This document shows positions 1-64,000 of a stretch of 64,000 nucleotides of DNA, piece after piece; position 1 is the first letter of the stretch; every line of letters starts with the position of its first letter. Source of the stretch: Mongoliibacter sp. (GTDB taxonomy: Bacteria; Bacteroidota; Bacteroidia; Cytophagales; Cyclobacteriaceae); contig NZ_REBN01000166.1 of NCBI RefSeq assembly GCF_007692705.1, positions 1-64,000 of the forward strand. The letters run 5' to 3'. Below the pieces are notes generated by a model. That model saw only the letters and a program-made list of their open reading frames with translations. It was not told where the DNA came from and ran no database searches. Both the position numbers and the translations under genes were made by a program.

Positions 1-1
1 A

Positions 2-76
2 TCCAAAAGGATAAAAATATTCAATCGCGATGAATGGTCACAGGCTTCGGGTGACTTTAATGTCCGAGGAAACTAA
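2..76 (+). CDS. C-terminal tail of an upstream gene (partial)
   Basis: The second frame is open from the window edge to a TAA at 74-76 and encodes about 24 residues ending in the motif DFNVRGN. It stops 21 bases before the start of the double-glycine peptide gene, as expected of an upstream co-directional gene. The stretch is too short for family assignment. It may equally be a chance open frame; the sensible residue composition and the spacing are the only support. Confidence 0.4.
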   Translation, partial: SKRIKIFNRDEWSQASGDFNVRGN

Positions 77-97
77 TTTTAAATAAATCTAAAAATC

Positions 98-319
98 ATG
101 AAAAAGTCAAGTTTAGAAATGCTCAGACTTACTTCTGATGAAGTACTGGGAAGAAGTCAGATGAAGAAGATTACTGGGGGAGCTAGATTCACCTGTTCTT
201 GCTCCGATGGTAGTACCTCATGGGATGGAAACTATAGTACTGCTATGCAAATTTCGAATGCTATAAATAATGAATGTGGAAGTGCAGGTGGTTCTTGTCA
301 TGCTGCCCCACAGCAGTGA
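98..319 (+). CDS. Double-glycine leader natural-product/bacteriocin-type peptide precursor
   Basis: This 73-residue product has a bacteriocin-type leader (residues 1-28) ending in the segment QMKKITGG, like the GG-leader precursors of Bacteroidota that contain L...E.L....MKKI.GG. Cleavage after Gly27-Gly28 would release a 45-residue core with cysteines at 33, 35, 60 and 67, rich in Ser, Gly and Asn and with a C-S-C motif near its start. The spacing would allow two disulfides or thioether cross-links. No modification enzyme is seen in the window. A C39-peptidase exporter that cuts at GG sites starts 1.3 kb downstream on the same strand, which supports secretion. A strong hairpin directly follows the gene. 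The leader type is recognised; the activity of the mature peptide is unknown. Confidence 0.8.
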   Translation: MKKSSLEMLRLTSDEVLGRSQMKKITGGARFTCSCSDGSTSWDGNYSTAMQISNAINNECGSAGGSCHAAPQQ

Positions 320-344
320 TATTTCAACATTAAAATAGTTTTAT

Positions 345-373
345 TGGCCATATCTATTTCGATATGGCCATTT
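345..373 (+). terminator. Hairpin (attenuator or terminator) after the GG-peptide gene
   Basis: A perfect 10-bp stem (TGGCCATATC at 345-354 with GATATGGCCA at 361-370) with a 6-base loop is followed by TTT. It lies 25 bases after the peptide stop and 14 bases before the next start codon. The U tract is short, so partial read-through or mRNA 3'-end protection is as likely as full termination. Either would make the small peptide more abundant than the downstream products. Confidence 0.6.
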
Positions 374-384
374 AAGTTAAAAAA

Positions 385-1560
385 ATGTTTATGCGATACA
401 TAATATCTTTCTTTATTATCACACTATTTTCCTGTTCCGAAAAAACTGGTGATATCAGATCGGGTTATTTCTCCAATGTTCAGTTTTCATTAGATACAGT
501 TATCATTGATCCTGGAATTAATATAATTTTTTTGGAATATGATCTCCTTAATGCGGACAAAAGCATTGATGATAAATACCTTTTTAATTTTAATATGGAT
601 GACCATTCACTTGAAAAAATTAACCTGAATACTTTGCGTCTTGAGGAAAAGCTTCCTTTTGAAAAAGAAGGCCCCAACGGAACAGGCCCATCTTTTGGGG
701 GCTTAAAAATTCGAAATGAAAATCAATTCACCATTGGTGGGATGAACCGGACAGAATTATTTTCTTTGAATGGAGAAAAATTAAAGACAATTCGTTATGA
801 TAGTTTTTTTTTAGAAAGTAACCCATCGGTAGCTGGCGAGTTTGTAAGTCCAATTACTTTTCTTGAAGAAGAGTCCAATCGCTTATATGTCTTGATTGAT
901 CAAAAGGCGAATAAGAGTTATGCTTTCGGTATACTTCATTTGGATAACTATGAAATTATTAGAATGCCGCTGAAAACTTTTGAGGACTTATACGATTATG
1001 GCTTTACCTTTTTCATGGGTCAGAGCAGTATAGGTTTTGGACCAGGTAAGGGAATTGATATGTTTGGTACTAAACTGGTACTATCCAATCAAATTACAAG
1101 TGCATTAATGGTTTATGATACGGAGATGGATTCGCTTTATACAAAAGATTATTGCAGCAAACTAATTGCCGATAAAAAGGTGAGACCCTATCAATTGGAG
1201 CATGAAACTGAGGAAAGTTTAGAAGCTGAATACTCAAGATTCCATCAGGAGATAAATTTTTTAGCCCCATTTTGGGATGAGAAAAACCAAGTCTTTTATC
1301 GCTTTGCTTATCAGGAAATGCCATCTGAATCCAAAGAAGATGTGCAAATAAAATCGAAAATTTACCTGACAGTTTTAGACAAAGACTTGAACCTTATAGG
1401 AGAAACATTGGTGCCTCAACTGACAAAAAAACCCGCTAAACCATTTTCCAGACAATTTCCCAAGCATTTTGCCAAGGACGGAAAAATCTGGATTTATGAG
1501 AATATCAATGATGAGATGGGGTTTGCGGTCTTAACTATCTCAAAAAAAGAAATAGGATGA
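385..1560 (+). CDS. DUF4221 family lipoprotein
   Basis: The 391-residue product starts with a short hydrophobic signal and a lipobox ending in LFSC, so Cys17 would be lipidated. The body carries repeated beta-strand-like segments and the phrase PFEKEGPNGTG, which I associate with the DUF4221 family of Cyclobacteriaceae and other Bacteroidota, probably a beta-propeller-like fold. Function is unknown. It lies between a double-glycine peptide gene and a C39 exporter gene on the same strand (53 bases before the latter), so a role near peptide export, immunity or sensing is possible but is only inferred from position. The domain call is from memory of the family and not from a search. Confidence 0.7.
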   Translation: MFMRYIISFFIITLFSCSEKTGDIRSGYFSNVQFSLDTVIIDPGINIIFLEYDLLNADKSIDDKYLFNFNMDDHSLEKINLNTLRLEEKLPFEKEGPNGTGPSFGGLKIRNENQFTIGGMNRTELFSLNGEKLKTIRYDSFFLESNPSVAGEFVSPITFLEEESNRLYVLIDQKANKSYAFGILHLDNYEIIRMPLKTFEDLYDYGFTFFMGQSSIGFGPGKGIDMFGTKLVLSNQITSALMVYDTEMDSLYTKDYCSKLIADKKVRPYQLEHETEESLEAEYSRFHQEINFLAPFWDEKNQVFYRFAYQEMPSESKEDVQIKSKIYLTVLDKDLNLIGETLVPQLTKKPAKPFSRQFPKHFAKDGKIWIYENINDEMGFAVLTISKKEIG

Positions 1561-1612
1561 AACTCCTGTTCTCTATCCTTCCTATCTGTTTTAAATTTTC
1601 AATTCTTAACTT

Positions 1613-2926
1613 TTGAAAACCAGTTTCTCCTTCTACAAGCAACCCGATACCAAGGACTGTGGACCGACCTGCCTTCGCATCATAGCAAAACACTATGGCA
1701 AGCTGATATCCTTAAAAGAAATCCGTGAGATATCGGAAACGACCAGAGAAGGAAGCAGCTTGCTGAAACTGAGTGATGCTGCAGAGGCCATGGGGTTTAA
1801 AACCATAGGCGCAAAATTGAATTTCAATAAACTCAGGGAAGCCCCCCTTCCATTTATTGTTCATTGGAACAAACACCACTATGTAGTGGTGTATAAAATC
1901 AAAAAGGATACCGTCTATATTTCCGACCCTGCTTATGGCTTGATCAATTATTCAAAGGAAGAGTTTATCTCCAGATGGATCGGCAACAATGCCGATGAGC
2001 ATACCAAAGAAGGTATTACGCTCCTGCTTGAACCTACCCCAACATTCAGAAAAATGAAATGGGAAGGCAAAGAGAAGCGTTCCCTCAGCTTCCTTTTCAA
2101 GTACCTCTTCAATTATAAAAACCTGATAGCTCAACTGGCTATCGGATTACTGGTAGGTAGTCTGTTGCAGTTGATTTTTCCTTTCCTGACACAGAGTATA
2201 GTAGATGTGGGGATCCAAAACCAGGATATCAACTTTATTTACCTGGTCCTTTTTGCCCAGATCATGCTCTTCCTCGGAAGGATGAGTGTAGAAGTGCTTC
2301 GGAGTTGGATATTGCTCCACCTAACTACCCGGATCAATATTTCCTTGGTTTCGGATTTTTTTATCAAGCTGATGAACTTGCCCATTTCCTATTTCGATAC
2401 CCGGATGACGGGAGATATCATGCAGCGCATCGGGGACCACCGCAGGATAGAGAACCTGCTGACGGGAACTACGCTCAGTACCCTATTTTCTTTTTTCAAC
2501 CTGATCGTTTTTGGTGCTGTCCTGATTTATGACAGCCTTACGATTTTTTTGATCTTTCTTGGAGGAAGTGTAATATACCTTGCTTGGGTGTTGTTTTTTA
2601 TGAAGCGGCGTAGGGAACTGGATTATAAGCGCTTTGCACAGATGAGCCAGGAACAGAGCACTGTGATAGAACTGATCAACGGTATGCAGGAAATCAAGAT
2701 GCACAATGCCGAAAAGCAAAAGAGATGGAGTTGGGAATTTGTGCAGGCCCGGTTGTTTCAGGTATCGATTCAGTCCCTTTCTATTGATTTTACCATGAAA
2801 ATCGCAACCCAAACTTTCATTTTTCATGGTAAATCAATCATAAAACAAACCCGGCAGATACAGGGAAATTTCCGGTATATAGGTTACCAAAAACAGCACA
2901 AGCAAACTCACCAAAAGAAAGGGTAG
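1613..2926 (+). pseudogene. Peptidase-C39 ABC exporter, truncated (no ATPase domain)
   Basis: The gene begins with TTG; this start gives the normal family N-terminus ahead of the KQPDTKDCGPTCL motif. Residues 1-about 140 are a C39 peptidase with catalytic Cys16, His89 and Asp105, which removes GG leaders. Residues from about 155 form the ABC transmembrane domain. Family resemblance stops near residue 389 (about position 2781), in the middle of the membrane domain. The remaining frame runs through an inverted repeat and then antisense to the end of dctM. Full-length relatives have about 730 residues with a C-terminal nucleotide-binding domain, absent here. As presented the exporter cannot work alone. 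This may be a real rearrangement or an assembly chimera. It probably served the GG peptide at 98-319. Confidence 0.85.
2782..2840. repeat. Imperfect inverted repeat at the exporter/dctM junction
   Basis: Arms at 2782-2802 and 2819-2840 are near-perfect reverse complements (one extra T in the left arm plus minor differences), separated by about 16 bases. The right arm contains the stop codon and last codons of dctM (stop at 2834-2836). The left arm begins exactly where ABC-exporter homology ends. An inverted copy of a gene end at a homology breakpoint suggests fold-back rearrangement or a chimeric join. Confidence 0.7.
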
Positions 2927-4108
2927 GCCTGCTTTACTGATTTTTTCCAAGGAGACATTGCCTATACTGGAAGCTACAAAAAGGCAGATTCCCACAGGAG
3001 GTGTCGTCAACCCGATCACCAGATTGACCACCATGATCATGGCAAACTGTATCGGATCCACACCCACATGCACAGCTACTCCGAGCAATACAGGGAATAG
3101 AATAAGCAATGCGGCTATGGTTTCCATAAATGCCCCAACAAAGAGCAATAGGATATTGATCATCAGCAGGATCAATAGCTTGTTTTCGGTGATGTTGAGC
3201 AAGCCAGCTGCAATCATTTGTGGTATTTCATCCACTGTCATGATCCAGGCAAAGAGATTGGCAAAGCCTACCAGGACCATCAGTGAGGCAGTGGTCTTGG
3301 CCGATTCCAAAATGATCTTGGGCAACATGGCCAATTTGAGTTCTTTGTAAACAAACAGACCTATCAAAATGGCATAAACTACCGCTACAATGGATGCTTC
3401 TGTAGGTGTAAATATCCCGCCTATTATTCCGAAAAGAATCAGCAAGGTCATCATGATAGCCCAAAATGCCTGATAAAAACTCTTGAACATCTTGATGGCA
3501 GAGACACGCTCCTTTTTGGGATAGTTTCTTTTGACCGATATCATATAAGTGACGCCCATCAATCCAAGACCCAATAGTAATCCCGGAACAATTCCTGCTA
3601 CAAACAACTTTCCTACCGAAAGCCCTGTCAAGGTTGCCGCAATGATCATCGGCAAACTGGGAGGAATAATCGGTCCCAAAGTGGAGGAAGTTGCAGTTAC
3701 TGCACAGGAAAACTCCTTGTCATAGCCTTCTTTTTCCATGGCAGGAATCATGACCGCACCAATGCTGGCGGTATCTGCTATGGCTGTTCCAGATATGCCA
3801 CCAAATAACATGGAAGCCCCTACATTGGCCAAACCCAAACCTCCCCGGATATGCCCCAGAAAAGCATTACAGAAATGGATGATCCTACCGGTAATCCCAC
3901 TCGCATTCATCAGATTTCCGGCAAGTATAAACCCCGGAATGGCCAAGAGTACAAATACATCTATGCCTGCATACATTTTTTGAGGAATGACAATCAGTGG
4001 TAGGTCGGTAAAAAGGAGATAAAAGAAGGAAGAAAGCCCTAAGGCAAAAGCTATTGGAAAACCCAGAACCAGTAAAAGCACAAAGACAATAAAAAGAAGA
4101 ATGATCAT
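2834..4108 (-). CDS. dctM: TRAP transporter large permease (DctM)
   Basis: This 424-residue polytopic protein carries the DctM hallmarks: the GGISGTAIADTASIG region, an IP.ME..GY segment and LGPIIPPS. It is the 12-TM subunit that couples Na+ flow to uptake of a substrate, usually a carboxylate, delivered by DctP. Length and C-terminus are normal for the family, so this gene is intact despite the odd sequence just beyond its stop. Its start overlaps the end of dctQ by four bases (ATGA), giving translational coupling in a dctP-dctQ-dctM operon. The substrate cannot be read from the sequence. Confidence 0.93.
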   Translation of the reverse strand: MIILLFIVFVLLLVLGFPIAFALGLSSFFYLLFTDLPLIVIPQKMYAGIDVFVLLAIPGFILAGNLMNASGITGRIIHFCNAFLGHIRGGLGLANVGASMLFGGISGTAIADTASIGAVMIPAMEKEGYDKEFSCAVTATSSTLGPIIPPSLPMIIAATLTGLSVGKLFVAGIVPGLLLGLGLMGVTYMISVKRNYPKKERVSAIKMFKSFYQAFWAIMMTLLILFGIIGGIFTPTEASIVAVVYAILIGLFVYKELKLAMLPKIILESAKTTASLMVLVGFANLFAWIMTVDEIPQMIAAGLLNITENKLLILLMINILLLFVGAFMETIAALLILFPVLLGVAVHVGVDPIQFAMIMVVNLVIGLTTPPVGICLFVASSIGNVSLEKISKAGLPFLLVSLLVLFLVTYIPEISLYLPGLFYD

Positions 4109-4578
4109 CTGCTTGCCTTTAAGAGTTTAAGATTAACAGAAAACTCTATGGCTGCATATGCCAGTACCAAGCTACTCATTGCTGTCATGGAAAAATAGAT
4201 AAAGGCCATATTGACCTTCATGGAGGCGGATTGTTGGAGAGCTACAACTTGCATCAGTGAAAAACTGTAATAGAGCATGACCGCCATCAACAGGATCAAA
4301 CTGCCTAAAATGACATTTTCCAGAATCAAGCCTGCCTTCCTTGAAATTTTGTCGAAAATGATACTGACCCGCACATAAGCTTTGTCCTTGACAGCCAATC
4401 CAGCTCCTAAGCTCACCATATAGACAAAGCAAAATCTCGCCAGTTCTTCTGTCCATGCAGGAGACCAGGGAAGTGCATACCGGGAAACCACCTGAAGGAT
4501 CACTGTAATCATCATCAGTATAAAACTGATGATTACAGCCCATTCCAGCGATTTTTCGAACATGTTTCCTCTATCCAT
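4105..4578 (-). CDS. dctQ: TRAP transporter small permease (DctQ)
   Basis: The 157-residue product has four predicted membrane helices and the DctQ-type segment RYALPWSPAWTEELARFCFVY, in which the PW...EE.AR core is diagnostic. DctQ packs against DctM to form the membrane part of the tripartite transporter. It overlaps dctM by four bases and lies about 150 bases downstream of dctP. Met1 and Met6 are both possible starts. The gap to dctP holds AATATC-type repeats and no clear terminator. Confidence 0.92.
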   Translation of the reverse strand: MDRGNMFEKSLEWAVIISFILMMITVILQVVSRYALPWSPAWTEELARFCFVYMVSLGAGLAVKDKAYVRVSIIFDKISRKAGLILENVILGSLILLMAVMLYYSFSLMQVVALQQSASMKVNMAFIYFSMTAMSSLVLAYAAIEFSVNLKLLKASR

Positions 4579-4643
4579 TAATTTATAATATGATTATACC
4601 CTTATTTGGGAGGTGTTTTTATTTAGTCATCTCGAAATCGAGA

Positions 4644-4700
4644 GGGGATATCCGCAAATATCGAATATCCATAAGTATCAAATCAGTATTTAGAGTATTT
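4644..4700. repeat. Degenerate AATATC/TATCAA short repeats between dctP and dctQ
   Basis: The stretch contains GATATC, AATATCGAATATC and AGTATCAAATC in quick succession. A similar stretch lies on the other side of dctP at about 5862-5900. A small dyad (TCTCG/CGAGA) lies immediately left, at 4630-4643. Such AATATC-rich filler looks like a dispersed intergenic element; there is no coding potential. Confidence 0.4.
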
Positions 4701-4726
4701 CATTTTTTCATTTCTGGCACTAACCA

Positions 4727-5710
4727 TTATTTAATAGCCTGAATTTTTCTGAACATTTCTTTCTGACCTTCGCTGAAGTTTTCCAGCACGGCTTCACTTG
4801 CGATTTTTTCAAAGGCTTCCTTATCCACTTCTACAAATTCCATCCCTTTACTGATCAAAAATTCCCGATCCAGGTTTTCCTGTTCCAGATGGAGATTGTG
4901 TTCATGTTCCTGCATGATTGCCGCAGCTTCCAAGACGATCTCCTGCAGCTCAACTGGCAGTCTCTCAAATTGCTTTTTCCCCATGACCACATAAGCCCAG
5001 CCTTTGACATGTTCGGTAAGGTTGCAATATTTCTGTACCTCGTAGAGGCCAGCATTCCTAATATGGGAAAAAGGGTTTTCCTGCCCGTGTACGGTGGATT
5101 GTTGCAATGCGGTAAATACTTCTGAAAAGGCCATGGGCGTCGGTTTCGCTCCCAAGGCACTCCATGTTTTGACAAAAAGGGAAACATTGGGTACCCTGAT
5201 AATCATGTTTTTCAGGTCTTCAGGATGCCTGATGGGAACATTGGAAGTAAGGTTTCTGGCTCCTCTTTCAAACCAGGCAATGGGTTTGAGTCCAGCGATT
5301 TCTTCAATATGTGCTTCTATTTCTTTTCCGATTGGTCCTCCGGCTACTTTTCTGAGGTGCTCCGAATCACGGATGGCATAGGGGGTAGCGCAGAGAATGG
5401 CATAAGGCAAACTCCAGTTTTCTAAGGATTCAGCAGTAATCACAAAGTCTACACTACCGCTAAGGATTCCGGTAATCATATCCATTTCCTTTCCTAGCTG
5501 TTCGTTGGGATAGATTTTAACCTGAATCCTACCACCGGACCTTTCTTCTACTACTTCTTTGAACTTTACCGAAGCCTTATGCCAGGTATTGTCTTCATTC
5601 ATGATATGACCAAAACGAAGCGTGAATTCAGGTTTACCTGAATCTGTTTTGCATGAGCAAATAATGGATATTAAGAAAAAAAGAGGCAAAAGCCGGAAGA
5701 CTGGCTGCAT
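4727..5710 (-). CDS. dctP: TRAP transporter solute-binding protein (DctP family), lipoprotein
   Basis: The 327-residue product has a signal ending in a lipobox with Cys20, so it would be anchored to a membrane instead of free in the periplasm. The body is a DctP-type binding protein: FGHIMNEDNTWHKA near the N-terminus, KIYPNEQLGKE, the conserved R in MIIRVPN that usually binds a substrate carboxylate, and GQENPFSHI. It would hand substrate to the DctQ/DctM permease encoded downstream. No pathway genes lie nearby, so the substrate (C4-dicarboxylate, sugar acid or other) is open. Confidence 0.9.
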   Translation of the reverse strand: MQPVFRLLPLFFLISIICSCKTDSGKPEFTLRFGHIMNEDNTWHKASVKFKEVVEERSGGRIQVKIYPNEQLGKEMDMITGILSGSVDFVITAESLENWSLPYAILCATPYAIRDSEHLRKVAGGPIGKEIEAHIEEIAGLKPIAWFERGARNLTSNVPIRHPEDLKNMIIRVPNVSLFVKTWSALGAKPTPMAFSEVFTALQQSTVHGQENPFSHIRNAGLYEVQKYCNLTEHVKGWAYVVMGKKQFERLPVELQEIVLEAAAIMQEHEHNLHLEQENLDREFLISKGMEFVEVDKEAFEKIASEAVLENFSEGQKEMFRKIQAIK

Positions 5711-5753
5711 TTGGTTCTAGGGTTTTACATAGAACAAGTTAGCCGAAAAAAAT

Positions 5754-5790
5754 AAAAAAGCCCTTCCAAATTTTTCAAAAGGGCTTTTTT
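5754..5790. terminator. Bidirectional-type terminator
   Basis: A 12-bp perfect stem AAAAAAGCCCTT/AAGGGCTTTTTT (5754-5765 and 5779-5790) with a 13-base loop has A and T tracts on both sides. It lies 175 bases beyond the minus-strand TonB receptor stop, so it most likely ends that transcript before it enters dctP. Confidence 0.8.
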
Positions 5791-5861
5791 CTATATATGT
5801 AGTTTGATTATAAGCTTTTCCCCAAAATATTAACTGCTTAAGTTTACCGCTAACTAGAGGT

Positions 5862-5900
5862 CAATATCAATGAATATCAAATATCAATCAATATCGAAAT
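5862..5900. repeat. AATATCAA-type short tandem-like repeats
   Basis: The motif AATATCAA/AATATCGA recurs about five times within 40 bases (AATATCAATGAATATCAAA and similar). It resembles the repeat stretch on the other side of dctP. No coding or structural RNA signal is seen in the rest of the 5791-5964 gap. Confidence 0.4.
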
Positions 5901-5964
5901 TAAACTAAATCAAATTGTTATTTCGGTATTTTCAAGGTTCTGAATTTACAATATTTTGTAATAT

Positions 5965-8229
5965 TTAAAATGGAACCCTCACATTCAAAGCCACATTTCT
6001 ACCGATTTGGTTGATACCAAAAGGTCTGAAAAGGGACATGTGATCCAGGTAAGTTTGATTCAGTAGGTTGGTACCACTCAGGTAGACATCAACTAGATTT
6101 TTACCGACTTGTACATTACCTCCCACATTCAACCCCAGTAGGTAATAGCCTGGTGTAGCCTCTTCCAAAGGAGCTTCTCTATTTTGGTCAAATACAGCAG
6201 TTCCCAAAAGGCTGATATAAGGCCTTTGAATACCTCCGAAATTTTTCAACCTGAAATCAACACTTTGCGTCCACCTGAAAGCAGGAATATAAGGCAAGAA
6301 GCTCCAGTCTGATCTTCTTTGGCCAATGACCATGCTGTATGCAGTATTGAAATTTACCCATTTGGCACCTACAGGTTGGTAATTCAATTCCAATTCTCCA
6401 CCATATAGTCTTGCATTGTCTTGTTCAAAAACCCAGACAGTCAAGTCTTCCACCATTTCTTCTGTGGGCGAGAAAAAGATGTAATTATCGATGTGGTTGT
6501 AGAATACTTCTCCAGAGATGCTGAAACCATTGTTGCTATATCTTACACCGAAGTCAGTCTGAATATTTTGCTCTCTTTCAAAACTTGCATCCCCTCTTTC
6601 AAATCTGCTGGTACCTGGGTGAGGACCGTTTGAATAGAGTTCTGCCAAATCCGGAGCCCTGAATCCTTGTGCAATATTCATTCTGAACCTCCATTTTGAG
6701 CTTGGTCTGAAAGTTGCCCCCGCACTGGTAGTAACCCCATCAAAGGTTCTTTCCAATCTTCTGTCTGCGGGATCACCTGGAAGGATAAAGCCATAGTCTA
6801 TTAGATTTGGCGCATTGGCATCTGCCACTACTTTTCTCCAGTCATAGCGTATTCCACCTTGAATTACCCATTTGTCTTTATTGTAATTAACCAATGCATA
6901 AGCAGATCTATCGTCTTTGGTAGCATCGGGGATCAGTATTTCCTCTGCCTCATCCATATTGGTGTTGGTAAGATAGAAGCCCTGTACTCCAAAAATCAAT
7001 TCTGTATGTTCGGTCAAAGATTTGTAATACTTGAGATCATACATGAAGTTGGTTTGATTCAAACCCAAATCTACTTCATCAAAATCATCTTCTATTTCTT
7101 TCCTCTGGTTGATATGGTAGCCGAATGTTGCCTTCAACCTATCTTCTCCAAGAAATACATTCGTTTCTGAATTGAAAAAATGATCGGTTACGTCCTGAAA
7201 AGGGAGCTGCATGGAACGGTCATTTCTGGTGGTGACCAATTCATCCAATTCATCCTCCTCTAAAATACCTAGGTTTTGCTGCAAGTAAGTATAGCGGATG
7301 CGGGTATCTCCCCATTCTTTTTTCAAGCCCACACCGGCTTTGATGTTTTGCGTATTGAATCTGGTATTGCCTACCGTATTTCCATCTCCATCTAGGTAGT
7401 CAGCATGTGATTCTGTGGCTCCTCTCAAGGACCAAACAAAGCCATTTTCGTTTGCCCCTTTGGCACCTGCTTCTACTCTTCCTCCCAGAGAGTTGCTAAA
7501 CCCTCTTAAGTTGACATCGCCGTTTATTTCACCTGCTGATGCATCTCTTTCTTCGATCAGGTTGACCACACCTGCCATAGCACCTGATCCATAAATGATG
7601 GAAGCGGGGCCTTTGATCATTTCTATGTCTGCTATCCCAGTTTCGGTCAAACCAAGCCCATGGTCTGCTCCCCACTGCTGGTTTTCAAACCTTGCACCTT
7701 GATATACAGATAGTACTCTGCTGAAAGATAGACCTCTGATTACTGGCTTGCTAATACCCGGCCCCAAGGAGATCTCACTGACTCCCGGAGTTCTGGTAAG
7801 TGCTGTCATCAGGTTTGGGGATGGCATTTTCAAAATGTCACTTTTGTTGATTTTTTCTATGCTTATAGGCGAGCTTTCTTTGCTCATCACATAGGCACCT
7901 GAGATGACAACCTCGTCAATACTCGTGGTGCTTTCCTCTAATTCTACAGTCAGACTACCAGTTCTACCAGGATTGAGCGTTCTGATTTCTGTTGCATAAC
8001 CCACAAAAGAGATTTGGAGGGTAAGGTTCTTTTCTGGTAGAGAACCTAGGTTAAAGTTACCGTTTAGGTCAGTTACTACACCTCTGTTCAATTCGGGAAT
8101 AAATACTGAAACTCCAGGAAGCGGGGTTTTGGAATCTTTGTCCACCACTTTCCCTGAAAGCGAAATGTCTTGTGCAGCAATCACACCTACAGAAATGAGG
8201 AGTGATATAGCCACGAATAATACTCTCAT
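5965..8229 (-). CDS. TonB-dependent receptor, ZnuD-like (probable metal uptake)
   Basis: The 754-residue product has a signal peptide (about 1-20), a carboxypeptidase-regulatory-like domain (about 24-100), a plug domain (about 120-230, with PVIRGLSFSRV and the GPASIIYGSGAMAGVVN box) and a 22-strand barrel ending in Phe. The extracellular segment SNGPHPGTSRFERGD and the YLDHMSLFRPFGINQIGRN end resemble the ZnuD group of zinc receptors, a resemblance recalled and not searched. No SusD partner is adjacent, which argues against glycan import. A small histidine-rich protein is encoded directly upstream on the same strand, consistent with metal handling. It would take substrate across the outer membrane using TonB energy. 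Confidence 0.85.
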   Translation of the reverse strand: MRVLFVAISLLISVGVIAAQDISLSGKVVDKDSKTPLPGVSVFIPELNRGVVTDLNGNFNLGSLPEKNLTLQISFVGYATEIRTLNPGRTGSLTVELEESTTSIDEVVISGAYVMSKESSPISIEKINKSDILKMPSPNLMTALTRTPGVSEISLGPGISKPVIRGLSFSRVLSVYQGARFENQQWGADHGLGLTETGIADIEMIKGPASIIYGSGAMAGVVNLIEERDASAGEINGDVNLRGFSNSLGGRVEAGAKGANENGFVWSLRGATESHADYLDGDGNTVGNTRFNTQNIKAGVGLKKEWGDTRIRYTYLQQNLGILEEDELDELVTTRNDRSMQLPFQDVTDHFFNSETNVFLGEDRLKATFGYHINQRKEIEDDFDEVDLGLNQTNFMYDLKYYKSLTEHTELIFGVQGFYLTNTNMDEAEEILIPDATKDDRSAYALVNYNKDKWVIQGGIRYDWRKVVADANAPNLIDYGFILPGDPADRRLERTFDGVTTSAGATFRPSSKWRFRMNIAQGFRAPDLAELYSNGPHPGTSRFERGDASFEREQNIQTDFGVRYSNNGFSISGEVFYNHIDNYIFFSPTEEMVEDLTVWVFEQDNARLYGGELELNYQPVGAKWVNFNTAYSMVIGQRRSDWSFLPYIPAFRWTQSVDFRLKNFGGIQRPYISLLGTAVFDQNREAPLEEATPGYYLLGLNVGGNVQVGKNLVDVYLSGTNLLNQTYLDHMSLFRPFGINQIGRNVALNVRVPF

Positions 8230-8302
8230 GGTAATATCAATTGTTAAATTTTAAATAAAAAAGAAGTTTTGGTCTCTTGGCTTAGACCGGGTTTGGCGGA
8301 TA

Positions 8303-8671
8303 TTAAGAAAAAGTGGGTGGACCGCGGTGCTCAAAACCTAAGGCAGTAGCCTGGAAAAATTCTTGAGATATAAAAGTAGATATTATGCTTTCATTGAGTG
8401 TTGGGGCACTGGGAACCGCTACTTCAAAGTGAAAAGCAAAATATTCTCCATGTGCGATCAAGTCTAAAATGATCAGCTCCATTTCCGTATGACCATGGTC
8501 AGAAGGGTCATCACTTTCCGCTTCCAATAAGATCGGGTGGGCATGGCTAATGATTTTCCCATTTTCTAACTCATGGGAGTGGAAAAATAAAACGCCATTG
8601 GCCAAGACACTTAGCATCAAAGCTAAGCTCAAAAGGCTCATTAAAGGCACTATCTTTCTCCAAAGTTTCAT
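8303..8671 (-). CDS. Small histidine-rich membrane/periplasmic protein, probable metal-handling partner
   Basis: Starting from the ATG at 8671 (the longer frame starts with TTG), the product has 122 residues: a basic N-terminus, one hydrophobic helix (about 10-28), then a soluble part with the clusters FFHSHE, ISHAHP, SDHGHTE and IAHGEYFAFHFE, ending in EHRGPPTFS. The paired H-x-H motifs look like zinc or copper ligands. The gene lies 73 bases upstream of the ZnuD-like receptor on the same strand and is probably co-transcribed. No named family was recognised. A periplasmic metal chaperone or sensor role is inference from composition and position. Confidence 0.7.
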   Translation of the reverse strand: MKLWRKIVPLMSLLSLALMLSVLANGVLFFHSHELENGKIISHAHPILLEAESDDPSDHGHTEMELIILDLIAHGEYFAFHFEVAVPSAPTLNESIISTFISQEFFQATALGFEHRGPPTFS

Positions 8672-8701
8672 TATCCCAAATTGAATCAATACAACGCGAA
8701 G

Positions 8702-8718
8702 TTAACAAACATTGTTAA
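8702..8718. promoter_or_regulatory. Perfect 17-bp dyad, candidate operator
   Basis: TTAACAA and TTGTTAA (8702-8708 and 8712-8718) flank a 3-base centre, 31 bases upstream of the His-rich protein start. The half ATTGTTAAATT recurs just upstream of the TonB receptor start (8240-8250). A metalloregulator site such as Zur or Fur is possible, but AT-rich DNA gives such dyads by chance. Confidence 0.35.
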
Positions 8719-8814
8719 ATTAGGGACACCTTTTTTATTTTTATTAGCAAACAAAATTAAAAATTAGATAAGGCTAAAAATATTTTAATGCTGTAAATTA
8801 CGTAATTTTCAAAC

Positions 8815-9189
8815 ATGATAAATTATGAATTCCGCCCGGAAACCTTTTTTGACGGCACTGGACCGAATGCCATGGTAGCCAAACTTTTGTACCCTGAAAG
8901 CCAATGGGGTGAAGAAATCAGTATTTATGTAAATGTGACAGACGGCAATTATTGTTTCGAGGCAATTGACTTTTATGGGAATGACATCAAGTTGAATCCT
9001 GAAACTGTAAAAAAAATTCCAACCTTGCAGGAGCTGATTTTTCTAATCGAAACCATGGATGTCAATCCCGAAACGGCTCAAGGTAATGTAGAACTTACCC
9101 TATCCGGCATCCCTGAGGCAGAAAGTGCTTTTTATCCAGACTTGGAAAGGTATTTTACTGAGAAAAGAAAACACTATGGACTCCGCTAA
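8815..9189 (+). CDS. Hypothetical protein (124 aa)
   Basis: The soluble, acidic 124-residue product has no signal peptide or membrane helix. It starts MINYEFRPETFFDGTGPNAM and includes IYVNVTDGNYCFEAIDFYGN. I do not recognise a family. Codon use and an intact frame starting at ATG support a real gene. It is divergent from the metal-receptor pair and converges with the next small gene, their 3' ends overlapping by four bases. Confidence 0.65.
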   Translation: MINYEFRPETFFDGTGPNAMVAKLLYPESQWGEEISIYVNVTDGNYCFEAIDFYGNDIKLNPETVKKIPTLQELIFLIETMDVNPETAQGNVELTLSGIPEAESAFYPDLERYFTEKRKHYGLR

Positions 9190-9416
9190 AAATCCAGTAT
9201 GGTTTCGTGGTTTCTTGAAAGTATATGAAAAGTTCTGTACCAATAACTGTAGGTTTCAAATGCAACACAATCATTGAGCTCCATTCCCTGGAATTCCATT
9301 TTTCTGATACTTCCATCAGGAAGCCAGCTTCTCAGGTCATTTGCCTGATCAATGGTCAGCTGGGACAATTGAATTATCTTCTGTTCTTTGATAATCAGTG
9401 GTATCAGTCGTGTCAT
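9186..9416 (-). CDS. Small hypothetical protein (76 aa)
   Basis: The product of 76 residues has no signal or membrane segment. The segment GMELNDCVAFETYSYWYRTF looks like a conserved core and is more protein-like than the competing plus-strand frame across the same DNA. It overlaps the 3' end of the convergent 124-residue gene by four bases. No family was recognised. Confidence 0.55.
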   Translation of the reverse strand: MTRLIPLIIKEQKIIQLSQLTIDQANDLRSWLPDGSIRKMEFQGMELNDCVAFETYSYWYRTFHILSRNHETILDF

Positions 9417-9687
9417 GTTTTAAATTATTTTATCCACTGCAAATGAAATCCTTTTTGATTCGGAATTGATTAAATATAAATTACCCTTGTGTTAATTTTG
9501 GGATTTCTATGATCACCATGGTAGCTTACATGATTCAAACATCCTTTTAGTGACTAAATCCATAATTATCCAATTTCAGTTGAAAACTGGTAGAATCATT
9601 CATTAATTAGACAAAGTGGTATTTCTGAAATCTGTATTTATAATTTTACACGTCTATACCCAAAAGGAATTTTGCTAAACTGATAAC

Positions 9688-10593
9688 ATGCTTAATATCA
9701 TCCTCATTGTAGTTTTTTTGATTGTAGGGATATTCCTTCAAAGGGTAAAAGCCTTACCGCATAATTTGGCAACCCACCTTAATAATTATCTGATTTACAT
9801 AGTACTTCCTGTATTAGCTTTAAAGTACCTACCTGAAGTGGATTTAAAGGTTGAATTGATTCTTCCCATTGGCACGGCTTGGCTGAGTTTCGCTCTATCC
9901 TGGATCATATTTGGATTAATAGGTAAAAAGCTGAAATGGAAGGACTCACTGACTGGCTGTCTGATAATAGTATCAGGTCTTGCCAACACCTCATTCGTAG
10001 GCTTTCCCATTGTCCAGGCACTTTATGGTCAAGAAGCGGTAAAAATTGCTTTATTGATAGATCAGGCCGGTTCTTTTATTATCGTCAGCAGTGTAGCCGT
10101 GATAGTGGCTTCAATTTATAGTGAAGGTAAAAAGAGAAAGCGCGACATTTCTAAAAAAATTCTGACTTTTCCCCCTTTTTCTTTTTTCGTCATAGCCATG
10201 GTGATGAATATATTGCAGTTGAAGATTCCATCAATTATACTCCCGGCTTTTGATACCATAGCAGCCACACTTACCCCAGTCGCATTGGTAGCAGTAGGGT
10301 TACAAGTAAAAGTGAATGTTCAAGCCATGGGCTCTCCTTTCCTTTGGATGGGTTTGGGATACAAGCTTTTGCTGATACCCTTGATTGTGTATCTGCTTTA
10401 TACCACGATATTCCAGTTGGAAGGTCTATTGTTGAAGGTTTCGGTGATAGAAACAGCCATGGCGCCTATGATTACGGGGTCTATCATAGCCATTTCCCAT
10501 GATCTTGAGCCAAAGTTGGCATCCCTACTCGTGGGAGTAGGGATACCCCTGTCTTTTTTGACATTGGCTTTATGGTATTTTATACTGGGCTGA
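9688..10593 (+). CDS. AEC family (auxin efflux carrier-like) permease
   Basis: The 301-residue protein has about ten predicted helices in two halves, with the family features of an N-terminal hydrophobic repeat, SGLANTSFVGFPIVQALYG in the first half and ETAMAPMITGSIIA in the second. AEC permeases export or exchange small organic acids and amino acids at the inner membrane; the substrate here is unknown. The gene stands alone and ends back to back with asmA: its TGA (10591-10593) and the asmA stop (10594-10596) form TGATCA with no intergenic base. Confidence 0.88.
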   Translation: MLNIILIVVFLIVGIFLQRVKALPHNLATHLNNYLIYIVLPVLALKYLPEVDLKVELILPIGTAWLSFALSWIIFGLIGKKLKWKDSLTGCLIIVSGLANTSFVGFPIVQALYGQEAVKIALLIDQAGSFIIVSSVAVIVASIYSEGKKRKRDISKKILTFPPFSFFVIAMVMNILQLKIPSIILPAFDTIAATLTPVALVAVGLQVKVNVQAMGSPFLWMGLGYKLLLIPLIVYLLYTTIFQLEGLLLKVSVIETAMAPMITGSIIAISHDLEPKLASLLVGVGIPLSFLTLALWYFILG

Positions 10594-13575
10594 TCAGGGA
10601 ATGCTTGTTGTGTCAGGTTTCGTATTTCTGGGTCTTAAAACATTCCTGAGTACATTTTTAGCTTCTTCGACTGCTTTATCTTTTGTTTCTGAAGCTTTTC
10701 TTTCCGCTTCTCTTTTGACGCTGTCCTGAACAGATTCTGCCTTAGATTTTACTTCCCTTCGAATGCTGTCCTCCGCAGCTCTAAACTGTTGGGTAGCTTG
10801 TTCTTGAATATTTTCCCTTTCCTGTCCGACTCTAGAGCGCAGGGCAGTTGACAAGAGGTTTTCTATGCTATTCCCACCTGCAAGACTCACTCTAGGATTG
10901 GAGTAAGTGCCGCCCAAGTTTAAGGAAACAGGTATGATGGTGGATTCACCACTTTGGGCACCGCTGATTGTTGACAACAAGTTGTTTGCCAATGAACCAA
11001 ATTTACCCGCAGGAACCTGCATATTGATCAGGTAGTTGATACTGCCATCAAATGAAGTACTTCCCTGAATATTGGCTTGATAATCCCAAAGTCTGATATC
11101 AAATGGCCTCACATCCATTACCCCATCATTGATTTCTATTGGAATACTGACATTTCTCATTTGAAGGCTATTGGATTCATTTAGCCTCGTTACCTGAGAA
11201 ACCGCCTGTAGCAATTGTGGGTTTTGGTAAGCAGCTTCAGCGACTCTTAACAAACCTTTGCCATCTAAAGATGAAAGTATTGGCATCATATCAGGACCGA
11301 GCTTTCCCGAGAAATTAAGTTTGGTATTGAAGTTCCCGGTAAGGTGCTGCGCAATAGGGGCAAAGGCCCTTACTGTATTGAATGTTTCAAAAGCCCTAGG
11401 AATGCTGAGACTTGAAATATCCAGATCAAAATCAAAATTAGGGGCTGTTACGTCTCTTGGGTCATAACTGCCATTGATACTGACTTGTCCTCCTAGTGTA
11501 TTCATCGCAGCGTCTCTGAATCTCAGGACACCGTCTTTTATGGTAAGACTACCTCTTACATTTTTTAGACTAAGGTTATCATAAAGTACTTCGTCCATAT
11601 TGACAGCTAGGGTAAAGTCAATGTCTGTGGGAAGAGGAATTACACTCAATTCCATAGATTCGTCAGCTGTATCTGCAGTCATCCATTCATTGATATTGAA
11701 CTTGCTGGAATTCAAGGTAAGCTGTCCATTTAGCACTTCATCCTTTTTAAGGAAATAGTCAAGATAGTTGGCTAAAAATCCTGAAGCCATCAGTGGACTT
11801 TCTCCTAACCTGGAGTCAAAGCTTTTTAAATTTATCCTTTGAGGGGAAAACTCCATTTCTGAATTGTTTATCCTTATTCCCTGTGGTAAATCATTTGAGT
11901 TAAAGTAAAAGTCCTTGAGTGCCATCTCGCCCCGCATGTCAATCCTATTATACCTTCCGGCCTCTACATCTGTGTAAGAGCCTTTTGTTTCCAGGTCTGC
12001 CCTTAGCTTGCCTTCCATGATAATATCTTCCATCGGGAAAATGGCTAGCATTTTTCCTAAGTCTACTGATCCTTTCAGAGCACCATCCCAATTGAGTTTT
12101 GAAAAATCCTGGATCCTAAGGTTGCCAGTCACCTGCTCATCTTCAAGCTCAAACCCAAATTGGGAAAGGTTCACCACGAAATCATTCATTTTACCACTGG
12201 GGTTAATGATGCTCGCATTCACATTGAGCTTCTCAATTGGCGCTGGATATTCCACACTTTTAATAAAACCATTGGTCAGTGACAGTTTTGCATTTATACT
12301 TGGGATGATTTCCGCTACAGAATCATACCTACCCTTTGCGGCAGCATCTACATCCAATATTCCCCTGAGCGTAATACCATCAACAGGAAAAATAGAAGTG
12401 AGCTCTTCTAGGTTTAACCTTCCTTTTAAAGCACCATCTATGGGGTAATCCACCAAATTAGCCAACGCGAACCTCCCTGAAATAGGGTTGCTTCCGAAAT
12501 TCATGCTGAAAGTAGGAATATCCACAGATGTATTGTCCAAGTTGTTGCTATTATTGACCATTTGCATGGCCACATTGATGTCACTGACAGGTCTTGGGAG
12601 ATCGGGATATTGAAACATGCCGTCCTCTACTTTGAGTGATATGTCAAATGATGGAAAACTGCTTTCATTATATATGCCTTTCATAAACCCTCTGAAGTCC
12701 ATGGTACCTGATGTCCTCAAATTTTCAAAACTTTCAGTATAGATACCTGGGACTAGTGAGAGGATACTTTTGAAGGAATTGTTTTTCCCTTCAAAAGCCA
12801 AATCCATTTCTATATCGTCATTTGGTAGGGCAATAAAACCCTGAAGATCAAAAAGGAATTCATTGAGTTGAAAACTTCCATCGCCAAGGGAGAACCTAAA
12901 TTGCTCCAAATCCACGTTGAGCACAGTTTCACCTTTGAAGGTCTTGCTTCTCAGATAATTGGTACCCTCATAAGTGACATCAGCTATATATGCTTCCATC
13001 TTCATAGGAAGGTCGTAAACATCAAGTGTAAAATCTCCCCTACCTTCTATATCTATTTGTCCCAAGGCCATAAAAAAATCAAGTTGGCGGTCATTATAGA
13101 TTAGGTCAAGGTCATTGACTTCAAGAATATCCACTGCCATTTTAAAGTTGCTTTCAGCAGGGGCTTCTTCTGAAGGATATGTGATGTCATAATTGGCAGT
13201 ACCATCTTCCAAGACTTTTACATATAGACTACCACCATCGAGGTGTAAACCTGTAAGTGTAGGATATTCATCAAAAATGACACTTCGCAGGTTAAAATCA
13301 ATCTGTAATTGATTGACATGTATCAAGGTATCGTTTTGAAAAGGAGGATTTCCAATGATACCAAATTCACGGACAGTTGCCGAGATATGGGGAAACCTCT
13401 GAAATATACTCAAACTTATATTATTGAAATCATAATAAACCTGAGCATTGACAGAAGCTTGGATTTCTCTGTCTATTCTTTCTGCTATTTTATCTTTGAA
13501 AATAAAGGGAAGGGCAATCAAAATTCCCAATAGCACCAAAAACACTGCCCCTGCAATCAATAGCTTCTTTTTCAT
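10594..13575 (-). CDS. AsmA family protein
   Basis: The 993-residue product has one N-terminal membrane helix (about 4-26) followed by a long beta-rich periplasmic body with AsmA-type repeats (LHLDGGSLYVKVLEDGTANYD near 105-125 and repeated G...L..F.. units), and a charged helical C-terminus rich in K, E, R and Q (about 930-985). AsmA-like proteins span the envelope and are linked to lipid transport and outer-membrane homeostasis. The size suits the large AsmA proteins of Bacteroidota. It follows the inositol phosphatase gene by 66 bases on the same strand. Confidence 0.88.
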   Translation of the reverse strand: MKKKLLIAGAVFLVLLGILIALPFIFKDKIAERIDREIQASVNAQVYYDFNNISLSIFQRFPHISATVREFGIIGNPPFQNDTLIHVNQLQIDFNLRSVIFDEYPTLTGLHLDGGSLYVKVLEDGTANYDITYPSEEAPAESNFKMAVDILEVNDLDLIYNDRQLDFFMALGQIDIEGRGDFTLDVYDLPMKMEAYIADVTYEGTNYLRSKTFKGETVLNVDLEQFRFSLGDGSFQLNEFLFDLQGFIALPNDDIEMDLAFEGKNNSFKSILSLVPGIYTESFENLRTSGTMDFRGFMKGIYNESSFPSFDISLKVEDGMFQYPDLPRPVSDINVAMQMVNNSNNLDNTSVDIPTFSMNFGSNPISGRFALANLVDYPIDGALKGRLNLEELTSIFPVDGITLRGILDVDAAAKGRYDSVAEIIPSINAKLSLTNGFIKSVEYPAPIEKLNVNASIINPSGKMNDFVVNLSQFGFELEDEQVTGNLRIQDFSKLNWDGALKGSVDLGKMLAIFPMEDIIMEGKLRADLETKGSYTDVEAGRYNRIDMRGEMALKDFYFNSNDLPQGIRINNSEMEFSPQRINLKSFDSRLGESPLMASGFLANYLDYFLKKDEVLNGQLTLNSSKFNINEWMTADTADESMELSVIPLPTDIDFTLAVNMDEVLYDNLSLKNVRGSLTIKDGVLRFRDAAMNTLGGQVSINGSYDPRDVTAPNFDFDLDISSLSIPRAFETFNTVRAFAPIAQHLTGNFNTKLNFSGKLGPDMMPILSSLDGKGLLRVAEAAYQNPQLLQAVSQVTRLNESNSLQMRNVSIPIEINDGVMDVRPFDIRLWDYQANIQGSTSFDGSINYLINMQVPAGKFGSLANNLLSTISGAQSGESTIIPVSLNLGGTYSNPRVSLAGGNSIENLLSTALRSRVGQERENIQEQATQQFRAAEDSIRREVKSKAESVQDSVKREAERKASETKDKAVEEAKNVLRNVLRPRNTKPDTTSIP

Positions 13576-13641
13576 ACCATTAATGATTTTTGGTTTGTTT
13601 ACTTAAGCCACATGAAAATGTTGGGCTGATCACTTGAATTT

Positions 13642-14433
13642 TTACCAGATTTTCTGAACTTCTCCAAGAAACTCCTGATGTATGTGCGAATTGCTTGCCA
13701 AAATTGTTTTTCCGAATAAAAAGTCTTTGCCTCCATCAAAATCTGTGACTTTCCCACCTGCTTCTCGTAAGATAACAACACCTGCCGCTACATCATACGG
13801 CTTTAAATCATATTCAAAAAAGCCATCTGATCTTCCACAAGCCACATAGCAAAGGTCAGTGGCAGCACTCCCCAATCTTCTCAAGCCATGGCAGGTTTCC
13901 ATAAGGCTGCGAAGTATATTTAAATAATCATCAATTTTATCGAATGCAGAATAGGGAAATCCTGTGACAATAAGACTTTCAGACAGGCTTTTTGCTTTAC
14001 TCACCTGTATTTTTTCTCCATTCAGGTACGCACCCTTCCCCTTGCTTGCATAAAAGCATTCGTCAAAATTAACCTCATAGATTACACCTAAGACAAGCTC
14101 TTCTTTGTGTTTGAGGCCAATGCTCACGGCAAAAATCGGGATACCATGAATGAAGTTGGTTGTGCCATCTAAAGGGTCTATGATCCAAGTATACTCTTTA
14201 CCACTTTGAACTGCTGTCCCTTCCTCGGCTATGAAATCAGCCTCAGGCAGAATCTCTTTCAGTCGGTTGACAATTATCTTCTCAGCCTCTTTGTCAACGT
14301 AGGAAACCAGGTCATTCAGTCCCTTAGACTCGATTTTGCTTCTATCAAAAGTTTTCGCTTCTTTTCTGATAAATTCACCTGCTTTCTTTGCTATTTCTAT
14401 CGTCTGATTAAGAATTTCACTTAGGTCAATCAT
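13642..14433 (-). CDS. Inositol monophosphatase family protein (SuhB-like)
   Basis: The 263-residue product has both signature metal sites: E..T ahead of WIIDPLDGTTNFIHG, and YDVAAGVVILREAGG near the C-terminus. The lithium-sensitive, Mg2+-dependent phosphatase fold acts on inositol phosphates or related sugar phosphates; bacterial SuhB proteins also act in rRNA transcription. The PDGTTNF-type loop favours inositol phosphatase over CysQ. It is the fourth gene of a minus-strand cluster (DUF493, pterin dehydratase, rsmI, this) with a 28-base gap after rsmI. Confidence 0.9.
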   Translation of the reverse strand: MIDLSEILNQTIEIAKKAGEFIRKEAKTFDRSKIESKGLNDLVSYVDKEAEKIIVNRLKEILPEADFIAEEGTAVQSGKEYTWIIDPLDGTTNFIHGIPIFAVSIGLKHKEELVLGVIYEVNFDECFYASKGKGAYLNGEKIQVSKAKSLSESLIVTGFPYSAFDKIDDYLNILRSLMETCHGLRRLGSAATDLCYVACGRSDGFFEYDLKPYDVAAGVVILREAGGKVTDFDGGKDFLFGKTILASNSHIHQEFLGEVQKIW

Positions 14434-14461
14434 GATTTGATGTCTTTATAGATTAAAAATA

Positions 14462-15151
14462 TTATTTTCCCTGTACGACCAAGACAATTTCACCTTTAAT
14501 GGGGTTTTCCTTGTAATATATGACCAATTCAGCCAAAGTGCCTCTCACATTCTCTTCATACAGTTTAGTTAGCTCCCGTGATACACTTGCCATTCTATCA
14601 GGCCCAAATGCTTCAGAAAGCTGCTCCAAGGTTTTCATAAGACGGTGAGTGGACTCATAAAATATCATTGTTCGGCTTTCTTCCATAAGGCTTTCGATTC
14701 TGGTCTTTCTACCTTTTTTGTGAGGTAAAAATCCCTCGAAAGTAAACCTGTCATTCGGTAAACCGGAATTGACTAAGGCAGGAACAAAAGCAGTTGCTCC
14801 CGGCAGGCAATTGACAATTAAGTCAGATTCCTTGGCCGCTCTGATCAACAGGAAGCCTGGGTCAGAGATTCCAGGAGTACCCGCATCACTGACCAAAGCC
14901 ATCACCTCACCTTTTTTCATCCTTTCCACGAGTTTTTCCACGGTTTTATGCTCGTTGAAAATATGGTAGCTCTGAAGTGGCCTTTGTATTTCCAGGTGTT
15001 TGAGCAGCTTTCCGGTAGTACGGGTATCTTCTGCCAGAATTACGTCTACGGCTTTAAGTACCTCAATAGCCCTAATGGTTATGTCTTTTAGATTTCCAAT
15101 AGGAGTAGGTACGAGGTATAGGCTGACACCTGTTTCTTCCTGTTCGGTCAT
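14462..15151 (-). CDS. rsmI: 16S rRNA (cytidine(1402)-2'-O)-methyltransferase
   Basis: The ATG at 15151 gives a 229-residue protein with the tetrapyrrole-methylase-like fold of RsmI: LYLVPTPIGNLKDITIRA at the N-terminus, ILAEDTRTTGKLL, SDAGTPGISDPG (the SAM-binding loop) and GATAFVPALVNSGL. It methylates the ribose 2'-O of C1402 in the decoding centre. The start lies two bases after the stop of the pterin dehydratase gene, so translation is probably coupled. Confidence 0.95.
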   Translation of the reverse strand: MTEQEETGVSLYLVPTPIGNLKDITIRAIEVLKAVDVILAEDTRTTGKLLKHLEIQRPLQSYHIFNEHKTVEKLVERMKKGEVMALVSDAGTPGISDPGFLLIRAAKESDLIVNCLPGATAFVPALVNSGLPNDRFTFEGFLPHKKGRKTRIESLMEESRTMIFYESTHRLMKTLEQLSEAFGPDRMASVSRELTKLYEENVRGTLAELVIYYKENPIKGEIVLVVQGK

Positions 15152-15153
15152 AC

Positions 15154-15381
15154 TCAAATCTGATCGATAGCTTTTGCAAGTTTGCGATCCTTTTCGGTTA
15201 TCGTATTTCCAGCATCATGGGTAGTAAGTTCGATAGTAACCTTGTTGTAGACGTTACTCCAGTTGGGGTGATGCCCCTGGGATTCTGCTAAAAATGCAAC
15301 CCTGCACATGAATGCAAAAGCTTCTTGAAAATCTTTAAATTCAAAAGTTCTAGCAAGTTTGTTGTTTTCTTCTTTCCACAT
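15154..15381 (-). CDS. 4a-hydroxytetrahydrobiopterin dehydratase (PCD/DCoH)
   Basis: The ATG at 15381 gives 75 residues with the core motif [21 protein letters not shown]; the HH and the later H are the usual active-site residues. PCD recycles the pterin cofactor after aromatic amino-acid hydroxylation. No phenylalanine hydroxylase gene is in the window. At 75 residues it is slightly short because the N-terminal helix is reduced. It lies 13 bases after the DUF493 gene and 2 bases before rsmI in one transcript. Confidence 0.9.
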
Positions 15382-15394
15382 GGTATTTTTTGTT

Positions 15395-15661
15395 TTACAG
15401 TGCGATGACTCCCTCAATTTTTGAAGCAGCATCATAAATTTCCATGATCGCTTCTGAGCTGGACATCATGGCTTTGATAGTTACGGAAACATAGGTTCCT
15501 TTTGAAGAATTTTTCAATTCAATCTTGTTGTTGGGCAGTAGCTTTGCAACCTCCTGTTCTTTTCCTTGAGGAACAATAAATTTGAACATATACAAGGAAG
15601 GAAATGATGTTTGGGCTTCAAGTTTCTCCTTAAAAGCTTCCCGATCGAAGGTATTTTTCAT
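15395..15661 (-). CDS. DUF493 family protein
   Basis: The 88-residue product matches the small DUF493/YbeD-like family in length and layout: an N-terminal [12 protein letters not shown] strand, a central [23 protein letters not shown] stretch and a hydrophobic C-terminus. The fold resembles an ACT-like regulatory domain, and function is unknown. It is the first gene of the DUF493-PCD-rsmI-phosphatase cluster, just beyond the terminator of the PpiD-like gene. Confidence 0.85.
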
Positions 15662-15716
15662 AATTCACTAATTTAAAACTTTAACAGCAGACTATAAAAA
15701 TTAAATCCATAGATAT

Positions 15717-15749
15717 AAAAAAAACCCATGAATGAATTCACGGGTTTTT
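15717..15749. terminator. Terminator after the PpiD-like gene
   Basis: AAAAACCCATGAA pairs with TTCACGGGTTTTT (one A/C mismatch) around a 4-base loop, with A and T tracts on both sides. It sits 23 bases after the stop of the minus-strand PpiD-like gene. Confidence 0.8.
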
Positions 15750-15771
15750 AAGTAAGTATAAAAGGATCCTC

Positions 15772-17883
15772 TTAGAAGAATTTATACCTGTAATCTTTTA
15801 CATTAGCAAGATCTTCAAGTGCCATCATGATCATGTAAGCCGTTCTCTGGGATGAGTTTAAGGTCAGTTGTCTTTGGAAGCTGCTATAATCACCAACTTC
15901 AGTAGCCGGAGTTATGGAATTTAGCTTAAGAACAATGATACCAACATCCTCTTGGATTGGTTTGCTGATCTGACCGCTTTCTTTCAATCCAAAAGCAGCA
16001 CCTATCGCACTTGGTGCAAATCCTACACCTGGAAGTACAGATGCGGAAAGTTTAAGATCCGGAGTATTGTCCAAAGATGCATCATCAGCGAATACTTCTC
16101 TCATTTCTTCAAGAGTGGATTTGCCTGAAATTTTATCTTTGATCATTTTGGCTTTTTTCTCATTCCTTACCTGAGTCAATACTTGTGGCCTTACTTGGTC
16201 TAAGGTAGCAGTTCCCTCTTCATATCTCTTTTTCAATGTAGCGACGATAAAGGCATTATCCAATTCAAACACATCGGATACCTTGCCCTCTGAAGCATCA
16301 TTGAAAGCCCACCTGATTACTTCTCTTGCATTGGTAAGGTTGTTTAGGTTTCTTGCGAATGCATCTACGTTATTTGCCTGAATGACTCTCAATCCTTCCT
16401 TTTCAGCATTGGCATTGAACTCACTGGCATTTCCTGCACTTGCAGCAAAAAAGTCTGCTTTTCTATAAGCATCATTTCGTGTAGCATCACTGGCAATAAG
16501 CTCTCTTTCTATTGTTGCGATTTTGTACGTTTCTTTTTTAGGCAGTTCGGTTACACTGATAATATGGAAACCATACTCAGTTTCTACCAATCTATTGATT
16601 AATCCTGTATTCCTTTGAGCAAATGATACCTCTGCAAATTCATCCACAAAATCTTCTTTTGCAAACCAGCCAAGATCACCACCGTTTTGGGCAGTACCGT
16701 CTTGTCCGTATTGGGCAGCTGCAGTAGCAAAGTTTAAGCCTTCTTGGATTTCCTTTAATACACTTTCCGCATTTTGCTTCACCTCTGCTTTAGCATCATC
16801 ACTTAAACCTTGGGCACCAAAGAGGATGTGCGCTGCTCGCATTCTAGGGGTTCCATCAAATTTAGAAGTGATTTTATAGGATACATAAGTAGACCTGTTG
16901 GTTAGGAATGGTCCATACACTTCTCCTTCTTGGATATCATCTACATTTGATGTCAGAGAGGCAGGTAATTGGTCACCTGGAAGGATTGTTTGAAAAGGCC
17001 TCTGTGCTTCAGAATTTCTGATGGCGAAAACAGAATCGTTTTCTGCGTTTCTAAGTGCCTCAGTCAATTCTCTAATTTCTGAAATAACTGCTGCTGAATC
17101 CTCACTGCTTGGATTGATAGGAAAACTCACATAAGCCAAGTCGGCTGCATTCGAGACCTTAAATTTATCTTTGTTTTTGCTGATATAATCCCTCAACTCA
17201 CTATCTGATACGCTTACAGCGGTATCAGGAATAACGTAGAAAGGAATATACAAATGGTCCACGTCAGCAACAGAATTGGCCATTTTATGTTCCATTCTGC
17301 CTTCTGCCTTGGTGGCATATTCTGAAGTAGACAAAAGGTTGTCGTATTTTACCCTTAGCCTTGCATCTGCAAACAAACGCTCTTGTTGTGCCCAGAAAGC
17401 TCTTTGTTCAGGTTCTGCATCTTCTAAAGACTGTAGAAATGCTACAAGTTGATTTCTGTCAAACTCGCCTGTTTGTGGGTTGGTCAGCTGTTGTCTTAGT
17501 TCGGCAATAATATTTTTGCCTTGTACCATGTCTACCAATTCGGCATCAGATACTGTAAGGCCAAGCTCCTCAAATTGAGAATCAAATACTTTGTCTACTA
17601 CAAGTGCCTGCCATGCCTGCTCCCTGATACTGTTCATTTCATTTTCAGAAGGAGTTCTTCCAGTATTCTGTTGAAACTGGAACTTCACTTCTTCTATTTT
17701 CTGAATGTATTCCTCATATGAAATACTTTCACCTGCAATCTCACCTACTTTGTTGGAACCTCCACCCAAAAGGGTAGAGTTGGGGCTTAGGATATCTCCT
17801 CCTACAAGGAAGAAGATCAAGCCCACTGCTATAACACCGATTGCAAGACCTGTTTTCTGTCTGATTTTTTTAATTAATGCCAT
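15772..17883 (-). CDS. PpiD/SurA-like peptidylprolyl isomerase
   Basis: The 703-residue product has one N-terminal membrane anchor (about 12-30), a SurA_N-like helical region (about 45-170), a parvulin rotamase domain (about 345-450, with RAAHILFGAQ, NGGDLGWFAKEDFVDEFAE and EYGFHIISV) and a further C-terminal region. It would be an inner-membrane periplasmic foldase that chaperones proteins bound for the outer membrane. It lies 74 bases after the CNNM gene in the envelope-biogenesis cluster. Length suits the PpiD-like proteins of Bacteroidota. Confidence 0.92.
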   Translation of the reverse strand: MALIKKIRQKTGLAIGVIAVGLIFFLVGGDILSPNSTLLGGGSNKVGEIAGESISYEEYIQKIEEVKFQFQQNTGRTPSENEMNSIREQAWQALVVDKVFDSQFEELGLTVSDAELVDMVQGKNIIAELRQQLTNPQTGEFDRNQLVAFLQSLEDAEPEQRAFWAQQERLFADARLRVKYDNLLSTSEYATKAEGRMEHKMANSVADVDHLYIPFYVIPDTAVSVSDSELRDYISKNKDKFKVSNAADLAYVSFPINPSSEDSAAVISEIRELTEALRNAENDSVFAIRNSEAQRPFQTILPGDQLPASLTSNVDDIQEGEVYGPFLTNRSTYVSYKITSKFDGTPRMRAAHILFGAQGLSDDAKAEVKQNAESVLKEIQEGLNFATAAAQYGQDGTAQNGGDLGWFAKEDFVDEFAEVSFAQRNTGLINRLVETEYGFHIISVTELPKKETYKIATIERELIASDATRNDAYRKADFFAASAGNASEFNANAEKEGLRVIQANNVDAFARNLNNLTNAREVIRWAFNDASEGKVSDVFELDNAFIVATLKKRYEEGTATLDQVRPQVLTQVRNEKKAKMIKDKISGKSTLEEMREVFADDASLDNTPDLKLSASVLPGVGFAPSAIGAAFGLKESGQISKPIQEDVGIIVLKLNSITPATEVGDYSSFQRQLTLNSSQRTAYMIMMALEDLANVKDYRYKFF

Positions 17884-17957
17884 TCTACTGGTTTTTTGAA
17901 GTGCCGCAAAATAATTACATCTAGTGCTAAATTCAAAATAATATCACTGTCAATAAA

Positions 17958-19244
17958 TTACTTATTGGCTTTAAGGTTGGGATTGATTTTTATTTTAAGG
18001 GTTTCTATTCTGTGATCCTGCTTGGATACAATGGTAAAGGTGAAGGATTCATAAGTAATTGTCTGACCTTTCTGAGGTATATCTTCTACAAGAGAGAGGA
18101 TTAACCCAGCTAAAGTTTCAAACTCTCCATAAGGCAAGTTCCATCCGTATTTTTCATTAAGGTAATCGATTTCATGCCTAGCACTTACCAAGTATTCTAC
18201 CTCAGAGATTTTCTGTTCAATCAGATCATCACTATCGTACTCATCTTGGATTTCTCCAAAAATTTCCTCTATGATATCTTCCATGCTTACTATACCGCTT
18301 GTACCTCCAAATTCATCCACCACCAAAGCTAAACTTTTTCTTTCTTTAATGAATTGAATCAAAAGTTCATTGGCAAGAGCTGACTCCGGAACTATGATGA
18401 TACTGGTTAGGATATCAGAAATGGTTTTTGGCTTTTTGAATAGCTCAAGCTGATGGCAATATCCTATTACATCATCAATAGATTCTTTGTAAACTATTAT
18501 TTTTGAATGCCCGCTTTCTGCAAATGCTTGTTTGAGCTCCTCTATATTTCGCTCTATATCTACCGCTACAATATCTGTCCTAGGGACCATGCATTCCCTG
18601 ACCCTAATGGTTTTGAATTCCACAGCATTGTCGAAAATTTTGTGGTCTATCTCTACTTTAGAATCTTCATCCATATGCTGTAAATTGTTCTGGATGAAAC
18701 TGTTTAAATCTGTCACTTTAAAAACAGGCTTGTCTTCATTATAATCAAGACGGAGTACCTTGGTGATAAAAAATCTTGATAAACCCACTACAAACCATAC
18801 AATGGGATACATGAGGGTGTAAATCACCTGAAAAGGGAAAGAAAATGCAGACAATAACCGGTTGGGGTTTAAAATAAAAATACTTTTTGGTAAGAATTCA
18901 GCTGTTACCAGTACAATAAAGGTAGAAATGATGGTTTGAGAAACCAGTACCGTTGCCTGATTGTCAAAATCATTTGGCAGCATATCCTTGATCCACGGTT
19001 CCAACAGGTTGGCCATGAAAATACCATATAGTACCAAGGCAATGGTATTCCCGATCAGGGTAGTGCCTATAAACTGCCCAGGTTTCTGCATGAAATTGGA
19101 CAGGATCTTACCGGAAAGTAACCCTTGCTTGTTTTGAAGTTCAATCTGTAGTTTGTTGGCTGAAATAAACGCGATTTCAATTCCCGAAAAAAATGCGGAA
19201 AACATCAAAGTGAACAATACATATATCAGGTATTGGGTTTCCAT
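17958..19244 (-). CDS. CNNM/HlyC-CorC family protein with CBS pair
   Basis: The 428-residue protein has a DUF21/CNNM transmembrane domain (about 1-190, with SGIEIAFISANKLQIE and VTAEFLPKSIF), two CBS motifs (about 210-335, including VVDEFGGTSGIVSMEDIIEEIFGEI), and a C-terminal CorC_HlyC domain. Relatives are tied to Mg2+ or Co2+ transport, or to gliding motility as GldE; sequence alone does not separate these. Its ATG overlaps the stop of the small membrane protein gene by one base (TAATG). Confidence 0.9.
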   Translation of the reverse strand: METQYLIYVLFTLMFSAFFSGIEIAFISANKLQIELQNKQGLLSGKILSNFMQKPGQFIGTTLIGNTIALVLYGIFMANLLEPWIKDMLPNDFDNQATVLVSQTIISTFIVLVTAEFLPKSIFILNPNRLLSAFSFPFQVIYTLMYPIVWFVVGLSRFFITKVLRLDYNEDKPVFKVTDLNSFIQNNLQHMDEDSKVEIDHKIFDNAVEFKTIRVRECMVPRTDIVAVDIERNIEELKQAFAESGHSKIIVYKESIDDVIGYCHQLELFKKPKTISDILTSIIIVPESALANELLIQFIKERKSLALVVDEFGGTSGIVSMEDIIEEIFGEIQDEYDSDDLIEQKISEVEYLVSARHEIDYLNEKYGWNLPYGEFETLAGLILSLVEDIPQKGQTITYESFTFTIVSKQDHRIETLKIKINPNLKANK

Positions 19245-19453
19245 TATTTTTTCTTCTTGCGACCGGGCTTTTTATTTTCTGTTGAATTGGTTTCCTTTTC
19301 CTTATTTGTCCTGTACTTGTACCAAAAGAGTAATGCTACTGATAGCATGAAAATAGGATACGAAGCAATCAGTCCTATTGTAATCAGCTGATGTGTACCA
19401 ATAATGACGGTGGCAGCTGCCAAGGAGAGTATAGATATATTACTTATTTTCAT
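19244..19453 (-). CDS. Small two-helix membrane protein
   Basis: From the ATG at 19453 the product has 69 residues: two hydrophobic helices (about 5-22 and 27-45) and a strongly basic, Lys-rich tail ending in GRKKKK. It lies five bases after lptC and overlaps the CNNM start by one base, so it is a tightly coupled operon member and probably real. No family was recognised. Position suggests a part in envelope assembly, which is inference only. Confidence 0.7.
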   Translation of the reverse strand: MKISNISILSLAAATVIIGTHQLITIGLIASYPIFMLSVALLFWYKYRTNKEKETNSTENKKPGRKKKK

Positions 19454-19458
19454 CAAAA

Positions 19459-20010
19459 TCAATTTTCACCTGGAAGTATGGTCCGGCTATTGGTGACTTT
19501 AAATAGCTTGTATTCATTAAAACTTTCATCTGCTTCCATACCGGTTCCATTGAATAAAGTTTCTCTTTCCTGTATGGTTACAAACTTCTCTGTATAGATT
19601 TTTTTGGCATTAGGATCCCAAAAGAGCTCTTCTGAGGATAGTTTTTGTTCTTTCTCAAGGTTGTGTACCCTCACATCTCCTTCTCCTTTGTAAATATTAT
19701 CTTTATGGGTGTAGAACCCCCTGTCTGCCCGCATGGTAGTGGTGATTTCTCCCTCCTCGTCAAAGAAAGTAATGTCAATTCCTTCAGGGAATTCCTGGTT
19801 GCCATTTTCAAATTCAATTTGCTTCTTGGCTCTTAGATGCGTTCTTACTATGGCAGAGTCGCTATGGTATAGATCAACATCTATCGCTTCTGCGACAGGA
19901 CCTAGATAGGGTTCCAATAGACTGCTATCTACCTCTTCCTCACATGAAGAGAGAATAAATGTCACTATCCCTAGTGTCAAGAATAGAAATAGCCTGGTAA
20001 CTGGAATCAT
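19459..20010 (-). CDS. lptC: LPS export periplasmic protein LptC
   Basis: The 183-residue lipoprotein has a signal and a lipobox ending in LSSC, then an OstA/LptC-like beta-jellyroll: repeated strands including EGIDITFFDEEGEITTTMRAD and YKGEGDVRVHNLEKEQKLSSEELFWDPN. LptC links the inner-membrane LptBFG pump to the periplasmic LptA bridge in LPS transport. In Bacteroidota it commonly lies in a cluster with coaX, an outer-membrane protein and TPR genes, as here. A TATCTTTG box followed by CCGAA lies immediately before the ATG, suggesting its own, possibly leaderless, promoter. Confidence 0.9.
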   Translation of the reverse strand: MIPVTRLFLFLTLGIVTFILSSCEEEVDSSLLEPYLGPVAEAIDVDLYHSDSAIVRTHLRAKKQIEFENGNQEFPEGIDITFFDEEGEITTTMRADRGFYTHKDNIYKGEGDVRVHNLEKEQKLSSEELFWDPNAKKIYTEKFVTIQERETLFNGTGMEADESFNEYKLFKVTNSRTILPGEN

Positions 20011-20015
20011 TTCGG

Positions 20016-20023
20016 CAAAGATA
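20016..20023 (-). promoter_or_regulatory. Candidate -7 box directly before lptC
   Basis: On the minus strand TATCTTTG matches the Bacteroidota -7 consensus TAnnTTTG and is followed by CCGAA and then the lptC ATG. No clear -33 TTTG is at the right distance. The spacing would give a leaderless mRNA. Confidence 0.35.
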
Positions 20024-20095
20024 TCAAAAGATTGTCAATAACGTGTTTTTGTTTATTCCCCCTCACCTCTTCGTCGAGTATTTCTATATGAATGC

Positions 20096-20125
20096 AAAAA
20101 AAGGCAGCCTGAAAGACTGCCTTTT
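20096..20125 (-). terminator. Terminator after the TPR gene
   Basis: AAAGGCAG and CTGCCTTT form the stem with a 9-base loop, and A/T tracts extend both sides. It is 23 bases past the minus-strand TPR gene stop and separates it from lptC. Confidence 0.75.
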
Positions 20126-20147
20126 ACTAAATATGCTAATTTTTTGA

Positions 20148-21446
20148 TTAGTCTCTTGTAGCAAGGGTAACAGTCTCGCCTACCCAGCAACCAGTGCTGA
20201 TAGAAGACCCTACCTGTAAACCTTCAGTAAACAATTCCTCTTTAGATGGGAATCGTGCTCTGGCGTCTCTCATTCCCTCGTTGTTACCAGCTCTTTGGAA
20301 AGCATTGTAGGCAGCAATGTAGACTGAGTAATCTTTTGCTCTACTTTCTCCACCTTTACAGTCATTAAAAGACCCCATATAAAGCTGTCCGATCATAGTG
20401 TAAGCATCAGATAACCTGTCTGGGTCAAGCTTTGAAGATTCCTGTGCAGCAGATCTTGCCGCAGATTTTCTTCCTGCCTGAGCATGGACCTTTGCCAAAT
20501 CAAAATGAACTTCAGCTTTCTGCTTATCATTTTGGGCAAGTGTCAAAGCTTTTTCCAATACTGGCTGTGCTTTTTCGTATTCTCTATTCTGCATGTACCT
20601 CATTGCCCTTACCTGAGAGGTAGAGAAAGTAGGATTGTCATTATCTATCATTTCCAAAGCAGCAAGGAAAGTAGGAGAGGACAAACATTTGTACTGGACG
20701 GAATATTTGAAAATTTGCTGAGCTAGAAGAAGGTTCTCAGGATCTTTTTCCAATCTTGGCCCAAGTGTGTTGTCGATAAATTCACAGTTGATAAGCTCCA
20801 TAGCAACAAGGAGTGCTTCCACATTGGATTTTGGAGTGGATACGTCTACACCCTGTTCTTCTGCATCGTCAAGCAATTGAGAAATTTTATCATGAATACC
20901 CAAAACTTCTATATCCGAATATGCTTTATTAAGAAGATAGTGTCTCCTTACCAAATCGAAGTAAGCTGCTGCATAAGCTGGATTGATGGTTCCATTGACC
21001 TCAAAGGCCCTATCATAAACCCCTACTGCTTCTTCTAATTTGGTCTTATCATCTCTATAGTATTGATATCCGTAATAAGCTTTATTTTCAATCCATCTGG
21101 ACTCGTTGTCATAATACTTTTTTCTCAAGTCGTAGATGGTCATCACTGAATCTTGGTATATCCTCTTTTGGGCAGCGTCAGAAGTTGCGTTGGCAGCTCC
21201 ATTATAGACAGTCACACCGTTGATGTATATTGACTCATTGAGTTCTGGCACATTGGTCAATAACCAATGAAGCCCTTGTGTGGCTTCTACAAACTGCTCG
21301 GACTTCATATAATCCGTATAAGCAGCATTGAGTTCTCTTGCTTTTGCCTCTCCCGCTTCGTCAGCAGGCCAATTAAATTGTTGGGCCTGGGCAAAACCCA
21401 CCGTAATTATGGTAAGTAACCCGGCTAGTACACTTTTAACTTTCAT
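20148..21446 (-). CDS. Secreted tetratricopeptide-repeat protein
   Basis: The 432-residue product begins with a cleavable signal (VGFAQAQQ) and is almost wholly helical with TPR-like units, clearest around 295-365 (EKAQPVLEKALTLAQNDKQK and AEVHFDLAKVHAQAGRK). It is probably periplasmic and scaffolds protein contacts. The start is 11 bases after the outer-membrane protein gene, in the order coaX - outer-membrane protein - TPR - lptC that recurs in Bacteroidota. The partner and exact role are unknown. Confidence 0.8.
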   Translation of the reverse strand: MKVKSVLAGLLTIITVGFAQAQQFNWPADEAGEAKARELNAAYTDYMKSEQFVEATQGLHWLLTNVPELNESIYINGVTVYNGAANATSDAAQKRIYQDSVMTIYDLRKKYYDNESRWIENKAYYGYQYYRDDKTKLEEAVGVYDRAFEVNGTINPAYAAAYFDLVRRHYLLNKAYSDIEVLGIHDKISQLLDDAEEQGVDVSTPKSNVEALLVAMELINCEFIDNTLGPRLEKDPENLLLAQQIFKYSVQYKCLSSPTFLAALEMIDNDNPTFSTSQVRAMRYMQNREYEKAQPVLEKALTLAQNDKQKAEVHFDLAKVHAQAGRKSAARSAAQESSKLDPDRLSDAYTMIGQLYMGSFNDCKGGESRAKDYSVYIAAYNAFQRAGNNEGMRDARARFPSKEELFTEGLQVGSSISTGCWVGETVTLATRD

Positions 21447-21457
21447 GTTTGTAGAAT

Positions 21458-22744
21458 TTATTCAAATACTCGTTTGTAAAACCATGTGTTATCATTGAGA
21501 GAAAACCCTAAACTAAAGTTAACATAATTTTCTCTTATCAATCCATTTTCAGTTGTGCCGCGGGTCCCAAGCTTGATGGCGAAGTTTGTCAAAGATAAAC
21601 TGTTTATAGGAACCGAGCCTCCAAAATTGATGCCAATATCCTGAACTTGAATGCTCGACAAAATATAAGGTGTTTGCTGATATTCTAAACCTAATCTATA
21701 GGTTGTTCTTTTGAATAAATTGTCAACTGCACCGAAATCAGGAGTTAACTGACCACCAAGTGCTATTGTAAATGAGTCACCTAGTTCTTCAGTATTACCA
21801 TCAAATGACCGGAATTGGCTTAACTGATGATATTGGCCTTCAAGACCAATTACAAATTTATTAATTTTTTCGAAAGATACCCCAAAACCTATCCTATTAG
21901 GAACATAAACACTACCTGGAACATCATCACTTATAACTTCTCCATCCCCGTCGGGCCTGCTAGCTTCTCCAAAATTGCCAGTTTTTGCAAATTCTTTTCC
22001 ATTAATATTTCCAAATGCCTGATAGATGGCACCTATGTGAATGTTATTTTTGCTTCCTGCTTTGAAAAAATAATGAGCCCCACCTTTTACAGCAAAATCA
22101 CTTACACTGAATCTTTGAAATAATTCAGAAGAGATACCTATAGGATTCCCAGATTCGTCAAGAAGGCTAAGCTGATTGGTTCTGATGGTAGAGCCAAATA
22201 AATAAGAACCATGTATGCCAAGGCTCAGATTTTTGGCAACCAAGAAGCCAGTGGAAAGATAGGCTTCAGAAACTCCACCTACTCCATCAATTCTATTGAG
22301 TGAATTGAAGTCAGTTCCTGCCACTTGGCCAGAAACCAATAAGTTATAATTCACACTCGTGAGTTGATTTATTCCCATTCCGAGAGTGGACTTTCCTGAA
22401 TTGATGGGCAAAGACATCAGTACATATGAAAGGCCACCCCCATCAGCAAGTTCAGATGTTTCCCCTGAAGAAACCCCAATGCGCTCATAATTGAATGCTG
22501 CCTGAAAATTAAAGATGGTATTTCGAGTAGAAAGGGCAGGGTTCATATAATTGACTGACCAGCCTGTACCAAAGCTGATTCCCAATCCGCCCATACCTCG
22601 ATTGGTGGTGAGACCGGAATTATTGAAATCACCTATGCCTAAGGCACTATAAGTAGAGGCACTTGATTGGGCATTTACTTCTGAAAATATGAAAAATGAG
22701 CAAAACGTGCTCAATAATAATTTTATCCTAGTGGAGATTGACAT
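21458..22744 (-). CDS. Outer-membrane beta-barrel protein
   Basis: The 428-residue product has a signal peptide (about 1-25) and an N-terminus SSASTYSALGIGDFNNSG typical of a family of Bacteroidota outer-membrane proteins encoded beside coaX. The body alternates short amphipathic strands, as in a PorV/FadL-like barrel of roughly 14 strands, and ends NTWFYKRVFE. Its start codon lies inside the 3' end of coaX (17-base overlap), so expression is coupled. Function is unknown; lipid or LPS-related transport is plausible from the nearby lptC. Confidence 0.8.
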   Translation of the reverse strand: MSISTRIKLLLSTFCSFFIFSEVNAQSSASTYSALGIGDFNNSGLTTNRGMGGLGISFGTGWSVNYMNPALSTRNTIFNFQAAFNYERIGVSSGETSELADGGGLSYVLMSLPINSGKSTLGMGINQLTSVNYNLLVSGQVAGTDFNSLNRIDGVGGVSEAYLSTGFLVAKNLSLGIHGSYLFGSTIRTNQLSLLDESGNPIGISSELFQRFSVSDFAVKGGAHYFFKAGSKNNIHIGAIYQAFGNINGKEFAKTGNFGEASRPDGDGEVISDDVPGSVYVPNRIGFGVSFEKINKFVIGLEGQYHQLSQFRSFDGNTEELGDSFTIALGGQLTPDFGAVDNLFKRTTYRLGLEYQQTPYILSSIQVQDIGINFGGSVPINSLSLTNFAIKLGTRGTTENGLIRENYVNFSLGFSLNDNTWFYKRVFE

Positions 22745-23453
22745 TGTAGCTTAGAATTCTATTTAATCCATACAGGACTAAATTTGGGATTACAAATATG
22801 TGGTCTTTTGTTAAGCTTTCAAAAACTTTTGAATCGCCTCCACAAATAATGACCTTTAAATCACCGTATTCAAAACGGTATGCGTTGATATACCCTTCAA
22901 TTTCATGAAGAATACCATGATAAACACCACTTTGCATGCATGAAAGGGTACTGTCTCCGGTAAGCTTTGGTATTACGTTGTTTTCCAAGCTGACCAATGG
23001 CAATCTTGCTGTCTGTTCATGCATGGCCCTGAACCTCATTTTTAATCCTGGAGATATGGCTCCACCAAAGTACCTGTCTTTTGCATCCAATATTTCATAG
23101 GTAATGCAACTGCCCATGTCGATTGTCAAAACAGGCCCTTTTTCTACCTTTGCCCTAGCTCCGATTACTGCTGCTTTTCTATCAACCCCCAGTGTTTCAG
23201 GGGTTTTATACATGTTTGATATAGGAGTTGGAGTCAGCTTATCCAAATACAGAAAATCAAAATTCAAAAGGTCCTGAAGTTCATCTTCTGAATACTTGAC
23301 AGAACTGATAATGACATTTTCAAAGTCCGAATTCTGCGTGAATTGCAGAAAGGCTTCAAAATTGTCAAAAGGACTTTCCATGACAAGATTTTCGTTGTTA
23401 AATACTGCCGTTTTGATCCTGGTATTACCAATATCTACAATCAGGTTACGCAA
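22728..23453 (-). CDS. coaX: Type III pantothenate kinase (first copy)
   Basis: The 241-residue product starts with TTG; this places the phosphate-1 motif DIGNTR at residues 7-12, as normal. It also has the pantothenate-binding GVDR motif, the phosphate-2 motif DMGSCITYE and GGAISPGLKMRF. It phosphorylates pantothenate in the first step of CoA synthesis without ADP feedback inhibition. A second coaX is encoded at 50495-51271; this copy keeps all canonical motifs. It leads the minus-strand cluster with the outer-membrane protein, TPR and lptC genes. Confidence 0.92.
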   Translation of the reverse strand: MRNLIVDIGNTRIKTAVFNNENLVMESPFDNFEAFLQFTQNSDFENVIISSVKYSEDELQDLLNFDFLYLDKLTPTPISNMYKTPETLGVDRKAAVIGARAKVEKGPVLTIDMGSCITYEILDAKDRYFGGAISPGLKMRFRAMHEQTARLPLVSLENNVIPKLTGDSTLSCMQSGVYHGILHEIEGYINAYRFEYGDLKVIICGGDSKVFESLTKDHIFVIPNLVLYGLNRILSYNVNLH

Positions 23454-23581
23454 AATTTGAAGGTTGAATAATAACTGAACTTTTATCAGAAGCGAAAATA
23501 CAGTTTTTAACCATCTGTGATTTTTGCTTAAAATAAAATTAACTTTAGGCTCCTGTATTTAACAAAATTTAACCCTTGACA

Positions 23582-24652
23582 ATGAAAGATACCTACAAAG
23601 TAATAGGCTTGATGTCCGGAACTTCCGGAGATGGACTGGATATAGCCTATTGTACTTTTGAGAAAGCGCAGCATTGGAGTTATAAATTTCACAAAGGCCT
23701 GACTATTCCTTTTCCAGAAAAATTAGGAAAGGATTTAAAGTATGCCCATCAGATGGATAGTCTTTCACTGGCAATTTTGGATGTCGAATTCGGAAAATGG
23801 ATGGGTGAGGAAGTCTTAAAAATGGTAAAGGAAAACCGAATCAAAGTGGATGCAGTCTGCTCCCATGGCCATACGGTTTTCCACCAACCACAAAAGGGGA
23901 TAAGTCTCCAGATTGGCAATGGTTGGTCTATGCATCAGGCATGCAGTCTACCTGTGATCAATGATTTTAGAATGCTTGATGTACAGCTGGGCGGTCAGGG
24001 TGCCCCCTTGGTTCCCATTGGAGATCAGCTTTTGTTTGGCAATTTTGATTATTGTATCAACCTGGGTGGTATAGCCAATATCAGTATGGATTATAACGGG
24101 AAAAGGATAGCCTTTGACATTTGTCCATTTAATTTATTGCTGAACCCTTATGCAGAGGTTTTGGGAAAGCCTTATGATGAAGATGGTAAATTTGCGAAAG
24201 GTGGAAAAGTACTTGAAAATGTATTACATGAATTGAACAGTCTTCCCTTTTATAAAAGACAGGGGGCAAAATCTCTGGGGAGGGAAGATTTAGAGATATA
24301 CTTTGAAATTTTGGAGCGGGTTGAAAATCACGCTCCCGAAGATATATTGAGGACTTTAGTTGAGCATTATGTCATTCAGATCAAATCCACTCTTTCTCCT
24401 TCCGAATCCAAAAAAAAATCAATCCTGATTACAGGTGGTGGAGCATTCAACAAGTTCTTCGTTGAAAGTTTAGATGATTCTATTCAAAATAGGTATGACA
24501 TTTTAAAAGCGGATGAAAGCATCATCAATTTTAAGGAAGCCCTGATATTTGGGTTTTTGGGTGTACTTAGAATGAAAGGTGACAACAATTGTTTGGCCTC
24601 AGTAACTGGTGCCATAAAAGATAATTGTGGAGGGATGGTTTTTGGACTATGA
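23582..24652 (+). CDS. anmK: Anhydro-N-acetylmuramic acid kinase
   Basis: The ATG at 23582 (two codons after a TTG) gives 356 residues beginning MKDTYKVIGLMSGTSGDGLD, the AnmK nucleotide-binding signature. It also has LGGQGAPLVPIGD and INLGGIANIS, and a C-terminal ITGGGAFN. AnmK hydrolyses the anhydro ring and phosphorylates the sugar, recycling cell-wall muropeptides to MurNAc-6-P. It is divergent from coaX and 66 bases before the dehydrogenase gene. Confidence 0.95.
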   Translation: MKDTYKVIGLMSGTSGDGLDIAYCTFEKAQHWSYKFHKGLTIPFPEKLGKDLKYAHQMDSLSLAILDVEFGKWMGEEVLKMVKENRIKVDAVCSHGHTVFHQPQKGISLQIGNGWSMHQACSLPVINDFRMLDVQLGGQGAPLVPIGDQLLFGNFDYCINLGGIANISMDYNGKRIAFDICPFNLLLNPYAEVLGKPYDEDGKFAKGGKVLENVLHELNSLPFYKRQGAKSLGREDLEIYFEILERVENHAPEDILRTLVEHYVIQIKSTLSPSESKKKSILITGGGAFNKFFVESLDDSIQNRYDILKADESIINFKEALIFGFLGVLRMKGDNNCLASVTGAIKDNCGGMVFGL

Positions 24653-24718
24653 TAATCGGTTCTTTCCGGAGAGTAATATTTTTATATTTTTGCGGGATAA
24701 TAAACCCAAATACAATTT

Positions 24719-25945
24719 ATGAAAGACCTACTGAAAAAGTTTGAAAATAAACAGCCTGAAATCGTTTTTGAATGGAGTGATCATGAAACCGAAGCGGAAG
24801 GCTGGGTTGTGATCAATTCTCTTAGGGGTGGAGCAGCTGGTGGAGGTACACGTATGCGGAAAGGGCTTGACAAAAGAGAGGTCGAATCCTTGGCGAAAAC
24901 GATGGAGGTAAAATTCACAGTTTCAGGACCAGCTATAGGTGGAGCCAAATCAGGGATCAACTTTGACCCCAATGACCCAAGAAAAAATGAGGTATTGAAA
25001 AGATGGTATAAGGCAGTGATGCCCTTGCTGAAAAACTACTATGGTACGGGTGGTGACCTCAATGTTGATGAAATTCATGAAGTTATTCCTATAACAGAAA
25101 CCTATGGGCTTTGGCATCCACAAGAAGGTGTAGTAAATGGACATTTTCACGCAACGGAACCTCAGAAAATCAGGAAGATCGGTCAATTAAGACAAGGTGT
25201 TTCTAAAGTGCTGGAAGATCCGCTATATACCCCCAACGGAATCAAAAAATACACTGTGGCTGACATGATAACCGGGTTTGGTGTCGCAGAAGCAGTAAGA
25301 CATTATTATAAAATCTGGGGGGGAACTCTCAAAGGAAAGAGAGCAGTCATCCAAGGATGGGGAAATGTAGGTGCAGCAGCAGCATGTTTCCTGGCAGTAG
25401 AAGGAGTGAAAATTGTGGGAATCATAGATCGAATGGGCGGTTTGATCAATGAGGAAGGATTTACCTTGGATGAAATACGAGAGTTGTTTGTCAATAGGGA
25501 TGGGAACAAGCTTGTGGCAGACAATCTTATTCCATTTGAAGAAATGAATCAAAGGGTTTGGCATTTACAAAATGAGATTTTTATTCCAGCGGCTTCTTCA
25601 AGACTTATCACGAAAGAACAAGCGGAAAGTATGGTGGCATCAGGATTGGAGGTCATTTCCTGTGGAGCAAATGTTCCTTTTGCAGATCCTGAAATTTTCC
25701 TTGGACAAATAGGAGTATGGACAGATGAAAGGGTTGCTGTCTTGCCTGATTTTATAGCCAACTGTGGAATGGCTAGGGTCTTTGCCTATTTGATGTCTGG
25801 AAATGCGGAAGTCACTGATGATGCCATTTTCAAAGACGTGAGTAAGACGATTGCCAAAGCCTTGAGAAAAACCTACTCAAAGAACGCTGGGAAAACAAAA
25901 ATTGCCCAGACTTCTTTAGAATTGGCACTTAAGCAACTTGTATAA
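24719..25945 (+). CDS. Glu/Leu/Phe/Val dehydrogenase
   Basis: The 408-residue enzyme has the substrate loop LRGGAAGGGTRM, the catalytic lysine in GPAIGGAKSGI (Lys77) and GTGGDLNVDE. The Rossmann domain carries GWGNVGAAAA. It catalyses reversible NAD(P)+-dependent oxidative deamination. Bacteroidota proteins of this type are usually annotated as glutamate dehydrogenase-like, but amino-acid specificity is not clear from the motifs. A 16-bp perfect terminator hairpin follows, so this gene ends the anmK-side transcript. Confidence 0.92.
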   Translation: MKDLLKKFENKQPEIVFEWSDHETEAEGWVVINSLRGGAAGGGTRMRKGLDKREVESLAKTMEVKFTVSGPAIGGAKSGINFDPNDPRKNEVLKRWYKAVMPLLKNYYGTGGDLNVDEIHEVIPITETYGLWHPQEGVVNGHFHATEPQKIRKIGQLRQGVSKVLEDPLYTPNGIKKYTVADMITGFGVAEAVRHYYKIWGGTLKGKRAVIQGWGNVGAAAACFLAVEGVKIVGIIDRMGGLINEEGFTLDEIRELFVNRDGNKLVADNLIPFEEMNQRVWHLQNEIFIPAASSRLITKEQAESMVASGLEVISCGANVPFADPEIFLGQIGVWTDERVAVLPDFIANCGMARVFAYLMSGNAEVTDDAIFKDVSKTIAKALRKTYSKNAGKTKIAQTSLELALKQLV

Positions 25946-25963
25946 GAATTAAACCAATCATCA

Positions 25964-26010
25964 GCCGGGGTGAAATGTTATAAAACATTTCACCCCGGCT
26001 TCTTTATTTT
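25964..26010 (+). terminator. Strong terminator after the dehydrogenase gene
   Basis: A perfect 16-bp stem, GCCGGGGTGAAATGTT (25964-25979) with its complement at 25984-25999 and a 4-base loop, is followed by TTCTTTATTTT. Confidence 0.9.
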
Positions 26011-26137
26011 ATATGGTTCTTTTCATTCAAAATAAGTAGTTTAGCAAAAGTAAACTTGAAAAATAGAGCTTTGAGAAGCTTCACTGACAAGTTTTTTTAT
26101 TCCAAACCCGTTGAAAAATTAGTTTAATTTTAGCCGA

Positions 26138-27634
26138 ATGAAGAATATACTCGCTGTTTTTGCATTGATTTTGGGATTGACATTTTTGGTTGATGTCCCT
26201 GTTGCAAAAGCCCAAGCAGATACTCAAACTGAAGAAGTTGATACTACTGCACAAGGTGATAAAATTCAAAGTGTTGCCGCTCATATTCATGACGACCATG
26301 ACCATGAAATAGCTCCCTTATGGTTGGTGATACCTTTCGTGGCCTTGTTGCTCATGATCGCAACAGGACCGTTGTTTTATGAACATTTTTGGCACCACAA
26401 TTACCCAAAAGTAGCTGTAGTCCTTGCTGTAATCGTAGTTTCCTACTACCTGTTTATACTGCATAATGTTCACGGCCCAGTACATGCTCTTGCCGAATAT
26501 GTGCAATTTATAGCGCTTTTAGCCTCATTGTATATTGCTTCAGGAGGTATTTTGATTGAAATAGATAAAAAAGCCACCCCACTTGCCAATGTGTCAATAC
26601 TCCTGATTGGTGCCATCATATCAAATCTTATTGGTACTACAGGAGCTTCTATGTTGCTTATCAGACCATTTATCAGGCTAAATAAAGGCAATATCCAACC
26701 CTACCATATCATATTTTTCATTTTCATGGTGAGTAATATTGGAGGATCCCTGACGCCAATTGGAGACCCGCCATTGTTCCTTGGGTTCCTTAAAGGAGTG
26801 CCTTTCTTCTGGACTTTGGAATACAACTGGCCTGCATGGATAATAGCCCTCATTATTCTGGCGGTAATCTTTTATTTTATTGACAAGAAGTTTGGACGTG
26901 CCAATGAAGAAGAATTGGAGGAAACAAGTTATACCAATAAGTTTGAACTTATAGGTAGTAGAAATTTCATATGGTTACTTATCGTAATTCTTTCAGTATT
27001 CTTGGATCCAAACGTAATTGATTGGGTACCTGCGATCAGATACGATGGTCAGAAATTTTCCTTTCTTAGAGAGATCATCATGTTGTCTGTGGCATACCTC
27101 AGTTATCGATTTGCGGATCAAAAAGCCATCAAAGGCAATGAATTTAATTTTGAGCCTATAAGAGAAGTGGCATTTATCTTTGTTGGGATCTTTGGGACCA
27201 TGATGCCAGCGCTTGAATTGGTAGGTAATTTTGCTAAGTCTCCGGAGGGAGCTGCGATGATAACTCCGAATACGCTTTATTGGGGAACAGGAATCCTTTC
27301 AGGATTCTTAGACAATGCCCCTACATATCTTAATTTCCTCGCAGCCGCAATGGCTTCACAGGGTGCTGAAATAAGTAATGTCGAAAGTGTGAGAAATTTT
27401 GCACTCAACAATTATGATGGATCTGCCTTTGAATTGATGGCTATATCTATAGCAGCGGTATTCTTTGGTGCGATGACATATATAGGGAATGGACCAAACT
27501 TTATGGTAAAGTCCATAGCAGAACAGAGCGGGATTAAAATGCCTTCTTTCTTTGGATATATCATTAGATTCTCCTTGCCGATATTATTACCTGTGCTACT
27601 CATTACATGGCTAATATTCTTTGCCTTTGCATAG
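26138..27634 (+). CDS. nhaD: Na+/H+ antiporter, NhaD family
   Basis: The 498-residue protein has an N-terminal signal-like helix ending VAKAQA, a His-rich loop (AHIHDDHDHE) and about 12 membrane helices of the citrate/arsenite-pump superfamily. NhaD-type landmarks include ISNLIGTTGASMLLIRPFIR, SNIGGSLTPIGDPPLFLGFL and ILSGFLDNAPTYLNFLAAA. It would expel Na+ in exchange for protons, suiting a saline or alkaline habitat. Immediately before its ATG lies TAATTTTA-GCCGA, similar to the sequence before nadC and lptC. Confidence 0.92.
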   Translation: MKNILAVFALILGLTFLVDVPVAKAQADTQTEEVDTTAQGDKIQSVAAHIHDDHDHEIAPLWLVIPFVALLLMIATGPLFYEHFWHHNYPKVAVVLAVIVVSYYLFILHNVHGPVHALAEYVQFIALLASLYIASGGILIEIDKKATPLANVSILLIGAIISNLIGTTGASMLLIRPFIRLNKGNIQPYHIIFFIFMVSNIGGSLTPIGDPPLFLGFLKGVPFFWTLEYNWPAWIIALIILAVIFYFIDKKFGRANEEELEETSYTNKFELIGSRNFIWLLIVILSVFLDPNVIDWVPAIRYDGQKFSFLREIIMLSVAYLSYRFADQKAIKGNEFNFEPIREVAFIFVGIFGTMMPALELVGNFAKSPEGAAMITPNTLYWGTGILSGFLDNAPTYLNFLAAAMASQGAEISNVESVRNFALNNYDGSAFELMAISIAAVFFGAMTYIGNGPNFMVKSIAEQSGIKMPSFFGYIIRFSLPILLPVLLITWLIFFAFA

Positions 27635-27759
27635 AGGTATTGAAATTGTAAAAAAATAATGGGATTAAATGTTTCTATATCAGCTCTTTATGGGAAGATA
27701 TTTCCCTTTACCCTAAAGCTGAACTCTTCATGAAATTTTGCTTTCAAACACAGTAAAAC

Positions 27760-27791
27760 GAAGGCCTGCCAATGAAACTTGGCAGGCCTTC
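27760..27791. terminator. Bidirectional terminator
   Basis: A perfect 13-bp stem, GAAGGCCTGCCAA/TTGGCAGGCCTTC (27760-27772 and 27779-27791) with a 6-base loop, lies between the convergent nhaD and lipoprotein genes. The minus-strand reading is followed by GTTTTAC. Confidence 0.8.
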
Positions 27792-27829
27792 ATGTTTACT
27801 TAAAAAAACAGAAATAAATGATTTCAGCT

Positions 27830-28390
27830 TCAATCAATAACCGAAGCCGAGATGATCAATTTGTTGGGTTTGGAAAAAACTACATCCTGGTAGTTATCGA
27901 TCGAAAACTGATCAAGTTTTCCGGACTCTGCATGAAAAACCAGTAATCCCTTGGTTTCTGATGAGTAAAAAGGATTTTCGGTTTTCATTCGAAAACTTAT
28001 TTGGGTGACTTTGTCTTCATGGTATTTAACCACTATTCTTTTGACTTTACCTTTTTCTCCTTCTTTCAGTTCATGAACCAAAATATTTTCACTTCGGTCG
28101 GTTTTATAAGACTGAGCCAAGGCAGGACTGTTGATATCAGCTTCTATGAAGAAACTTAGTTCTTTGAGCCACTCCTCTTCTGATGGTATCGTGGTCACAC
28201 GCTCTCTTTCACCGTTGATGATAACTTCCTTTAAGAGGCTTTTCCCTTCAACATTCTCAACCAAAACCTCTACAAATTCTTTGAGGGGGAAATAAATTGG
28301 TTCGTTGCTCTCTCCCTCCTCTGAAATATTTGAACAGCCCCAAAGGGATAAAAGCAGAACAAAACTGCAGAGTAGATATTTCGATTTCAT
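27830..28390 (-). CDS. Hypothetical lipoprotein (186 aa)
   Basis: The product has a signal with lipobox LWGC and is predicted to be lipidated; an acidic SEEGES stretch follows the cysteine region and could favour surface display. The rest is a beta-rich domain with strands such as GKVKRIVVKYHEDKVTQISF. It has its own terminator and is not obviously in an operon. I do not recognise a family. Confidence 0.75.
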   Translation of the reverse strand: MKSKYLLCSFVLLLSLWGCSNISEEGESNEPIYFPLKEFVEVLVENVEGKSLLKEVIINGERERVTTIPSEEEWLKELSFFIEADINSPALAQSYKTDRSENILVHELKEGEKGKVKRIVVKYHEDKVTQISFRMKTENPFYSSETKGLLVFHAESGKLDQFSIDNYQDVVFSKPNKLIISASVID

Positions 28391-28522
28391 ATGTTCATAT
28401 TTTGTTTTTCAGCGGTCATATGGAAGGCCCATAATAATCATCCCACCTTTGTGTGAACTCTTTCTCATGGGCATTTCATATTTTTATGATTATTATTCAG
28501 TGCTTATAACTTTTCCTATACC

Positions 28523-28550
28523 GAATTTCCAGATACTATTTCTGGAATTC
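28523..28550. repeat. Inverted repeat downstream of gpmI
   Basis: GAATTTCCAGA and TCTGGAATTC pair with one bulged base around a 7-base loop, about 130 bases past the gpmI stop. There is no T tract, so it may be a weak terminator or an unused dyad. The rest of the 28391-28676 gap shows nothing recognisable. Confidence 0.35.
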
Positions 28551-28676
28551 GCTAGTGTAGGGGAGACTTGATTTGACAAAATCTTCCATGATGCCTCCAG
28601 GTATTGGAGCACCACCTTTTTACCTATGTTATGCTTGACTTGATATAAATGAATGTTTATAGCGTTTTTATATCGC

Positions 28677-30200
28677 TTATTTAAGAAGTATTTCTCCAGT
28701 CATTTCACTTGGAATGTCTATGCCCATTAGCGTAAGGATTGTGGGCGCTAAATCACCAAGTACGCCATCTTTGACATTTAACGTGTCTTTGCCGTCAACC
28801 ATTATCATAGGCACTAGATTGGTAGTATGTGCAGTATTTGGGGATCCATCTTCATTGATCATCATGTCACTATTGCCATGGTCTGCTATTACTATTGTGG
28901 TGTAGCCACTTTCCAAAGCTTGCGAAATCACTTGCTCTGCGCATTTGTCTACCGCTTCGCAGGCTTTTACAGCAGCATCAAAAACCCCAGTATGGCCGAC
29001 CATATCTGCGTTTGCAAAATTGAGACAAACAAAATCCACTTCCTTCTTTTTTAATTCCACATTGATTTTGGAAGAAATTTCAAATGCACTCATTTCTGGC
29101 TTGAGGTCATAAGTGGCAACCTTAGGAGACGGGCAGAGGATTCTACTTTCTCCCTCAAACTCTGCCTCCCTTCCTCCGGAGAAGAAAAATGTCACGTGAG
29201 GGTATTTTTCAGTTTCAGCAATTCTGATTTGTTTCTTGTGGTTCCTTTCCAAGACTTCTCCGATAGTATTGTTTAGGTTATCTTTTTCGAAAAGCACCTT
29301 GACACCTTTGAAAGTCTCATCATAGCTGGTAAATGTGACATAATAAAGGTTCATCTTTTTCATATGATAATCTTCAAAATCAGTCTGAGTGAGTACTTGG
29401 GTGATCTCTCTACCTCTGTCTGTACGGAAATTAAAATTGATTACCACATCACCATTTTCGATGACCGCAACAGGCTGGTTCTCCTCGTTCATCTGAATGA
29501 TAGGTCTGATAAATTCATCCGTCACATCATTTGAATAGGATTTGCTGATTGAAGCAATGATATCTTTGGATTTTTCACCTTCACCTTTTACTAAGGCGTC
29601 ATAGGCAAGTTTAACTCTCTCCCATCGCTTATCTCTGTCCATGGCGTAATATCGGCCTACTACAGAGGCAATTGTGCCAACGGATTTTTTAAGGTGTTCG
29701 TTAAGGTCATTCAAATATAGAACGCCACCTTTAGGATCAGTGTCACGCCCATCTGTAAAGGCATGGATGAAAGCGGATTCTATGCCATTTGCTTTTGCGG
29801 CATCACAAAGTCCTTTTAGGTGACCGACATGAGCATGTACGCCTCCGTCAGATACCAAGCCGATAAAGTGAACTTTTTTCCCTTCTTTCTTCGCGTACTG
29901 AAAGGCTTCGATCAGTACAGGGTGGCTGTTGAGGTCACCTTCTGCTACTGCCTTATTGATTTTCACCAAGTCTTGGTAAACTACCCTCCCGGCACCGATG
30001 TTCATATGCCCAACCTCCGAATTTCCCATTTGGCCTTCAGGTAAACCTACGGCCAGGCCAGAAGCATCAAGTTTTGAATGTGGATAATTTTGGAATAGAC
30101 TATCAATAAATGGGGTTTGCGCTTTCTCAATTGCTGAAACAGCTGGATTTGTGGCTAATCCCCAGCCATCTAAAATCATTAGAACTACTTTCTTTTTCAT
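28677..30200 (-). CDS. gpmI: 2,3-bisphosphoglycerate-independent phosphoglycerate mutase
   Basis: The 507-residue protein matches GpmI in length and motifs: MILDGWG (first metal-binding Asp), GNSEVGHMNIGAGR with the catalytic serine, HAFTDGRDTDP, NFRTDRGREI, and the C-terminal metal sites NFANADMVGHTG and VIADHGNSD. It interconverts 3- and 2-phosphoglycerate in glycolysis, using two Mn2+. It is a single gene with its own upstream region. Confidence 0.97.
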   Translation of the reverse strand: MKKKVVLMILDGWGLATNPAVSAIEKAQTPFIDSLFQNYPHSKLDASGLAVGLPEGQMGNSEVGHMNIGAGRVVYQDLVKINKAVAEGDLNSHPVLIEAFQYAKKEGKKVHFIGLVSDGGVHAHVGHLKGLCDAAKANGIESAFIHAFTDGRDTDPKGGVLYLNDLNEHLKKSVGTIASVVGRYYAMDRDKRWERVKLAYDALVKGEGEKSKDIIASISKSYSNDVTDEFIRPIIQMNEENQPVAVIENGDVVINFNFRTDRGREITQVLTQTDFEDYHMKKMNLYYVTFTSYDETFKGVKVLFEKDNLNNTIGEVLERNHKKQIRIAETEKYPHVTFFFSGGREAEFEGESRILCPSPKVATYDLKPEMSAFEISSKINVELKKKEVDFVCLNFANADMVGHTGVFDAAVKACEAVDKCAEQVISQALESGYTTIVIADHGNSDMMINEDGSPNTAHTTNLVPMIMVDGKDTLNVKDGVLGDLAPTILTLMGIDIPSEMTGEILLK

Positions 30201-30384
30201 CTCTCCAATCTTGCTGAATGTAAAAGTTAAATATAAATCAGCTGTAAAAATGCTTATTCTTTAGCAAGCTCACAAAATAAGATGGACTTTAATTTGTTTG
30301 AGGAATGCAGATTTTGATTCAATTGTTCTATATGGGTAGCTGTTTTTCAGGTAAACTACTTTCTTTTGATTTTTGGCTTAATAT

Positions 30385-30807
30385 TTGTTTTTCAAGCAAT
30401 TCTTGAAAAAAATAGTTTCCATATTGTCTGCACTGATCCTAGTCTGTACGCTTTCCGTAGCAGGTCTTGAGCATCATAACAATGATAGCATTGACGATAT
30501 TGCCTCTACTTTTAAATATGGATCCAGTAAGGATTTAGCAAGATTTTTTGATCAGGGAATAGATATCAATATTTCCGGAAATCAGGGCGACTATTCTAAA
30601 AATCAGGCAGAATTGGTGATGAGGGATTTTTTTAAAAAATTTCCACCTAATGATTTTTCCATAGTTCACAAAGGGAATGGTTCTGACCAAATAATCAACT
30701 ACATAGGAGCTTACAGTTCGGAAAGTTCAGAATTTAGGGTCTTCATAAGGGGTAAAAAAAATGAAAACAGCATCCGCATTTACAGCTTGGATATTGTCAA
30801 GGTGTAA
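30385..30807 (+). CDS. DUF4783 domain protein, secreted
   Basis: The 140-residue product has a signal peptide (about 1-27) and a compact domain with SIDDIASTFKYGSSKDLARFFDQ and FFKKFPPNDFSIVHKGNG, which I recognise as DUF4783, a small Bacteroidota family with an NTF2-like look. The start is uncertain: TTG at 30385 is used here, and a second in-frame TTG lies six codons on. It is 41 bases before nadC, a pairing that recurs in Bacteroidota as far as I recall. Confidence 0.8.
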   Translation: MFFKQFLKKIVSILSALILVCTLSVAGLEHHNNDSIDDIASTFKYGSSKDLARFFDQGIDINISGNQGDYSKNQAELVMRDFFKKFPPNDFSIVHKGNGSDQIINYIGAYSSESSEFRVFIRGKKNENSIRIYSLDIVKV

Positions 30808-30836
30808 GAAAAGCGGATAAGCTGTTATAATTTTTT

Positions 30837-30844
30837 TAATTTTG
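30837..30844 (+). promoter_or_regulatory. Candidate -7 box directly before nadC
   Basis: TAATTTTG matches the Bacteroidota -7 consensus TAnnTTTG and is followed by CCGA and the nadC GTG, so any transcript from it would be leaderless. No TTTG lies at the -33 distance. Confidence 0.35.
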
Positions 30845-30848
30845 CCGA

Positions 30849-31709
30849 GTGAAAAATTTACCCTATCTCAGTAAGAAGTCATTAGATGACTTTATTCAAC
30901 TAGCCATATTAGAAGATGTTGGACCTGGAGATTATTCCAGCCTTGGCTCAATACCCAAAAATCAAGCCGGTAAAGCCAAGCTTATCATCAAGGAAAACGG
31001 TGTGGTGGCTGGACTGGAATTGGCAAAAGTTATTTTTGAAACCTATGACCCAAGCTTAAAGGTTACAGTTTTGCTTGAAGACGGAGATGATGTGAAGACA
31101 GGGGATTTAGGTCTGATTGTGGAAGGTTCGGCGATTTCAATCCTGAGTACAGAAAGATTGGTCCTCAATTGTATGCAGCGGATGAGTGGCATAGCTACCA
31201 AAACACGGCATCTTAGTAAAATGATTTCCCATACGAAGGCTAGATTGATGGATACCAGAAAGACTACGCCTAATTTTAGAATGATGGAAAAATGGGCAGT
31301 TGTATTAGGTGGAGGACTCAATCACCGATACGCTTTGTATGACATGGTGATGTTGAAAGACAATCATGTTGATTTTGCTGGTGGAGTTTCCAATGCTATC
31401 AATAATACCCGGAAGTTTCTTAATGAAAAACAATTGGATCTGAAAATCGAGGTTGAAACACGAAATCTTGACGAGGTGCAAGAGGTTATTGATAATGGAG
31501 GAGCAGACATTATCATGTTGGATAATATGGATTATGCTACCATGAGAAAAGCTGTAGAGATGGTAAATGGCAGATATCCCCTAGAAGCTTCTGGAGGAAT
31601 TACCGAAGATAATCTAGTTGAGGTTGCAGAATGTGGGGTGGATTACATTTCCGTAGGAGCACTCACACATCAGGTAAAAAGTTTAGATATAAGTTTAAAG
31701 GCATTTTAA
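30849..31709 (+). CDS. nadC: Nicotinate-nucleotide pyrophosphorylase (carboxylating)
   Basis: The GTG at 30849 gives 286 residues with the QPRTase motifs: LEDVGPGDYSS, TERLVLNCMQRMSGIAT, DTRKTTPNFRMMEKWAV, EVETRNLDE, GADIIMLDNM and LEASGGI. It converts quinolinate and PRPP to nicotinate mononucleotide in de novo NAD synthesis. A terminator hairpin directly follows and is shared with the convergent amt gene. Confidence 0.95.
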   Translation: MKNLPYLSKKSLDDFIQLAILEDVGPGDYSSLGSIPKNQAGKAKLIIKENGVVAGLELAKVIFETYDPSLKVTVLLEDGDDVKTGDLGLIVEGSAISILSTERLVLNCMQRMSGIATKTRHLSKMISHTKARLMDTRKTTPNFRMMEKWAVVLGGGLNHRYALYDMVMLKDNHVDFAGGVSNAINNTRKFLNEKQLDLKIEVETRNLDEVQEVIDNGGADIIMLDNMDYATMRKAVEMVNGRYPLEASGGITEDNLVEVAECGVDYISVGALTHQVKSLDISLKAF

Positions 31710-31710
31710 A

Positions 31711-31747
31711 AATAAAGCCCTGTTTTCTATACAAACAGGGCTTTATT
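31711..31747. terminator. Shared terminator of nadC and amt
   Basis: A perfect 15-bp stem, AATAAAGCCCTGTTT/AAACAGGGCTTTATT (31711-31725 and 31733-31747), lies between the convergent stops at 31709 and 31769. Confidence 0.85.
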
Positions 31748-31768
31748 AATGATAAGAATTTTTTTACT

Positions 31769-33001
31769 TTAATCCTTTGAGGCAAAATCCGGGTATGCCT
31801 GCATGCTGTGTTCATGCATATCGAGTCCTTCCAGTTCCTCGCGTGCATCCACCCTGATACCTATACTTCTCTTCAAACTGAAGAATATAAGCCAGCTGGT
31901 AAAGAAGCAAAATGCACCTACAACTGCAATCCCCAAAAGCTGAGAAAGAAACTGGCTTAGACTCGCAAGATCTCCAAAGAGTCCTACGGCCAATGTACCC
32001 CATATCCCCCCAAGCAAATGGACAGAAATGGCGCCTACAGGGTCATCAATTTTGATTTTGTCAAAAAGAACTACTCCAAAAACCACAATAATGCCACCGA
32101 TGAAACCTATTATAGCTGCTTCTCCCACTCCCATGACATCTGCTCCGGCTGTGATGCCAACTAAGCCGGCAAGAATACCATTGAGTACCATTGTAATGTC
32201 ATAGGTTTTGAATTTCCAATATGAGGAAAACAAAGCTCCAAAAGCACCTGCGGCCCCGGCAATTGCAGTAGTGACAAATACTCTTGAAACATCACCCGGA
32301 TCTGCAGACAGCACTGATCCTCCATTGAAACCGAACCAACCAAACCATAAAAGAAAAACTCCTATGGTCGCCATTGGGATACTGTGGCCTGGTATAGGTT
32401 TCATTCCTTTTTCTGTGTATTTGCCCAATCTTGGACCCAAAAGGAAAGCACCTACCAATGCCCCCCATCCACCTACTGAATGGACTATAGTAGATCCTGC
32501 AAAGTCATAGAAAGGAGTATCCAAGCTATCAAGGAATCCACCTCCCCATTTCCACATACCTACTATAGGATAACAAATACCCACATACAGTATGGAAAAG
32601 AAAATAAATGGACCCAATTTGATCCTTTCTGCTACTGCTCCTGATACAATCGTTGCAGCCGTTGCTGCAAACATGGCTTGGAATATAAAATCAGTGTAAA
32701 AAGTAAACCCCTCATCGTAGGCAGGAGTATCCCAGCCTTCGGGTAAGCTCAGACCCAAGCCGGAAATTCCGAAAAAACCTCCAACAAATGCATCCCCGGG
32801 ATACATCAGGTTAAATCCGATAAAAGCATAAGTTAAAATACCTATAGCAGGGATAATAGTGTTTTTAAATAAAATATTGACAGTGTTTTTAGCCCGTGTA
32901 AGGCCTGCCTCTAGTGCTGCAAATCCCAGGTGCATGATAAACACCAATATGGTAGCTACCAGCACCCAAAGGTTGTTGATGGTAAATATTTCTTGATTCA
33001 T
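31769..33001 (-). CDS. amt: Ammonium transporter
   Basis: The 410-residue protein has about 11 helices and the Amt signature around DFAGSTIVHSVGGWGALVGA, including the first pore histidine; the second is in AISVHLLGGIWGTLAVGLF. No long signal sequence precedes the first helix. It conducts NH3/NH4+ into the cell. The glnK gene lies 99 bases upstream on the same strand; PII proteins of this pairing close the Amt pore when nitrogen is plentiful. Confidence 0.95.
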   Translation of the reverse strand: MNQEIFTINNLWVLVATILVFIMHLGFAALEAGLTRAKNTVNILFKNTIIPAIGILTYAFIGFNLMYPGDAFVGGFFGISGLGLSLPEGWDTPAYDEGFTFYTDFIFQAMFAATAATIVSGAVAERIKLGPFIFFSILYVGICYPIVGMWKWGGGFLDSLDTPFYDFAGSTIVHSVGGWGALVGAFLLGPRLGKYTEKGMKPIPGHSIPMATIGVFLLWFGWFGFNGGSVLSADPGDVSRVFVTTAIAGAAGAFGALFSSYWKFKTYDITMVLNGILAGLVGITAGADVMGVGEAAIIGFIGGIIVVFGVVLFDKIKIDDPVGAISVHLLGGIWGTLAVGLFGDLASLSQFLSQLLGIAVVGAFCFFTSWLIFFSLKRSIGIRVDAREELEGLDMHEHSMQAYPDFASKD

Positions 33002-33100
33002 AGGTTTGAATAGGTTAGGTTCTCAGAGAATTAGATTTGTTTAGAATAAACAAATGATAAGAAGATGTTGTAACTGCCCGGTGAGTTAAAGACTTGAATT

Positions 33101-33439
33101 TTATAAGGCCTCTTCACCCGTGTCATTATTTCTTATTCTATAAGCAGCGAGTGCTTCATAAATAAAGATCTTCCCATCTCCCACACGGCCAGTATTACCG
33201 TTGGTGAGGATACAATCGACGACTCCGTCGACAAGGCTATCCGGTACAACCACTTCAATTTTTGTTCTTGGGATATAAGCCGGTTCATAGGCAACCCCAC
33301 GGTAGGTTTGAGATTTTGGTGGTTCCATTCCCATGCCCTTTACCTCATAAGTGGCCAGGAATTTCACACCCAATCCAAGAAGACATTCATGTATCTCCTC
33401 AAATTTTGATGTCCTAATAATTGCTTCTATTTTTTTCAT
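33101..33439 (-). CDS. glnK: PII nitrogen-regulatory protein (GlnK type)
   Basis: From the ATG at 33439 (the longer frame starts with TTG) the product has 112 residues, the usual GlnK length. It begins MKKIEAIIRTSKFEEI and has a T-loop ending QTYRG, with Tyr46 near the usual uridylylated position, and the nucleotide-binding segments TGRVGDGKIFIYE and YRIRNN. The T-loop core (KGMGMEPPKS) differs from the enterobacterial one, so effector or Amt contacts may differ. It is upstream of amt and is its expected regulator. Confidence 0.93.
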   Translation of the reverse strand: MKKIEAIIRTSKFEEIHECLLGLGVKFLATYEVKGMGMEPPKSQTYRGVAYEPAYIPRTKIEVVVPDSLVDGVVDCILTNGNTGRVGDGKIFIYEALAAYRIRNNDTGEEAL

Positions 33440-33754
33440 TTTAGTCAATGATATGGATGGTTTAATAGGTTTTTTGCGCTAATCTATATCAAAATTTGAA
33501 AATAAAGTAATTTTGGTTTAAAAAATAACCACTTATACCCAAAAAAAGGTTGAAAAAGACTCAAATAGGATTTTTTAAGTATCTAAATTCTATAATAATG
33601 TGTAAAAAGTAGAAAAATGAGTTTTTAAATAAACCATTTGTATAGTTTGGGTTGTTTTTTTGTGTTCTTATAAAAAAACCAAATTAATGTGGGTTCATTC
33701 TTTGTATCAAAATGGAAAGGTCTAAATTTGAGGCTTTAAAAAAATTAAACTTTA
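33440..33754. other. AT-rich divergent intergenic region (glnK / nucleotidyltransferase)
   Basis: About 315 bases of A/T-rich DNA separate the divergent glnK and nucleotidyltransferase genes. The right end holds a good promoter for the plus strand (33701-33730). On the glnK side I found no clear TAnnTTTG or sigma-54 site. No gene or structured RNA was recognised. Confidence 0.6.
33701..33730 (+). promoter_or_regulatory. Bacteroidota-type promoter of the nucleotidyltransferase gene
   Basis: TTTG (33701-33704), an 18-base spacer and TAAATTTG (33723-33730) match the -33/-7 consensus of Bacteroidota sigma-A, 25 bases before the start codon. Confidence 0.6.
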
Positions 33755-34663
33755 ATGATGAATAATAAACCGACACTTTTAGTATTAGCAGCTGGAATGG
33801 GCAGCAGGTATGGGGGAAACAAGCAAATTGATGGTTTTGGACCCAATGGCGAGACAATTCTGGAATATTCCATTTATGATGCCATTAGGGCAGGATTTGG
33901 AAAAGTTGTTTTGATCGTCAGAGAGGAAATCCTTCAGGCAGCCAAGGAATTGATTTTACCCAAAGTAAAGGGCAAAATAGAAGTTGACTTTGTCTTGCAG
34001 TCCATCAAAAGTTTTGTACCGGAAGAATTTCAAAATCCGGAAAGGGTAAAGCCATATGGAACAGCACATGCGGTACTCTGTGCAAAAGATGCCATTGCTG
34101 AACCATTTGCAGTCATCAATGCAGATGATTTTTATGGCAAAGAGGCATTTGAAGTTTTGGGAAAATTTCTTTCAAACGGTGTACAGCCAAATTTACATGC
34201 CATGGTAGGGTATGCTATCGAGCATGTTCTGTCTTCAAATGGCACAGTCTCTAGGGGCGTATGTGATATGAATGATTCCAACCAACTGGTAGGGATGGTA
34301 GAAAGAACCTCAATTGCCAGAGAAAATGGGAAAATCCTTTCGAAAGGAGAGGGAGAAGTTTTGGAAGTCAAAGAAGGGACTCCTGTTTCGATGAACTTTT
34401 GGGGTTTTCATCAGGCTGTATTCGAAGATATTCAGAGGATGTGGGATGAGTTTCTTCCTGCCAACCAGGAAAACTTAAAGTCGGAATTTTACATACCGAC
34501 TGTCGCCAATAACTTGATACAGGAAGGAAAAGCTGCTTTTGAAATTTTGGAAGGAGGTAAAACCTGGTTTGGGGTGACTTATACAGAGGACAAACCGATA
34601 GTAATATCCTCACTGAAAGAAATGCACGAAATCGGAGAATATCCCGCTAAGCTTTGGGAATAA
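33755..34663 (+). CDS. Sugar-phosphate nucleotidyltransferase family protein
   Basis: The 302-residue product has the GT-A-like nucleotidyltransferase N-terminus LVLAAGMGSRYGGNKQIDGFGPNGET, with the G.G.R...K type NTP loop, and FAVINADDFYG as the metal-binding DD motif. It would activate a sugar phosphate with an NTP; the sugar is not evident and no sugar-pathway genes are adjacent. It has a clear promoter upstream and a strong terminator directly after the stop, so it is monocistronic. Confidence 0.85.
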   Translation: MMNNKPTLLVLAAGMGSRYGGNKQIDGFGPNGETILEYSIYDAIRAGFGKVVLIVREEILQAAKELILPKVKGKIEVDFVLQSIKSFVPEEFQNPERVKPYGTAHAVLCAKDAIAEPFAVINADDFYGKEAFEVLGKFLSNGVQPNLHAMVGYAIEHVLSSNGTVSRGVCDMNDSNQLVGMVERTSIARENGKILSKGEGEVLEVKEGTPVSMNFWGFHQAVFEDIQRMWDEFLPANQENLKSEFYIPTVANNLIQEGKAAFEILEGGKTWFGVTYTEDKPIVISSLKEMHEIGEYPAKLWE

Positions 34664-34698
34664 AAAAAAGGCTGCCATTTTTAATGGCAGCCTTTTTT
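34663..34698 (+). terminator. Strong terminator after the nucleotidyltransferase gene
   Basis: A perfect 16-bp stem, AAAAAAGGCTGCCATT with AATGGCAGCCTTTTTT, with a short T loop, overlaps the stop codon region and ends in a T tract. Confidence 0.9.
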
Positions 34699-34893
34699 AT
34701 TGCTTGACAGGTAGGTAATTGTTTGGGGGAAGAAATTTAAACTGTTCAAACATTAATTTATACAGTAGTTAATTTTTAATCTAAAAACGATTCTATTAAT
34801 TTCATATCGCTATTGAAAAGTAAACAATGAACAGATGAAATGGAGCCTGCCCCGATCCATCTGGGTGACCTCTGAAAAACAAATTATAAACGC

Positions 34894-35310
34894 ATGAAAA
34901 GACTCTTTTTTTCGACCTCTCAATTTCTCCCGGGAATAGGTTTAGCTCTTTTAAGAATAGGTACAGCTTTGATGATGTTGACCCACGGATGGGCAAAAAT
35001 TGCAAACTTTAGTGCCAACCTAACAACTTTTAGAGATCCCATAGGTCTTGGTCCAGCTTTATCTTTACAATTGGCCATTTTTGCGGAGTTTTTCTGTGCG
35101 ATTCTACTCGCGATGGGATTTTTGACAAGACTGTCTTTGGTTCCTTTGATTATTACCATGAGTGTAGCAGCCTTTATAGCCCATGCTGATGATCCATTTT
35201 CTTCAAAGGAGAAGAGTCTGCTTTTCTTACTGATATTTATAGTTTTGCTTTTTCTAGGTCCTGGAAAGTATTCTGTGGATGCCCAGATTAAAAAGAAAAG
35301 GAATTACTGA
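34894..35310 (+). CDS. DoxX family membrane protein
   Basis: The 138-residue protein has four predicted helices and the DoxX layout: GIGLALLRIGTALMMLTHGWAK, a middle helix with FAEFFCAILLAMGFLTRL and a C-terminal hydrophobic helix ahead of a basic tail. DoxX-like proteins are linked to quinone or thiosulfate redox functions, but most, as here, are of unknown role. Its 3' end overlaps the convergent recF by seven bases with no terminator between them. Confidence 0.85.
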   Translation: MKRLFFSTSQFLPGIGLALLRIGTALMMLTHGWAKIANFSANLTTFRDPIGLGPALSLQLAIFAEFFCAILLAMGFLTRLSLVPLIITMSVAAFIAHADDPFSSKEKSLLFLLIFIVLLFLGPGKYSVDAQIKKKRNY

Positions 35311-36413
35311 GGCTGACCCTCTATTTTTCCTTGATTTACGAAGAAGAACCTGCAGTCTGCATCCATTCTGGTCAATATACCCTGAGATCTTTCTGGCCGG
35401 GCATCTGTAATAAACAATTGTCCAAATTCATGTTCGGCCACCAGCTTCATCAACTTCTCTATCCTACTGTCATCGAGCTTGTCAAAAATATCATCAAGCA
35501 GCAGAATGGGTTTAGTGTTTAGGTGTTTGAAAAAAACCATAAACTGAGCAAGCTTCAATGCGATTATAAAGGATTTTTGTTGCCCCTGGGATCCGAATTT
35601 TTTAATAGGATATTCAGAAATTTGAAAGACAAAATCATCCTTGTGTATACCCATTGTGCTGCGGCGGAGGAGGTAATCCCTCTGTGCATTCGATCTGAAA
35701 GCAGCTTCAAAATCCTCCTGTAAGCATTGGGATTCATACTGAATACTGATCCTCTCCTGTCCACCTGAAATAATCTTGTAATATTCCATCAGCAGGGGTT
35801 CATATTCCTGTAGGAAGTTTTGGCGGGTGGATGCAATATTTTTTGAAAGCTGAATGACTTCTCTGGTGTAGGGCTCAATCAATTCCTCATTCCAACGTCC
35901 TTTTTCTGCAAATTGCTTGATAAGGGCATTGCGTTGCTTGAGAAAATGTTGGTACCTGATCAGGTTTTCAAGATACTTTCGGTTGAGTTGACAAAGAATA
36001 TTGTCAAAAAATTTTCTGCGTTCTTCACTTCCATCTTTGATAAGTGAAGTATCGTCCGGTGCAATCATAACTACAGGCAACAAACCTATATGTTCACTCA
36101 TTTTGTCGTAAGCCTTGCCATTTTTAAGAACTTGCTTTTTCTTTCCTGACTCAAAAAGACAGCGGATTTCAATTTCCTTTCCGTTGAGATCAAAATCACC
36201 AAATACTGTAAAAAAATTCTGCTCATGCTTAATATTGAGATTATCTATAGGATTGAGCGCACTTTTGGTGAGACACAGGTAATGTATTGCATCAAGAAGG
36301 TTGGTTTTTCCACTGCCATTGATACCTACAAAACAGTTGATTTCTTCAGAAAAATGCACCTCTTCCTTTTTATAATTTTTAAACTGTTGAAGACGAATAT
36401 TTTTGAGATGCAT
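35304..36413 (-). CDS. recF: DNA replication/repair protein RecF
   Basis: The 369-residue SMC-like ATPase has Walker A GINGSGKTN near residue 30, the signature GSQGQQKSFIIALKLAQ and the Walker B/D-loop LLLDDIFDKLD. RecF loads RecA at gapped DNA together with RecOR. Length is standard. It is divergent from pdhA and overlaps the DoxX gene at its 3' end. Confidence 0.96.
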   Translation of the reverse strand: MHLKNIRLQQFKNYKKEEVHFSEEINCFVGINGSGKTNLLDAIHYLCLTKSALNPIDNLNIKHEQNFFTVFGDFDLNGKEIEIRCLFESGKKKQVLKNGKAYDKMSEHIGLLPVVMIAPDDTSLIKDGSEERRKFFDNILCQLNRKYLENLIRYQHFLKQRNALIKQFAEKGRWNEELIEPYTREVIQLSKNIASTRQNFLQEYEPLLMEYYKIISGGQERISIQYESQCLQEDFEAAFRSNAQRDYLLRRSTMGIHKDDFVFQISEYPIKKFGSQGQQKSFIIALKLAQFMVFFKHLNTKPILLLDDIFDKLDDSRIEKLMKLVAEHEFGQLFITDARPERSQGILTRMDADCRFFFVNQGKIEGQPQ

Positions 36414-36518
36414 GTTGGGTAATCTGAATGGTTTTTGACTATTTTCGCAAATGGCCTTAAAATTCAGCCCATTTGCTTATATTTGAGGCCTAATTTAGCA
36501 TATTTTACGACAAACGAT

Positions 36519-37538
36519 ATGGCGAAAAAGAGTACTGCCAGCAAGGCAAAAGCAAAATATTCCAAAGAAACTTACACGTTTTGGTACGAGAGCATGCTCT
36601 TGATGAGGCGTTTTGAAGAAAAAGCAGGACAACTTTACGGACAGCAAAAAATCAGAGGTTTTTGTCATTTATATATTGGCCAAGAGGCTTGTGCTTCCGG
36701 TGCGATCACAGCATTGGAAAAAGATGACAAATGGATTACTGCCTACAGAGATCATGCTCATCCACTAGGATTGGGTACTGATCCAGGAGCTATTATGGCC
36801 GAGCTTTATGGTAAGGCTACAGGTACGACCAAAGGAAAAGGTGGTTCCATGCACATCTTTGACAAGGAAAGAAATTTCATGGGAGGACATGGTATTGTTG
36901 GAGCTCAAGTTCCTATGGGGCTAGGAGTTGGTTTTGCTGAAAAGTACAAAGGAACCAAAAACCTTTGTATTTGCTATATGGGCGATGGTGCTGTTAGACA
37001 GGGGGCAGTTCACGAAGCGATGAACTTGGCCATGCTATATAAGACACCAGTAATTTTTGTGATAGAAAACAATGGTTACGCTATGGGTACTTCTGTAGCA
37101 CGTACTTCAAATGTAACGGAATTGTACACGATAGGAGAATCCTATGACATGCCTTCTTTTCCAGTAGATGGAATGAATGTAGAGGCTATTCATGAAGCAG
37201 TAGCTGAAGCAGCCGATCGTGCAAGAAAAGGAGACGGGCCTACACTTTTGGAATTCCGTACTTATAGGTATAAAGGACATTCAATGTCGGATCCTCAGAA
37301 ATACAGAACCCGTGAAGAAGTTGAAGAATATAAAGGTAAAGATCCTATTGAGCAGGTGAAAAAAACAATTTTGGATAATAAAATCCTTTCTGAAGAAGAG
37401 ATTTCCAAAATTGATGAAAAGGTTAAGAAACAGGTAGCGGATGCAGTGAAATTTGCTGAAGAATCACCTTGGCCTGATGGAGAAAATGCCTTCAAAGACG
37501 TATACATGCAGGAAGATTATCCTTTTGTAATGGAATAA
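36519..37538 (+). CDS. pdhA: Pyruvate dehydrogenase E1 component, alpha subunit
   Basis: The ATG at 36519 gives 339 residues, the normal length; the 28 extra codons upstream are unlike the family. Motifs are FCHLYIGQEA, the thiamine-diphosphate site GDGAVRQGAVHEAMNLA....IENNGYAMGTS, and the phosphorylation-loop-like YRYKGHSMSDP. It decarboxylates pyruvate for acetyl-CoA synthesis. No E1-beta or E2 gene is adjacent, so its partners lie elsewhere, a split arrangement common in Bacteroidota. A TATATTTG box lies at 36478-36485 without a good -33 partner. Confidence 0.94.
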   Translation: MAKKSTASKAKAKYSKETYTFWYESMLLMRRFEEKAGQLYGQQKIRGFCHLYIGQEACASGAITALEKDDKWITAYRDHAHPLGLGTDPGAIMAELYGKATGTTKGKGGSMHIFDKERNFMGGHGIVGAQVPMGLGVGFAEKYKGTKNLCICYMGDGAVRQGAVHEAMNLAMLYKTPVIFVIENNGYAMGTSVARTSNVTELYTIGESYDMPSFPVDGMNVEAIHEAVAEAADRARKGDGPTLLEFRTYRYKGHSMSDPQKYRTREEVEEYKGKDPIEQVKKTILDNKILSEEEISKIDEKVKKQVADAVKFAEESPWPDGENAFKDVYMQEDYPFVME

Positions 37539-37607
37539 AACAAATCACTTTAAAATCAGCCATGGATGTCTGAAAAGAACATTCATGGTTGGTTTTTTTT
37601 ATTGGTA

Positions 37608-37637
37608 TTTGTGAATTAAGTAAAAGCTTTATATTTG
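37608..37637 (+). promoter_or_regulatory. Bacteroidota-type promoter of the TPR membrane protein gene
   Basis: TTTG (37608-37611), an 18-base spacer and TATATTTG (37630-37637) precede the start codon by 20 bases. Confidence 0.6.
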
Positions 37638-37657
37638 CGGCTGCAAAAAAAATTAAA

Positions 37658-38368
37658 ATGGCGAAGAAAAATCAAAAAAAGGCACCTGAGGTTGAATATG
37701 AACTTTTGGAAAAACCGGAAGAAATAGCAGGAAGGTTAGAAAGAGGAGAAGCCTTTGTCAGGAAGAATTCAAAAATATTTGGAGGCATATTGGTCGTTGG
37801 TATATTGGTGATGGCTGCTATTCTCTATTTACAGATAGACAAACAAAACAAGGACAAAAAAGCCCAGGCTGAAATGTTCCAGGCAGTCTACTATTTTGAG
37901 CAGGACAGTACAGACTATGCATTGAATGGAGATGGATCCAACCCAGGATTTTTGAAAATAGTAGATCAGTACAGCGGAACCAATTCTGCAAACTTAGCCC
38001 ATTTCTACATAGGGTCTATTTACCTGTCTGAAGGTAACTTTCAAAAGGCTGTTGACCATTTGAAGAAGTTTTCCGCAGGCGACTATTTTGTTCAGGCTAG
38101 AGCTTATGCCTTGCTAGGGGATGCTCATCTTGAGCTAGGTAATACCAAAGAGGCAATTTCCAATTACAAAAAAGCTGTAGACCATAAAGAAAACAAGCAT
38201 TTTGCTCCAAGATATTTGAGCAAATTGGCGATAGCCTACGAAGAAGCAGGAGAAATTGATAACGCTATCAAAACCTGGGGAACAATCGAAGATAAATATT
38301 TCGAGTCTTTCGAATTTACTAACGCACGAAAGCATAAAGCGCGCTTGGAAGGTCTTGCCTCTAAGTAA
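37658..38368 (+). CDS. Membrane-anchored tetratricopeptide protein (YfgM-like)
   Basis: The ATG at 37658 gives 236 residues with a basic, acidic-mixed cytoplasmic N-terminus, one membrane helix (about 42-60) and a C-terminal TPR region (about 110-235, e.g. AHFYIGSIYLSEGNFQKAVD and ALLGDAHLELGNTKEAISNY). The layout is like YfgM/TPR_21 proteins, which assist at the Sec translocon. Function here is inferred only from this layout. It has its own promoter and a terminator, and is followed by ribH. Confidence 0.82.
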   Translation: MAKKNQKKAPEVEYELLEKPEEIAGRLERGEAFVRKNSKIFGGILVVGILVMAAILYLQIDKQNKDKKAQAEMFQAVYYFEQDSTDYALNGDGSNPGFLKIVDQYSGTNSANLAHFYIGSIYLSEGNFQKAVDHLKKFSAGDYFVQARAYALLGDAHLELGNTKEAISNYKKAVDHKENKHFAPRYLSKLAIAYEEAGEIDNAIKTWGTIEDKYFESFEFTNARKHKARLEGLASK

Positions 38369-38390
38369 TGCTTTGCTATAAAGCATTTTG

Positions 38391-38423
38391 AAAGAGTAAG
38401 GCCTCAAGTCTTACTCTTTTTTT
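38391..38423 (+). terminator. Terminator after the TPR membrane protein gene
   Basis: AAAGAGTAAG and CTTACTCTTT pair around a 9-base loop and are followed by a T run. Confidence 0.8.
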
Positions 38424-38451
38424 ATTTCTGAAACTCTAAAAACTTAACCAT

Positions 38452-38928
38452 ATGGCTACTTCATTAAAAAGCCTGAGCCAGTATTCAGACAAAAATATAC
38501 TGGACATGTCAGACAAAAAGTTTGGCATCGTAGTTTCCGAATGGAATGACCAAGTGACTGAATCCTTATTTTCTGCTGCAGTAGATACATTGCTGAAGCA
38601 TGGAGCCAAAAAAGACAATATCTACAGGAAAAATGTTCCGGGTTCCTTTGAACTGACGCTAGGTGCGCAGTGGCTTGCTGAATTGGAAGAAATTGATGCT
38701 GTAATCTGTCTGGGATGTGTCATTCAGGGTGAAACAAGACATTTTGATTTTATCTGTGATGCGGTAGCCAATGGCATTACCAACGTATCCCTGAAATTCA
38801 ACAAACCTGTCATTTTTGGAGTTTTGACTCCTGATACTTTACAGCAGGCATTGGATAGGTCTGGAGGGAAGCACGGTAATAAAGGAGATGAAGCAGCTAT
38901 TACAGCTGTTAAAATGCTTGGATTTTAA
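38452..38928 (+). CDS. ribH: 6,7-dimethyl-8-ribityllumazine synthase
   Basis: The 158-residue protein has the lumazine synthase motifs FGIVVSEWND, VPGSFELTLGAQWL, CLGCVIQGETRHFDFICDAVANGI and PVIFGVLTPDTLQQALDRSGGKHGNKG. It condenses the dihydroxybutanone phosphate and ribitylaminouracil intermediates in riboflavin synthesis and normally forms 60-mers or pentamers. No FMN riboswitch or other rib gene is seen beside it. Confidence 0.96.
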   Translation: MATSLKSLSQYSDKNILDMSDKKFGIVVSEWNDQVTESLFSAAVDTLLKHGAKKDNIYRKNVPGSFELTLGAQWLAELEEIDAVICLGCVIQGETRHFDFICDAVANGITNVSLKFNKPVIFGVLTPDTLQQALDRSGGKHGNKGDEAAITAVKMLGF

Positions 38929-38934
38929 AAATTA

Positions 38935-39125
38935 GACGCAAGAAATAAGATATAAGACGCCTGATAATCCTGAAGGGATTAAATTATTAAAGTGTCAATC
39001 AAGTTTAGGGCTTGTTAACATCAAGAGTCAAGGATAAGAGCCAAGATGTGATTATTGAGTTTGCTGGCTGGAAAATCTTAGGTCTTGAGTCTTGAGTATC
39101 AAATCTTATGTCTTTTAATCACTCA
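38935..39125. repeat. Degenerate CAAGA/AAGAC-type intergenic repeats
   Basis: The gap between ribH and the aspartate kinase gene is full of related short words on both strands: AGACGCAAGAAATAAGATA, ATCAAGAGTCAAGGATAAGA and GTCTTGAGTCTTGAGTATC. They look like decayed copies of a 7-10 base unit (TCTTGAG or its complement). No open frame or stable hairpin explains them. Confidence 0.45.
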
Positions 39126-39144
39126 AATCAAAACTCATAAAGCG

Positions 39145-40467
39145 ATGAAAATCATGAAATTCGGAGGAACCTCAGTTGGGAAGCCCGAAAGAATGCACCA
39201 AGTCAAGGAACTCATTACCCGCGATAATCAGAAAAAAATCGTGGTGCTTTCAGCCCTTTCAGGTACAACCAATGCCTTGGTAGGGATTGGAGATGCTTTG
39301 GCATCGGCCAATAAGGAATTGGCAAAAGAAAGGATAGACGCTCTTCACGGGCATTATCAGACATTCTATAAAGAGCTTCTTAAGACGGGTGCTGCAAGGA
39401 TAAAAGCCGAAAAGATCATCAAGGAGCATTTTGAATTTTTGAATATTATTTTAAAAATTTCATTCAATGAGGCGATAAACAGGGATATTCTAGCTCAGGG
39501 AGAGTTATTATCTACCAAGTTGTTCTATACCTTGCTTCAGGAATTGGATGTTCCGGCGGTGTTTTTACCGGCTTTGGATTTCATGAGCATAGATGAAAAT
39601 CATGAACCTGAATTAAGTAAAATTTCAGATAAGGTAAAGGTAATCCTGGCCAATTATCCTGAAGATAGAATTTTTGTCACCCAAGGCTATATCTGTAAAA
39701 ATCATCGGAATGAAGTGGATAACCTCAAAAGAGGTGGATCGGATTATTCTGCTTCGCTTATTGGTGCAGCCATCAGCGCTGAAGTGGTGGAAATTTGGAC
39801 TGACATTGACGGCATGCACAACAATGATCCCAGGGTAGTGGATAAAACCCGTCCTATAGCTCAAATGTCTTTTGATGAAGCAGCTGAGTTGGCATATTTT
39901 GGAGCCAAAATACTGCATCCAGCTTCTATATGGCCTGCACAGCAATATAATATTCCCGTAAAACTTCTCAATACCATGGCTCCTGATGCAGTTGGTACAA
40001 CAATTACTGCTAAAGAATTGGGTGTCGGCGTAAAGGCTTTGGCGGCAAAGGATGGTATTACCGCAATAAAAATCAAATCCAGTAGGATGCTCTTGGCTTA
40101 TGGTTTTTTGAGGAAAGTTTTTGAGGTTTTTGAAAAGTATAAGACTTCTATTGATATGATAACAACCTCAGAGGTTGCTGTTTCTCTCACAATAGATGAT
40201 ATTTCCCATTTAAAGGAAATTACTGCTGAGCTGGAGCAATATGGTACCGTGGAAATTGATACCAATCAGACAATCATTTCAGTAGTAGGAAATCTGATAG
40301 CGGAGTCTAAAGGTACTGTTGCCAAAGTCATGAATTGCCTGGAAGAGTATCCATTGAGGATGGTTTCCTATGGTGGGAGTAGACATAATGTTTCTATTTT
40401 AGTAGATGCAAATTTTAAAAATGACGCATTAAGAAGCTTGAATGAAGGGCTTTTTGATTGGGATTAA
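39145..40467 (+). CDS. lysC: Aspartate kinase (monofunctional)
   Basis: The ATG at 39145 gives 440 residues beginning [17 protein letters not shown], the kinase signature; the 20 extra codons upstream overlap a repeat region. The kinase domain includes [24 protein letters not shown] and [13 protein letters not shown]. Two ACT-type segments follow (about 300-440), implying feedback control by lysine or threonine. There is no homoserine dehydrogenase fusion. It commits aspartate to lysine, threonine and methionine synthesis. Confidence 0.93.
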
Positions 40468-40523
40468 TCATCTAAAAATAAATACTGTCTTATATTCTCA
40501 ATTGCATAGAACTTTCAATACAG

Positions 40524-40555
40524 AAAAACACCGAATTCGAGGATTCGGTGTTTTT
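40524..40555. terminator. Bidirectional terminator
   Basis: A perfect 13-bp stem, AAAAACACCGAAT/ATTCGGTGTTTTT with a 6-base loop, lies between the convergent aspartate kinase and ATPase genes. Confidence 0.88.
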
Positions 40556-41677
40556 TTATAGCCTTGCCATCCAACGGGCTAAAATCACATCATGGACCAA
40601 ATAAGCCCCTTCATCGATAATGACCATCTCTTGCCTTACCAAAGCCTTGATGGCAGAACTTACTGTACTTGTGGCACCCAGTTGATATTTATCTATAAAA
40701 TCTCTGCTCAGAGGGTTGTTTAGTGGCTCTTCTTTGGAAATGGACTTGAGTACATTCCATTGATTGATTGTAAGTATTTTGGCGAAATTGGCAAATACAG
40801 CTTGGTATTGCATTAAAATATTGTCAAATACAGTTTCTACGTTTTCTTCTTTTACGATTGTGTATTGCGAAAAGAGGTAGTTGCATGCCAGTTGCACAGT
40901 GTATGTTTGTCCTCTTGCCCAACTGTAAATTTTCTCAATGAGCTCCTTTTCTATTTTTTTCTTTTTTGATTCAAAGTGCTTTTGGATAAATGGAACATAA
41001 TTGTCTAATGGAATAGGGTCTAGAGTCTGCAACATAGCACTGTGATAAAAAGGGCGGCTTTTTTCTGAAAACATTTCGGCCATCATGGTTCTGTGGCTGC
41101 CGCAGTATATGATACGTATATCTGGAAACAACTGGGCCCAAGTCCTGAATACCGCTTCGGCATTTTGCTTTTGATATGAGCTGATTTGTTGAAATTCATC
41201 AATTGCCAATACCACTCTTTTTTTTCTTTTTCTCAAAAATTCACCGAGTATGTTCAGTGTGTATTCAGAGCGTTCGGGTCGGCGTATACCTAGGGTTATT
41301 TCAGGTGTCCCTGACATCGGGTTGAAAGTCAAGGTTGCCCCAAGTGAAGAAAGGAGGTTTTGGATAGTAGAGGTGATTCCCTTTTTGGTACTGCCAAACC
41401 GGTCATAAACAGAAGTTGTAAAAGTCTTCAATGCTTCCTCTAATGAATGGGTAGCTAAAAAATCTACATACAAAGTTTCATATTCTCCTGAACTTTCCAA
41501 ATCTTCAAAAAACCTATGAATTAATGCTGATTTTCCCATCCTTCTCCAGCCAAAAAGAACAACATTTCTGTCATTTTCGATGTGATCATGTAAGGTTCTT
41601 AGGTCATTTTCTCTATTGCAAAAATAGTCTTTTCCATGATAGGCATTGATAGAAAATGGGTTTTCGGGCTTTTTCAT
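40556..41677 (-). CDS. AAA/STAND-type ATPase with C-terminal winged helix
   Basis: The 373-residue protein has Walker A GWRRMGKS (Lys49, Ser50), Walker B VVLAIDEFQ and a sensor-like YCGSHRTMM, then a helical lid and a C-terminal region with winged-helix character (SRDFIDKYQLGATSTVSSAIKALVRQ). It belongs to the prokaryotic P-loop ATPase group that resembles archaeal ATPases (MNS clade), often solitary and mobile, with unknown function. A 45-base palindrome lies just upstream of its start, which may be its own operator. Nothing around it suggests a partner gene. Confidence 0.85.
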   Translation of the reverse strand: MKKPENPFSINAYHGKDYFCNRENDLRTLHDHIENDRNVVLFGWRRMGKSALIHRFFEDLESSGEYETLYVDFLATHSLEEALKTFTTSVYDRFGSTKKGITSTIQNLLSSLGATLTFNPMSGTPEITLGIRRPERSEYTLNILGEFLRKRKKRVVLAIDEFQQISSYQKQNAEAVFRTWAQLFPDIRIIYCGSHRTMMAEMFSEKSRPFYHSAMLQTLDPIPLDNYVPFIQKHFESKKKKIEKELIEKIYSWARGQTYTVQLACNYLFSQYTIVKEENVETVFDNILMQYQAVFANFAKILTINQWNVLKSISKEEPLNNPLSRDFIDKYQLGATSTVSSAIKALVRQEMVIIDEGAYLVHDVILARWMARL

Positions 41678-41729
41678 ACATTCTTCACTTGAATTATCTT
41701 TTTTTGCAATATATAAAATGTTTACTTTA

Positions 41730-41774
41730 TTACGATATTTTTGTTACGAACTTTTCGTAACGAAAAAATCGTAA
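41730..41774. promoter_or_regulatory. Large palindrome upstream of the AAA ATPase gene
   Basis: Arms of 21 bases (41730-41750 and 41754-41774) match at 19 of 21 positions across a 3-base centre. Each arm holds two TTACGA half-sites about 14 bases apart, giving four symmetric half-sites. It lies about 53 bases upstream of the ATPase start. There is no T tract fitting a terminator of a neighbouring gene. A protein-binding operator is the best reading. The rest of the 41678-41997 gap shows only a weak 5-bp hairpin at 41946-41961. Confidence 0.7.
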
Positions 41775-41997
41775 AAAATTTAATTCTTGTTTTTAGAGTT
41801 TGAGATGCTTTATTACCCAATGATGTAATTGGTTTGGAAAGTTTTCTGCTTTTTGACCAAATTGTGACTTGAATTTGAGTTTGTCTGGAGCAGAAGGGAT
41901 GAGGAAAGACCTCGCATATGAATGTTTTTAATCTATATAAGATTCCCAGTCCGACTACTGGAGCTTAATTGATCATTAAAAATCGAATTAATAAAAG

Positions 41998-43728
41998 ATG
42001 AAAAAGACAGTTTGCCTTTTAGTAGGATTAATATTTGGGTCAGTACTGATGGCTCAAGACAAGTATCAGACTTTATTTGAAAAGACCGGAGGAAGGGAAA
42101 CACCTGAATACGAAGATGTCATACAATATTTCAAAGACTTGGCGCAGGATTTTGAGCAAGTTAAAATTGTTGAAATGGGAATGACAGACTCGGGAGAGCC
42201 TATTCATATTGTTTTATATGATAATGAAAGGATATTTGATCCGAAAAAGTGGCATGAGAAAGATAGGCCAATATTGTTTATCAACAATGGCATCCATCCC
42301 GGTGAACCGGATGGGATAGATGCCAGTATGATGTTGCTGAGGGATATTCTTCTGGGTAAGCAGCAGGTGTCTGACGATATTGCAATAGCCATAATACCTG
42401 TTTACAACATAGGGGGGCATCTAAACAGGGGTTCACACAGCAGGGTGAATCAAAATGGTCCGGAAGCTTATGGGTTTAGGGGCAATGCCAGGAATTTTGA
42501 TTTGAACAGAGACTTCATCAAGGCTGATACTAAAAATGCCCGTTCATTTCAACTGATCTTCAATTGGCTTCGGCCTCATATTTTTGTGGATACCCATGTC
42601 AGTAATGGTGCAGATTATCAACATGTGATGACGCTGATTTCTACCCAACATAATAGACTGGGAGGCCAGGTAGGTAAATACCTTCATGAGCATTTGAATC
42701 CCTTTCTATACAAAAGTATGGAGGAGAAAGATTTTCCAATGGTACCATATGTGAATGCTTGGGGAGGTAAGCCCGAGGATGGCTGGGCTCAATTCAAAGA
42801 CTTGGGTCGCTATAGTTCAGGATATGCTGCACTTTTCTCTACACTGAGCTTTATGCCTGAAACGCATATGCTTAAGCCTTATGCTGATCGCGTTCAATCT
42901 ACTTACAGCCTACTAGAGACTTTCTTGGAGGCTTTGGCAAATGAAGGTGATGAAATAGTGCAGGTAGTAAAATCCGATAGAGAGGAACAAAAATCAAGAA
43001 GCGAATTTGCCTTTAACCATAATTTAAACAGGGATAAATACAGTTTGATTACTTTTAAGGGATATGAGTCTGGGCAAAAGCCCTCGGATATTTCAGGACT
43101 TCCCAGGTTGTATTATGACCGGGATAAACCTTTTACCAAAGAAGTGAAGTTTTATGACAATTACAGCGAAGGACTAACCCTTATAAAGCCTCAGGCCTAT
43201 GTCATTCCACAGGGTTGGTACACAGTCATAGAGAACCTTCAGAGAAATGGTGTCAAAATGAACAAGATCAGTAAAGATACCTTGATAAAAGTAAGTGTAT
43301 ATCATATTGAAGACTTCCAAACTGTATCAAGTCCATTTGAAGGGCATTATCTTCACAGCAATACAAAAGTTAAGAAATCACAGGAAATGATCAGTTTCCG
43401 AAAAGGAGATGTATTGGTGACCATGGATCAGGAAGTCAACAGGTATATTATGGAAGTTCTTGAGCCGCAGAGTGAGGATAGTTTCTTCAATTGGAATTTC
43501 TTTGACACCATCCTTCAAGCCAAGGAAGGATACTCTTCGTATGTGTTTGAAGATTTGGCTAATGAGTTTCTTGAAGAACATGGTAGGATGAGGCAGGTAT
43601 TGGAGGAGGAAAAGGCAAAGGATGAAAATCTTGCTAAAAGTGCAGCAGCCCAATTGAGATGGGTGTATGAAAGGTCACCGTGGAAGGAGAAAGAACACAA
43701 GAGGTATCCGATTTTCAGAGTAGATTAA
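41998..43728 (+). CDS. M14 family zinc carboxypeptidase
   Basis: The 576-residue protein has a signal peptide (cut near LMAQD) and the M14 metal motif NNGIHPGEPDG (H..E), the substrate arginine region RNFDLNRDF, a third ligand in DTHVSNGADYQ, and a catalytic Glu candidate in FMPETHML. It would be a periplasmic or secreted metallopeptidase removing C-terminal residues from peptides. A C-terminal extension of about 230 residues is not assigned. It is followed closely by a small membrane protein gene (37-base gap). Confidence 0.88.
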   Translation: MKKTVCLLVGLIFGSVLMAQDKYQTLFEKTGGRETPEYEDVIQYFKDLAQDFEQVKIVEMGMTDSGEPIHIVLYDNERIFDPKKWHEKDRPILFINNGIHPGEPDGIDASMMLLRDILLGKQQVSDDIAIAIIPVYNIGGHLNRGSHSRVNQNGPEAYGFRGNARNFDLNRDFIKADTKNARSFQLIFNWLRPHIFVDTHVSNGADYQHVMTLISTQHNRLGGQVGKYLHEHLNPFLYKSMEEKDFPMVPYVNAWGGKPEDGWAQFKDLGRYSSGYAALFSTLSFMPETHMLKPYADRVQSTYSLLETFLEALANEGDEIVQVVKSDREEQKSRSEFAFNHNLNRDKYSLITFKGYESGQKPSDISGLPRLYYDRDKPFTKEVKFYDNYSEGLTLIKPQAYVIPQGWYTVIENLQRNGVKMNKISKDTLIKVSVYHIEDFQTVSSPFEGHYLHSNTKVKKSQEMISFRKGDVLVTMDQEVNRYIMEVLEPQSEDSFFNWNFFDTILQAKEGYSSYVFEDLANEFLEEHGRMRQVLEEEKAKDENLAKSAAAQLRWVYERSPWKEKEHKRYPIFRVD

Positions 43729-43765
43729 TTGCACTTTTTCCTTCTGATATTGTTAATGTTTAGTA

Positions 43766-44095
43766 ATGGAAAAAAAAGAAGATAAGAATTTTCTAGAAAG
43801 GCTTCAGACTAAATGGAATCTTAAAAGTCTTCGTCAGGTAGTTTTGGTGTTGGTTGTTTTTGCCTTTACCGGATTTACAATTCTCTTTATCAAGAAGCCG
43901 ATTTTTGACTTTCTTGGAATAAGTATGGAACGTGGAGGTTTTTGGAAAACCGTACTTTACCTTTTGCTTGTTTTGCCACTGTACCAGATAATATTGCTCA
44001 TGTGGGGATTTGTCTTTGGGCAGTTCTCTTTTTTTTGGGAAAAAGAAAAGCAATTCTTTAGGAGAATTACTGGCAGAGGAAAAAGAAATGATTGA
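43766..44095 (+). CDS. Small two-helix membrane protein (DUF6787-like)
   Basis: The 109-residue protein has a cytoplasmic N-terminus (FLERLQTKWNLKSLRQVV), two membrane helices (about 25-45 and 60-85) and a basic tail. The W....S..Q...VL.VFA.TGFT pattern fits a small Bacteroidota family that I recall as DUF6787. Function is unknown. Confidence 0.75.
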   Translation: MEKKEDKNFLERLQTKWNLKSLRQVVLVLVVFAFTGFTILFIKKPIFDFLGISMERGGFWKTVLYLLLVLPLYQIILLMWGFVFGQFSFFWEKEKQFFRRITGRGKRND

Positions 44096-44201
44096 TAGTA
44101 GTGAGAGCATTCTGTTTATGGCGAAAAATCCGAATTGTCGGTTGTAAAGATTTGAATTTCATAAATACTTTCGGCATTAAGCTACAAAAAAGCATGAAAA
44201 A

Positions 44202-44234
44202 TTGACTGCTGGGGAAAGGGATTGATTAAATTTG
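44202..44234 (+). promoter_or_regulatory. Possible promoter of the ABC exporter gene
   Basis: TTG (44202-44204), a 22-base spacer and TAAATTTG (44227-44234) resemble the Bacteroidota consensus. A GGAG-type ribosome-binding sequence (AAAGGAG) lies 16 bases before the ATG, unusual for this genome. Confidence 0.4.
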
Positions 44235-44265
44235 CAGATTGTAAAGGAGTGACGAGGTAATAATA

Positions 44266-46056
44266 ATGGCGAAAAAGAGAGGTACAGCCCTAGAAGATCA
44301 CGAGAAGAGGAAACTCAACAAGCAAAACCTGGGCAAACTGGGAGGAATATTCAGGTTTATCCTTCCATATAAATTCAATTTTATTCTGGGGATGCTTTTT
44401 TTGGCTTTTTCCAGTCTTACCCTCCTGACCTTTCCTTTCGTAGCAGGTAAGCTAATTGATGCGGCTTCAGGAGAGGAATGGTTGGTCAGTGGTATCAATA
44501 ATATAGCTTTTATTCTTTTGGGAATATTGCTGGTACAATCCATATTTTCTTTTTTCCGAGTATGGCTTTTTGCAAAAGTCAGCGAGAGAAGTATGCGTGA
44601 TATCAGAATAGCACTATACAGTCAACTGGTACAATTACCAATGACATTTTTTGACAAAAGGCGAACCGGAGAATTGATCAGCAGAATCACGGCTGATGTG
44701 AGTATGTTGCAGGATACTTTTTCTACTACCCTGGCAGAGTTATTCCGCCAGGTCATCACATTGCTTGCTGGTGTGATTTTCCTGATGTTCACGACCCCGA
44801 AGCTCACCCTTTTTATGTTGGCAACTTTTCCTGTCTTGGTGCTCATTGCTATGGTTTTTGGTAAATTTATCAGGAAACTATCCAAGCAGACACAAGACGA
44901 ATTGGCTGCAGCCAATGTGATTGTGGAGGAAACCCTTCAGTCCATTATGACAGTAAAATCTTTTGCTGGAGAAGAATATGAGTCCAATCGCTATAGAAGT
45001 GGTCTAAACAAAGTTGTCAATGTTGCCTTAAAAGCAGCAGGATTTAGAGGTGCATTTATATCTTTTATTATTTTCGCACTTTTCGGCGGTATTGTTGCCG
45101 TGATGTGGTACGGGGCTTCACTTGTAGCTTCAGGAGATATGAGTGTGGGAGACCTTGTCTCTTTTGTGCTGTATACCACATTTATAGGAGGTTCAATTGC
45201 AGGACTGGGAGATATCTATGGGCAAATTCAGAAAGCCATAGGTTCTTCGGAACGAGTTTTGGAAATTCTGGAAGAACATCCTGAAGAATCCACTGCAGAT
45301 TTTCAAAAGTTACCTATCGAGGGGAATATCAATTTTGAGCATGTGGCGTTTTCTTATCCCACCAGACCTGAGTCCGAAGTACTGAAAGATATCAATTTCA
45401 ATATTCAAGCTGGGGAGAAAGTTGCGCTTGCCGGACATTCAGGGGCTGGTAAATCTACTATAGTTCAAATTTTACTGAAATTTTATCCAGTTCAAAAGGG
45501 ACAGGTTTTGGTGGATGGCAAGCCTATTTCTGATTGGAATCTCAAGCAGCTCAGGTCTAACATTGGTATTGTGCCGCAGGAAGTATTACTTTTTGGTGGT
45601 AGCATCAGAGAAAATATTGCTTATGCGAGACCTGATGCTACTGAGGAAGAAATCATTGAGGCTGCTAAAAAAGCCAATGCATGGCAGTTTATCAGTAAAT
45701 TTCCTGAGGGACTAGAAACCAAAGTCGGTGAACGAGGCATCAAACTTTCAGGGGGGCAGCGTCAGAGAGTAGCCATAGCAAGGGCAATTTTAAAGGATCC
45801 TGCTATTTTGATACTTGATGAAGCCACATCATCCCTTGATGCCGAATCAGAATCTTTAGTACAGGAAGCCCTGGATGAATTGATGAAAAACAGAACCACT
45901 ATTATCATCGCACATAGATTGGCTACTATCAGAAAAGTGGATAGAATATATGTGCTTCAAGAAGGAGAAATTGTTGAAGAAGGGACCCATGATAATTTGG
46001 CCTTGCAGGAAGATGGGTTTTATGCTCACTTGGTCAGACTGCAGTTTGCAGAATAA
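44266..46056 (+). CDS. ABC transporter (MsbA/BmrA-type exporter half)
   Basis: The 596-residue protein is a complete half-transporter: six helices (about 25-320) with a coupling segment TFFDKRRTGELISRITADV, then a nucleotide-binding domain with Walker A GHSGAGKST, the Q-loop VPQE, signature LSGGQRQRVAIARA, Walker B ILILDEATSSLD and switch IIAHRL. It would act as a homodimer exporting lipids or hydrophobic drugs. It is monocistronic as far as can be seen. It is not the missing half of the truncated C39 exporter at the window start. Confidence 0.92.
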   Translation: MAKKRGTALEDHEKRKLNKQNLGKLGGIFRFILPYKFNFILGMLFLAFSSLTLLTFPFVAGKLIDAASGEEWLVSGINNIAFILLGILLVQSIFSFFRVWLFAKVSERSMRDIRIALYSQLVQLPMTFFDKRRTGELISRITADVSMLQDTFSTTLAELFRQVITLLAGVIFLMFTTPKLTLFMLATFPVLVLIAMVFGKFIRKLSKQTQDELAAANVIVEETLQSIMTVKSFAGEEYESNRYRSGLNKVVNVALKAAGFRGAFISFIIFALFGGIVAVMWYGASLVASGDMSVGDLVSFVLYTTFIGGSIAGLGDIYGQIQKAIGSSERVLEILEEHPEESTADFQKLPIEGNINFEHVAFSYPTRPESEVLKDINFNIQAGEKVALAGHSGAGKSTIVQILLKFYPVQKGQVLVDGKPISDWNLKQLRSNIGIVPQEVLLFGGSIRENIAYARPDATEEEIIEAAKKANAWQFISKFPEGLETKVGERGIKLSGGQRQRVAIARAILKDPAILILDEATSSLDAESESLVQEALDELMKNRTTIIIAHRLATIRKVDRIYVLQEGEIVEEGTHDNLALQEDGFYAHLVRLQFAE

Positions 46057-46190
46057 AAGTTTGAACTTGTTATTCATCCGATTAGAATCGTGAAATTTAT
46101 ATGTAACTCAGTCTAAAAAAAGAATAATATATCCAAATCAATTTGCCTGATTTATAGTTTAGAATAAAATCACCCAAATTTTACTATCAT

Positions 46191-46961
46191 ATGCATATTG
46201 AAAAATTGATGGAGGCTATTCAGCCTTACAGGAATCAATTATTGGCCCATCCAATTTATAAGGATATGGATTCCCTGGAAGATTTTCAGGTTTTCATGGA
46301 GCAGCATGTTTTTGCTGTTTGGGATTTTATGAGTTTACTCAAAGCTTTGCAATTGAGATTGACGGGTATGAGTTTGCCATGGAGACCATCTGGAGATCCT
46401 CAGGTGACAAGGTTGATCAATGACATTGTAATGGCAGAGGAAAGCGATGAGGACGGTAACGGCAGTTATTGTTCCCATTTTGAATTGTACCTCAGGGCCA
46501 TGCAGGAAGCAGGGGCGAGTACGTATTTTATAGATCGACTTCTTGAGTTGCTAAATGAGGGGGTGGGATTTGATGAGGCACTGGAAAGTATTGACATCCC
46601 TACTGCTACCAAGGCTTTTCTAAAAACAAATTTTCATACGGTGTTATACGGTAAGCCACATGAAATAGCCGCCTCATTTACTTTGGGAAGGGAAGACCTG
46701 ATACCTGATTTGTTCCGTAAATTGGTCAATGACCTGATTGCTTCAAAGCCTGAAGAATTGAAGACATTAGAGTTTTACTTTGAAAGGCATATTCATCTAG
46801 ATGAAGACCATCATGGGCCTCTTGCAATGCGAATGTTGGAGCACCTTTGTGGTCAGGATGCTGTGAAATGGAAAGAAACTGAAAATGCTGCCATTGAAGC
46901 TTTGAAAGCCCGTAAAATCCTGTGGGATGGGATTCATGACAGCATTATGGTTGAGGTATGA
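46191..46961 (+). CDS. DUF3050 protein, heme-oxygenase-like fold
   Basis: The 256-residue soluble protein matches the DUF3050 family as I recall it. It is helical and has paired acidic and histidine motifs: EQHVFAVWDF (Glu37, His39), EESDEDGNGSYCSHFELY and FERHIHLDEDHHG. The spacing resembles heme-oxygenase-like diiron enzymes (HDO superfamily), where Glu, His and Asp residues on helices hold two irons. The substrate is unknown. There is no clear operon partner. Confidence 0.8.
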   Translation: MHIEKLMEAIQPYRNQLLAHPIYKDMDSLEDFQVFMEQHVFAVWDFMSLLKALQLRLTGMSLPWRPSGDPQVTRLINDIVMAEESDEDGNGSYCSHFELYLRAMQEAGASTYFIDRLLELLNEGVGFDEALESIDIPTATKAFLKTNFHTVLYGKPHEIAASFTLGREDLIPDLFRKLVNDLIASKPEELKTLEFYFERHIHLDEDHHGPLAMRMLEHLCGQDAVKWKETENAAIEALKARKILWDGIHDSIMVEV

Positions 46962-47121
46962 GAATTTAAATAAAGCTTTATTTGATTGTCAGTATTAATG
47001 CTCGCGATCTTTTTAAAGATTCTTCATAGGAGATATTCGTAGATACGAGATTGATATTAGGATATTTCCTTACCTCATCTTCTTTGGTTACGTATATAGA
47101 TGTCAATAATTATAAAACAAT

Positions 47122-47153
47122 ATAAAAAAGGAAGCAAGCTGGGCTTGCTTCCT
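47122..47153 (-). terminator. Terminator after the PLP dehydratase gene
   Basis: A perfect 11-bp stem, AGGAAGCAAGC/GCTTGCTTCCT with a TGG loop, lies two bases past the minus-strand stop and is followed on that strand by TTTTTATA. Confidence 0.85.
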
Positions 47154-47155
47154 GT

Positions 47156-48103
47156 TTATTTGAAAGGGAGTTTTGCCAAATCAACATTTCCACCTGAAAG
47201 AATAATTCCTACTTTTTGACCCGCAAACCTTTCCTTATTTTTCAACAATGCCGCCAAAGGAACAGCACAGCTAGGTTCTATAACAATTTTCATTCTTTCA
47301 TAAATCAGTCTCATGGCTTCTACAATTTCTTCATCGCTTACAGTGAGTATGTCGTCCACATGCTCGAGAATTATTTCAAAATTTATTTTGCCTAACGAGG
47401 TCAACAAGCCATCAGCGATAGTATTTGGGCTTTTCATTGGGATGAGTTCTTTTGCTTGAAAAGACCTGTAGGCATCGTCTGCTCCTTCAGGTTCACCTGC
47501 GATTACTTTGGTTTTGGGAGAAATGTAATGTGTAGCAAGTGCCGTTCCACCCAAAAGACCACCTCCTCCAACTGGTGTCATGATAGTATCAAAATCAATT
47601 CCTGCTTCCCACATCTCCAAAGCGCAGGTTGCCTGACCTTCCACTACATCCCTGTTGTCATAAGGGTGGATAAACGTGGCTCCTGTCTTCTCTACAACCT
47701 CCTGTAAGGTTGTTTCTCTGGCGATCAAGTTAGGTTCACATTCAATGATTTCTCCACCGTAACCCTTTACAGCTTTCTTTTTGATTTCTGGTGCATTGGA
47801 AGGCATTACAATATAAGAAGGAATCCCTGCTACTTTAGCTGCCCTTGCAAGGGCAGCAGCATGATTTCCGCTAGAATGGGTAGCTACTCCATTTTTCTTA
47901 AATTCGTCTGTAAGTTTGCTTACTGCGTTTGCTGCTCCACGTGCCTTGAATGCTCCGACCTTTTGGAAGTTTTCACATTTGAAAAAAAGTTCTGCTCCGG
48001 CAATTTTATTGATTGCCTCCGAACTTAGTATAGGCGTGTTGTGGATAAATGGCTGGATGCGTCTATGCGCCTCCTTAATATCAGCTTGGGATGGGAAATT
48101 CAT
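47156..48103 (-). CDS. PLP-dependent threonine/serine dehydratase or serine racemase
   Basis: The 315-residue fold-II PLP enzyme has the cofactor lysine in KVGAFKARGA, the phosphate or substrate loop HSSGNHAAA and the glycine-rich phosphate cup VGGGGLLGG, then EPSCAVPLAAL. The lack of a C-terminal regulatory domain shows that it is a catabolic-type or racemase-type enzyme and not biosynthetic IlvA. It would deaminate L-threonine or L-serine, or racemise serine; the motifs do not decide which. Confidence 0.88.
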   Translation of the reverse strand: MNFPSQADIKEAHRRIQPFIHNTPILSSEAINKIAGAELFFKCENFQKVGAFKARGAANAVSKLTDEFKKNGVATHSSGNHAAALARAAKVAGIPSYIVMPSNAPEIKKKAVKGYGGEIIECEPNLIARETTLQEVVEKTGATFIHPYDNRDVVEGQATCALEMWEAGIDFDTIMTPVGGGGLLGGTALATHYISPKTKVIAGEPEGADDAYRSFQAKELIPMKSPNTIADGLLTSLGKINFEIILEHVDDILTVSDEEIVEAMRLIYERMKIVIEPSCAVPLAALLKNKERFAGQKVGIILSGGNVDLAKLPFK

Positions 48104-48210
48104 AAAATCTTCTTTAAAATCAATTGTAAGCTTATTTTGAATGAAGCTATTGACCTATACAAAAGTTCAAATATCCCGGGTAAAATCAAAGGTACCTTTC
48201 TGGTATTGAT

Positions 48211-48252
48211 AAAAAAACAAACAGGCCGACCCCTAAGAGCCCGCCTTGTCTG
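48211..48252 (-). terminator. Probable terminator after the FAS1-cupredoxin gene
   Basis: On the minus strand a GC-rich imperfect hairpin (around AAGGCGGGC ... GGCCTG) is followed by TTTGTTTTTTT, 20-60 bases past the gene stop. Confidence 0.45.
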
Positions 48253-48270
48253 AACCAAACTTATGTATAT

Positions 48271-49617
48271 TTACTCAGTAATAATAATTTCGCCTTCCAT
48301 TGAAGCATGTGCAGTACATCTATATACGGCTAATTCATTGGCAAAATCCTCGGTCACTGTAAAGCTTACATTATCTCCGTCTACTTCAAAAGCAACATTG
48401 GAATCATCTTCAAAAGATCCATCTTGATCTCCTTGTGCCAGAAGAATATTCCCATCACTATCCCTGAAGTCTAGAGGATGTGCCGAACCCCCATTATTTA
48501 CAAATGTATATCTTAAACCACTTTGTAAAGTGATAGCTGTATTCTCAGTGTCGAGTTCAGCTGATGCACCATCACCATCGATTGATGTAATTACATAAGC
48601 AGAGGCGCCTACATTATCTAGAGTTATAGTTGCCGCAGATTCGTCACCTGATGCTGGAAGTATAACCCGATCAATAGCATGAATTACACCATTGGTTGCA
48701 TGAATATTTAATGATGAACCAACTAGTCCAGCATCATTTATTTGCAGATTATCCAAATCCACTGTTAAAGTTTGCCCATTCAATAATGTTGGCAATTCGG
48801 CATCTTGTCTCAAGTCTTGCGAGAAAGCTCTCACAGGTACTACATGATATTCTAAAACACTCTGTAATAAATCTACAGGTATTTCATCAACACCAGATAC
48901 GCCTAGTGCATCATATAACTCTTCAAATGCAGCATCAGTTGGTGCGAAAACAGTCAGATTATCTGTTACTCCACCACTCACGGCATCGACCAATTCAGCC
49001 CTCACCAGAGCAGCGACTAATTGTGTGAATTCAGGTTCAGCTGATTCAGTAGAAGCTATTGCTATTTCAGCGATATTATTTGATGGAGCAATGATTACAT
49101 TATCCAAAACATGTATGACCCCATTGGATGCATCAATATCAGTAGCTGTAATTCTTGTATTACCATTTATCCAAATGGAATTATCCGGTGCTACACTCAC
49201 ATAGAAGTTCGCGTTTGCAACAGAATTTACCGGACCGGCTTCTACCGCGCTGGAAGGTATTTCACCTGATACTACATGGTAAGATAAAATTTCAGACAAA
49301 CTCTCATTTGCCAATAATTCTTCAGCAGTCAAATTATTTTCATCTAAGAAACGAATAAAAGCATCATTGTCTGGAGCAAAAACTGTAAATGGTCCTGGGC
49401 TGGATAGGGTCTCAGCAAGATCCGCTTCAACAACAGCACTGACCAAAGTTGAGAAATCATCATTGGCGGAAGCAACATCTACTATCGTTTGTCCATCTGG
49501 TTCAGTTGTTATCGGATCGGGATCATCATCGTCACTACAAGATACGGTAATTGCCATTAACCCTATAAAAACAAAATAATACTTGTTTAAAAACAAATGG
49601 TTTATAAAATTTTTCAT
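48271..49617 (-). CDS. Surface lipoprotein with two FAS1 domains and a cupredoxin-like domain
   Basis: The 448-residue product has a lipobox with Cys27 followed by SDDDD, a lipoprotein export signal type that sends proteins to the cell surface in Bacteroidota. Residues about 42-175 and 180-325 are fasciclin (FAS1) domains, each ending in a H..NGVIH..D.VI motif. Residues about 335-448 look like a cupredoxin: His380 (SAHPL) and C-T-A-H-A-S-M (Cys434, His437, Met440), the amicyanin-like ligand spacing for type-1 copper. It may bind partners through FAS1 and copper at its end. The copper function is inferred from the ligands. Confidence 0.85.
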   Translation of the reverse strand: MKNFINHLFLNKYYFVFIGLMAITVSCSDDDDPDPITTEPDGQTIVDVASANDDFSTLVSAVVEADLAETLSSPGPFTVFAPDNDAFIRFLDENNLTAEELLANESLSEILSYHVVSGEIPSSAVEAGPVNSVANANFYVSVAPDNSIWINGNTRITATDIDASNGVIHVLDNVIIAPSNNIAEIAIASTESAEPEFTQLVAALVRAELVDAVSGGVTDNLTVFAPTDAAFEELYDALGVSGVDEIPVDLLQSVLEYHVVPVRAFSQDLRQDAELPTLLNGQTLTVDLDNLQINDAGLVGSSLNIHATNGVIHAIDRVILPASGDESAATITLDNVGASAYVITSIDGDGASAELDTENTAITLQSGLRYTFVNNGGSAHPLDFRDSDGNILLAQGDQDGSFEDDSNVAFEVDGDNVSFTVTEDFANELAVYRCTAHASMEGEIIITE

Positions 49618-49821
49618 ATTGAATATTAAATTATGGTTCTTTGAATTAACACTTAAGCTTACATTATGTTATTTTTAAGACTTAACTGAGATAGGATAAG
49701 TGTATGAACTCAATTTTTATGTAAATCAATTGGGATTCAAGAAGCTCTGGAAACGTGATATTTAAAGAAACCAGTCCCTCTCATTTTCGTCAATTCCGCA
49801 TCTTTAATTATCTTGCGCCCC

Positions 49822-50505
49822 ATGCAAAAAGCCCTGAACTCCATTTTGGAGGAACAAAAACTTTTCCCCATCATGGGAGAAACCTTGAACCTATCCAATG
49901 CAATCCAATTGGACTTTTCTCCGTCAAATCATGACTTGGAAGAAATAGACCTATCTGATACAGCTAAATTTGACACTTATGTTTTTGAAAAGATCTCCAG
50001 GTCAAAAAAGAAATATGGGATAGGAGGATATTTTGAGCATAGGGCCATATACAGTAGAAGTGCTGTTTTTTCAACTGAGTTGGCTGACTTCAGAGATGTA
50101 CATATGGGAGTGGATATTTGGGCTGACGCCTGGACTCCTGTATTTGCGCCATTGAATGGGAAAATCCATAGTTTTCAGGACAATGCTGGATTTGGGAATT
50201 ACGGACCAACCATCATATTGGAACATGAGTTAGGCGAAAGAAAGCTTTATAGCCTGTTTGGTCATTTAGCCTTGGAAGACCTAAAAGGTCTGGAAGTAGG
50301 GCAGAAAATAAGCAAAGGTCAGCGCTTTTGTCATCTGGGTCCATTTCCTGAAAATGGTGATTGGCCTCCACACCTGCATTTTCAATTGATGTGGGATATG
50401 ATGGGAATGTTTGGTGACTTTCCAGGAGTATGCTCACACAGAGAAGTAGAAAAATTCAGGAATATTTGTCCTGATCCCAATTTGCTGATTCCATTTAAGA
50501 CCTGA
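49822..50505 (+). CDS. M23 family metallopeptidase (LytM-type)
   Basis: The ATG at 49822 gives 227 residues without a clear signal peptide. The peptidase core has HMGVDIWA (H...D zinc ligands) and HLHFQL (third ligand and catalytic His). Most M23 enzymes cleave peptidoglycan cross-bridges in the periplasm; the lack of an obvious signal here leaves a cytoplasmic or unconventional location open. Its 3' end overlaps the convergent second coaX by 11 bases. Confidence 0.85.
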   Translation: MQKALNSILEEQKLFPIMGETLNLSNAIQLDFSPSNHDLEEIDLSDTAKFDTYVFEKISRSKKKYGIGGYFEHRAIYSRSAVFSTELADFRDVHMGVDIWADAWTPVFAPLNGKIHSFQDNAGFGNYGPTIILEHELGERKLYSLFGHLALEDLKGLEVGQKISKGQRFCHLGPFPENGDWPPHLHFQLMWDMMGMFGDFPGVCSHREVEKFRNICPDPNLLIPFKT

Positions 50506-51271
50506 GATTGGTAAGGGTAATCAAGCGAATACCTTCCAATGTAAGGTTTCGATCTACTACTTCAAATGAGTCTTGCAAAGTGGTGAGGATAGTTGATAAG
50601 CCTCCCGTGGCGATGATGTGGCAAGGAATTGCAATTTCCTTTTGCATGGTTTCCAACATTCCTTTAACCAAACCTGTGTAACCATATAAAATACCGGATT
50701 GTATAGAATGTGTTGTATTACGTCCCAGAGCTGATTTAGGCAAAGTGAGTTCTACTTCCGGTAGCTTAGATGTATTGGAAAACAATGATTTGATGGCAGT
50801 CTTCAATCCGGGAACTATATTCACACCTAGGATTTTTCCTTCTTTACCCACAGCTGTAAATGTCAGAGCAGTTCCAAAATCTACAATAATGCAGGTATCT
50901 TCAAACCTTTCAAAGGCAGCAGTTACGTTGCACATGAGATCTGAACCGATTTCATTTGGTCTTGTCGTGCTTACTTTGAGTTTTTCGTAACTGTTGCCAT
51001 TAATAAGGTAGCAGTTTTGTTGAAGATAATCTTTGCAAAAACTTTTGAGTATCGGATTAATCTCAGGTACCACAGATGAGATTCCCACTTGTTTGATCTG
51101 GTCTATTTTTATGTCGTTTTCTAGGAAGAAAAGCCGGATTTCTGTTTCCAATTTGAGTTTGGAAAGTTCTTTATTGGTTTCTATCCGAAACTCATGAATC
51201 CATTTTTCCTTAGCTTCATCAAAAAAGCCAAATACAATATTGGAGTTACCTGCATCAATTGCTAAAAACAT
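50495..51271 (-). CDS. coaX: Type III pantothenate kinase (second copy)
   Basis: The ATG at 51271 gives 258 residues beginning MFLAIDAGNSN; the 39 upstream codons do not belong to the family. It has DAGNSN (phosphate 1), DFGTALTFTAV (phosphate 2) and GVNIVPGLKTA. The pantothenate motif reads GSDL, so the usual arginine is replaced by Leu. It is clearly diverged from the copy at 22728-23453. It may be active with altered kinetics or have another role. It lies alone, divergent from the GNAT gene. Confidence 0.88.
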   Translation of the reverse strand: MFLAIDAGNSNIVFGFFDEAKEKWIHEFRIETNKELSKLKLETEIRLFFLENDIKIDQIKQVGISSVVPEINPILKSFCKDYLQQNCYLINGNSYEKLKVSTTRPNEIGSDLMCNVTAAFERFEDTCIIVDFGTALTFTAVGKEGKILGVNIVPGLKTAIKSLFSNTSKLPEVELTLPKSALGRNTTHSIQSGILYGYTGLVKGMLETMQKEIAIPCHIIATGGLSTILTTLQDSFEVVDRNLTLEGIRLITLTNLRS

Positions 51272-51417
51272 ATAGCGCGTTCTGGAGAATACATATAGGT
51301 TAAAATACTTTTTGCCCAAAGATAGAAATTGATTTTGTTTTAAAGGATAATCATAAAAAAATACCGTTAACAGCATTCCTTTCGTCATTTTCGGAGATAA
51401 ATTGATAATTTTAAATT

Positions 51418-51897
51418 ATGTACACTATCAGAAAAGGAAAAATAGAGGATTTGCCAAGGGTATTGGAATTGGTAAATGAGTTGGCTATTTATGAAAAAGC
51501 ACCGAATGAGGTTATCAATACGGTGGAATTGATGGAAAAAGATGGCTTTGGAGAAAATCCCGTATTTGGGTTTTATGTAGCAGTGAAGGATAGTTCCAGT
51601 GAAATCATCGGTATTTCCATTTTTTATTACCGCTACAGTACATGGAAAGGGAAAAGACTTTATCTTGAGGATATTGTTGTGACAGAATCCGAGAGGGGAA
51701 ATGGAGCTGGAAAACTTCTTTTTGACAGGACATTGGAAAAATCTCTTGAAGAGAATTGCTCTGGAATGACTTGGCAGGTTTTGGATTGGAATTCGCCAGC
51801 CATTAACTTTTATAAAAAATACGGAGCTGATCTGGAGGAAGAGTGGATAAACTGTAATCTGCAGGATTTTCAGATTAAGGAAATTTTGAAGAAATAG
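51418..51897 (+). CDS. GNAT N-acetyltransferase (diamine acetyltransferase-like)
   Basis: The 159-residue protein has the GNAT acetyl-CoA motif VVTESERGNGAGKLL and an N-terminus YTIRKGKIEDLPRVLELVNELA. The LYLEDIVV strand and WNSPAINFYKKYGA end resemble spermidine/diamine acetyltransferases of the SSAT group. Substrate is not proven by sequence. It is 58 bases upstream of the SDR gene on the same strand. Confidence 0.85.
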   Translation: MYTIRKGKIEDLPRVLELVNELAIYEKAPNEVINTVELMEKDGFGENPVFGFYVAVKDSSSEIIGISIFYYRYSTWKGKRLYLEDIVVTESERGNGAGKLLFDRTLEKSLEENCSGMTWQVLDWNSPAINFYKKYGADLEEEWINCNLQDFQIKEILKK

Positions 51898-51955
51898 TCA
51901 AAGTAAAGTAGGTCCTGGGTGGATCTTTCATCATTTAATTTCCTAAAAAAAGAGC

Positions 51956-52714
51956 ATGAATATTTCTCTACAAAATCAAAGAATATTAGTCACAGGCGCA
52001 TCTAGGGGCATAGGTAAAGCAATTGCCCAGCAATTGTCCAATTCTGGTGCAGAGGTTTTGATCCACTTCAATTCCAATAAAGAAGAGGCTGCCAAGCTTC
52101 AGCAAGAGCTGGCTAATAAATCGTATTTATGTCCATGCGATCTGTCAGACCTTTCAAAAGTAAAAGGCTGGTTTGCTTCCTTAGTCGATAGTCATGGAAA
52201 AATTGATGCGGTCATTAATAATGCAGGAATAGCCATTTCCGTAGCGGATGATGCCGATTCCGAAATTTGGACTGATGCCTGGCTCAAGACCATGGATGTC
52301 AATATCAATGCATTGGCAATTATCAGCAAAGAATTTATTGAACACGCCAAGAAAAATAAAAGCGGGAGATTGATCAATATTTCATCAAGAGCGGCTTTCA
52401 GGGGTGATACTCCGGATTACCTGGCTTATGCGGCCTCTAAGGCAGCAATAGTTTCTTTTACCAAATCGATTGCCAGATATTATGGTAAAGACGGGATTAA
52501 GGCTTTTATCATTGCGCCAGGATTTACCAGAACTGATATGGCCCAGGATTTTATGGATCAATATGGAGAAGAGTATGCACTCAATGACATTGCTTTGGAT
52601 ACGCTCACTGAACCGAAAGATATCGCTCCTTTGGTTACTATGCTGTGTTCAGGACTTGCTGACCATGCAACAGGCTGTACCATTGATATCAATGCAGGAT
52701 CTTATGTTCATTGA
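51956..52714 (+). CDS. Short-chain dehydrogenase/reductase (FabG-like)
   Basis: The 252-residue protein has the Rossmann loop TGASRGIG (13-20), NNAG, the catalytic serine in NISSRAA and YAASK with catalytic Tyr and Lys. The C-terminus TIDINAGSYVH is a variant of the usual DGG end. It reduces or oxidises a carbonyl/alcohol with NAD(P); the substrate is unknown. No fatty-acid genes are adjacent, so FabG identity is not claimed. Confidence 0.9.
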   Translation: MNISLQNQRILVTGASRGIGKAIAQQLSNSGAEVLIHFNSNKEEAAKLQQELANKSYLCPCDLSDLSKVKGWFASLVDSHGKIDAVINNAGIAISVADDADSEIWTDAWLKTMDVNINALAIISKEFIEHAKKNKSGRLINISSRAAFRGDTPDYLAYAASKAAIVSFTKSIARYYGKDGIKAFIIAPGFTRTDMAQDFMDQYGEEYALNDIALDTLTEPKDIAPLVTMLCSGLADHATGCTIDINAGSYVH

Positions 52715-52824
52715 TTGTTGATTTGAACAGGGTTTTTTAGGGTAAAAGAGTGGGGTTTCATGTCAAGAGATTATGCCCTTCCAAACTTTTGCCTAAGCTG
52801 ATCTGTTTACTTTTAAAAACCAAC

Positions 52825-53421
52825 ATGCCGCAAGCCTCTCCAGATACATTCTCTCCAGAGATGATCCGCATTTTTAAAATATTCGGGTTTGGCTCTTTAT
52901 TTTTTGTATTTGTATTGTCTTTTTTCAACGAAAAGAGGGCAAACAATACAGGAGAGATGGACAGTATCATGTATGTGGCAGACCCTGAGAGGATATATTT
53001 CAAAAACCTCAGAGCTTCGCATTATGATATTGAAGGTAGGAATGATGCTAAAATGAACCTATACAGGCATGGTAAAAGGGAGAAATCAGATTCCCAACCC
53101 CATCTTAACTTTATGATTTTACTCAATAGGGTGAAAAATGAGGCTTACATCTATGCAGAACCCTTTCCGGAAAGTTTGCCACTGAAAATAAAATGGATAA
53201 ACTCAGATTCCGGAGAATCGGGCGAGCTTGAGTTTCAGGGTGGCAACAAGTTCGCTCATTTTGAATTCGCAGAGCAAATTTATCCTAAACTGATTGAAAA
53301 TACGTATTTTGAAATGTGGCACAATGAAGATTGGGTGCCCATACTAACGGAAGGTCCGGAAAGAGATGCGGTCAAAGTAACTCTGGTAGACTTTTACCGT
53401 TTGATAAATAACCCAAAATAA
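52825..53421 (+). CDS. Hypothetical membrane-anchored protein (198 aa)
   Basis: From the ATG at 52825 the product has 198 residues: one N-terminal membrane helix (about 18-36, IFKIFGFGSLFFVFVLSFF) and an exposed domain with short beta-strands. An upstream GTG at 52750 would add 25 residues but looks less natural. It is six bases from the next gene, so the two form a pair. I do not recognise a family. Confidence 0.65.
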   Translation: MPQASPDTFSPEMIRIFKIFGFGSLFFVFVLSFFNEKRANNTGEMDSIMYVADPERIYFKNLRASHYDIEGRNDAKMNLYRHGKREKSDSQPHLNFMILLNRVKNEAYIYAEPFPESLPLKIKWINSDSGESGELEFQGGNKFAHFEFAEQIYPKLIENTYFEMWHNEDWVPILTEGPERDAVKVTLVDFYRLINNPK

Positions 53422-53427
53422 ACCCAA

Positions 53428-53892
53428 ATGGAACTTCTCAGGATAAATAACCTTTGGAAGTTTCTAGGCATCAAGAATAACCTCACAGTGAATTACAGCA
53501 TTCATGATGAGATGAAGTATTCGCTTGTCAAAGGTGGCCTGGAACTTACCCATCAATTCAATCCAAAATTCCTCAATAAATCATTCCTGAAACTACAGGA
53601 AAGAAGTTTCCAGGATAAATTAGTTTATCAAAAGTTCATCAGTCAAAAACAAAGGTTTGGAATCAAGCCCAAAGTGGCATCACCTGTTGTGAGTTCTGTG
53701 TTTTTCCCAAAGGAATTGTTGGACTTGCAAAAAAAGTTTGATTTGGAAATACAAAAAGACCGCAAAGGACATTTTAAAGTGATTATTTCTCCTTTTGCGC
53801 CCAAGACTGTTTACGACATACTCAACGTAGTGAATCTAGTGAGCAGGAATTTATGGGTAAAGAATTTTTTTGCAGAGGGAATAAGAAATTAA
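53428..53892 (+). CDS. Hypothetical protein (154 aa)
   Basis: The 154-residue basic, soluble-looking product begins MELLRINNLWKFLGIKNN and has no signal or membrane helix. It follows the membrane-anchored hypothetical by six bases and ends at a strong terminator. No family was recognised; the pairing suggests a shared role. Confidence 0.65.
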   Translation: MELLRINNLWKFLGIKNNLTVNYSIHDEMKYSLVKGGLELTHQFNPKFLNKSFLKLQERSFQDKLVYQKFISQKQRFGIKPKVASPVVSSVFFPKELLDLQKKFDLEIQKDRKGHFKVIISPFAPKTVYDILNVVNLVSRNLWVKNFFAEGIRN

Positions 53893-53893
53893 T

Positions 53894-53934
53894 AACAAAA
53901 TGCCCTTCAGACTTTTTCTGAAGGGCATTTTGTT
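53894..53934. terminator. Bidirectional terminator at the omr-type receptor 3' end
   Basis: A perfect 17-bp stem, AACAAAATGCCCTTCAG with its complement at 53918-53934 and a 7-base loop, serves the plus-strand hypothetical pair and overlaps the stop codon of the minus-strand TonB receptor. Confidence 0.85.
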
Positions 53935-56329
53935 AAAATAGGATTTTGACACCGGCCAGGAAGTTTGTGCCTGCCTGTGGGTAATAGAAATTCTCTGTTA
54001 TCAACTCCCTACCCGAAGCTCCTTCGGCAGGTAGGAAGTAGCTGAAGGTATATCCGTTTGGTTCATAGAGTTGATTGAAGATATTGTTTACCAATAAGGT
54101 GAATTCTAAATTTTTTACGAATCTCGGACGCATGGCATAATTAAACCTCAGGTCAGAAGTCCAGAATGCGTTCAACATCCTGTCTTCATTTTGGGTATTG
54201 TCCATGAACTGACTGCCTACATATTTGTTGAGGAGGCTGATTTCAAGGTTTTTGATTGGGCGATAGTCAAGAATTGCAGCAGCTACTGTATTTGGAGAAA
54301 AGGCAATATCTGTGTCCCTATGCACAATCACTTCCTGCTGGAATTCAGCGGCGGCATAATCGTCAATAAATTCGCGGAACTCCTCGATTTTATTTCTGCT
54401 GAAGGCCACATTACCGCCGATGGTGAATTTACTGGATAGCTGATACGCAGCTTCTACTTCAATACCTGCTCTGTAAGAATTGTCAACATTGTCTCTCACA
54501 TAAGCCCCTACATCGTTGAGCTGTCCTGTAAGAACCAATTGATCCCTATAATTCATGTAGTAAAGGTTAGCAGCATACGTAAATCCAGAACCCTGTCTTT
54601 TATACCCAGCTTCAATATTTTGAAGGTTCTCTGCTTGAGGAGCCCTGTCTACAATCGGACTATCTGTAAAATCCCTTCTTACAGGTTCTCTATTGGCCAC
54701 TGCATAGGAAGCATACCAGGTTTTGCTAGGATCTGGTTGGTAAGTAAGCCCGAACTTTGGGTTGAAGAAGTTGTAGGTAACTTCTCCTGAAATATCCCTC
54801 AAGTCATTGTTGATACCGTCAAAGGTATAATCTATACGCCTGTACTGAAGATCTCCAAAAACATAAAGTCCATCAACTGCCTCATAGGTCGCTTTTGTAT
54901 ATATATTGTAGTCATCCTTGACGGCTCTGTTGTCATAATACCTATCTCTGATATTGACATCACCAGCATATTGCATCCATATCAGTTCACCAAAATGGTC
55001 TCCATCATATCGGTTTGCACCACCACCAATGATGGCATCAAGCTTTTTATTATCAGACAAATAATTGAGAGAGAATACTGCGCCATAGAAATCATTGTCC
55101 AGCCACCTTCTTCGTATAAGGTCCATTCTTGCAATGCTTTCTCCTCCAATCTGTAGAGGTGGTAGGGCATAATTGCTCAATCTGTCATTGGTCCTGAACT
55201 GTTCAAAAAAGCCCCTGCCATATGTATAATGAAGAGCAGCATTGGCTTTCCAGTTGGGTCCAAATTGACCTGTATAAATCAATTGATTATGTGTCTGTCT
55301 GTAGTTGTCTACCTGATTGTCGTAGGTATAGGGATTGAATGTTCTATTGGTTTCCAATAAGGCTTGTGGTACTCCTTCCCAGGCTTGGTAAGTGACCTCA
55401 GCCCCTGAGAAAATATTCAATTTCACCACGTGATTTTCGCCATAATAGCCTCCTGATAGGAAGTATGATCTTAAATCAGAAGAAGCCCTGTCAATATAAC
55501 CGTCAGAGCTTATCTGAGATAACCTGGCATCAAATGCCCATTTGTCATTGATCAAGCCTGAACCTACTTTGACCATGTGTCTTCTGGTATTGAAGGATCC
55601 AAATGAATTATCTATTTCCCCATAGGCCTCCTCCTGTCTTGTGTCAGTCTGGATATTCAGGCTGGCACCGAAAGTTGCCGCACCATTGGTGGAGGTTCCT
55701 ACCCCTCTTTGAATCTGAATATTATCCACTGAGGAGGCAAAATCAGGCATATTAACCCAAAATACGCCATGTGACTCAGCATCATTGAGTGGGATACCAT
55801 TTACTGTCACATTGATTCTGGTCTGATCAGAGCCTCGGATCCTCAAACCAGTGTACCCAACACCTGCACCGGCATCAGAAAAACTCACAACTGATGGCGT
55901 GAAATTCAGCAGAATAGGAATGTCTTGCCCAAGATTCAGTTTGGCAATATCTGATTTGTCTATATTGGTAAAGGTGGTGGGAGTTTTATCCGTAGCTCTT
56001 GTGGCATACACGATAAATTCCTCAGTCAGAAGACTGCTTGATTGTAAGGTGATTTCCAATTCTTCTGTGCTGGGGAAAGTGATTTCCCTGCTAAATGGCT
56101 CATAGCCCAAATAAGTGACCCTGAGCGTATAATTACCGTCAGGAATATTTCTGATTTGAAATTTTCCATTTAGGTCTGTAGTAGAGCCTCTCCCTGTACC
56201 ACTTAAAATGACATTGGCACCAACAAGCTCTTCTCCCGAGCTACTTTGAACTACTCCGCGCAGGTTTGACTGCGCCATAGTAATCATGGATACCAGCCAA
56301 AAGGCAAGAATGCAAATTATATTTTTCAT
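53933..56329 (-). CDS. TonB-dependent receptor under TPP riboswitch control (thiamine-type, Omr1-like)
   Basis: The 798-residue protein has a signal (to about 20), a carboxypeptidase-regulatory-like domain (about 22-105, GSTTDLNGKFQIRNIPDGNYT), a plug (about 115-225, with TGLRIRGSDQTRINVTVNGIPLNDAESHG) and a barrel ending in Phe. The upstream leader is a clear THI box, so expression is repressed by thiamine diphosphate. Comparative work on Bacteroidota has described thiamine-regulated TonB receptors (Omr1), often near PnuT. I infer thiamine or precursor uptake. Two small hairpins lie between the aptamer and the start. Confidence 0.85.
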   Translation of the reverse strand: MKNIICILAFWLVSMITMAQSNLRGVVQSSSGEELVGANVILSGTGRGSTTDLNGKFQIRNIPDGNYTLRVTYLGYEPFSREITFPSTEELEITLQSSSLLTEEFIVYATRATDKTPTTFTNIDKSDIAKLNLGQDIPILLNFTPSVVSFSDAGAGVGYTGLRIRGSDQTRINVTVNGIPLNDAESHGVFWVNMPDFASSVDNIQIQRGVGTSTNGAATFGASLNIQTDTRQEEAYGEIDNSFGSFNTRRHMVKVGSGLINDKWAFDARLSQISSDGYIDRASSDLRSYFLSGGYYGENHVVKLNIFSGAEVTYQAWEGVPQALLETNRTFNPYTYDNQVDNYRQTHNQLIYTGQFGPNWKANAALHYTYGRGFFEQFRTNDRLSNYALPPLQIGGESIARMDLIRRRWLDNDFYGAVFSLNYLSDNKKLDAIIGGGANRYDGDHFGELIWMQYAGDVNIRDRYYDNRAVKDDYNIYTKATYEAVDGLYVFGDLQYRRIDYTFDGINNDLRDISGEVTYNFFNPKFGLTYQPDPSKTWYASYAVANREPVRRDFTDSPIVDRAPQAENLQNIEAGYKRQGSGFTYAANLYYMNYRDQLVLTGQLNDVGAYVRDNVDNSYRAGIEVEAAYQLSSKFTIGGNVAFSRNKIEEFREFIDDYAAAEFQQEVIVHRDTDIAFSPNTVAAAILDYRPIKNLEISLLNKYVGSQFMDNTQNEDRMLNAFWTSDLRFNYAMRPRFVKNLEFTLLVNNIFNQLYEPNGYTFSYFLPAEGASGRELITENFYYPQAGTNFLAGVKILF

Positions 56330-56343
56330 GTTGATTTGTACTT

Positions 56344-56396
56344 TCCGGTTTTCCGGAGATTTTGGTTAAACATCAGAAAATCAAGGGGGATTTTCT
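56344..56396 (-). promoter_or_regulatory. Hairpins between THI box and start codon (possible expression platform)
   Basis: TCCGG/CCGGA with a TTTT loop lies at 56344-56357, 15 bases upstream of the ATG, and AGAAAATC/GATTTTCT lies at 56375-56396. The first is placed to block ribosome entry. Which of these pairs with the aptamer is not established. Confidence 0.4.
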
Positions 56397-56508
56397 TCCA
56401 GTTGTTTACCCTTTACCAAAGCATTCAGATTTACCTTTAGCATGCATGCTTATATTGGCTTTTGATGCCTATATCCTAGGTTTTGGTATTTCTGCAATCT
56501 TCAGTTAC

Positions 56509-56588
56509 TCATTTCCCTTCGCCGGCACTACCCGGATCAGGTATTGTGGGTATGATCTCAGCCCGTTTTGTTAAGGCACCCCTAATGA
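56509..56588 (-). ncRNA. TPP riboswitch (THI element)
   Basis: On the minus strand the conserved blocks appear in order: AGGGGTGCC, GGCTGAGATCATACCC, ACCTGATCCGGGTAGTGCCG and GGCGAAGGGAA. The P1 helix closes with TCATT (56584-56588) and AATGA (56509-56513). It binds thiamine diphosphate and lowers expression of the downstream gene, here the TonB receptor starting 180 bases on. It is preceded by a matching promoter. Confidence 0.95.
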
Positions 56589-56597
56589 TCTTGGGCA

Positions 56598-56628
56598 CAA
56601 AGGTAATTTGAAAAGTGTATGAAGCAAA
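56598..56628 (-). promoter_or_regulatory. Promoter of the TPP riboswitch transcript
   Basis: On the minus strand TTTG (56628-56625), a 19-base spacer and TACCTTTG (56605-56598) match the Bacteroidota consensus and end about 10 bases before the aptamer. Confidence 0.65.
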
Positions 56629-56691
56629 TAATTAACCTGCTATAAAAATCGGGAAGGTTGAATTTTGTAAAGGGAAGAGGATAAAAACAAA

Positions 56692-56719
56692 AATGCCGGA
56701 CAGGTTTATGTCCGGCATT
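56692..56719 (-). terminator. Terminator after the desaturase gene
   Basis: A perfect 11-bp stem, AATGCCGGACA/TGTCCGGCATT with a 6-base loop, is followed on the minus strand by TTTTGTTTTTA. It insulates the desaturase from the riboswitch transcript. Confidence 0.85.
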
Positions 56720-56741
56720 GATTTCATCATTTTGCTGATTT

Positions 56742-57806
56742 TTAGGATCTCCCCAAGTGTCTGAGATGATTTACATGGGAAGCAAATGCCATTCGCATTT
56801 TTGGATGCTCTATGTAGGCAATATTATACTCTCTACAGGTATCTTTTATGATTTTACTGATAGCTGGATAATGGATATGAGAGATATTTGGAAAAAGGTG
56901 GTGCTCAATCTGAAAATTCAATCCGCCGATCATCCAGGATAAGACTTTATTCTTTGTAGCAAAATTTGCTGTCGTTTTCAACTGGTGTACAGCCCAATCA
57001 TTTTCCAATTTATTGGAGTCCTTATCTGGCATAGGAAACTCAGTTTCTTCAAGGGAGTGAGCCAATTGAAAAACTACACTTAGGAAAATCCCTGTAGAAA
57101 TACCATACACAAGAAAACCTACCAACCACGGTAGAAAACCGACAACATAAATCGGTAAGGCTACAAACAGCAAAATATGTATTGCTTTAAATCCCCAAAA
57201 AACCACGTGCTCTTTAACATCCATCTTTTGAATGGGTGTAGTACCTACTTTTTTGGTCACATATTTCTTATAATCTGTGAAGAATACCCAATAGATATAC
57301 AAGATGGAATAAACCAGAAGGAAATACCTATGCTGATACTTATGGATAGCATATTTTTTTTGATTGGGACACAGCCTCAAAAGAGGTCTGGCATTCATGT
57401 CGTCATCCACTTCATCTACATTGGTGAAAGAATGATGTACTACATTGTGTTTGGTTTTCCACATGAACACATTTGCTCCCAAGAAATTAATCGTAACACC
57501 TGCAAGTTCGTTGACCCAGGATTTTTTGGAAAAACTTCCATGTGCCCCATCGTGCATAACGTTGAAGCCTATCCCAGCTGCTAAAGCTCCAAGTAGTATT
57601 GCCTCAAGCAAGGCAATTGCCCAAAAAGGAGTGAAGAATACCAGATGGATAAAGACAACTACATAAAGCGTCACCATTAAGATGGCCTTAAAGTATAATT
57701 TGGAATTTCCGGTAGGACTGATGTTTTTCTCTGTAAAGTAATTTTTGACCCTCCCTTTTAAATCTGAATGAAAGGAGGATGCGGCATTGAATCTAGGGGG
57801 ACGCAT
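56742..57806 (-). CDS. Fatty acid desaturase (front-end/linoleoyl-CoA type)
   Basis: The 354-residue membrane protein has the three histidine boxes HDGAH (85-89), HNVVHH (120-125) and QIEHHLFP near the C-terminus. The Q in the last box, with the LFP end, is typical of front-end or acyl-CoA desaturases. Four helices flank the boxes. It introduces a double bond into acyl chains with a diiron centre and may adjust membrane fluidity to cold. It stands between the NadR-like kinase and the TPP riboswitch, with its own terminator. Confidence 0.9.
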   Translation of the reverse strand: MRPPRFNAASSFHSDLKGRVKNYFTEKNISPTGNSKLYFKAILMVTLYVVVFIHLVFFTPFWAIALLEAILLGALAAGIGFNVMHDGAHGSFSKKSWVNELAGVTINFLGANVFMWKTKHNVVHHSFTNVDEVDDDMNARPLLRLCPNQKKYAIHKYQHRYFLLVYSILYIYWVFFTDYKKYVTKKVGTTPIQKMDVKEHVVFWGFKAIHILLFVALPIYVVGFLPWLVGFLVYGISTGIFLSVVFQLAHSLEETEFPMPDKDSNKLENDWAVHQLKTTANFATKNKVLSWMIGGLNFQIEHHLFPNISHIHYPAISKIIKDTCREYNIAYIEHPKMRMAFASHVNHLRHLGRS

Positions 57807-57937
57807 CTTAATAAAATTGAATTGATAATTATTGTATTCGAACGAAAAACAAGCTGGGTGATCATCTTACATTCTGTTCAAAGATACCGATTATTTGTCG
57901 ATTTATGCAGTGATCAAAGGAATCCTTTTGTTATGCT

Positions 57938-58468
57938 TCAGTTAATTTTTACTAACAGTTCATCAATGCGATGAATGGCTCTCTTAACTCTTGCTTTATT
58001 TTCTCCCGATAGTATAGTATACGGAACTCCTGATTTTTGAATGAGATTTTGGTATAAATCAAAAAAGTATTTTCTCATGAGGGGTTCAGGATGCTCTCGC
58101 TGTGGGTCATCAGCCCAAGGTACATCTATGTCGGTAAGGAGGTAAAGGTCATATTTTCTCTGGGTGATCTGTTGAAGAATCCAAGGGGAAACCTCTCCAT
58201 ATTTGTGTTCACTCCAGACCTTTAAAACATGAAGGTCAGTATCACAAATGACCAACTTATCTGTCTTTTTTAGTGCCTGTTCTTCTAAGAGAACTTGTCC
58301 CCTCGCGATCTTCTCCAAATCACCGAAAATGTATGGACGGTCTAATAAGTCTATGTATTGTCTGGCATATTCCGGAACCAAGGGGCATTGAAAATGCTTG
58401 GCAAGCGCCTCGCAAAGGGTACTTTTACCGGTTGATTCCGGACCTATAACTACCACTTTCTTAAGCAT
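57938..58468 (-). CDS. NadR-like nucleoside kinase (AAA_28 family)
   Basis: The 176-residue protein has Walker A GPESTGKST (residues 9-17), the CDTDLHVLKVW segment and the DPQREHPEPLMR lid typical of NadR kinase domains, without the N-terminal adenylyltransferase. Such stand-alone kinases phosphorylate nicotinamide riboside. Beside thiamine-type genes a vitamin kinase acting on thiamine is an alternative. Its start overlaps the 3' end of the PnuC gene by eight bases, so transport and trapping of the same compound is likely. Confidence 0.88.
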   Translation of the reverse strand: MLKKVVVIGPESTGKSTLCEALAKHFQCPLVPEYARQYIDLLDRPYIFGDLEKIARGQVLLEEQALKKTDKLVICDTDLHVLKVWSEHKYGEVSPWILQQITQRKYDLYLLTDIDVPWADDPQREHPEPLMRKYFFDLYQNLIQKSGVPYTILSGENKARVKRAIHRIDELLVKIN

Positions 58469-59084
58469 AGGCTTTTTGTTCCTTTTTTGCTGCTTTGATC
58501 CATTCTATCAATCCGATGGTAGCCAAAACAGTGAAAAATAAAAACTGGAAAGATGTCAACATGAGGCCTTTATAGAAATAAAGTGGAACGGAAACAATAT
58601 CAGTGATGATCCATGCTATCCAATTTTCTACTTTTTTCTTAGCCATTAACCACATGCCTACAAATGCTGATGATGTGGTAAATGAATCCCAATAAGGTAC
58701 ATCACTATCTGTAAAGTTGGCCAATACATAATATAGGACCGCATATGAACCTAAAAATAAGACAATGGATTTGACTATTCCCATTTTACTCAACCATGTT
58801 ACCGGTAATTCCTCCCTCTCACCAGTTGGCCTGCTCCATAGATACCAGCCATAAACTGACATGCCAAAATAGTAAGCGTTGATACCCATATCTGCATAGA
58901 GTTTATATTCCAGGCAGATATAGACATAAATGAGCGTGCTGACCATTCCGGTGGGGAAGACAAGAATATTTTTCTTGATGGAATAGATCACGCTGGCAAT
59001 TCCAAAAATTACCGCAACACCCTCCAGCAAACTCATTTCGGCTATTCCTTGTTCAATCCCGGTCCATATCCACTGTAAGTCCAT
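58461..59084 (-). CDS. PnuC family vitamin transporter
   Basis: The 207-residue protein has seven predicted helices and the PnuC pattern: GIASVIYSIKKNILVFPTGMVST, YGWYLWSRP, and WIAWIITDIVSVPLYFYKGL. PnuC carriers move nicotinamide riboside by facilitated diffusion, driven by intracellular phosphorylation; the related PnuT carries thiamine in Bacteroidota. The overlap with a NadR-like kinase gene favours nicotinamide riboside, whereas the THI-box receptor 2 kb away favours thiamine. No THI box precedes this gene itself. Confidence 0.88.
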   Translation of the reverse strand: MDLQWIWTGIEQGIAEMSLLEGVAVIFGIASVIYSIKKNILVFPTGMVSTLIYVYICLEYKLYADMGINAYYFGMSVYGWYLWSRPTGEREELPVTWLSKMGIVKSIVLFLGSYAVLYYVLANFTDSDVPYWDSFTTSSAFVGMWLMAKKKVENWIAWIITDIVSVPLYFYKGLMLTSFQFLFFTVLATIGLIEWIKAAKKEQKAYA

Positions 59085-59154
59085 AAAGCGAAGGAAAGCA
59101 GAAATTACTGTTTTGGAAAATTAACCATGATAAATACTTTTTGAAAGAGTTTTT

Positions 59155-61968
59155 TTAATCTGATGCTTTTGGGTATTTCCTGATTTCCAAAAGGTTCTCT
59201 TTTGTTAAAAACTCTCGAGCCGCTTCCTGTATCCTTTGTGAGTTTACTGATTCAATACTTTCTTTACCATTTAATAGGTCTTTCCAGTCCAGATTATAAT
59301 TCCTTACCGTATTCATTTGTGCAATCCAATAATTATTTCTTTTTAAGTTCTCCTCTAGGGCTATTCTTCTTTTTTCTTTGACCTTTTTTAGATCATCTTC
59401 TTCGGGTCCATTTTCCTGAATTTTCCTGATTTCATTCCAAGTAGCCTCAATCAGTTCGTCCACACGGTCTGGACTACAGGGGAAACTGACGGAGAAAGAA
59501 AATTGATCTACAGGCTGTATGGTCATGCTTCCACTTGCTCCCACACCGTATACACCTCCGATTTCTTCTCTAAGACTTTCTATCAGTTTGATTGTCAGTA
59601 TTTCTCCAAGAAAAGAAATGTCTCTGGCCCGACTTCTGTCGTACTGGGTTTCTCCTGAAAAAAACAGGATCACCTGACTTTTTTCATCGGATCCTACTTC
59701 AATGGTTTCAGTCTTTCCGCGTGGAGCACGGATACCCATATCCACAAAATCCTTGGTATTATCAGGGTCGCCTTTGAGACTAGCTATGTATTTTTCTAAA
59801 AGTGGGATGAAAATTTCAGGATCAATATTTCCTGCAAAAAAGAAATCAAAATCTGCGGCGTTGGAAAAACGCTCATCAAAAATTTCAAGTCCTCTTTCTA
59901 CTGATATTTTATCCAACTCTTCAGCCTCATAGATTCCCATCGCCCGAAGGTTGCCATTGGCAATGATCTTATTCAGCTGTTTGGAAAACTGGTAGTCTGG
60001 ATTACCGGCAGCACTGGCAATTTGTGTTCTTTGGTTAGCAATGTAGACATCAAATAATTCCCGGTCAAGCCTTGTTTCGGTAAAATAGAGGTGAATCAGC
60101 TGTAAGGCTGTCTCTGATTGTGCTGGGGAAAAGGATCCGGAAATAGTCTGATTATATGTGCCTATATTAGGAGTTACTGAAACAGTTTTTCCTGCCAGAA
60201 TTTTTCTCAAATCTGATGGAGAAAAATCACCAATTCCCATGACATTGACCATGACACCAGCATAGCTGGCTGAATAGTGGTCCTCATCGGGATATACAGA
60301 AACTCCACCTTTTCCAACTATGGAAAATAGAATTTCATCATTCTTAAAGTCTGTAGGCTTTAAGAATACTCTTGCTCCATTGGAGAGCTGGTATTCAAAA
60401 ATCCCAACTGATTCAATTTCCTCCTTCGATACTATTTTCCCAGAAGCTGGAGGAGAACCCATCAGTTGATCAGCCAACTCCTTTTCTATGTAAGGTTCCA
60501 AATTTGAGGATTCCAACTTGTCAAAAAGTGCTGCTATCTGTTCTTCGTTGGGTAGGTCTTCTTTTTGTTCTTCAGGGGCCATGATGATGGCTACCCGGTT
60601 TTCATTGCGTACCAATTCCCCAGCCAGGGCATTGATTTCTTCCAAAGTGATAAGGGGCAGTATTTCTTGGTAAAAATTATATTTCCATTCTTCACCCTCG
60701 GCGAAATTTCCTTTTAAAAAATGGTTCACATAACGGCCTACAATAGATCTTGATTCTGCCTTGTCCATTTCTTTGAATGATCTTTCTGCGCTGTTGAGCA
60801 CAGAACGTTTGACCCTATCAAGTTCAGCCTGTGTAAAGCCATGCTGTGCAACCCTTTCATTTTCGGTAACCAATGCTTGTATGCCATCAGTTACTTTTCC
60901 AGGGGCTACCACACCAGAAGCTGAAAAATAATCCATGCTTCTGACATAGTTGCCATACCCTGTTCCTGCGAAAATAAATGGGGCATCAGGTTTTTGCCTG
61001 ATTTCATCCAGCCTTTGCGTAAGCATTCCAGCGTATAAGGTCCTTATGAGATATTGTTTATAATCATTTTTGGTATGAAAAGAGAGAGGAGGATGCTTGT
61101 AGAACAATTGGATTTGAATGCCAGGTGCTTCAGGGTCTGTTACTATGCTCACAAAGGTTTCCTCATGTTCTGGGACTTCAAAGAATTTTCGCTCGGGATA
61201 ATTCTCCGGATTTTTCAAATCCCCAAAGAATTCCAGAATCATCTTTTCCAATTCAGCAGGGTCGGCATCTCCCACGGCAATGACGGCCATGTTGTTGGGT
61301 CTATACCAATCTTTATAAAAATCCCGGAGGGTTTCATGTTCGAAATTTTTGACGATTTCCATATCTCCTATGGGCAATCTTTCCGCATAGCGGCTTTGGA
61401 ATAGGAGTTTGGGTAAATATTGATCCCGCATTCTTTGACTATAACCCTGCCCCGTTCTCCACTCCTCAACGATGATGCTTCTTTCACTGTCAATGTCCTC
61501 ACCCTTCATGGAAATGTTTCCTGCCCAGTCCCGCAATACTTGAAAACCACTTTTCAGTTTTTCTTCATCATCAGAGGGAATGGGTAAAATATAGACTGTC
61601 TCATCAAAACCCGTATAAGCATTGAGGTCTGCACCAAAAGAAACCCCTATGGATTGGAGGTAAGAGATCAGTTCATTTTTTTCAAAATTTTCGGTGCCAT
61701 TGAAGGCCATATGTTCGGTGAAATGGGCCAATCCGAGCTGATCTTCCCTTTCAAGAACAGAACCGGCATTGACAGCAAGCCTCAATTCTACTTTGTTGGC
61801 AGGTTTGGGGTTTTGTTGGATATAGTAGACCAAACCGTTTTCTAAAGTTCCTTTTTTTACACGTGGATCGAGTGGGACTTTTTCGGAAAGGTCGGATTGG
61901 GCAAGGGTGAAAAAGGGGAGAAAAAAAAGGAGGAGTAGATAGAAAGGGTTTAGATTTTTTTGTATCAT
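59155..61968 (-). CDS. M16 family zinc metallopeptidase (pitrilysin-like)
   Basis: The ATG at 61968 gives 937 residues with a signal peptide ending FTLAQS; the 39 upstream codons are not protein-like. The inverted zinc motif HFTEH (H..EH) follows about 70 residues in, with an N-terminal active half and a C-terminal inactive half (GVSFGADLNAYTGFDETVY and later M16_C segments). It would degrade peptides in the periplasm or at the surface. It is monocistronic as far as seen. The 280-base region upstream shows no recognisable element. Confidence 0.92.
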   Translation of the reverse strand: MIQKNLNPFYLLLLFFLPFFTLAQSDLSEKVPLDPRVKKGTLENGLVYYIQQNPKPANKVELRLAVNAGSVLEREDQLGLAHFTEHMAFNGTENFEKNELISYLQSIGVSFGADLNAYTGFDETVYILPIPSDDEEKLKSGFQVLRDWAGNISMKGEDIDSERSIIVEEWRTGQGYSQRMRDQYLPKLLFQSRYAERLPIGDMEIVKNFEHETLRDFYKDWYRPNNMAVIAVGDADPAELEKMILEFFGDLKNPENYPERKFFEVPEHEETFVSIVTDPEAPGIQIQLFYKHPPLSFHTKNDYKQYLIRTLYAGMLTQRLDEIRQKPDAPFIFAGTGYGNYVRSMDYFSASGVVAPGKVTDGIQALVTENERVAQHGFTQAELDRVKRSVLNSAERSFKEMDKAESRSIVGRYVNHFLKGNFAEGEEWKYNFYQEILPLITLEEINALAGELVRNENRVAIIMAPEEQKEDLPNEEQIAALFDKLESSNLEPYIEKELADQLMGSPPASGKIVSKEEIESVGIFEYQLSNGARVFLKPTDFKNDEILFSIVGKGGVSVYPDEDHYSASYAGVMVNVMGIGDFSPSDLRKILAGKTVSVTPNIGTYNQTISGSFSPAQSETALQLIHLYFTETRLDRELFDVYIANQRTQIASAAGNPDYQFSKQLNKIIANGNLRAMGIYEAEELDKISVERGLEIFDERFSNAADFDFFFAGNIDPEIFIPLLEKYIASLKGDPDNTKDFVDMGIRAPRGKTETIEVGSDEKSQVILFFSGETQYDRSRARDISFLGEILTIKLIESLREEIGGVYGVGASGSMTIQPVDQFSFSVSFPCSPDRVDELIEATWNEIRKIQENGPEEDDLKKVKEKRRIALEENLKRNNYWIAQMNTVRNYNLDWKDLLNGKESIESVNSQRIQEAAREFLTKENLLEIRKYPKASD

Positions 61969-62248
61969 AATGAATATTTGGGAGTAACTTCTAAGAAATG
62001 TTTTTTTAGAAAAAGACTGATTGTCAGGCCTCTTTTTAACTGGCCTATTATATTTTAGGTTTAATAAAACGTATCGTCTTTCCAATTTAATTGATTGTTG
62101 GAAATGTATGCTGAAATCCTTTGAAAAGATTCGCTGCGATACTTGTCTTGGTATTTCATAAAAAAAAAATCTTGTGTGACTATTAAAACTAAGGATTGAA
62201 TTTCAAAAATAAAATCCTAAAATATGCTATTTTGAAAATTCAAAAAAG

Positions 62249-63547
62249 CTAAAGCTCCCCGATTTTCCTTCCTTTGCTTGTTTTAGCTTTGAAACTTTTG
62301 GGACTGCCAATGACCTGGGAATTGTAGATTCCTGCATGTCCGCTGAAAATGTAGGCAACGACGCAGGCCACCCCGATGAAGATGCCTGATTCGGCTCCAA
62401 AAAGTTCTATACCCATCAGTGTGCAGGCTAAAGGGGTGTTGGTAGCTCCTGAAAAAACACCTACAAACCCCATTCCTGCAAGCAAGGCAACAGGCAATGG
62501 AATAACTCCGGAAAGTGCATTGCCCAAAGTGGCTCCTGTATAGAACAATGGGGTTACCTCTCCTCCTTTAAACCCTGCCCCAAGAGTCAGCGAAGTCATA
62601 AATATCTTGACAAAGGAATCATACCAGGGAAGATTTTCAGAAAAAGCATCTACTATGGTAGGGATTCCTAAGCCTATATATTTTGTCGTACCCATGGCCA
62701 AAACCAATAAGGCGACCATTACACCTCCTAGTACAGGTCGTAGAGGGGGGTAGCTGATATATGTTTTAAATGCTTTTGACCAAAGGTGGGTTGCTTTTGC
62801 AAAAATCCTTCCGGCCAGTCCAAAGCAAATTCCTGCCGGGATAATCCAGAGTAGGGTCGGGATGTCTATATTTGGAACAAAAGGGATTTCATAATGAGTA
62901 TGGTGTACCTGCCAGAATTCAGCGCAGGCATAATCTGCAATGTAAGCACCAAGAAAAGCAGGTAAAATGGATTCATACCTAATTCTCCCTACTACAAGCC
63001 ATTCCAATGCAAAGACTGCTCCTGCCAATGGTGTGCCGAATACGGAAGCAAAGCCAGCAGCAACTCCTATAGTGATTAGGATTTTTCTGTCTTCTTTGGT
63101 CAGTTTTAGCCATTTGGTAAATTGATCTGCTATGGCTCCTCCCATTTGCACAGCAGTTCCCTCACGTCCTGCAGAACCTCCAAATAGGTGGGTGGCTATG
63201 GTTCCGAAAAGTACCAATGGAGCCATTCTGAGTGGAATGGTTTTTTGGGGGTTGTAAAATTCTTCAAGTAATTGATTATTCCCTTTGACCACAGACTCTC
63301 CAAACCTGTGGTAGCTCCAGCCGATAATGAGACCTCCCAAAGGTAGCAAAGCGATTATCCAAAGATTTGATTCCCGGTAATTTGTCGCAAAATCCAAAGC
63401 AACAAGGAAAAAAGCTGAAGCAGAGCCAGCCAGAAAACCGACTATCCCAGCAATGAGTAGCCATTTGATTGTGAAAATGAAACTGGGAAAGAATTCTTTT
63501 TTGAAAAATTTTTCTGCTTTCAGGTAAGATAAAATCCTCTTCAACAT
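62249..63547 (-). CDS. CLC-type anion transporter, probable fluoride/proton antiporter (CLC-F)
   Basis: The 432-residue protein has the CLC fold. The usual GSGIP filter is replaced by GNN (89-91), the gating motif reads GREGT (127-131, gating Glu129) instead of GREGP, and the E. coli proton glutamate position appears as Trp (FALEW). These changes are those I associate with the fluoride-exporting CLC-F clade. A fluoride riboswitch immediately upstream supports this strongly. It would pump F- out in exchange for protons and protect enolase and other enzymes. Confidence 0.88.
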   Translation of the reverse strand: MLKRILSYLKAEKFFKKEFFPSFIFTIKWLLIAGIVGFLAGSASAFFLVALDFATNYRESNLWIIALLPLGGLIIGWSYHRFGESVVKGNNQLLEEFYNPQKTIPLRMAPLVLFGTIATHLFGGSAGREGTAVQMGGAIADQFTKWLKLTKEDRKILITIGVAAGFASVFGTPLAGAVFALEWLVVGRIRYESILPAFLGAYIADYACAEFWQVHHTHYEIPFVPNIDIPTLLWIIPAGICFGLAGRIFAKATHLWSKAFKTYISYPPLRPVLGGVMVALLVLAMGTTKYIGLGIPTIVDAFSENLPWYDSFVKIFMTSLTLGAGFKGGEVTPLFYTGATLGNALSGVIPLPVALLAGMGFVGVFSGATNTPLACTLMGIELFGAESGIFIGVACVVAYIFSGHAGIYNSQVIGSPKSFKAKTSKGRKIGEL

Positions 63548-63571
63548 ATAGGTTTATTTATAGGTTTTTAT

Positions 63572-63592
63572 TTGCTGTCAAAAAAACAGCAA
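63572..63592 (-). promoter_or_regulatory. Hairpin between fluoride aptamer and CLC start
   Basis: TTGCTGT and ACAGCAA pair around a 7-base loop, 25 bases upstream of the ATG. It may be the expression platform. No T tract follows, so translational control is more likely than termination. Confidence 0.45.
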
Positions 63593-63599
63593 GTGTTGA

Positions 63600-63660
63600 A
63601 GTAGGAGTCATCAGCATTCAAAAGAAGCGGTTTCAGGTGGAACCCCATCACCTATATCCT
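63600..63660 (-). ncRNA. Fluoride riboswitch (crcB motif)
   Basis: On the minus strand the conserved blocks GGTGATGGGGTTC, CACCTGAAACCGCTTC and GCTGATGACTCCTAC occur in order and spacing as in the fluoride aptamer, including the pseudoknot parts. Binding of F- with Mg2+ turns expression on. It lies about 53 bases upstream of the CLC gene. Confidence 0.95.
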
Positions 63661-63662
63661 GA

Positions 63663-63670
63663 CAAAAATA
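63663..63670 (-). promoter_or_regulatory. Candidate -7 box of the fluoride riboswitch transcript
   Basis: TATTTTTG on the minus strand matches TAnnTTTG and ends three bases before the aptamer region. No ideal -33 TTTG was found. Confidence 0.4.
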
Positions 63671-63749
63671 GCTTTTATTGCCAAAAAGCATAAATATTTT
63701 GCTGAATTTTATTGATTACAAAACAAAGGATTATCTTAAGGATTGTAAT

Positions 63750-64000
63750 ATGATGATGAAAAACATGAAGCACATACTGATTACCGGGGGGTCCGGTTTG
63801 ATAGGGAAAAAGATAACTGGACTTTTAGAAAGAAAAGGATACGAGGTGGCTTGGCTTAGCCGTAGTCCTGGAGATTATGATCAAAAATCTTTTCATTGGG
63901 ACCTCAAAAAACAGGAAATAGATCAAGAGGCTATTGAATGGGCAGATGGTATTATTCACCTCGCTGGAGCGGGTGTGGCAGATAAGCGATGGACTGCCGA
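63750..64000 (+). CDS. TIGR01777 family NAD-dependent epimerase (partial, runs off the window)
   Basis: The frame from ATG 63750 (or in-frame ATGs at 63753, 63756, 63765) is open to the window end, 83 codons. It encodes the Rossmann start HILITGGSGLIGKKIT and the motif IIHLAGAGVADKRWTA, which is diagnostic of TIGR01777/YfcH-SulA-like epimerases. The true start is probably 63756 or 63765. The function of this family is poorly known. It is divergent from the fluoride-responsive CLC gene. Confidence 0.88.
   Translation, partial: MMMKNMKHILITGGSGLIGKKITGLLERKGYEVAWLSRSPGDYDQKSFHWDLKKQEIDQEAIEWADGIIHLAGAGVADKRWTA

What the first reader, a model, noticed from the sequence alone, without database searches (positions are those of the whole stretch)
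98..2926. Peptide-secretion locus: four-cysteine GG-leader peptide, DUF4221 lipoprotein and C39 exporter
Seen: a 73-residue precursor with a double-glycine leader and a core with Cys33, 35, 60 and 67; a DUF4221 lipoprotein; a C39-peptidase ABC protein, all on one strand. Known: C39 exporters cut after GG and export the core. Inferred: the mature 45-residue peptide is secreted and the lipoprotein acts in immunity, sensing or surface retention. No modification enzyme is present, so this may be a simple disulfide peptide system of Cytophagales that is not well described.
Basis: partly seen in the sequence, partly recalled or inferred. Interest (0 to 1): 0.7.

Follow-up and report, generated by a model that had tools for sequence, protein, structure and literature searches.

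The report
Displaced peptide–propeller cassette with broken exporter
The window starts with one copy of a modular gene pair, a small disulfide-type secreted peptide and its matching beta-propeller surface protein, that related bacteria keep in tandem arrays of exchangeable cassettes; the "exporter" beside it is only a broken piece, and the pairs look like secreted toxins with their own antidotes, though no function has been tested.

Summary
The peptide (98-319) and DUF4221 lipoprotein (385-1560) are real. The "C39 exporter" (1613-2926) is a truncated copy: it matches an intact exporter on another contig only to base 2782, has no ATPase domain, and runs antisense into a TRAP transporter gene. 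The pair belongs to a larger, apparently undescribed Cyclobacteriaceae system. The core operon is VKOR oxidoreductase - peptide - beta-propeller partner - C39 exporter - HlyD - DUF6734. Around it lie further cassettes (up to nine peptides per genome): an almost constant 28-residue leader, a hypervariable 4-7-Cys core, a family-matched propeller partner and often a fragment of the exporter's 5' end. Core family predicts partner family (48 of 53 cross-species nearest neighbours, about 6 expected; 0 of 2000 within-species permutations as good). Many cassettes, including the window's (13-78), carry a 5' RNA pseudoknot with strong covariation and no Rfam match. My best reading: secreted peptide toxins with cognate propeller immunity proteins, swapped by recombination as in orphan CDI or T6SS modules; receptor-ligand pairs are the main rival. 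Architecture is shown; toxicity, immunity and switching are inferred. The window copy itself probably depends on an exporter elsewhere in the genome.

The parts
13..78 (+). type-I 5' RNA element: stem 19-22/32-35, stem 36-41/51-56, pseudoknot 45-50/64-69
   Evidence: 42-sequence alignment A2: 97.4% of cells paired, 9 of 16 pairs with changes on both sides (all 6 pseudoknot pairs), 0/500 shuffles as high, slid controls at most 53% paired; 83.8 bits with model R1; no Rfam match
98..319 (+). GG-leader precursor peptide, 73 aa: leader 98-181, core 182-316 with Cys33/35/60/67
385..1560 (+). DUF4221 beta-propeller lipoprotein, the cognate-type partner (real start probably 391)
   Evidence: Pfam PF13970 150.8 bits; AF2 pLDDT 86, best PDB match 3s9j E 6e-16; partner family 5 together with L038, L039, L047
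1613..2782 (+). 5' fragment of a C39/ABC exporter gene (C39 domain plus part of the membrane domain, no NBD), TTG start
   Evidence: 86% nt identity to intact exporter in contig C129 up to this point; Pfam C39 and partial ABC_membrane only; conserved TTG start
2783..2926 (+). non-homologous read-through tail, partly antisense to the TRAP gene
   Evidence: no match to the exporter beyond 2782; overlaps ORF 2834-4108 on the - strand
2834..4108 (-). TRAP-type transporter large subunit (named from its sequence character, not by a profile search): neighbour that marks the chromosomal site
   Evidence: homologues border peptide cassettes in Cecembia rubra (L034 15037-16737) and Aquiflexum lacus (L033 15242-16994)

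Best explanation
The locus is one cassette of a polymorphic peptide/partner system of Cyclobacteriaceae. Shown: a near-constant leader is joined to one of many Cys-rich cores, and each core type travels with its own beta-propeller protein, mostly a lipoprotein. A full operon (VKOR-thioredoxin, peptide, partner, C39 exporter, HlyD, DUF6734) is flanked by further cassettes that often end in a fragment of the exporter gene and sometimes begin with a fragment of the VKOR gene. The window copy is such a flanking cassette beside a TRAP locus, with the exporter cut at residue ~390. Inferred: the leader routes the peptide to the C39 exporter, which cuts after GG and secretes the core through the HlyD/TolC-type channel; VKOR-thioredoxin forms its disulfides; the core acts on close competitors at the envelope; and the exported propeller binds and neutralises the cognate core, so the pairs are toxin and immunity genes. 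Homology in the 5' element, leader and exporter 5' end lets pairs be exchanged with the slot in front of the complete exporter. The pseudoknot probably controls translation or stability of the peptide message. At this locus export must rely on the exporter in contig C129, or the cassette is silent.
For: Core/partner matching: Mantel 0.326, 0/1000 permutations; within-species permutation 0.31 against null 0.086 (sd 0.033), 0/2000; nearest foreign core has a partner of the same family in 48/53, 6.0 expected. Out of sample, six pairs in Cecembia-like genome G135 fit. Same exporter behind different cassette families, exporter fragments and VKOR fragments. Exporter (>=76% identity) listed in 33 genomes, all peptide-positive, none of 345 peptide-negative. 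One cassette sits in different positions in Arthrospiribacter and Cecembia lonarensis. Orphan partners without peptide, as in orphan immunity arrays (PMC5361080). The window genome's partnerless peptide (C129:5654, core family 6) has its partner type elsewhere, 65% identical to the Aquiflexum lacus partner. Leader, C39 exporter and thiol oxidoreductase resemble the bacteroidetocin machinery (PMC6671954).
Against: No killing, binding or secretion data. Bacteroidetocins, the nearest proven toxins, have no immunity protein. Many DUF4221 genes stand alone (at least five of the eight matches in this genome), so the propeller's original role is not immunity to these peptides. Partners of about 380 aa would be unusually large for peptide immunity proteins. 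A few peptides have no linked partner. The only complete exporter in this genome has lost the conserved TTG start frame.
Confidence: 0.5

Rival explanations
1. Ligand-receptor pairs: the peptides are secreted signals or kin-recognition tags and each propeller lipoprotein is the surface or periplasmic receptor.
For: Cognate matching fits receptors equally well. Beta-propellers commonly bind ligands. Solitary DUF4221 genes could be receptors for foreign peptides. Peptides without a linked partner are harmless under this model.
Against: No regulator, kinase or anti-sigma gene was seen among the operon genes examined. Arrays with orphan partners and gene fragments are typical of toxin/immunity loci (PMC3150448, PMC5361080).
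Confidence: 0.25
2. Non-antagonistic complex: the peptide is a small disulfide-bonded subunit or cofactor that binds its propeller on the cell surface (ligand capture, adhesion, hydrolysis).
For: One-to-one pairing and adjacency; a Sec-exported Cys-rich peptide with the same RNA element sits before a DUF5128 propeller in contig C159; one partner family carries a thioredoxin domain.
Against: Does not by itself explain hypervariable cores, cassette arrays or orphan partners.
Confidence: 0.12
3. A decaying remnant: the window cassette is an unexpressed leftover of recombination with no present function, whatever the wider system does.
For: Truncated exporter at the boundary with TRAP; in the congener Mongoliibacter ruber the peptide in front of the corresponding DUF4221 gene is frameshifted and its exporter fragment is broken.
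Against: In the window the peptide and DUF4221 reading frames, leader, Cys pattern and RNA pairing are all intact.
Confidence: 0.2
4. One reading: a self-contained three-gene secretion locus with a working C39 exporter.
For: Gene order peptide - lipoprotein - C39 protein on one strand.
Against: No ATPase domain; homology stops at 2782; the tail is antisense to TRAP.
Confidence: 0.03

Closest known systems
Bacteroidetocins (class IIa-like peptides of Bacteroidales; PMC6671954)
   Same: GG-leader peptide with cysteines, C39 ABC exporter, thiol oxidoreductase, Bacteroidota
   Different: Bacteroidetocin regions are four genes without immunity protein; here each core is paired with its own beta-propeller, in arrays of many different pairs, with HlyD, DUF6734 and a VKOR-thioredoxin carrying a C39-like domain
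Orphan CDI/Rhs toxin-immunity modules (PMC3150448)
   Same: Constant trafficking part, variable active part, cognate downstream partner, extra modules with gene fragments next to the complete locus, exchange between genomes
   Different: Small GG-leader peptides through a C39/type I exporter instead of CdiA/Rhs; partner is an exported propeller; toxicity unproven
V. cholerae T6SS effector-immunity arrays (PMC5361080)
   Same: Successive replacement of pairs at one slot by homologous recombination, retained immunity genes
   Different: Here whole peptide-partner pairs are mostly kept, not only the partner; different secretion route
TIGR04149 GG-leader precursors (rSAM-modified RiPPs of Bacteroidota)
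   Same: Similar leader sequence; matches just below cut-off
   Different: No radical SAM gene in the operon genes examined; hypervariable Cys-rich cores
DUF4221 and DUF5128 propellers (PDB 3s9j)
   Same: Partner fold and Pfam family
   Different: Function unassigned; most DUF4221 genes of this genome are not linked to a peptide

Membership tests
C39 peptidase-containing ABC exporter (TIGR01193 type) | N-terminal C39 peptidase with Cys/His/Asp | tested here: met
   PF03412 126 bits; DCG, HWNKHHYV and ISDP motifs present
C39 peptidase-containing ABC exporter (TIGR01193 type) | complete membrane domain and C-terminal ATPase (NBD) | tested here: not met
   window ORF ends after ~390 homologous residues, no NBD; TIGR01193 170 bits against cut-off 523.85
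Double-glycine (class II) bacteriocin | GG-type leader recognised by a C39 exporter | tested here: met
   leader ...MKKITGG conserved in most family members; intact C39 exporter of the same system in C129; cleavage itself not tested
Double-glycine (class II) bacteriocin | antibacterial activity of the core | not testable with these tools
   needs an assay
Double-glycine (class II) bacteriocin | cognate immunity protein encoded beside the peptide | tested here: inconclusive
   a family-matched partner lies beside it; immunity function unproven
Bacteroidetocins | region of TM protein, peptide, thiol oxidoreductase and C39 exporter without immunity gene | tested here: not met
   operon has partner, HlyD and DUF6734; paper text
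Bacteroidetocins | sequence similarity of the core | not tested
   no bacteroidetocin sequence was compared
TIGR04149 rSAM-modified RiPP | score above model cut-off | tested here: not met
   18.7 bits for the window peptide, 22.7 and 23.4 for relatives, cut-off 25
TIGR04149 rSAM-modified RiPP | linked radical SAM maturase | tested here: inconclusive
   none among the operon genes identified; whole neighbourhoods were not scanned for rSAM
DUF4221 (PF13970) | score above gathering cut-off; beta-propeller fold | tested here: met
   150.8 against 23.4 bits; AF2 model pLDDT 86, best match 3s9j E 6e-16, TM 0.65/0.70
Polymorphic toxin/immunity module (CDI/Rhs/T6SS style) | constant trafficking part with variable active part and cognate partner | tested here: met
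Polymorphic toxin/immunity module (CDI/Rhs/T6SS style) | extra modules with fragments of the delivery gene; orphan partners | tested here: met
   exporter 5' fragments in arrays; orphan partners
Polymorphic toxin/immunity module (CDI/Rhs/T6SS style) | toxicity of the variable part, specific neutralisation | not testable with these tools
   needs an assay
Known Rfam RNA family (5' element) | match to any of 4227 models | tested here: not met
   only three chance-level hits at E 0.3-0.6, on the strand opposite to or away from the element

The most novel reading that the evidence does not exclude
A recombinational cassette archive: bacteria keep a library of secreted peptide/beta-propeller pairs flanked by pieces of the VKOR and exporter genes, and swap them into one expression slot in front of the complete exporter, thereby changing their secreted peptide and matching antidote or receptor; the pseudoknot in front of each pair is a new cis-acting RNA that controls, or marks, the exchanged unit.
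Probability: 0.25. Interest if true: 0.9.

Novelty: new variant of a known kind. Interest (0 to 1): 0.72.

Why it matters
It turns an isolated "peptide plus DUF4221" observation into a predicted, testable system. It gives beta-propeller families of unknown function (DUF4221, DUF5128) a candidate role as partners of secreted peptides, provides about a dozen natural peptide/partner specificities for binding and killing tests, and adds a new covarying RNA pseudoknot without an Rfam entry. If the pairs are toxins and antidotes, this would be a polymorphic bacteriocin arsenal with linked self-protection in Bacteroidota, where the known bacteroidetocins have none.

Tried and rejected
Working local exporter: rejected (truncation). 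The 5' repeat as a short coding sequence (SKRIKIFNRDEWSQASGDFNVRGN): set aside because the changes are compensatory in an RNA pseudoknot. NVEALA peptides as a wide relative: only one weak match in 118 phylum genomes, outside the family. Rfam and full-text papers for DUF4221, NVEALA and propeller plus bacteriocin: nothing relevant (no preprints held). Weak pseudoknot-model hits in G007, G009 and G012: no peptide follows, taken as chance, whereas the weak hit in G019 precedes a peptide and partner. Single-sequence folding gave no significant z-scores, so the case rests on covariation. Gene conversion between the window fragment and C129 (a 93-bp identical run in an 86% background) and leader homogenisation within genomes (0.826 vs 0.794, P 0.0099) are suggestive only: genome relatedness was not modelled.

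Full report
WHAT IS IN THE WINDOW. The window is bases 1-64000 of contig C32 of a draft genome (4.42 Mb, 285 contigs, 99.8% complete). Its congener in the set, G001, has a contig of the same length as the Mongoliibacter ruber record found by the search for related loci, so the window strain is in or near Mongoliibacter, Cyclobacteriaceae. The first 3 kb hold a 73-aa GG-leader peptide (98-319), a DUF4221 lipoprotein (385-1560) and a C39-domain ORF (1613-2926), all on the + strand, followed by a TRAP-type transporter on the - strand. The third ORF is not an exporter: it is 86% identical in DNA to an intact 736-aa exporter in contig C129 up to window base 2782, and then stops matching. No nucleotide-binding domain follows and the last 93 bases of the ORF lie antisense within the TRAP gene.

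THE SAME GENOME. Contig C129 carries the more complete form: GG peptide, exported protein of about 380 aa, complete C39/ABC exporter, HlyD, and a second GG peptide. Its exporter lacks the in-frame TTG start conserved in most relatives, as if one base were missing; it could start at ATT, or the draft could be wrong. Contigs C32 and C129 begin with the same 55 bases, which suggests that the assembly broke in a repeat just upstream.

RELATIVES. An alignment of eight precursors found 33 loci in named Cyclobacteriaceae (Cecembia, Algoriphagus, Aquiflexum, Cognataquiflexum, Mariniradius, Nitritalea, Rhodonellum, Arthrospiribacter, Mongoliibacter and others) and matches in 51 of 396 family genomes from 19 of 84 genera, with up to nine per genome. 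The close exporter type (C39 domain at least 76% identical) appears in 33 of the listed genomes; all 33 are peptide-positive and none of the 345 peptide-negative genomes is among them, the nearest being a 74% broken fragment in G191.

ANATOMY OF THE SYSTEM. In about ten loci the full order is VKOR protein (C39-like domain, VKOR, thioredoxin), peptide, partner, C39/ABC exporter, HlyD, DUF6734. Further cassettes lie on either side. Most consist of peptide, partner and a 5' fragment of the exporter gene, ending near codon 77 in Algoriphagus, near 256-280 in Cecembia and its neighbours, and near 390 in the window. Several cassettes are preceded by fragments of the 3' end of the VKOR gene. In the single-contig genome G135 the unit VKOR - element - peptide - partner - exporter fragment repeats three times before the copy with the complete exporter. 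Different cassette families occupy the slot before the complete exporter in different species, and one cassette lies upstream in Arthrospiribacter but downstream of DUF6734 in Cecembia lonarensis. The window's TRAP neighbour also borders cassettes in Cecembia rubra and Aquiflexum lacus, so the window copy is a flanking cassette at a conserved site.

COGNATE PAIRS. The 28-residue leader is almost constant and the cores are not. Most of the 75 peptides are followed within about 250 bases by an exported protein of 355-480 aa. For the 53 pairs with complete sequences, core similarity and partner similarity are correlated (Mantel 0.326, 0 of 1000 permutations). The test holds when partners are shuffled only within species and only between-species comparisons are scored (0.31 against 0.086, sd 0.033, 0 of 2000), and the nearest core in another species has a partner of the same family in 48 of 53 cases, 6 expected. 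Six pairs in G135, which was not used to define the families, fit as well. The window pair belongs to family 5 with Algoriphagus ornithinivorans, A. marincola and Cognataquiflexum. Partners are DUF4221, DUF5128 or unassigned. Models of two families, DUF4221 and the unassigned family 12, are beta-propellers with PDB 3s9j as best match. The partnerless second peptide in C129 has core type 6, and a partner of that type, 65% identical to the Aquiflexum lacus partner, is encoded elsewhere in the same genome. Partners without peptide also occur.

THE RNA ELEMENT. A 60-nt element lies 72-76 nt (in some 93-103 nt) before many peptide starts, including window 13-78. On 42 sequences a two-stem plus pseudoknot structure has 97.4% of cells paired; 9 of 16 pairs, including all 6 of the pseudoknot, show changes on both sides; no shuffle of 500 reaches the observed values and slid versions pair at most 53%. 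In 39 relatives all strong matches of the model lie before these peptides or before a Sec-type Cys-rich peptide with a DUF5128 partner in C159. There is no Rfam match. Algoriphagus arrays often carry a second, different leader.

MECHANISM. Shown by sequence: the leader/core/partner modularity, the pairing, the fragments, the shared slot and the RNA structure. Established for the families (general knowledge): C39 exporters cut after GG and export; VKOR-thioredoxin proteins form disulfides. Inferred: cores are antagonistic peptides and partners their immunity proteins (0.5), with receptors (0.25) and structural partners (0.12) as rivals; separately, the window copy may itself be silent (0.2). 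The exchange of pairs follows the logic described for CDI/Rhs orphan modules (PMC3150448) and V. cholerae T6SS arrays (PMC5361080). It differs from bacteroidetocins, which use similar export machinery but have no immunity protein (PMC6671954). Whether exchange is programmed, or only the trace of ordinary recombination, is open.

LIMITS. Drafts dominate the sample; percentages depend on the sampled genomes; the partner clusters were cut at one threshold; relatedness of genomes was handled only by within-species permutation. No preprints were searched. No activity was tested.

Noticed in passing
L022 (G000:C159) 3157-3437 and 1939-3138, - strand: A Sec-signal Cys-rich small peptide carries the same pseudoknot element and is followed by a DUF5128 6-bladed propeller lipoprotein: a second export route for the same kind of pair.
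   Followed up: partly
L014 (G000:C1) 1108-1308: Another Sec-signal Cys-rich small peptide directly before a DUF4221 gene.
   Followed up: no
L063 2618-4057, L056 12059-13507, L064 7271-8710: One partner family (480 aa) carries a C-terminal ResA/TlpA-like thioredoxin domain (profile match shown for the L063 member) and goes only with CC...CC cores; it might reduce its peptide's disulfides.
   Followed up: partly
L004 (G000:C129) around 1756-1790: The only complete exporter of the genome has lost the conserved TTG start frame (one base fewer than relatives) and may be weakly or not translated.
   Followed up: partly
L048 7241-15406 against L050 178-8346: 8.2 kb of the locus is 92.8% identical between Arthrospiribacter ruber and Cecembia lonarensis, with 807 bases identical in the exporter gene: recent transfer or conversion.
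   Followed up: partly
A5; e.g. L036 5111-5216, L058 8055-8160: Array cassettes of Algoriphagus have a second conserved leader with palindrome AGTAAATATTTACT, GGTATAGGTATT and a hairpin GATCGG-N5-CCGATC.
   Followed up: no
L033 11314-12939: DUF6734 protein of unknown function is the usual last gene of the complete operon; role in peptide maturation unknown.
   Followed up: no
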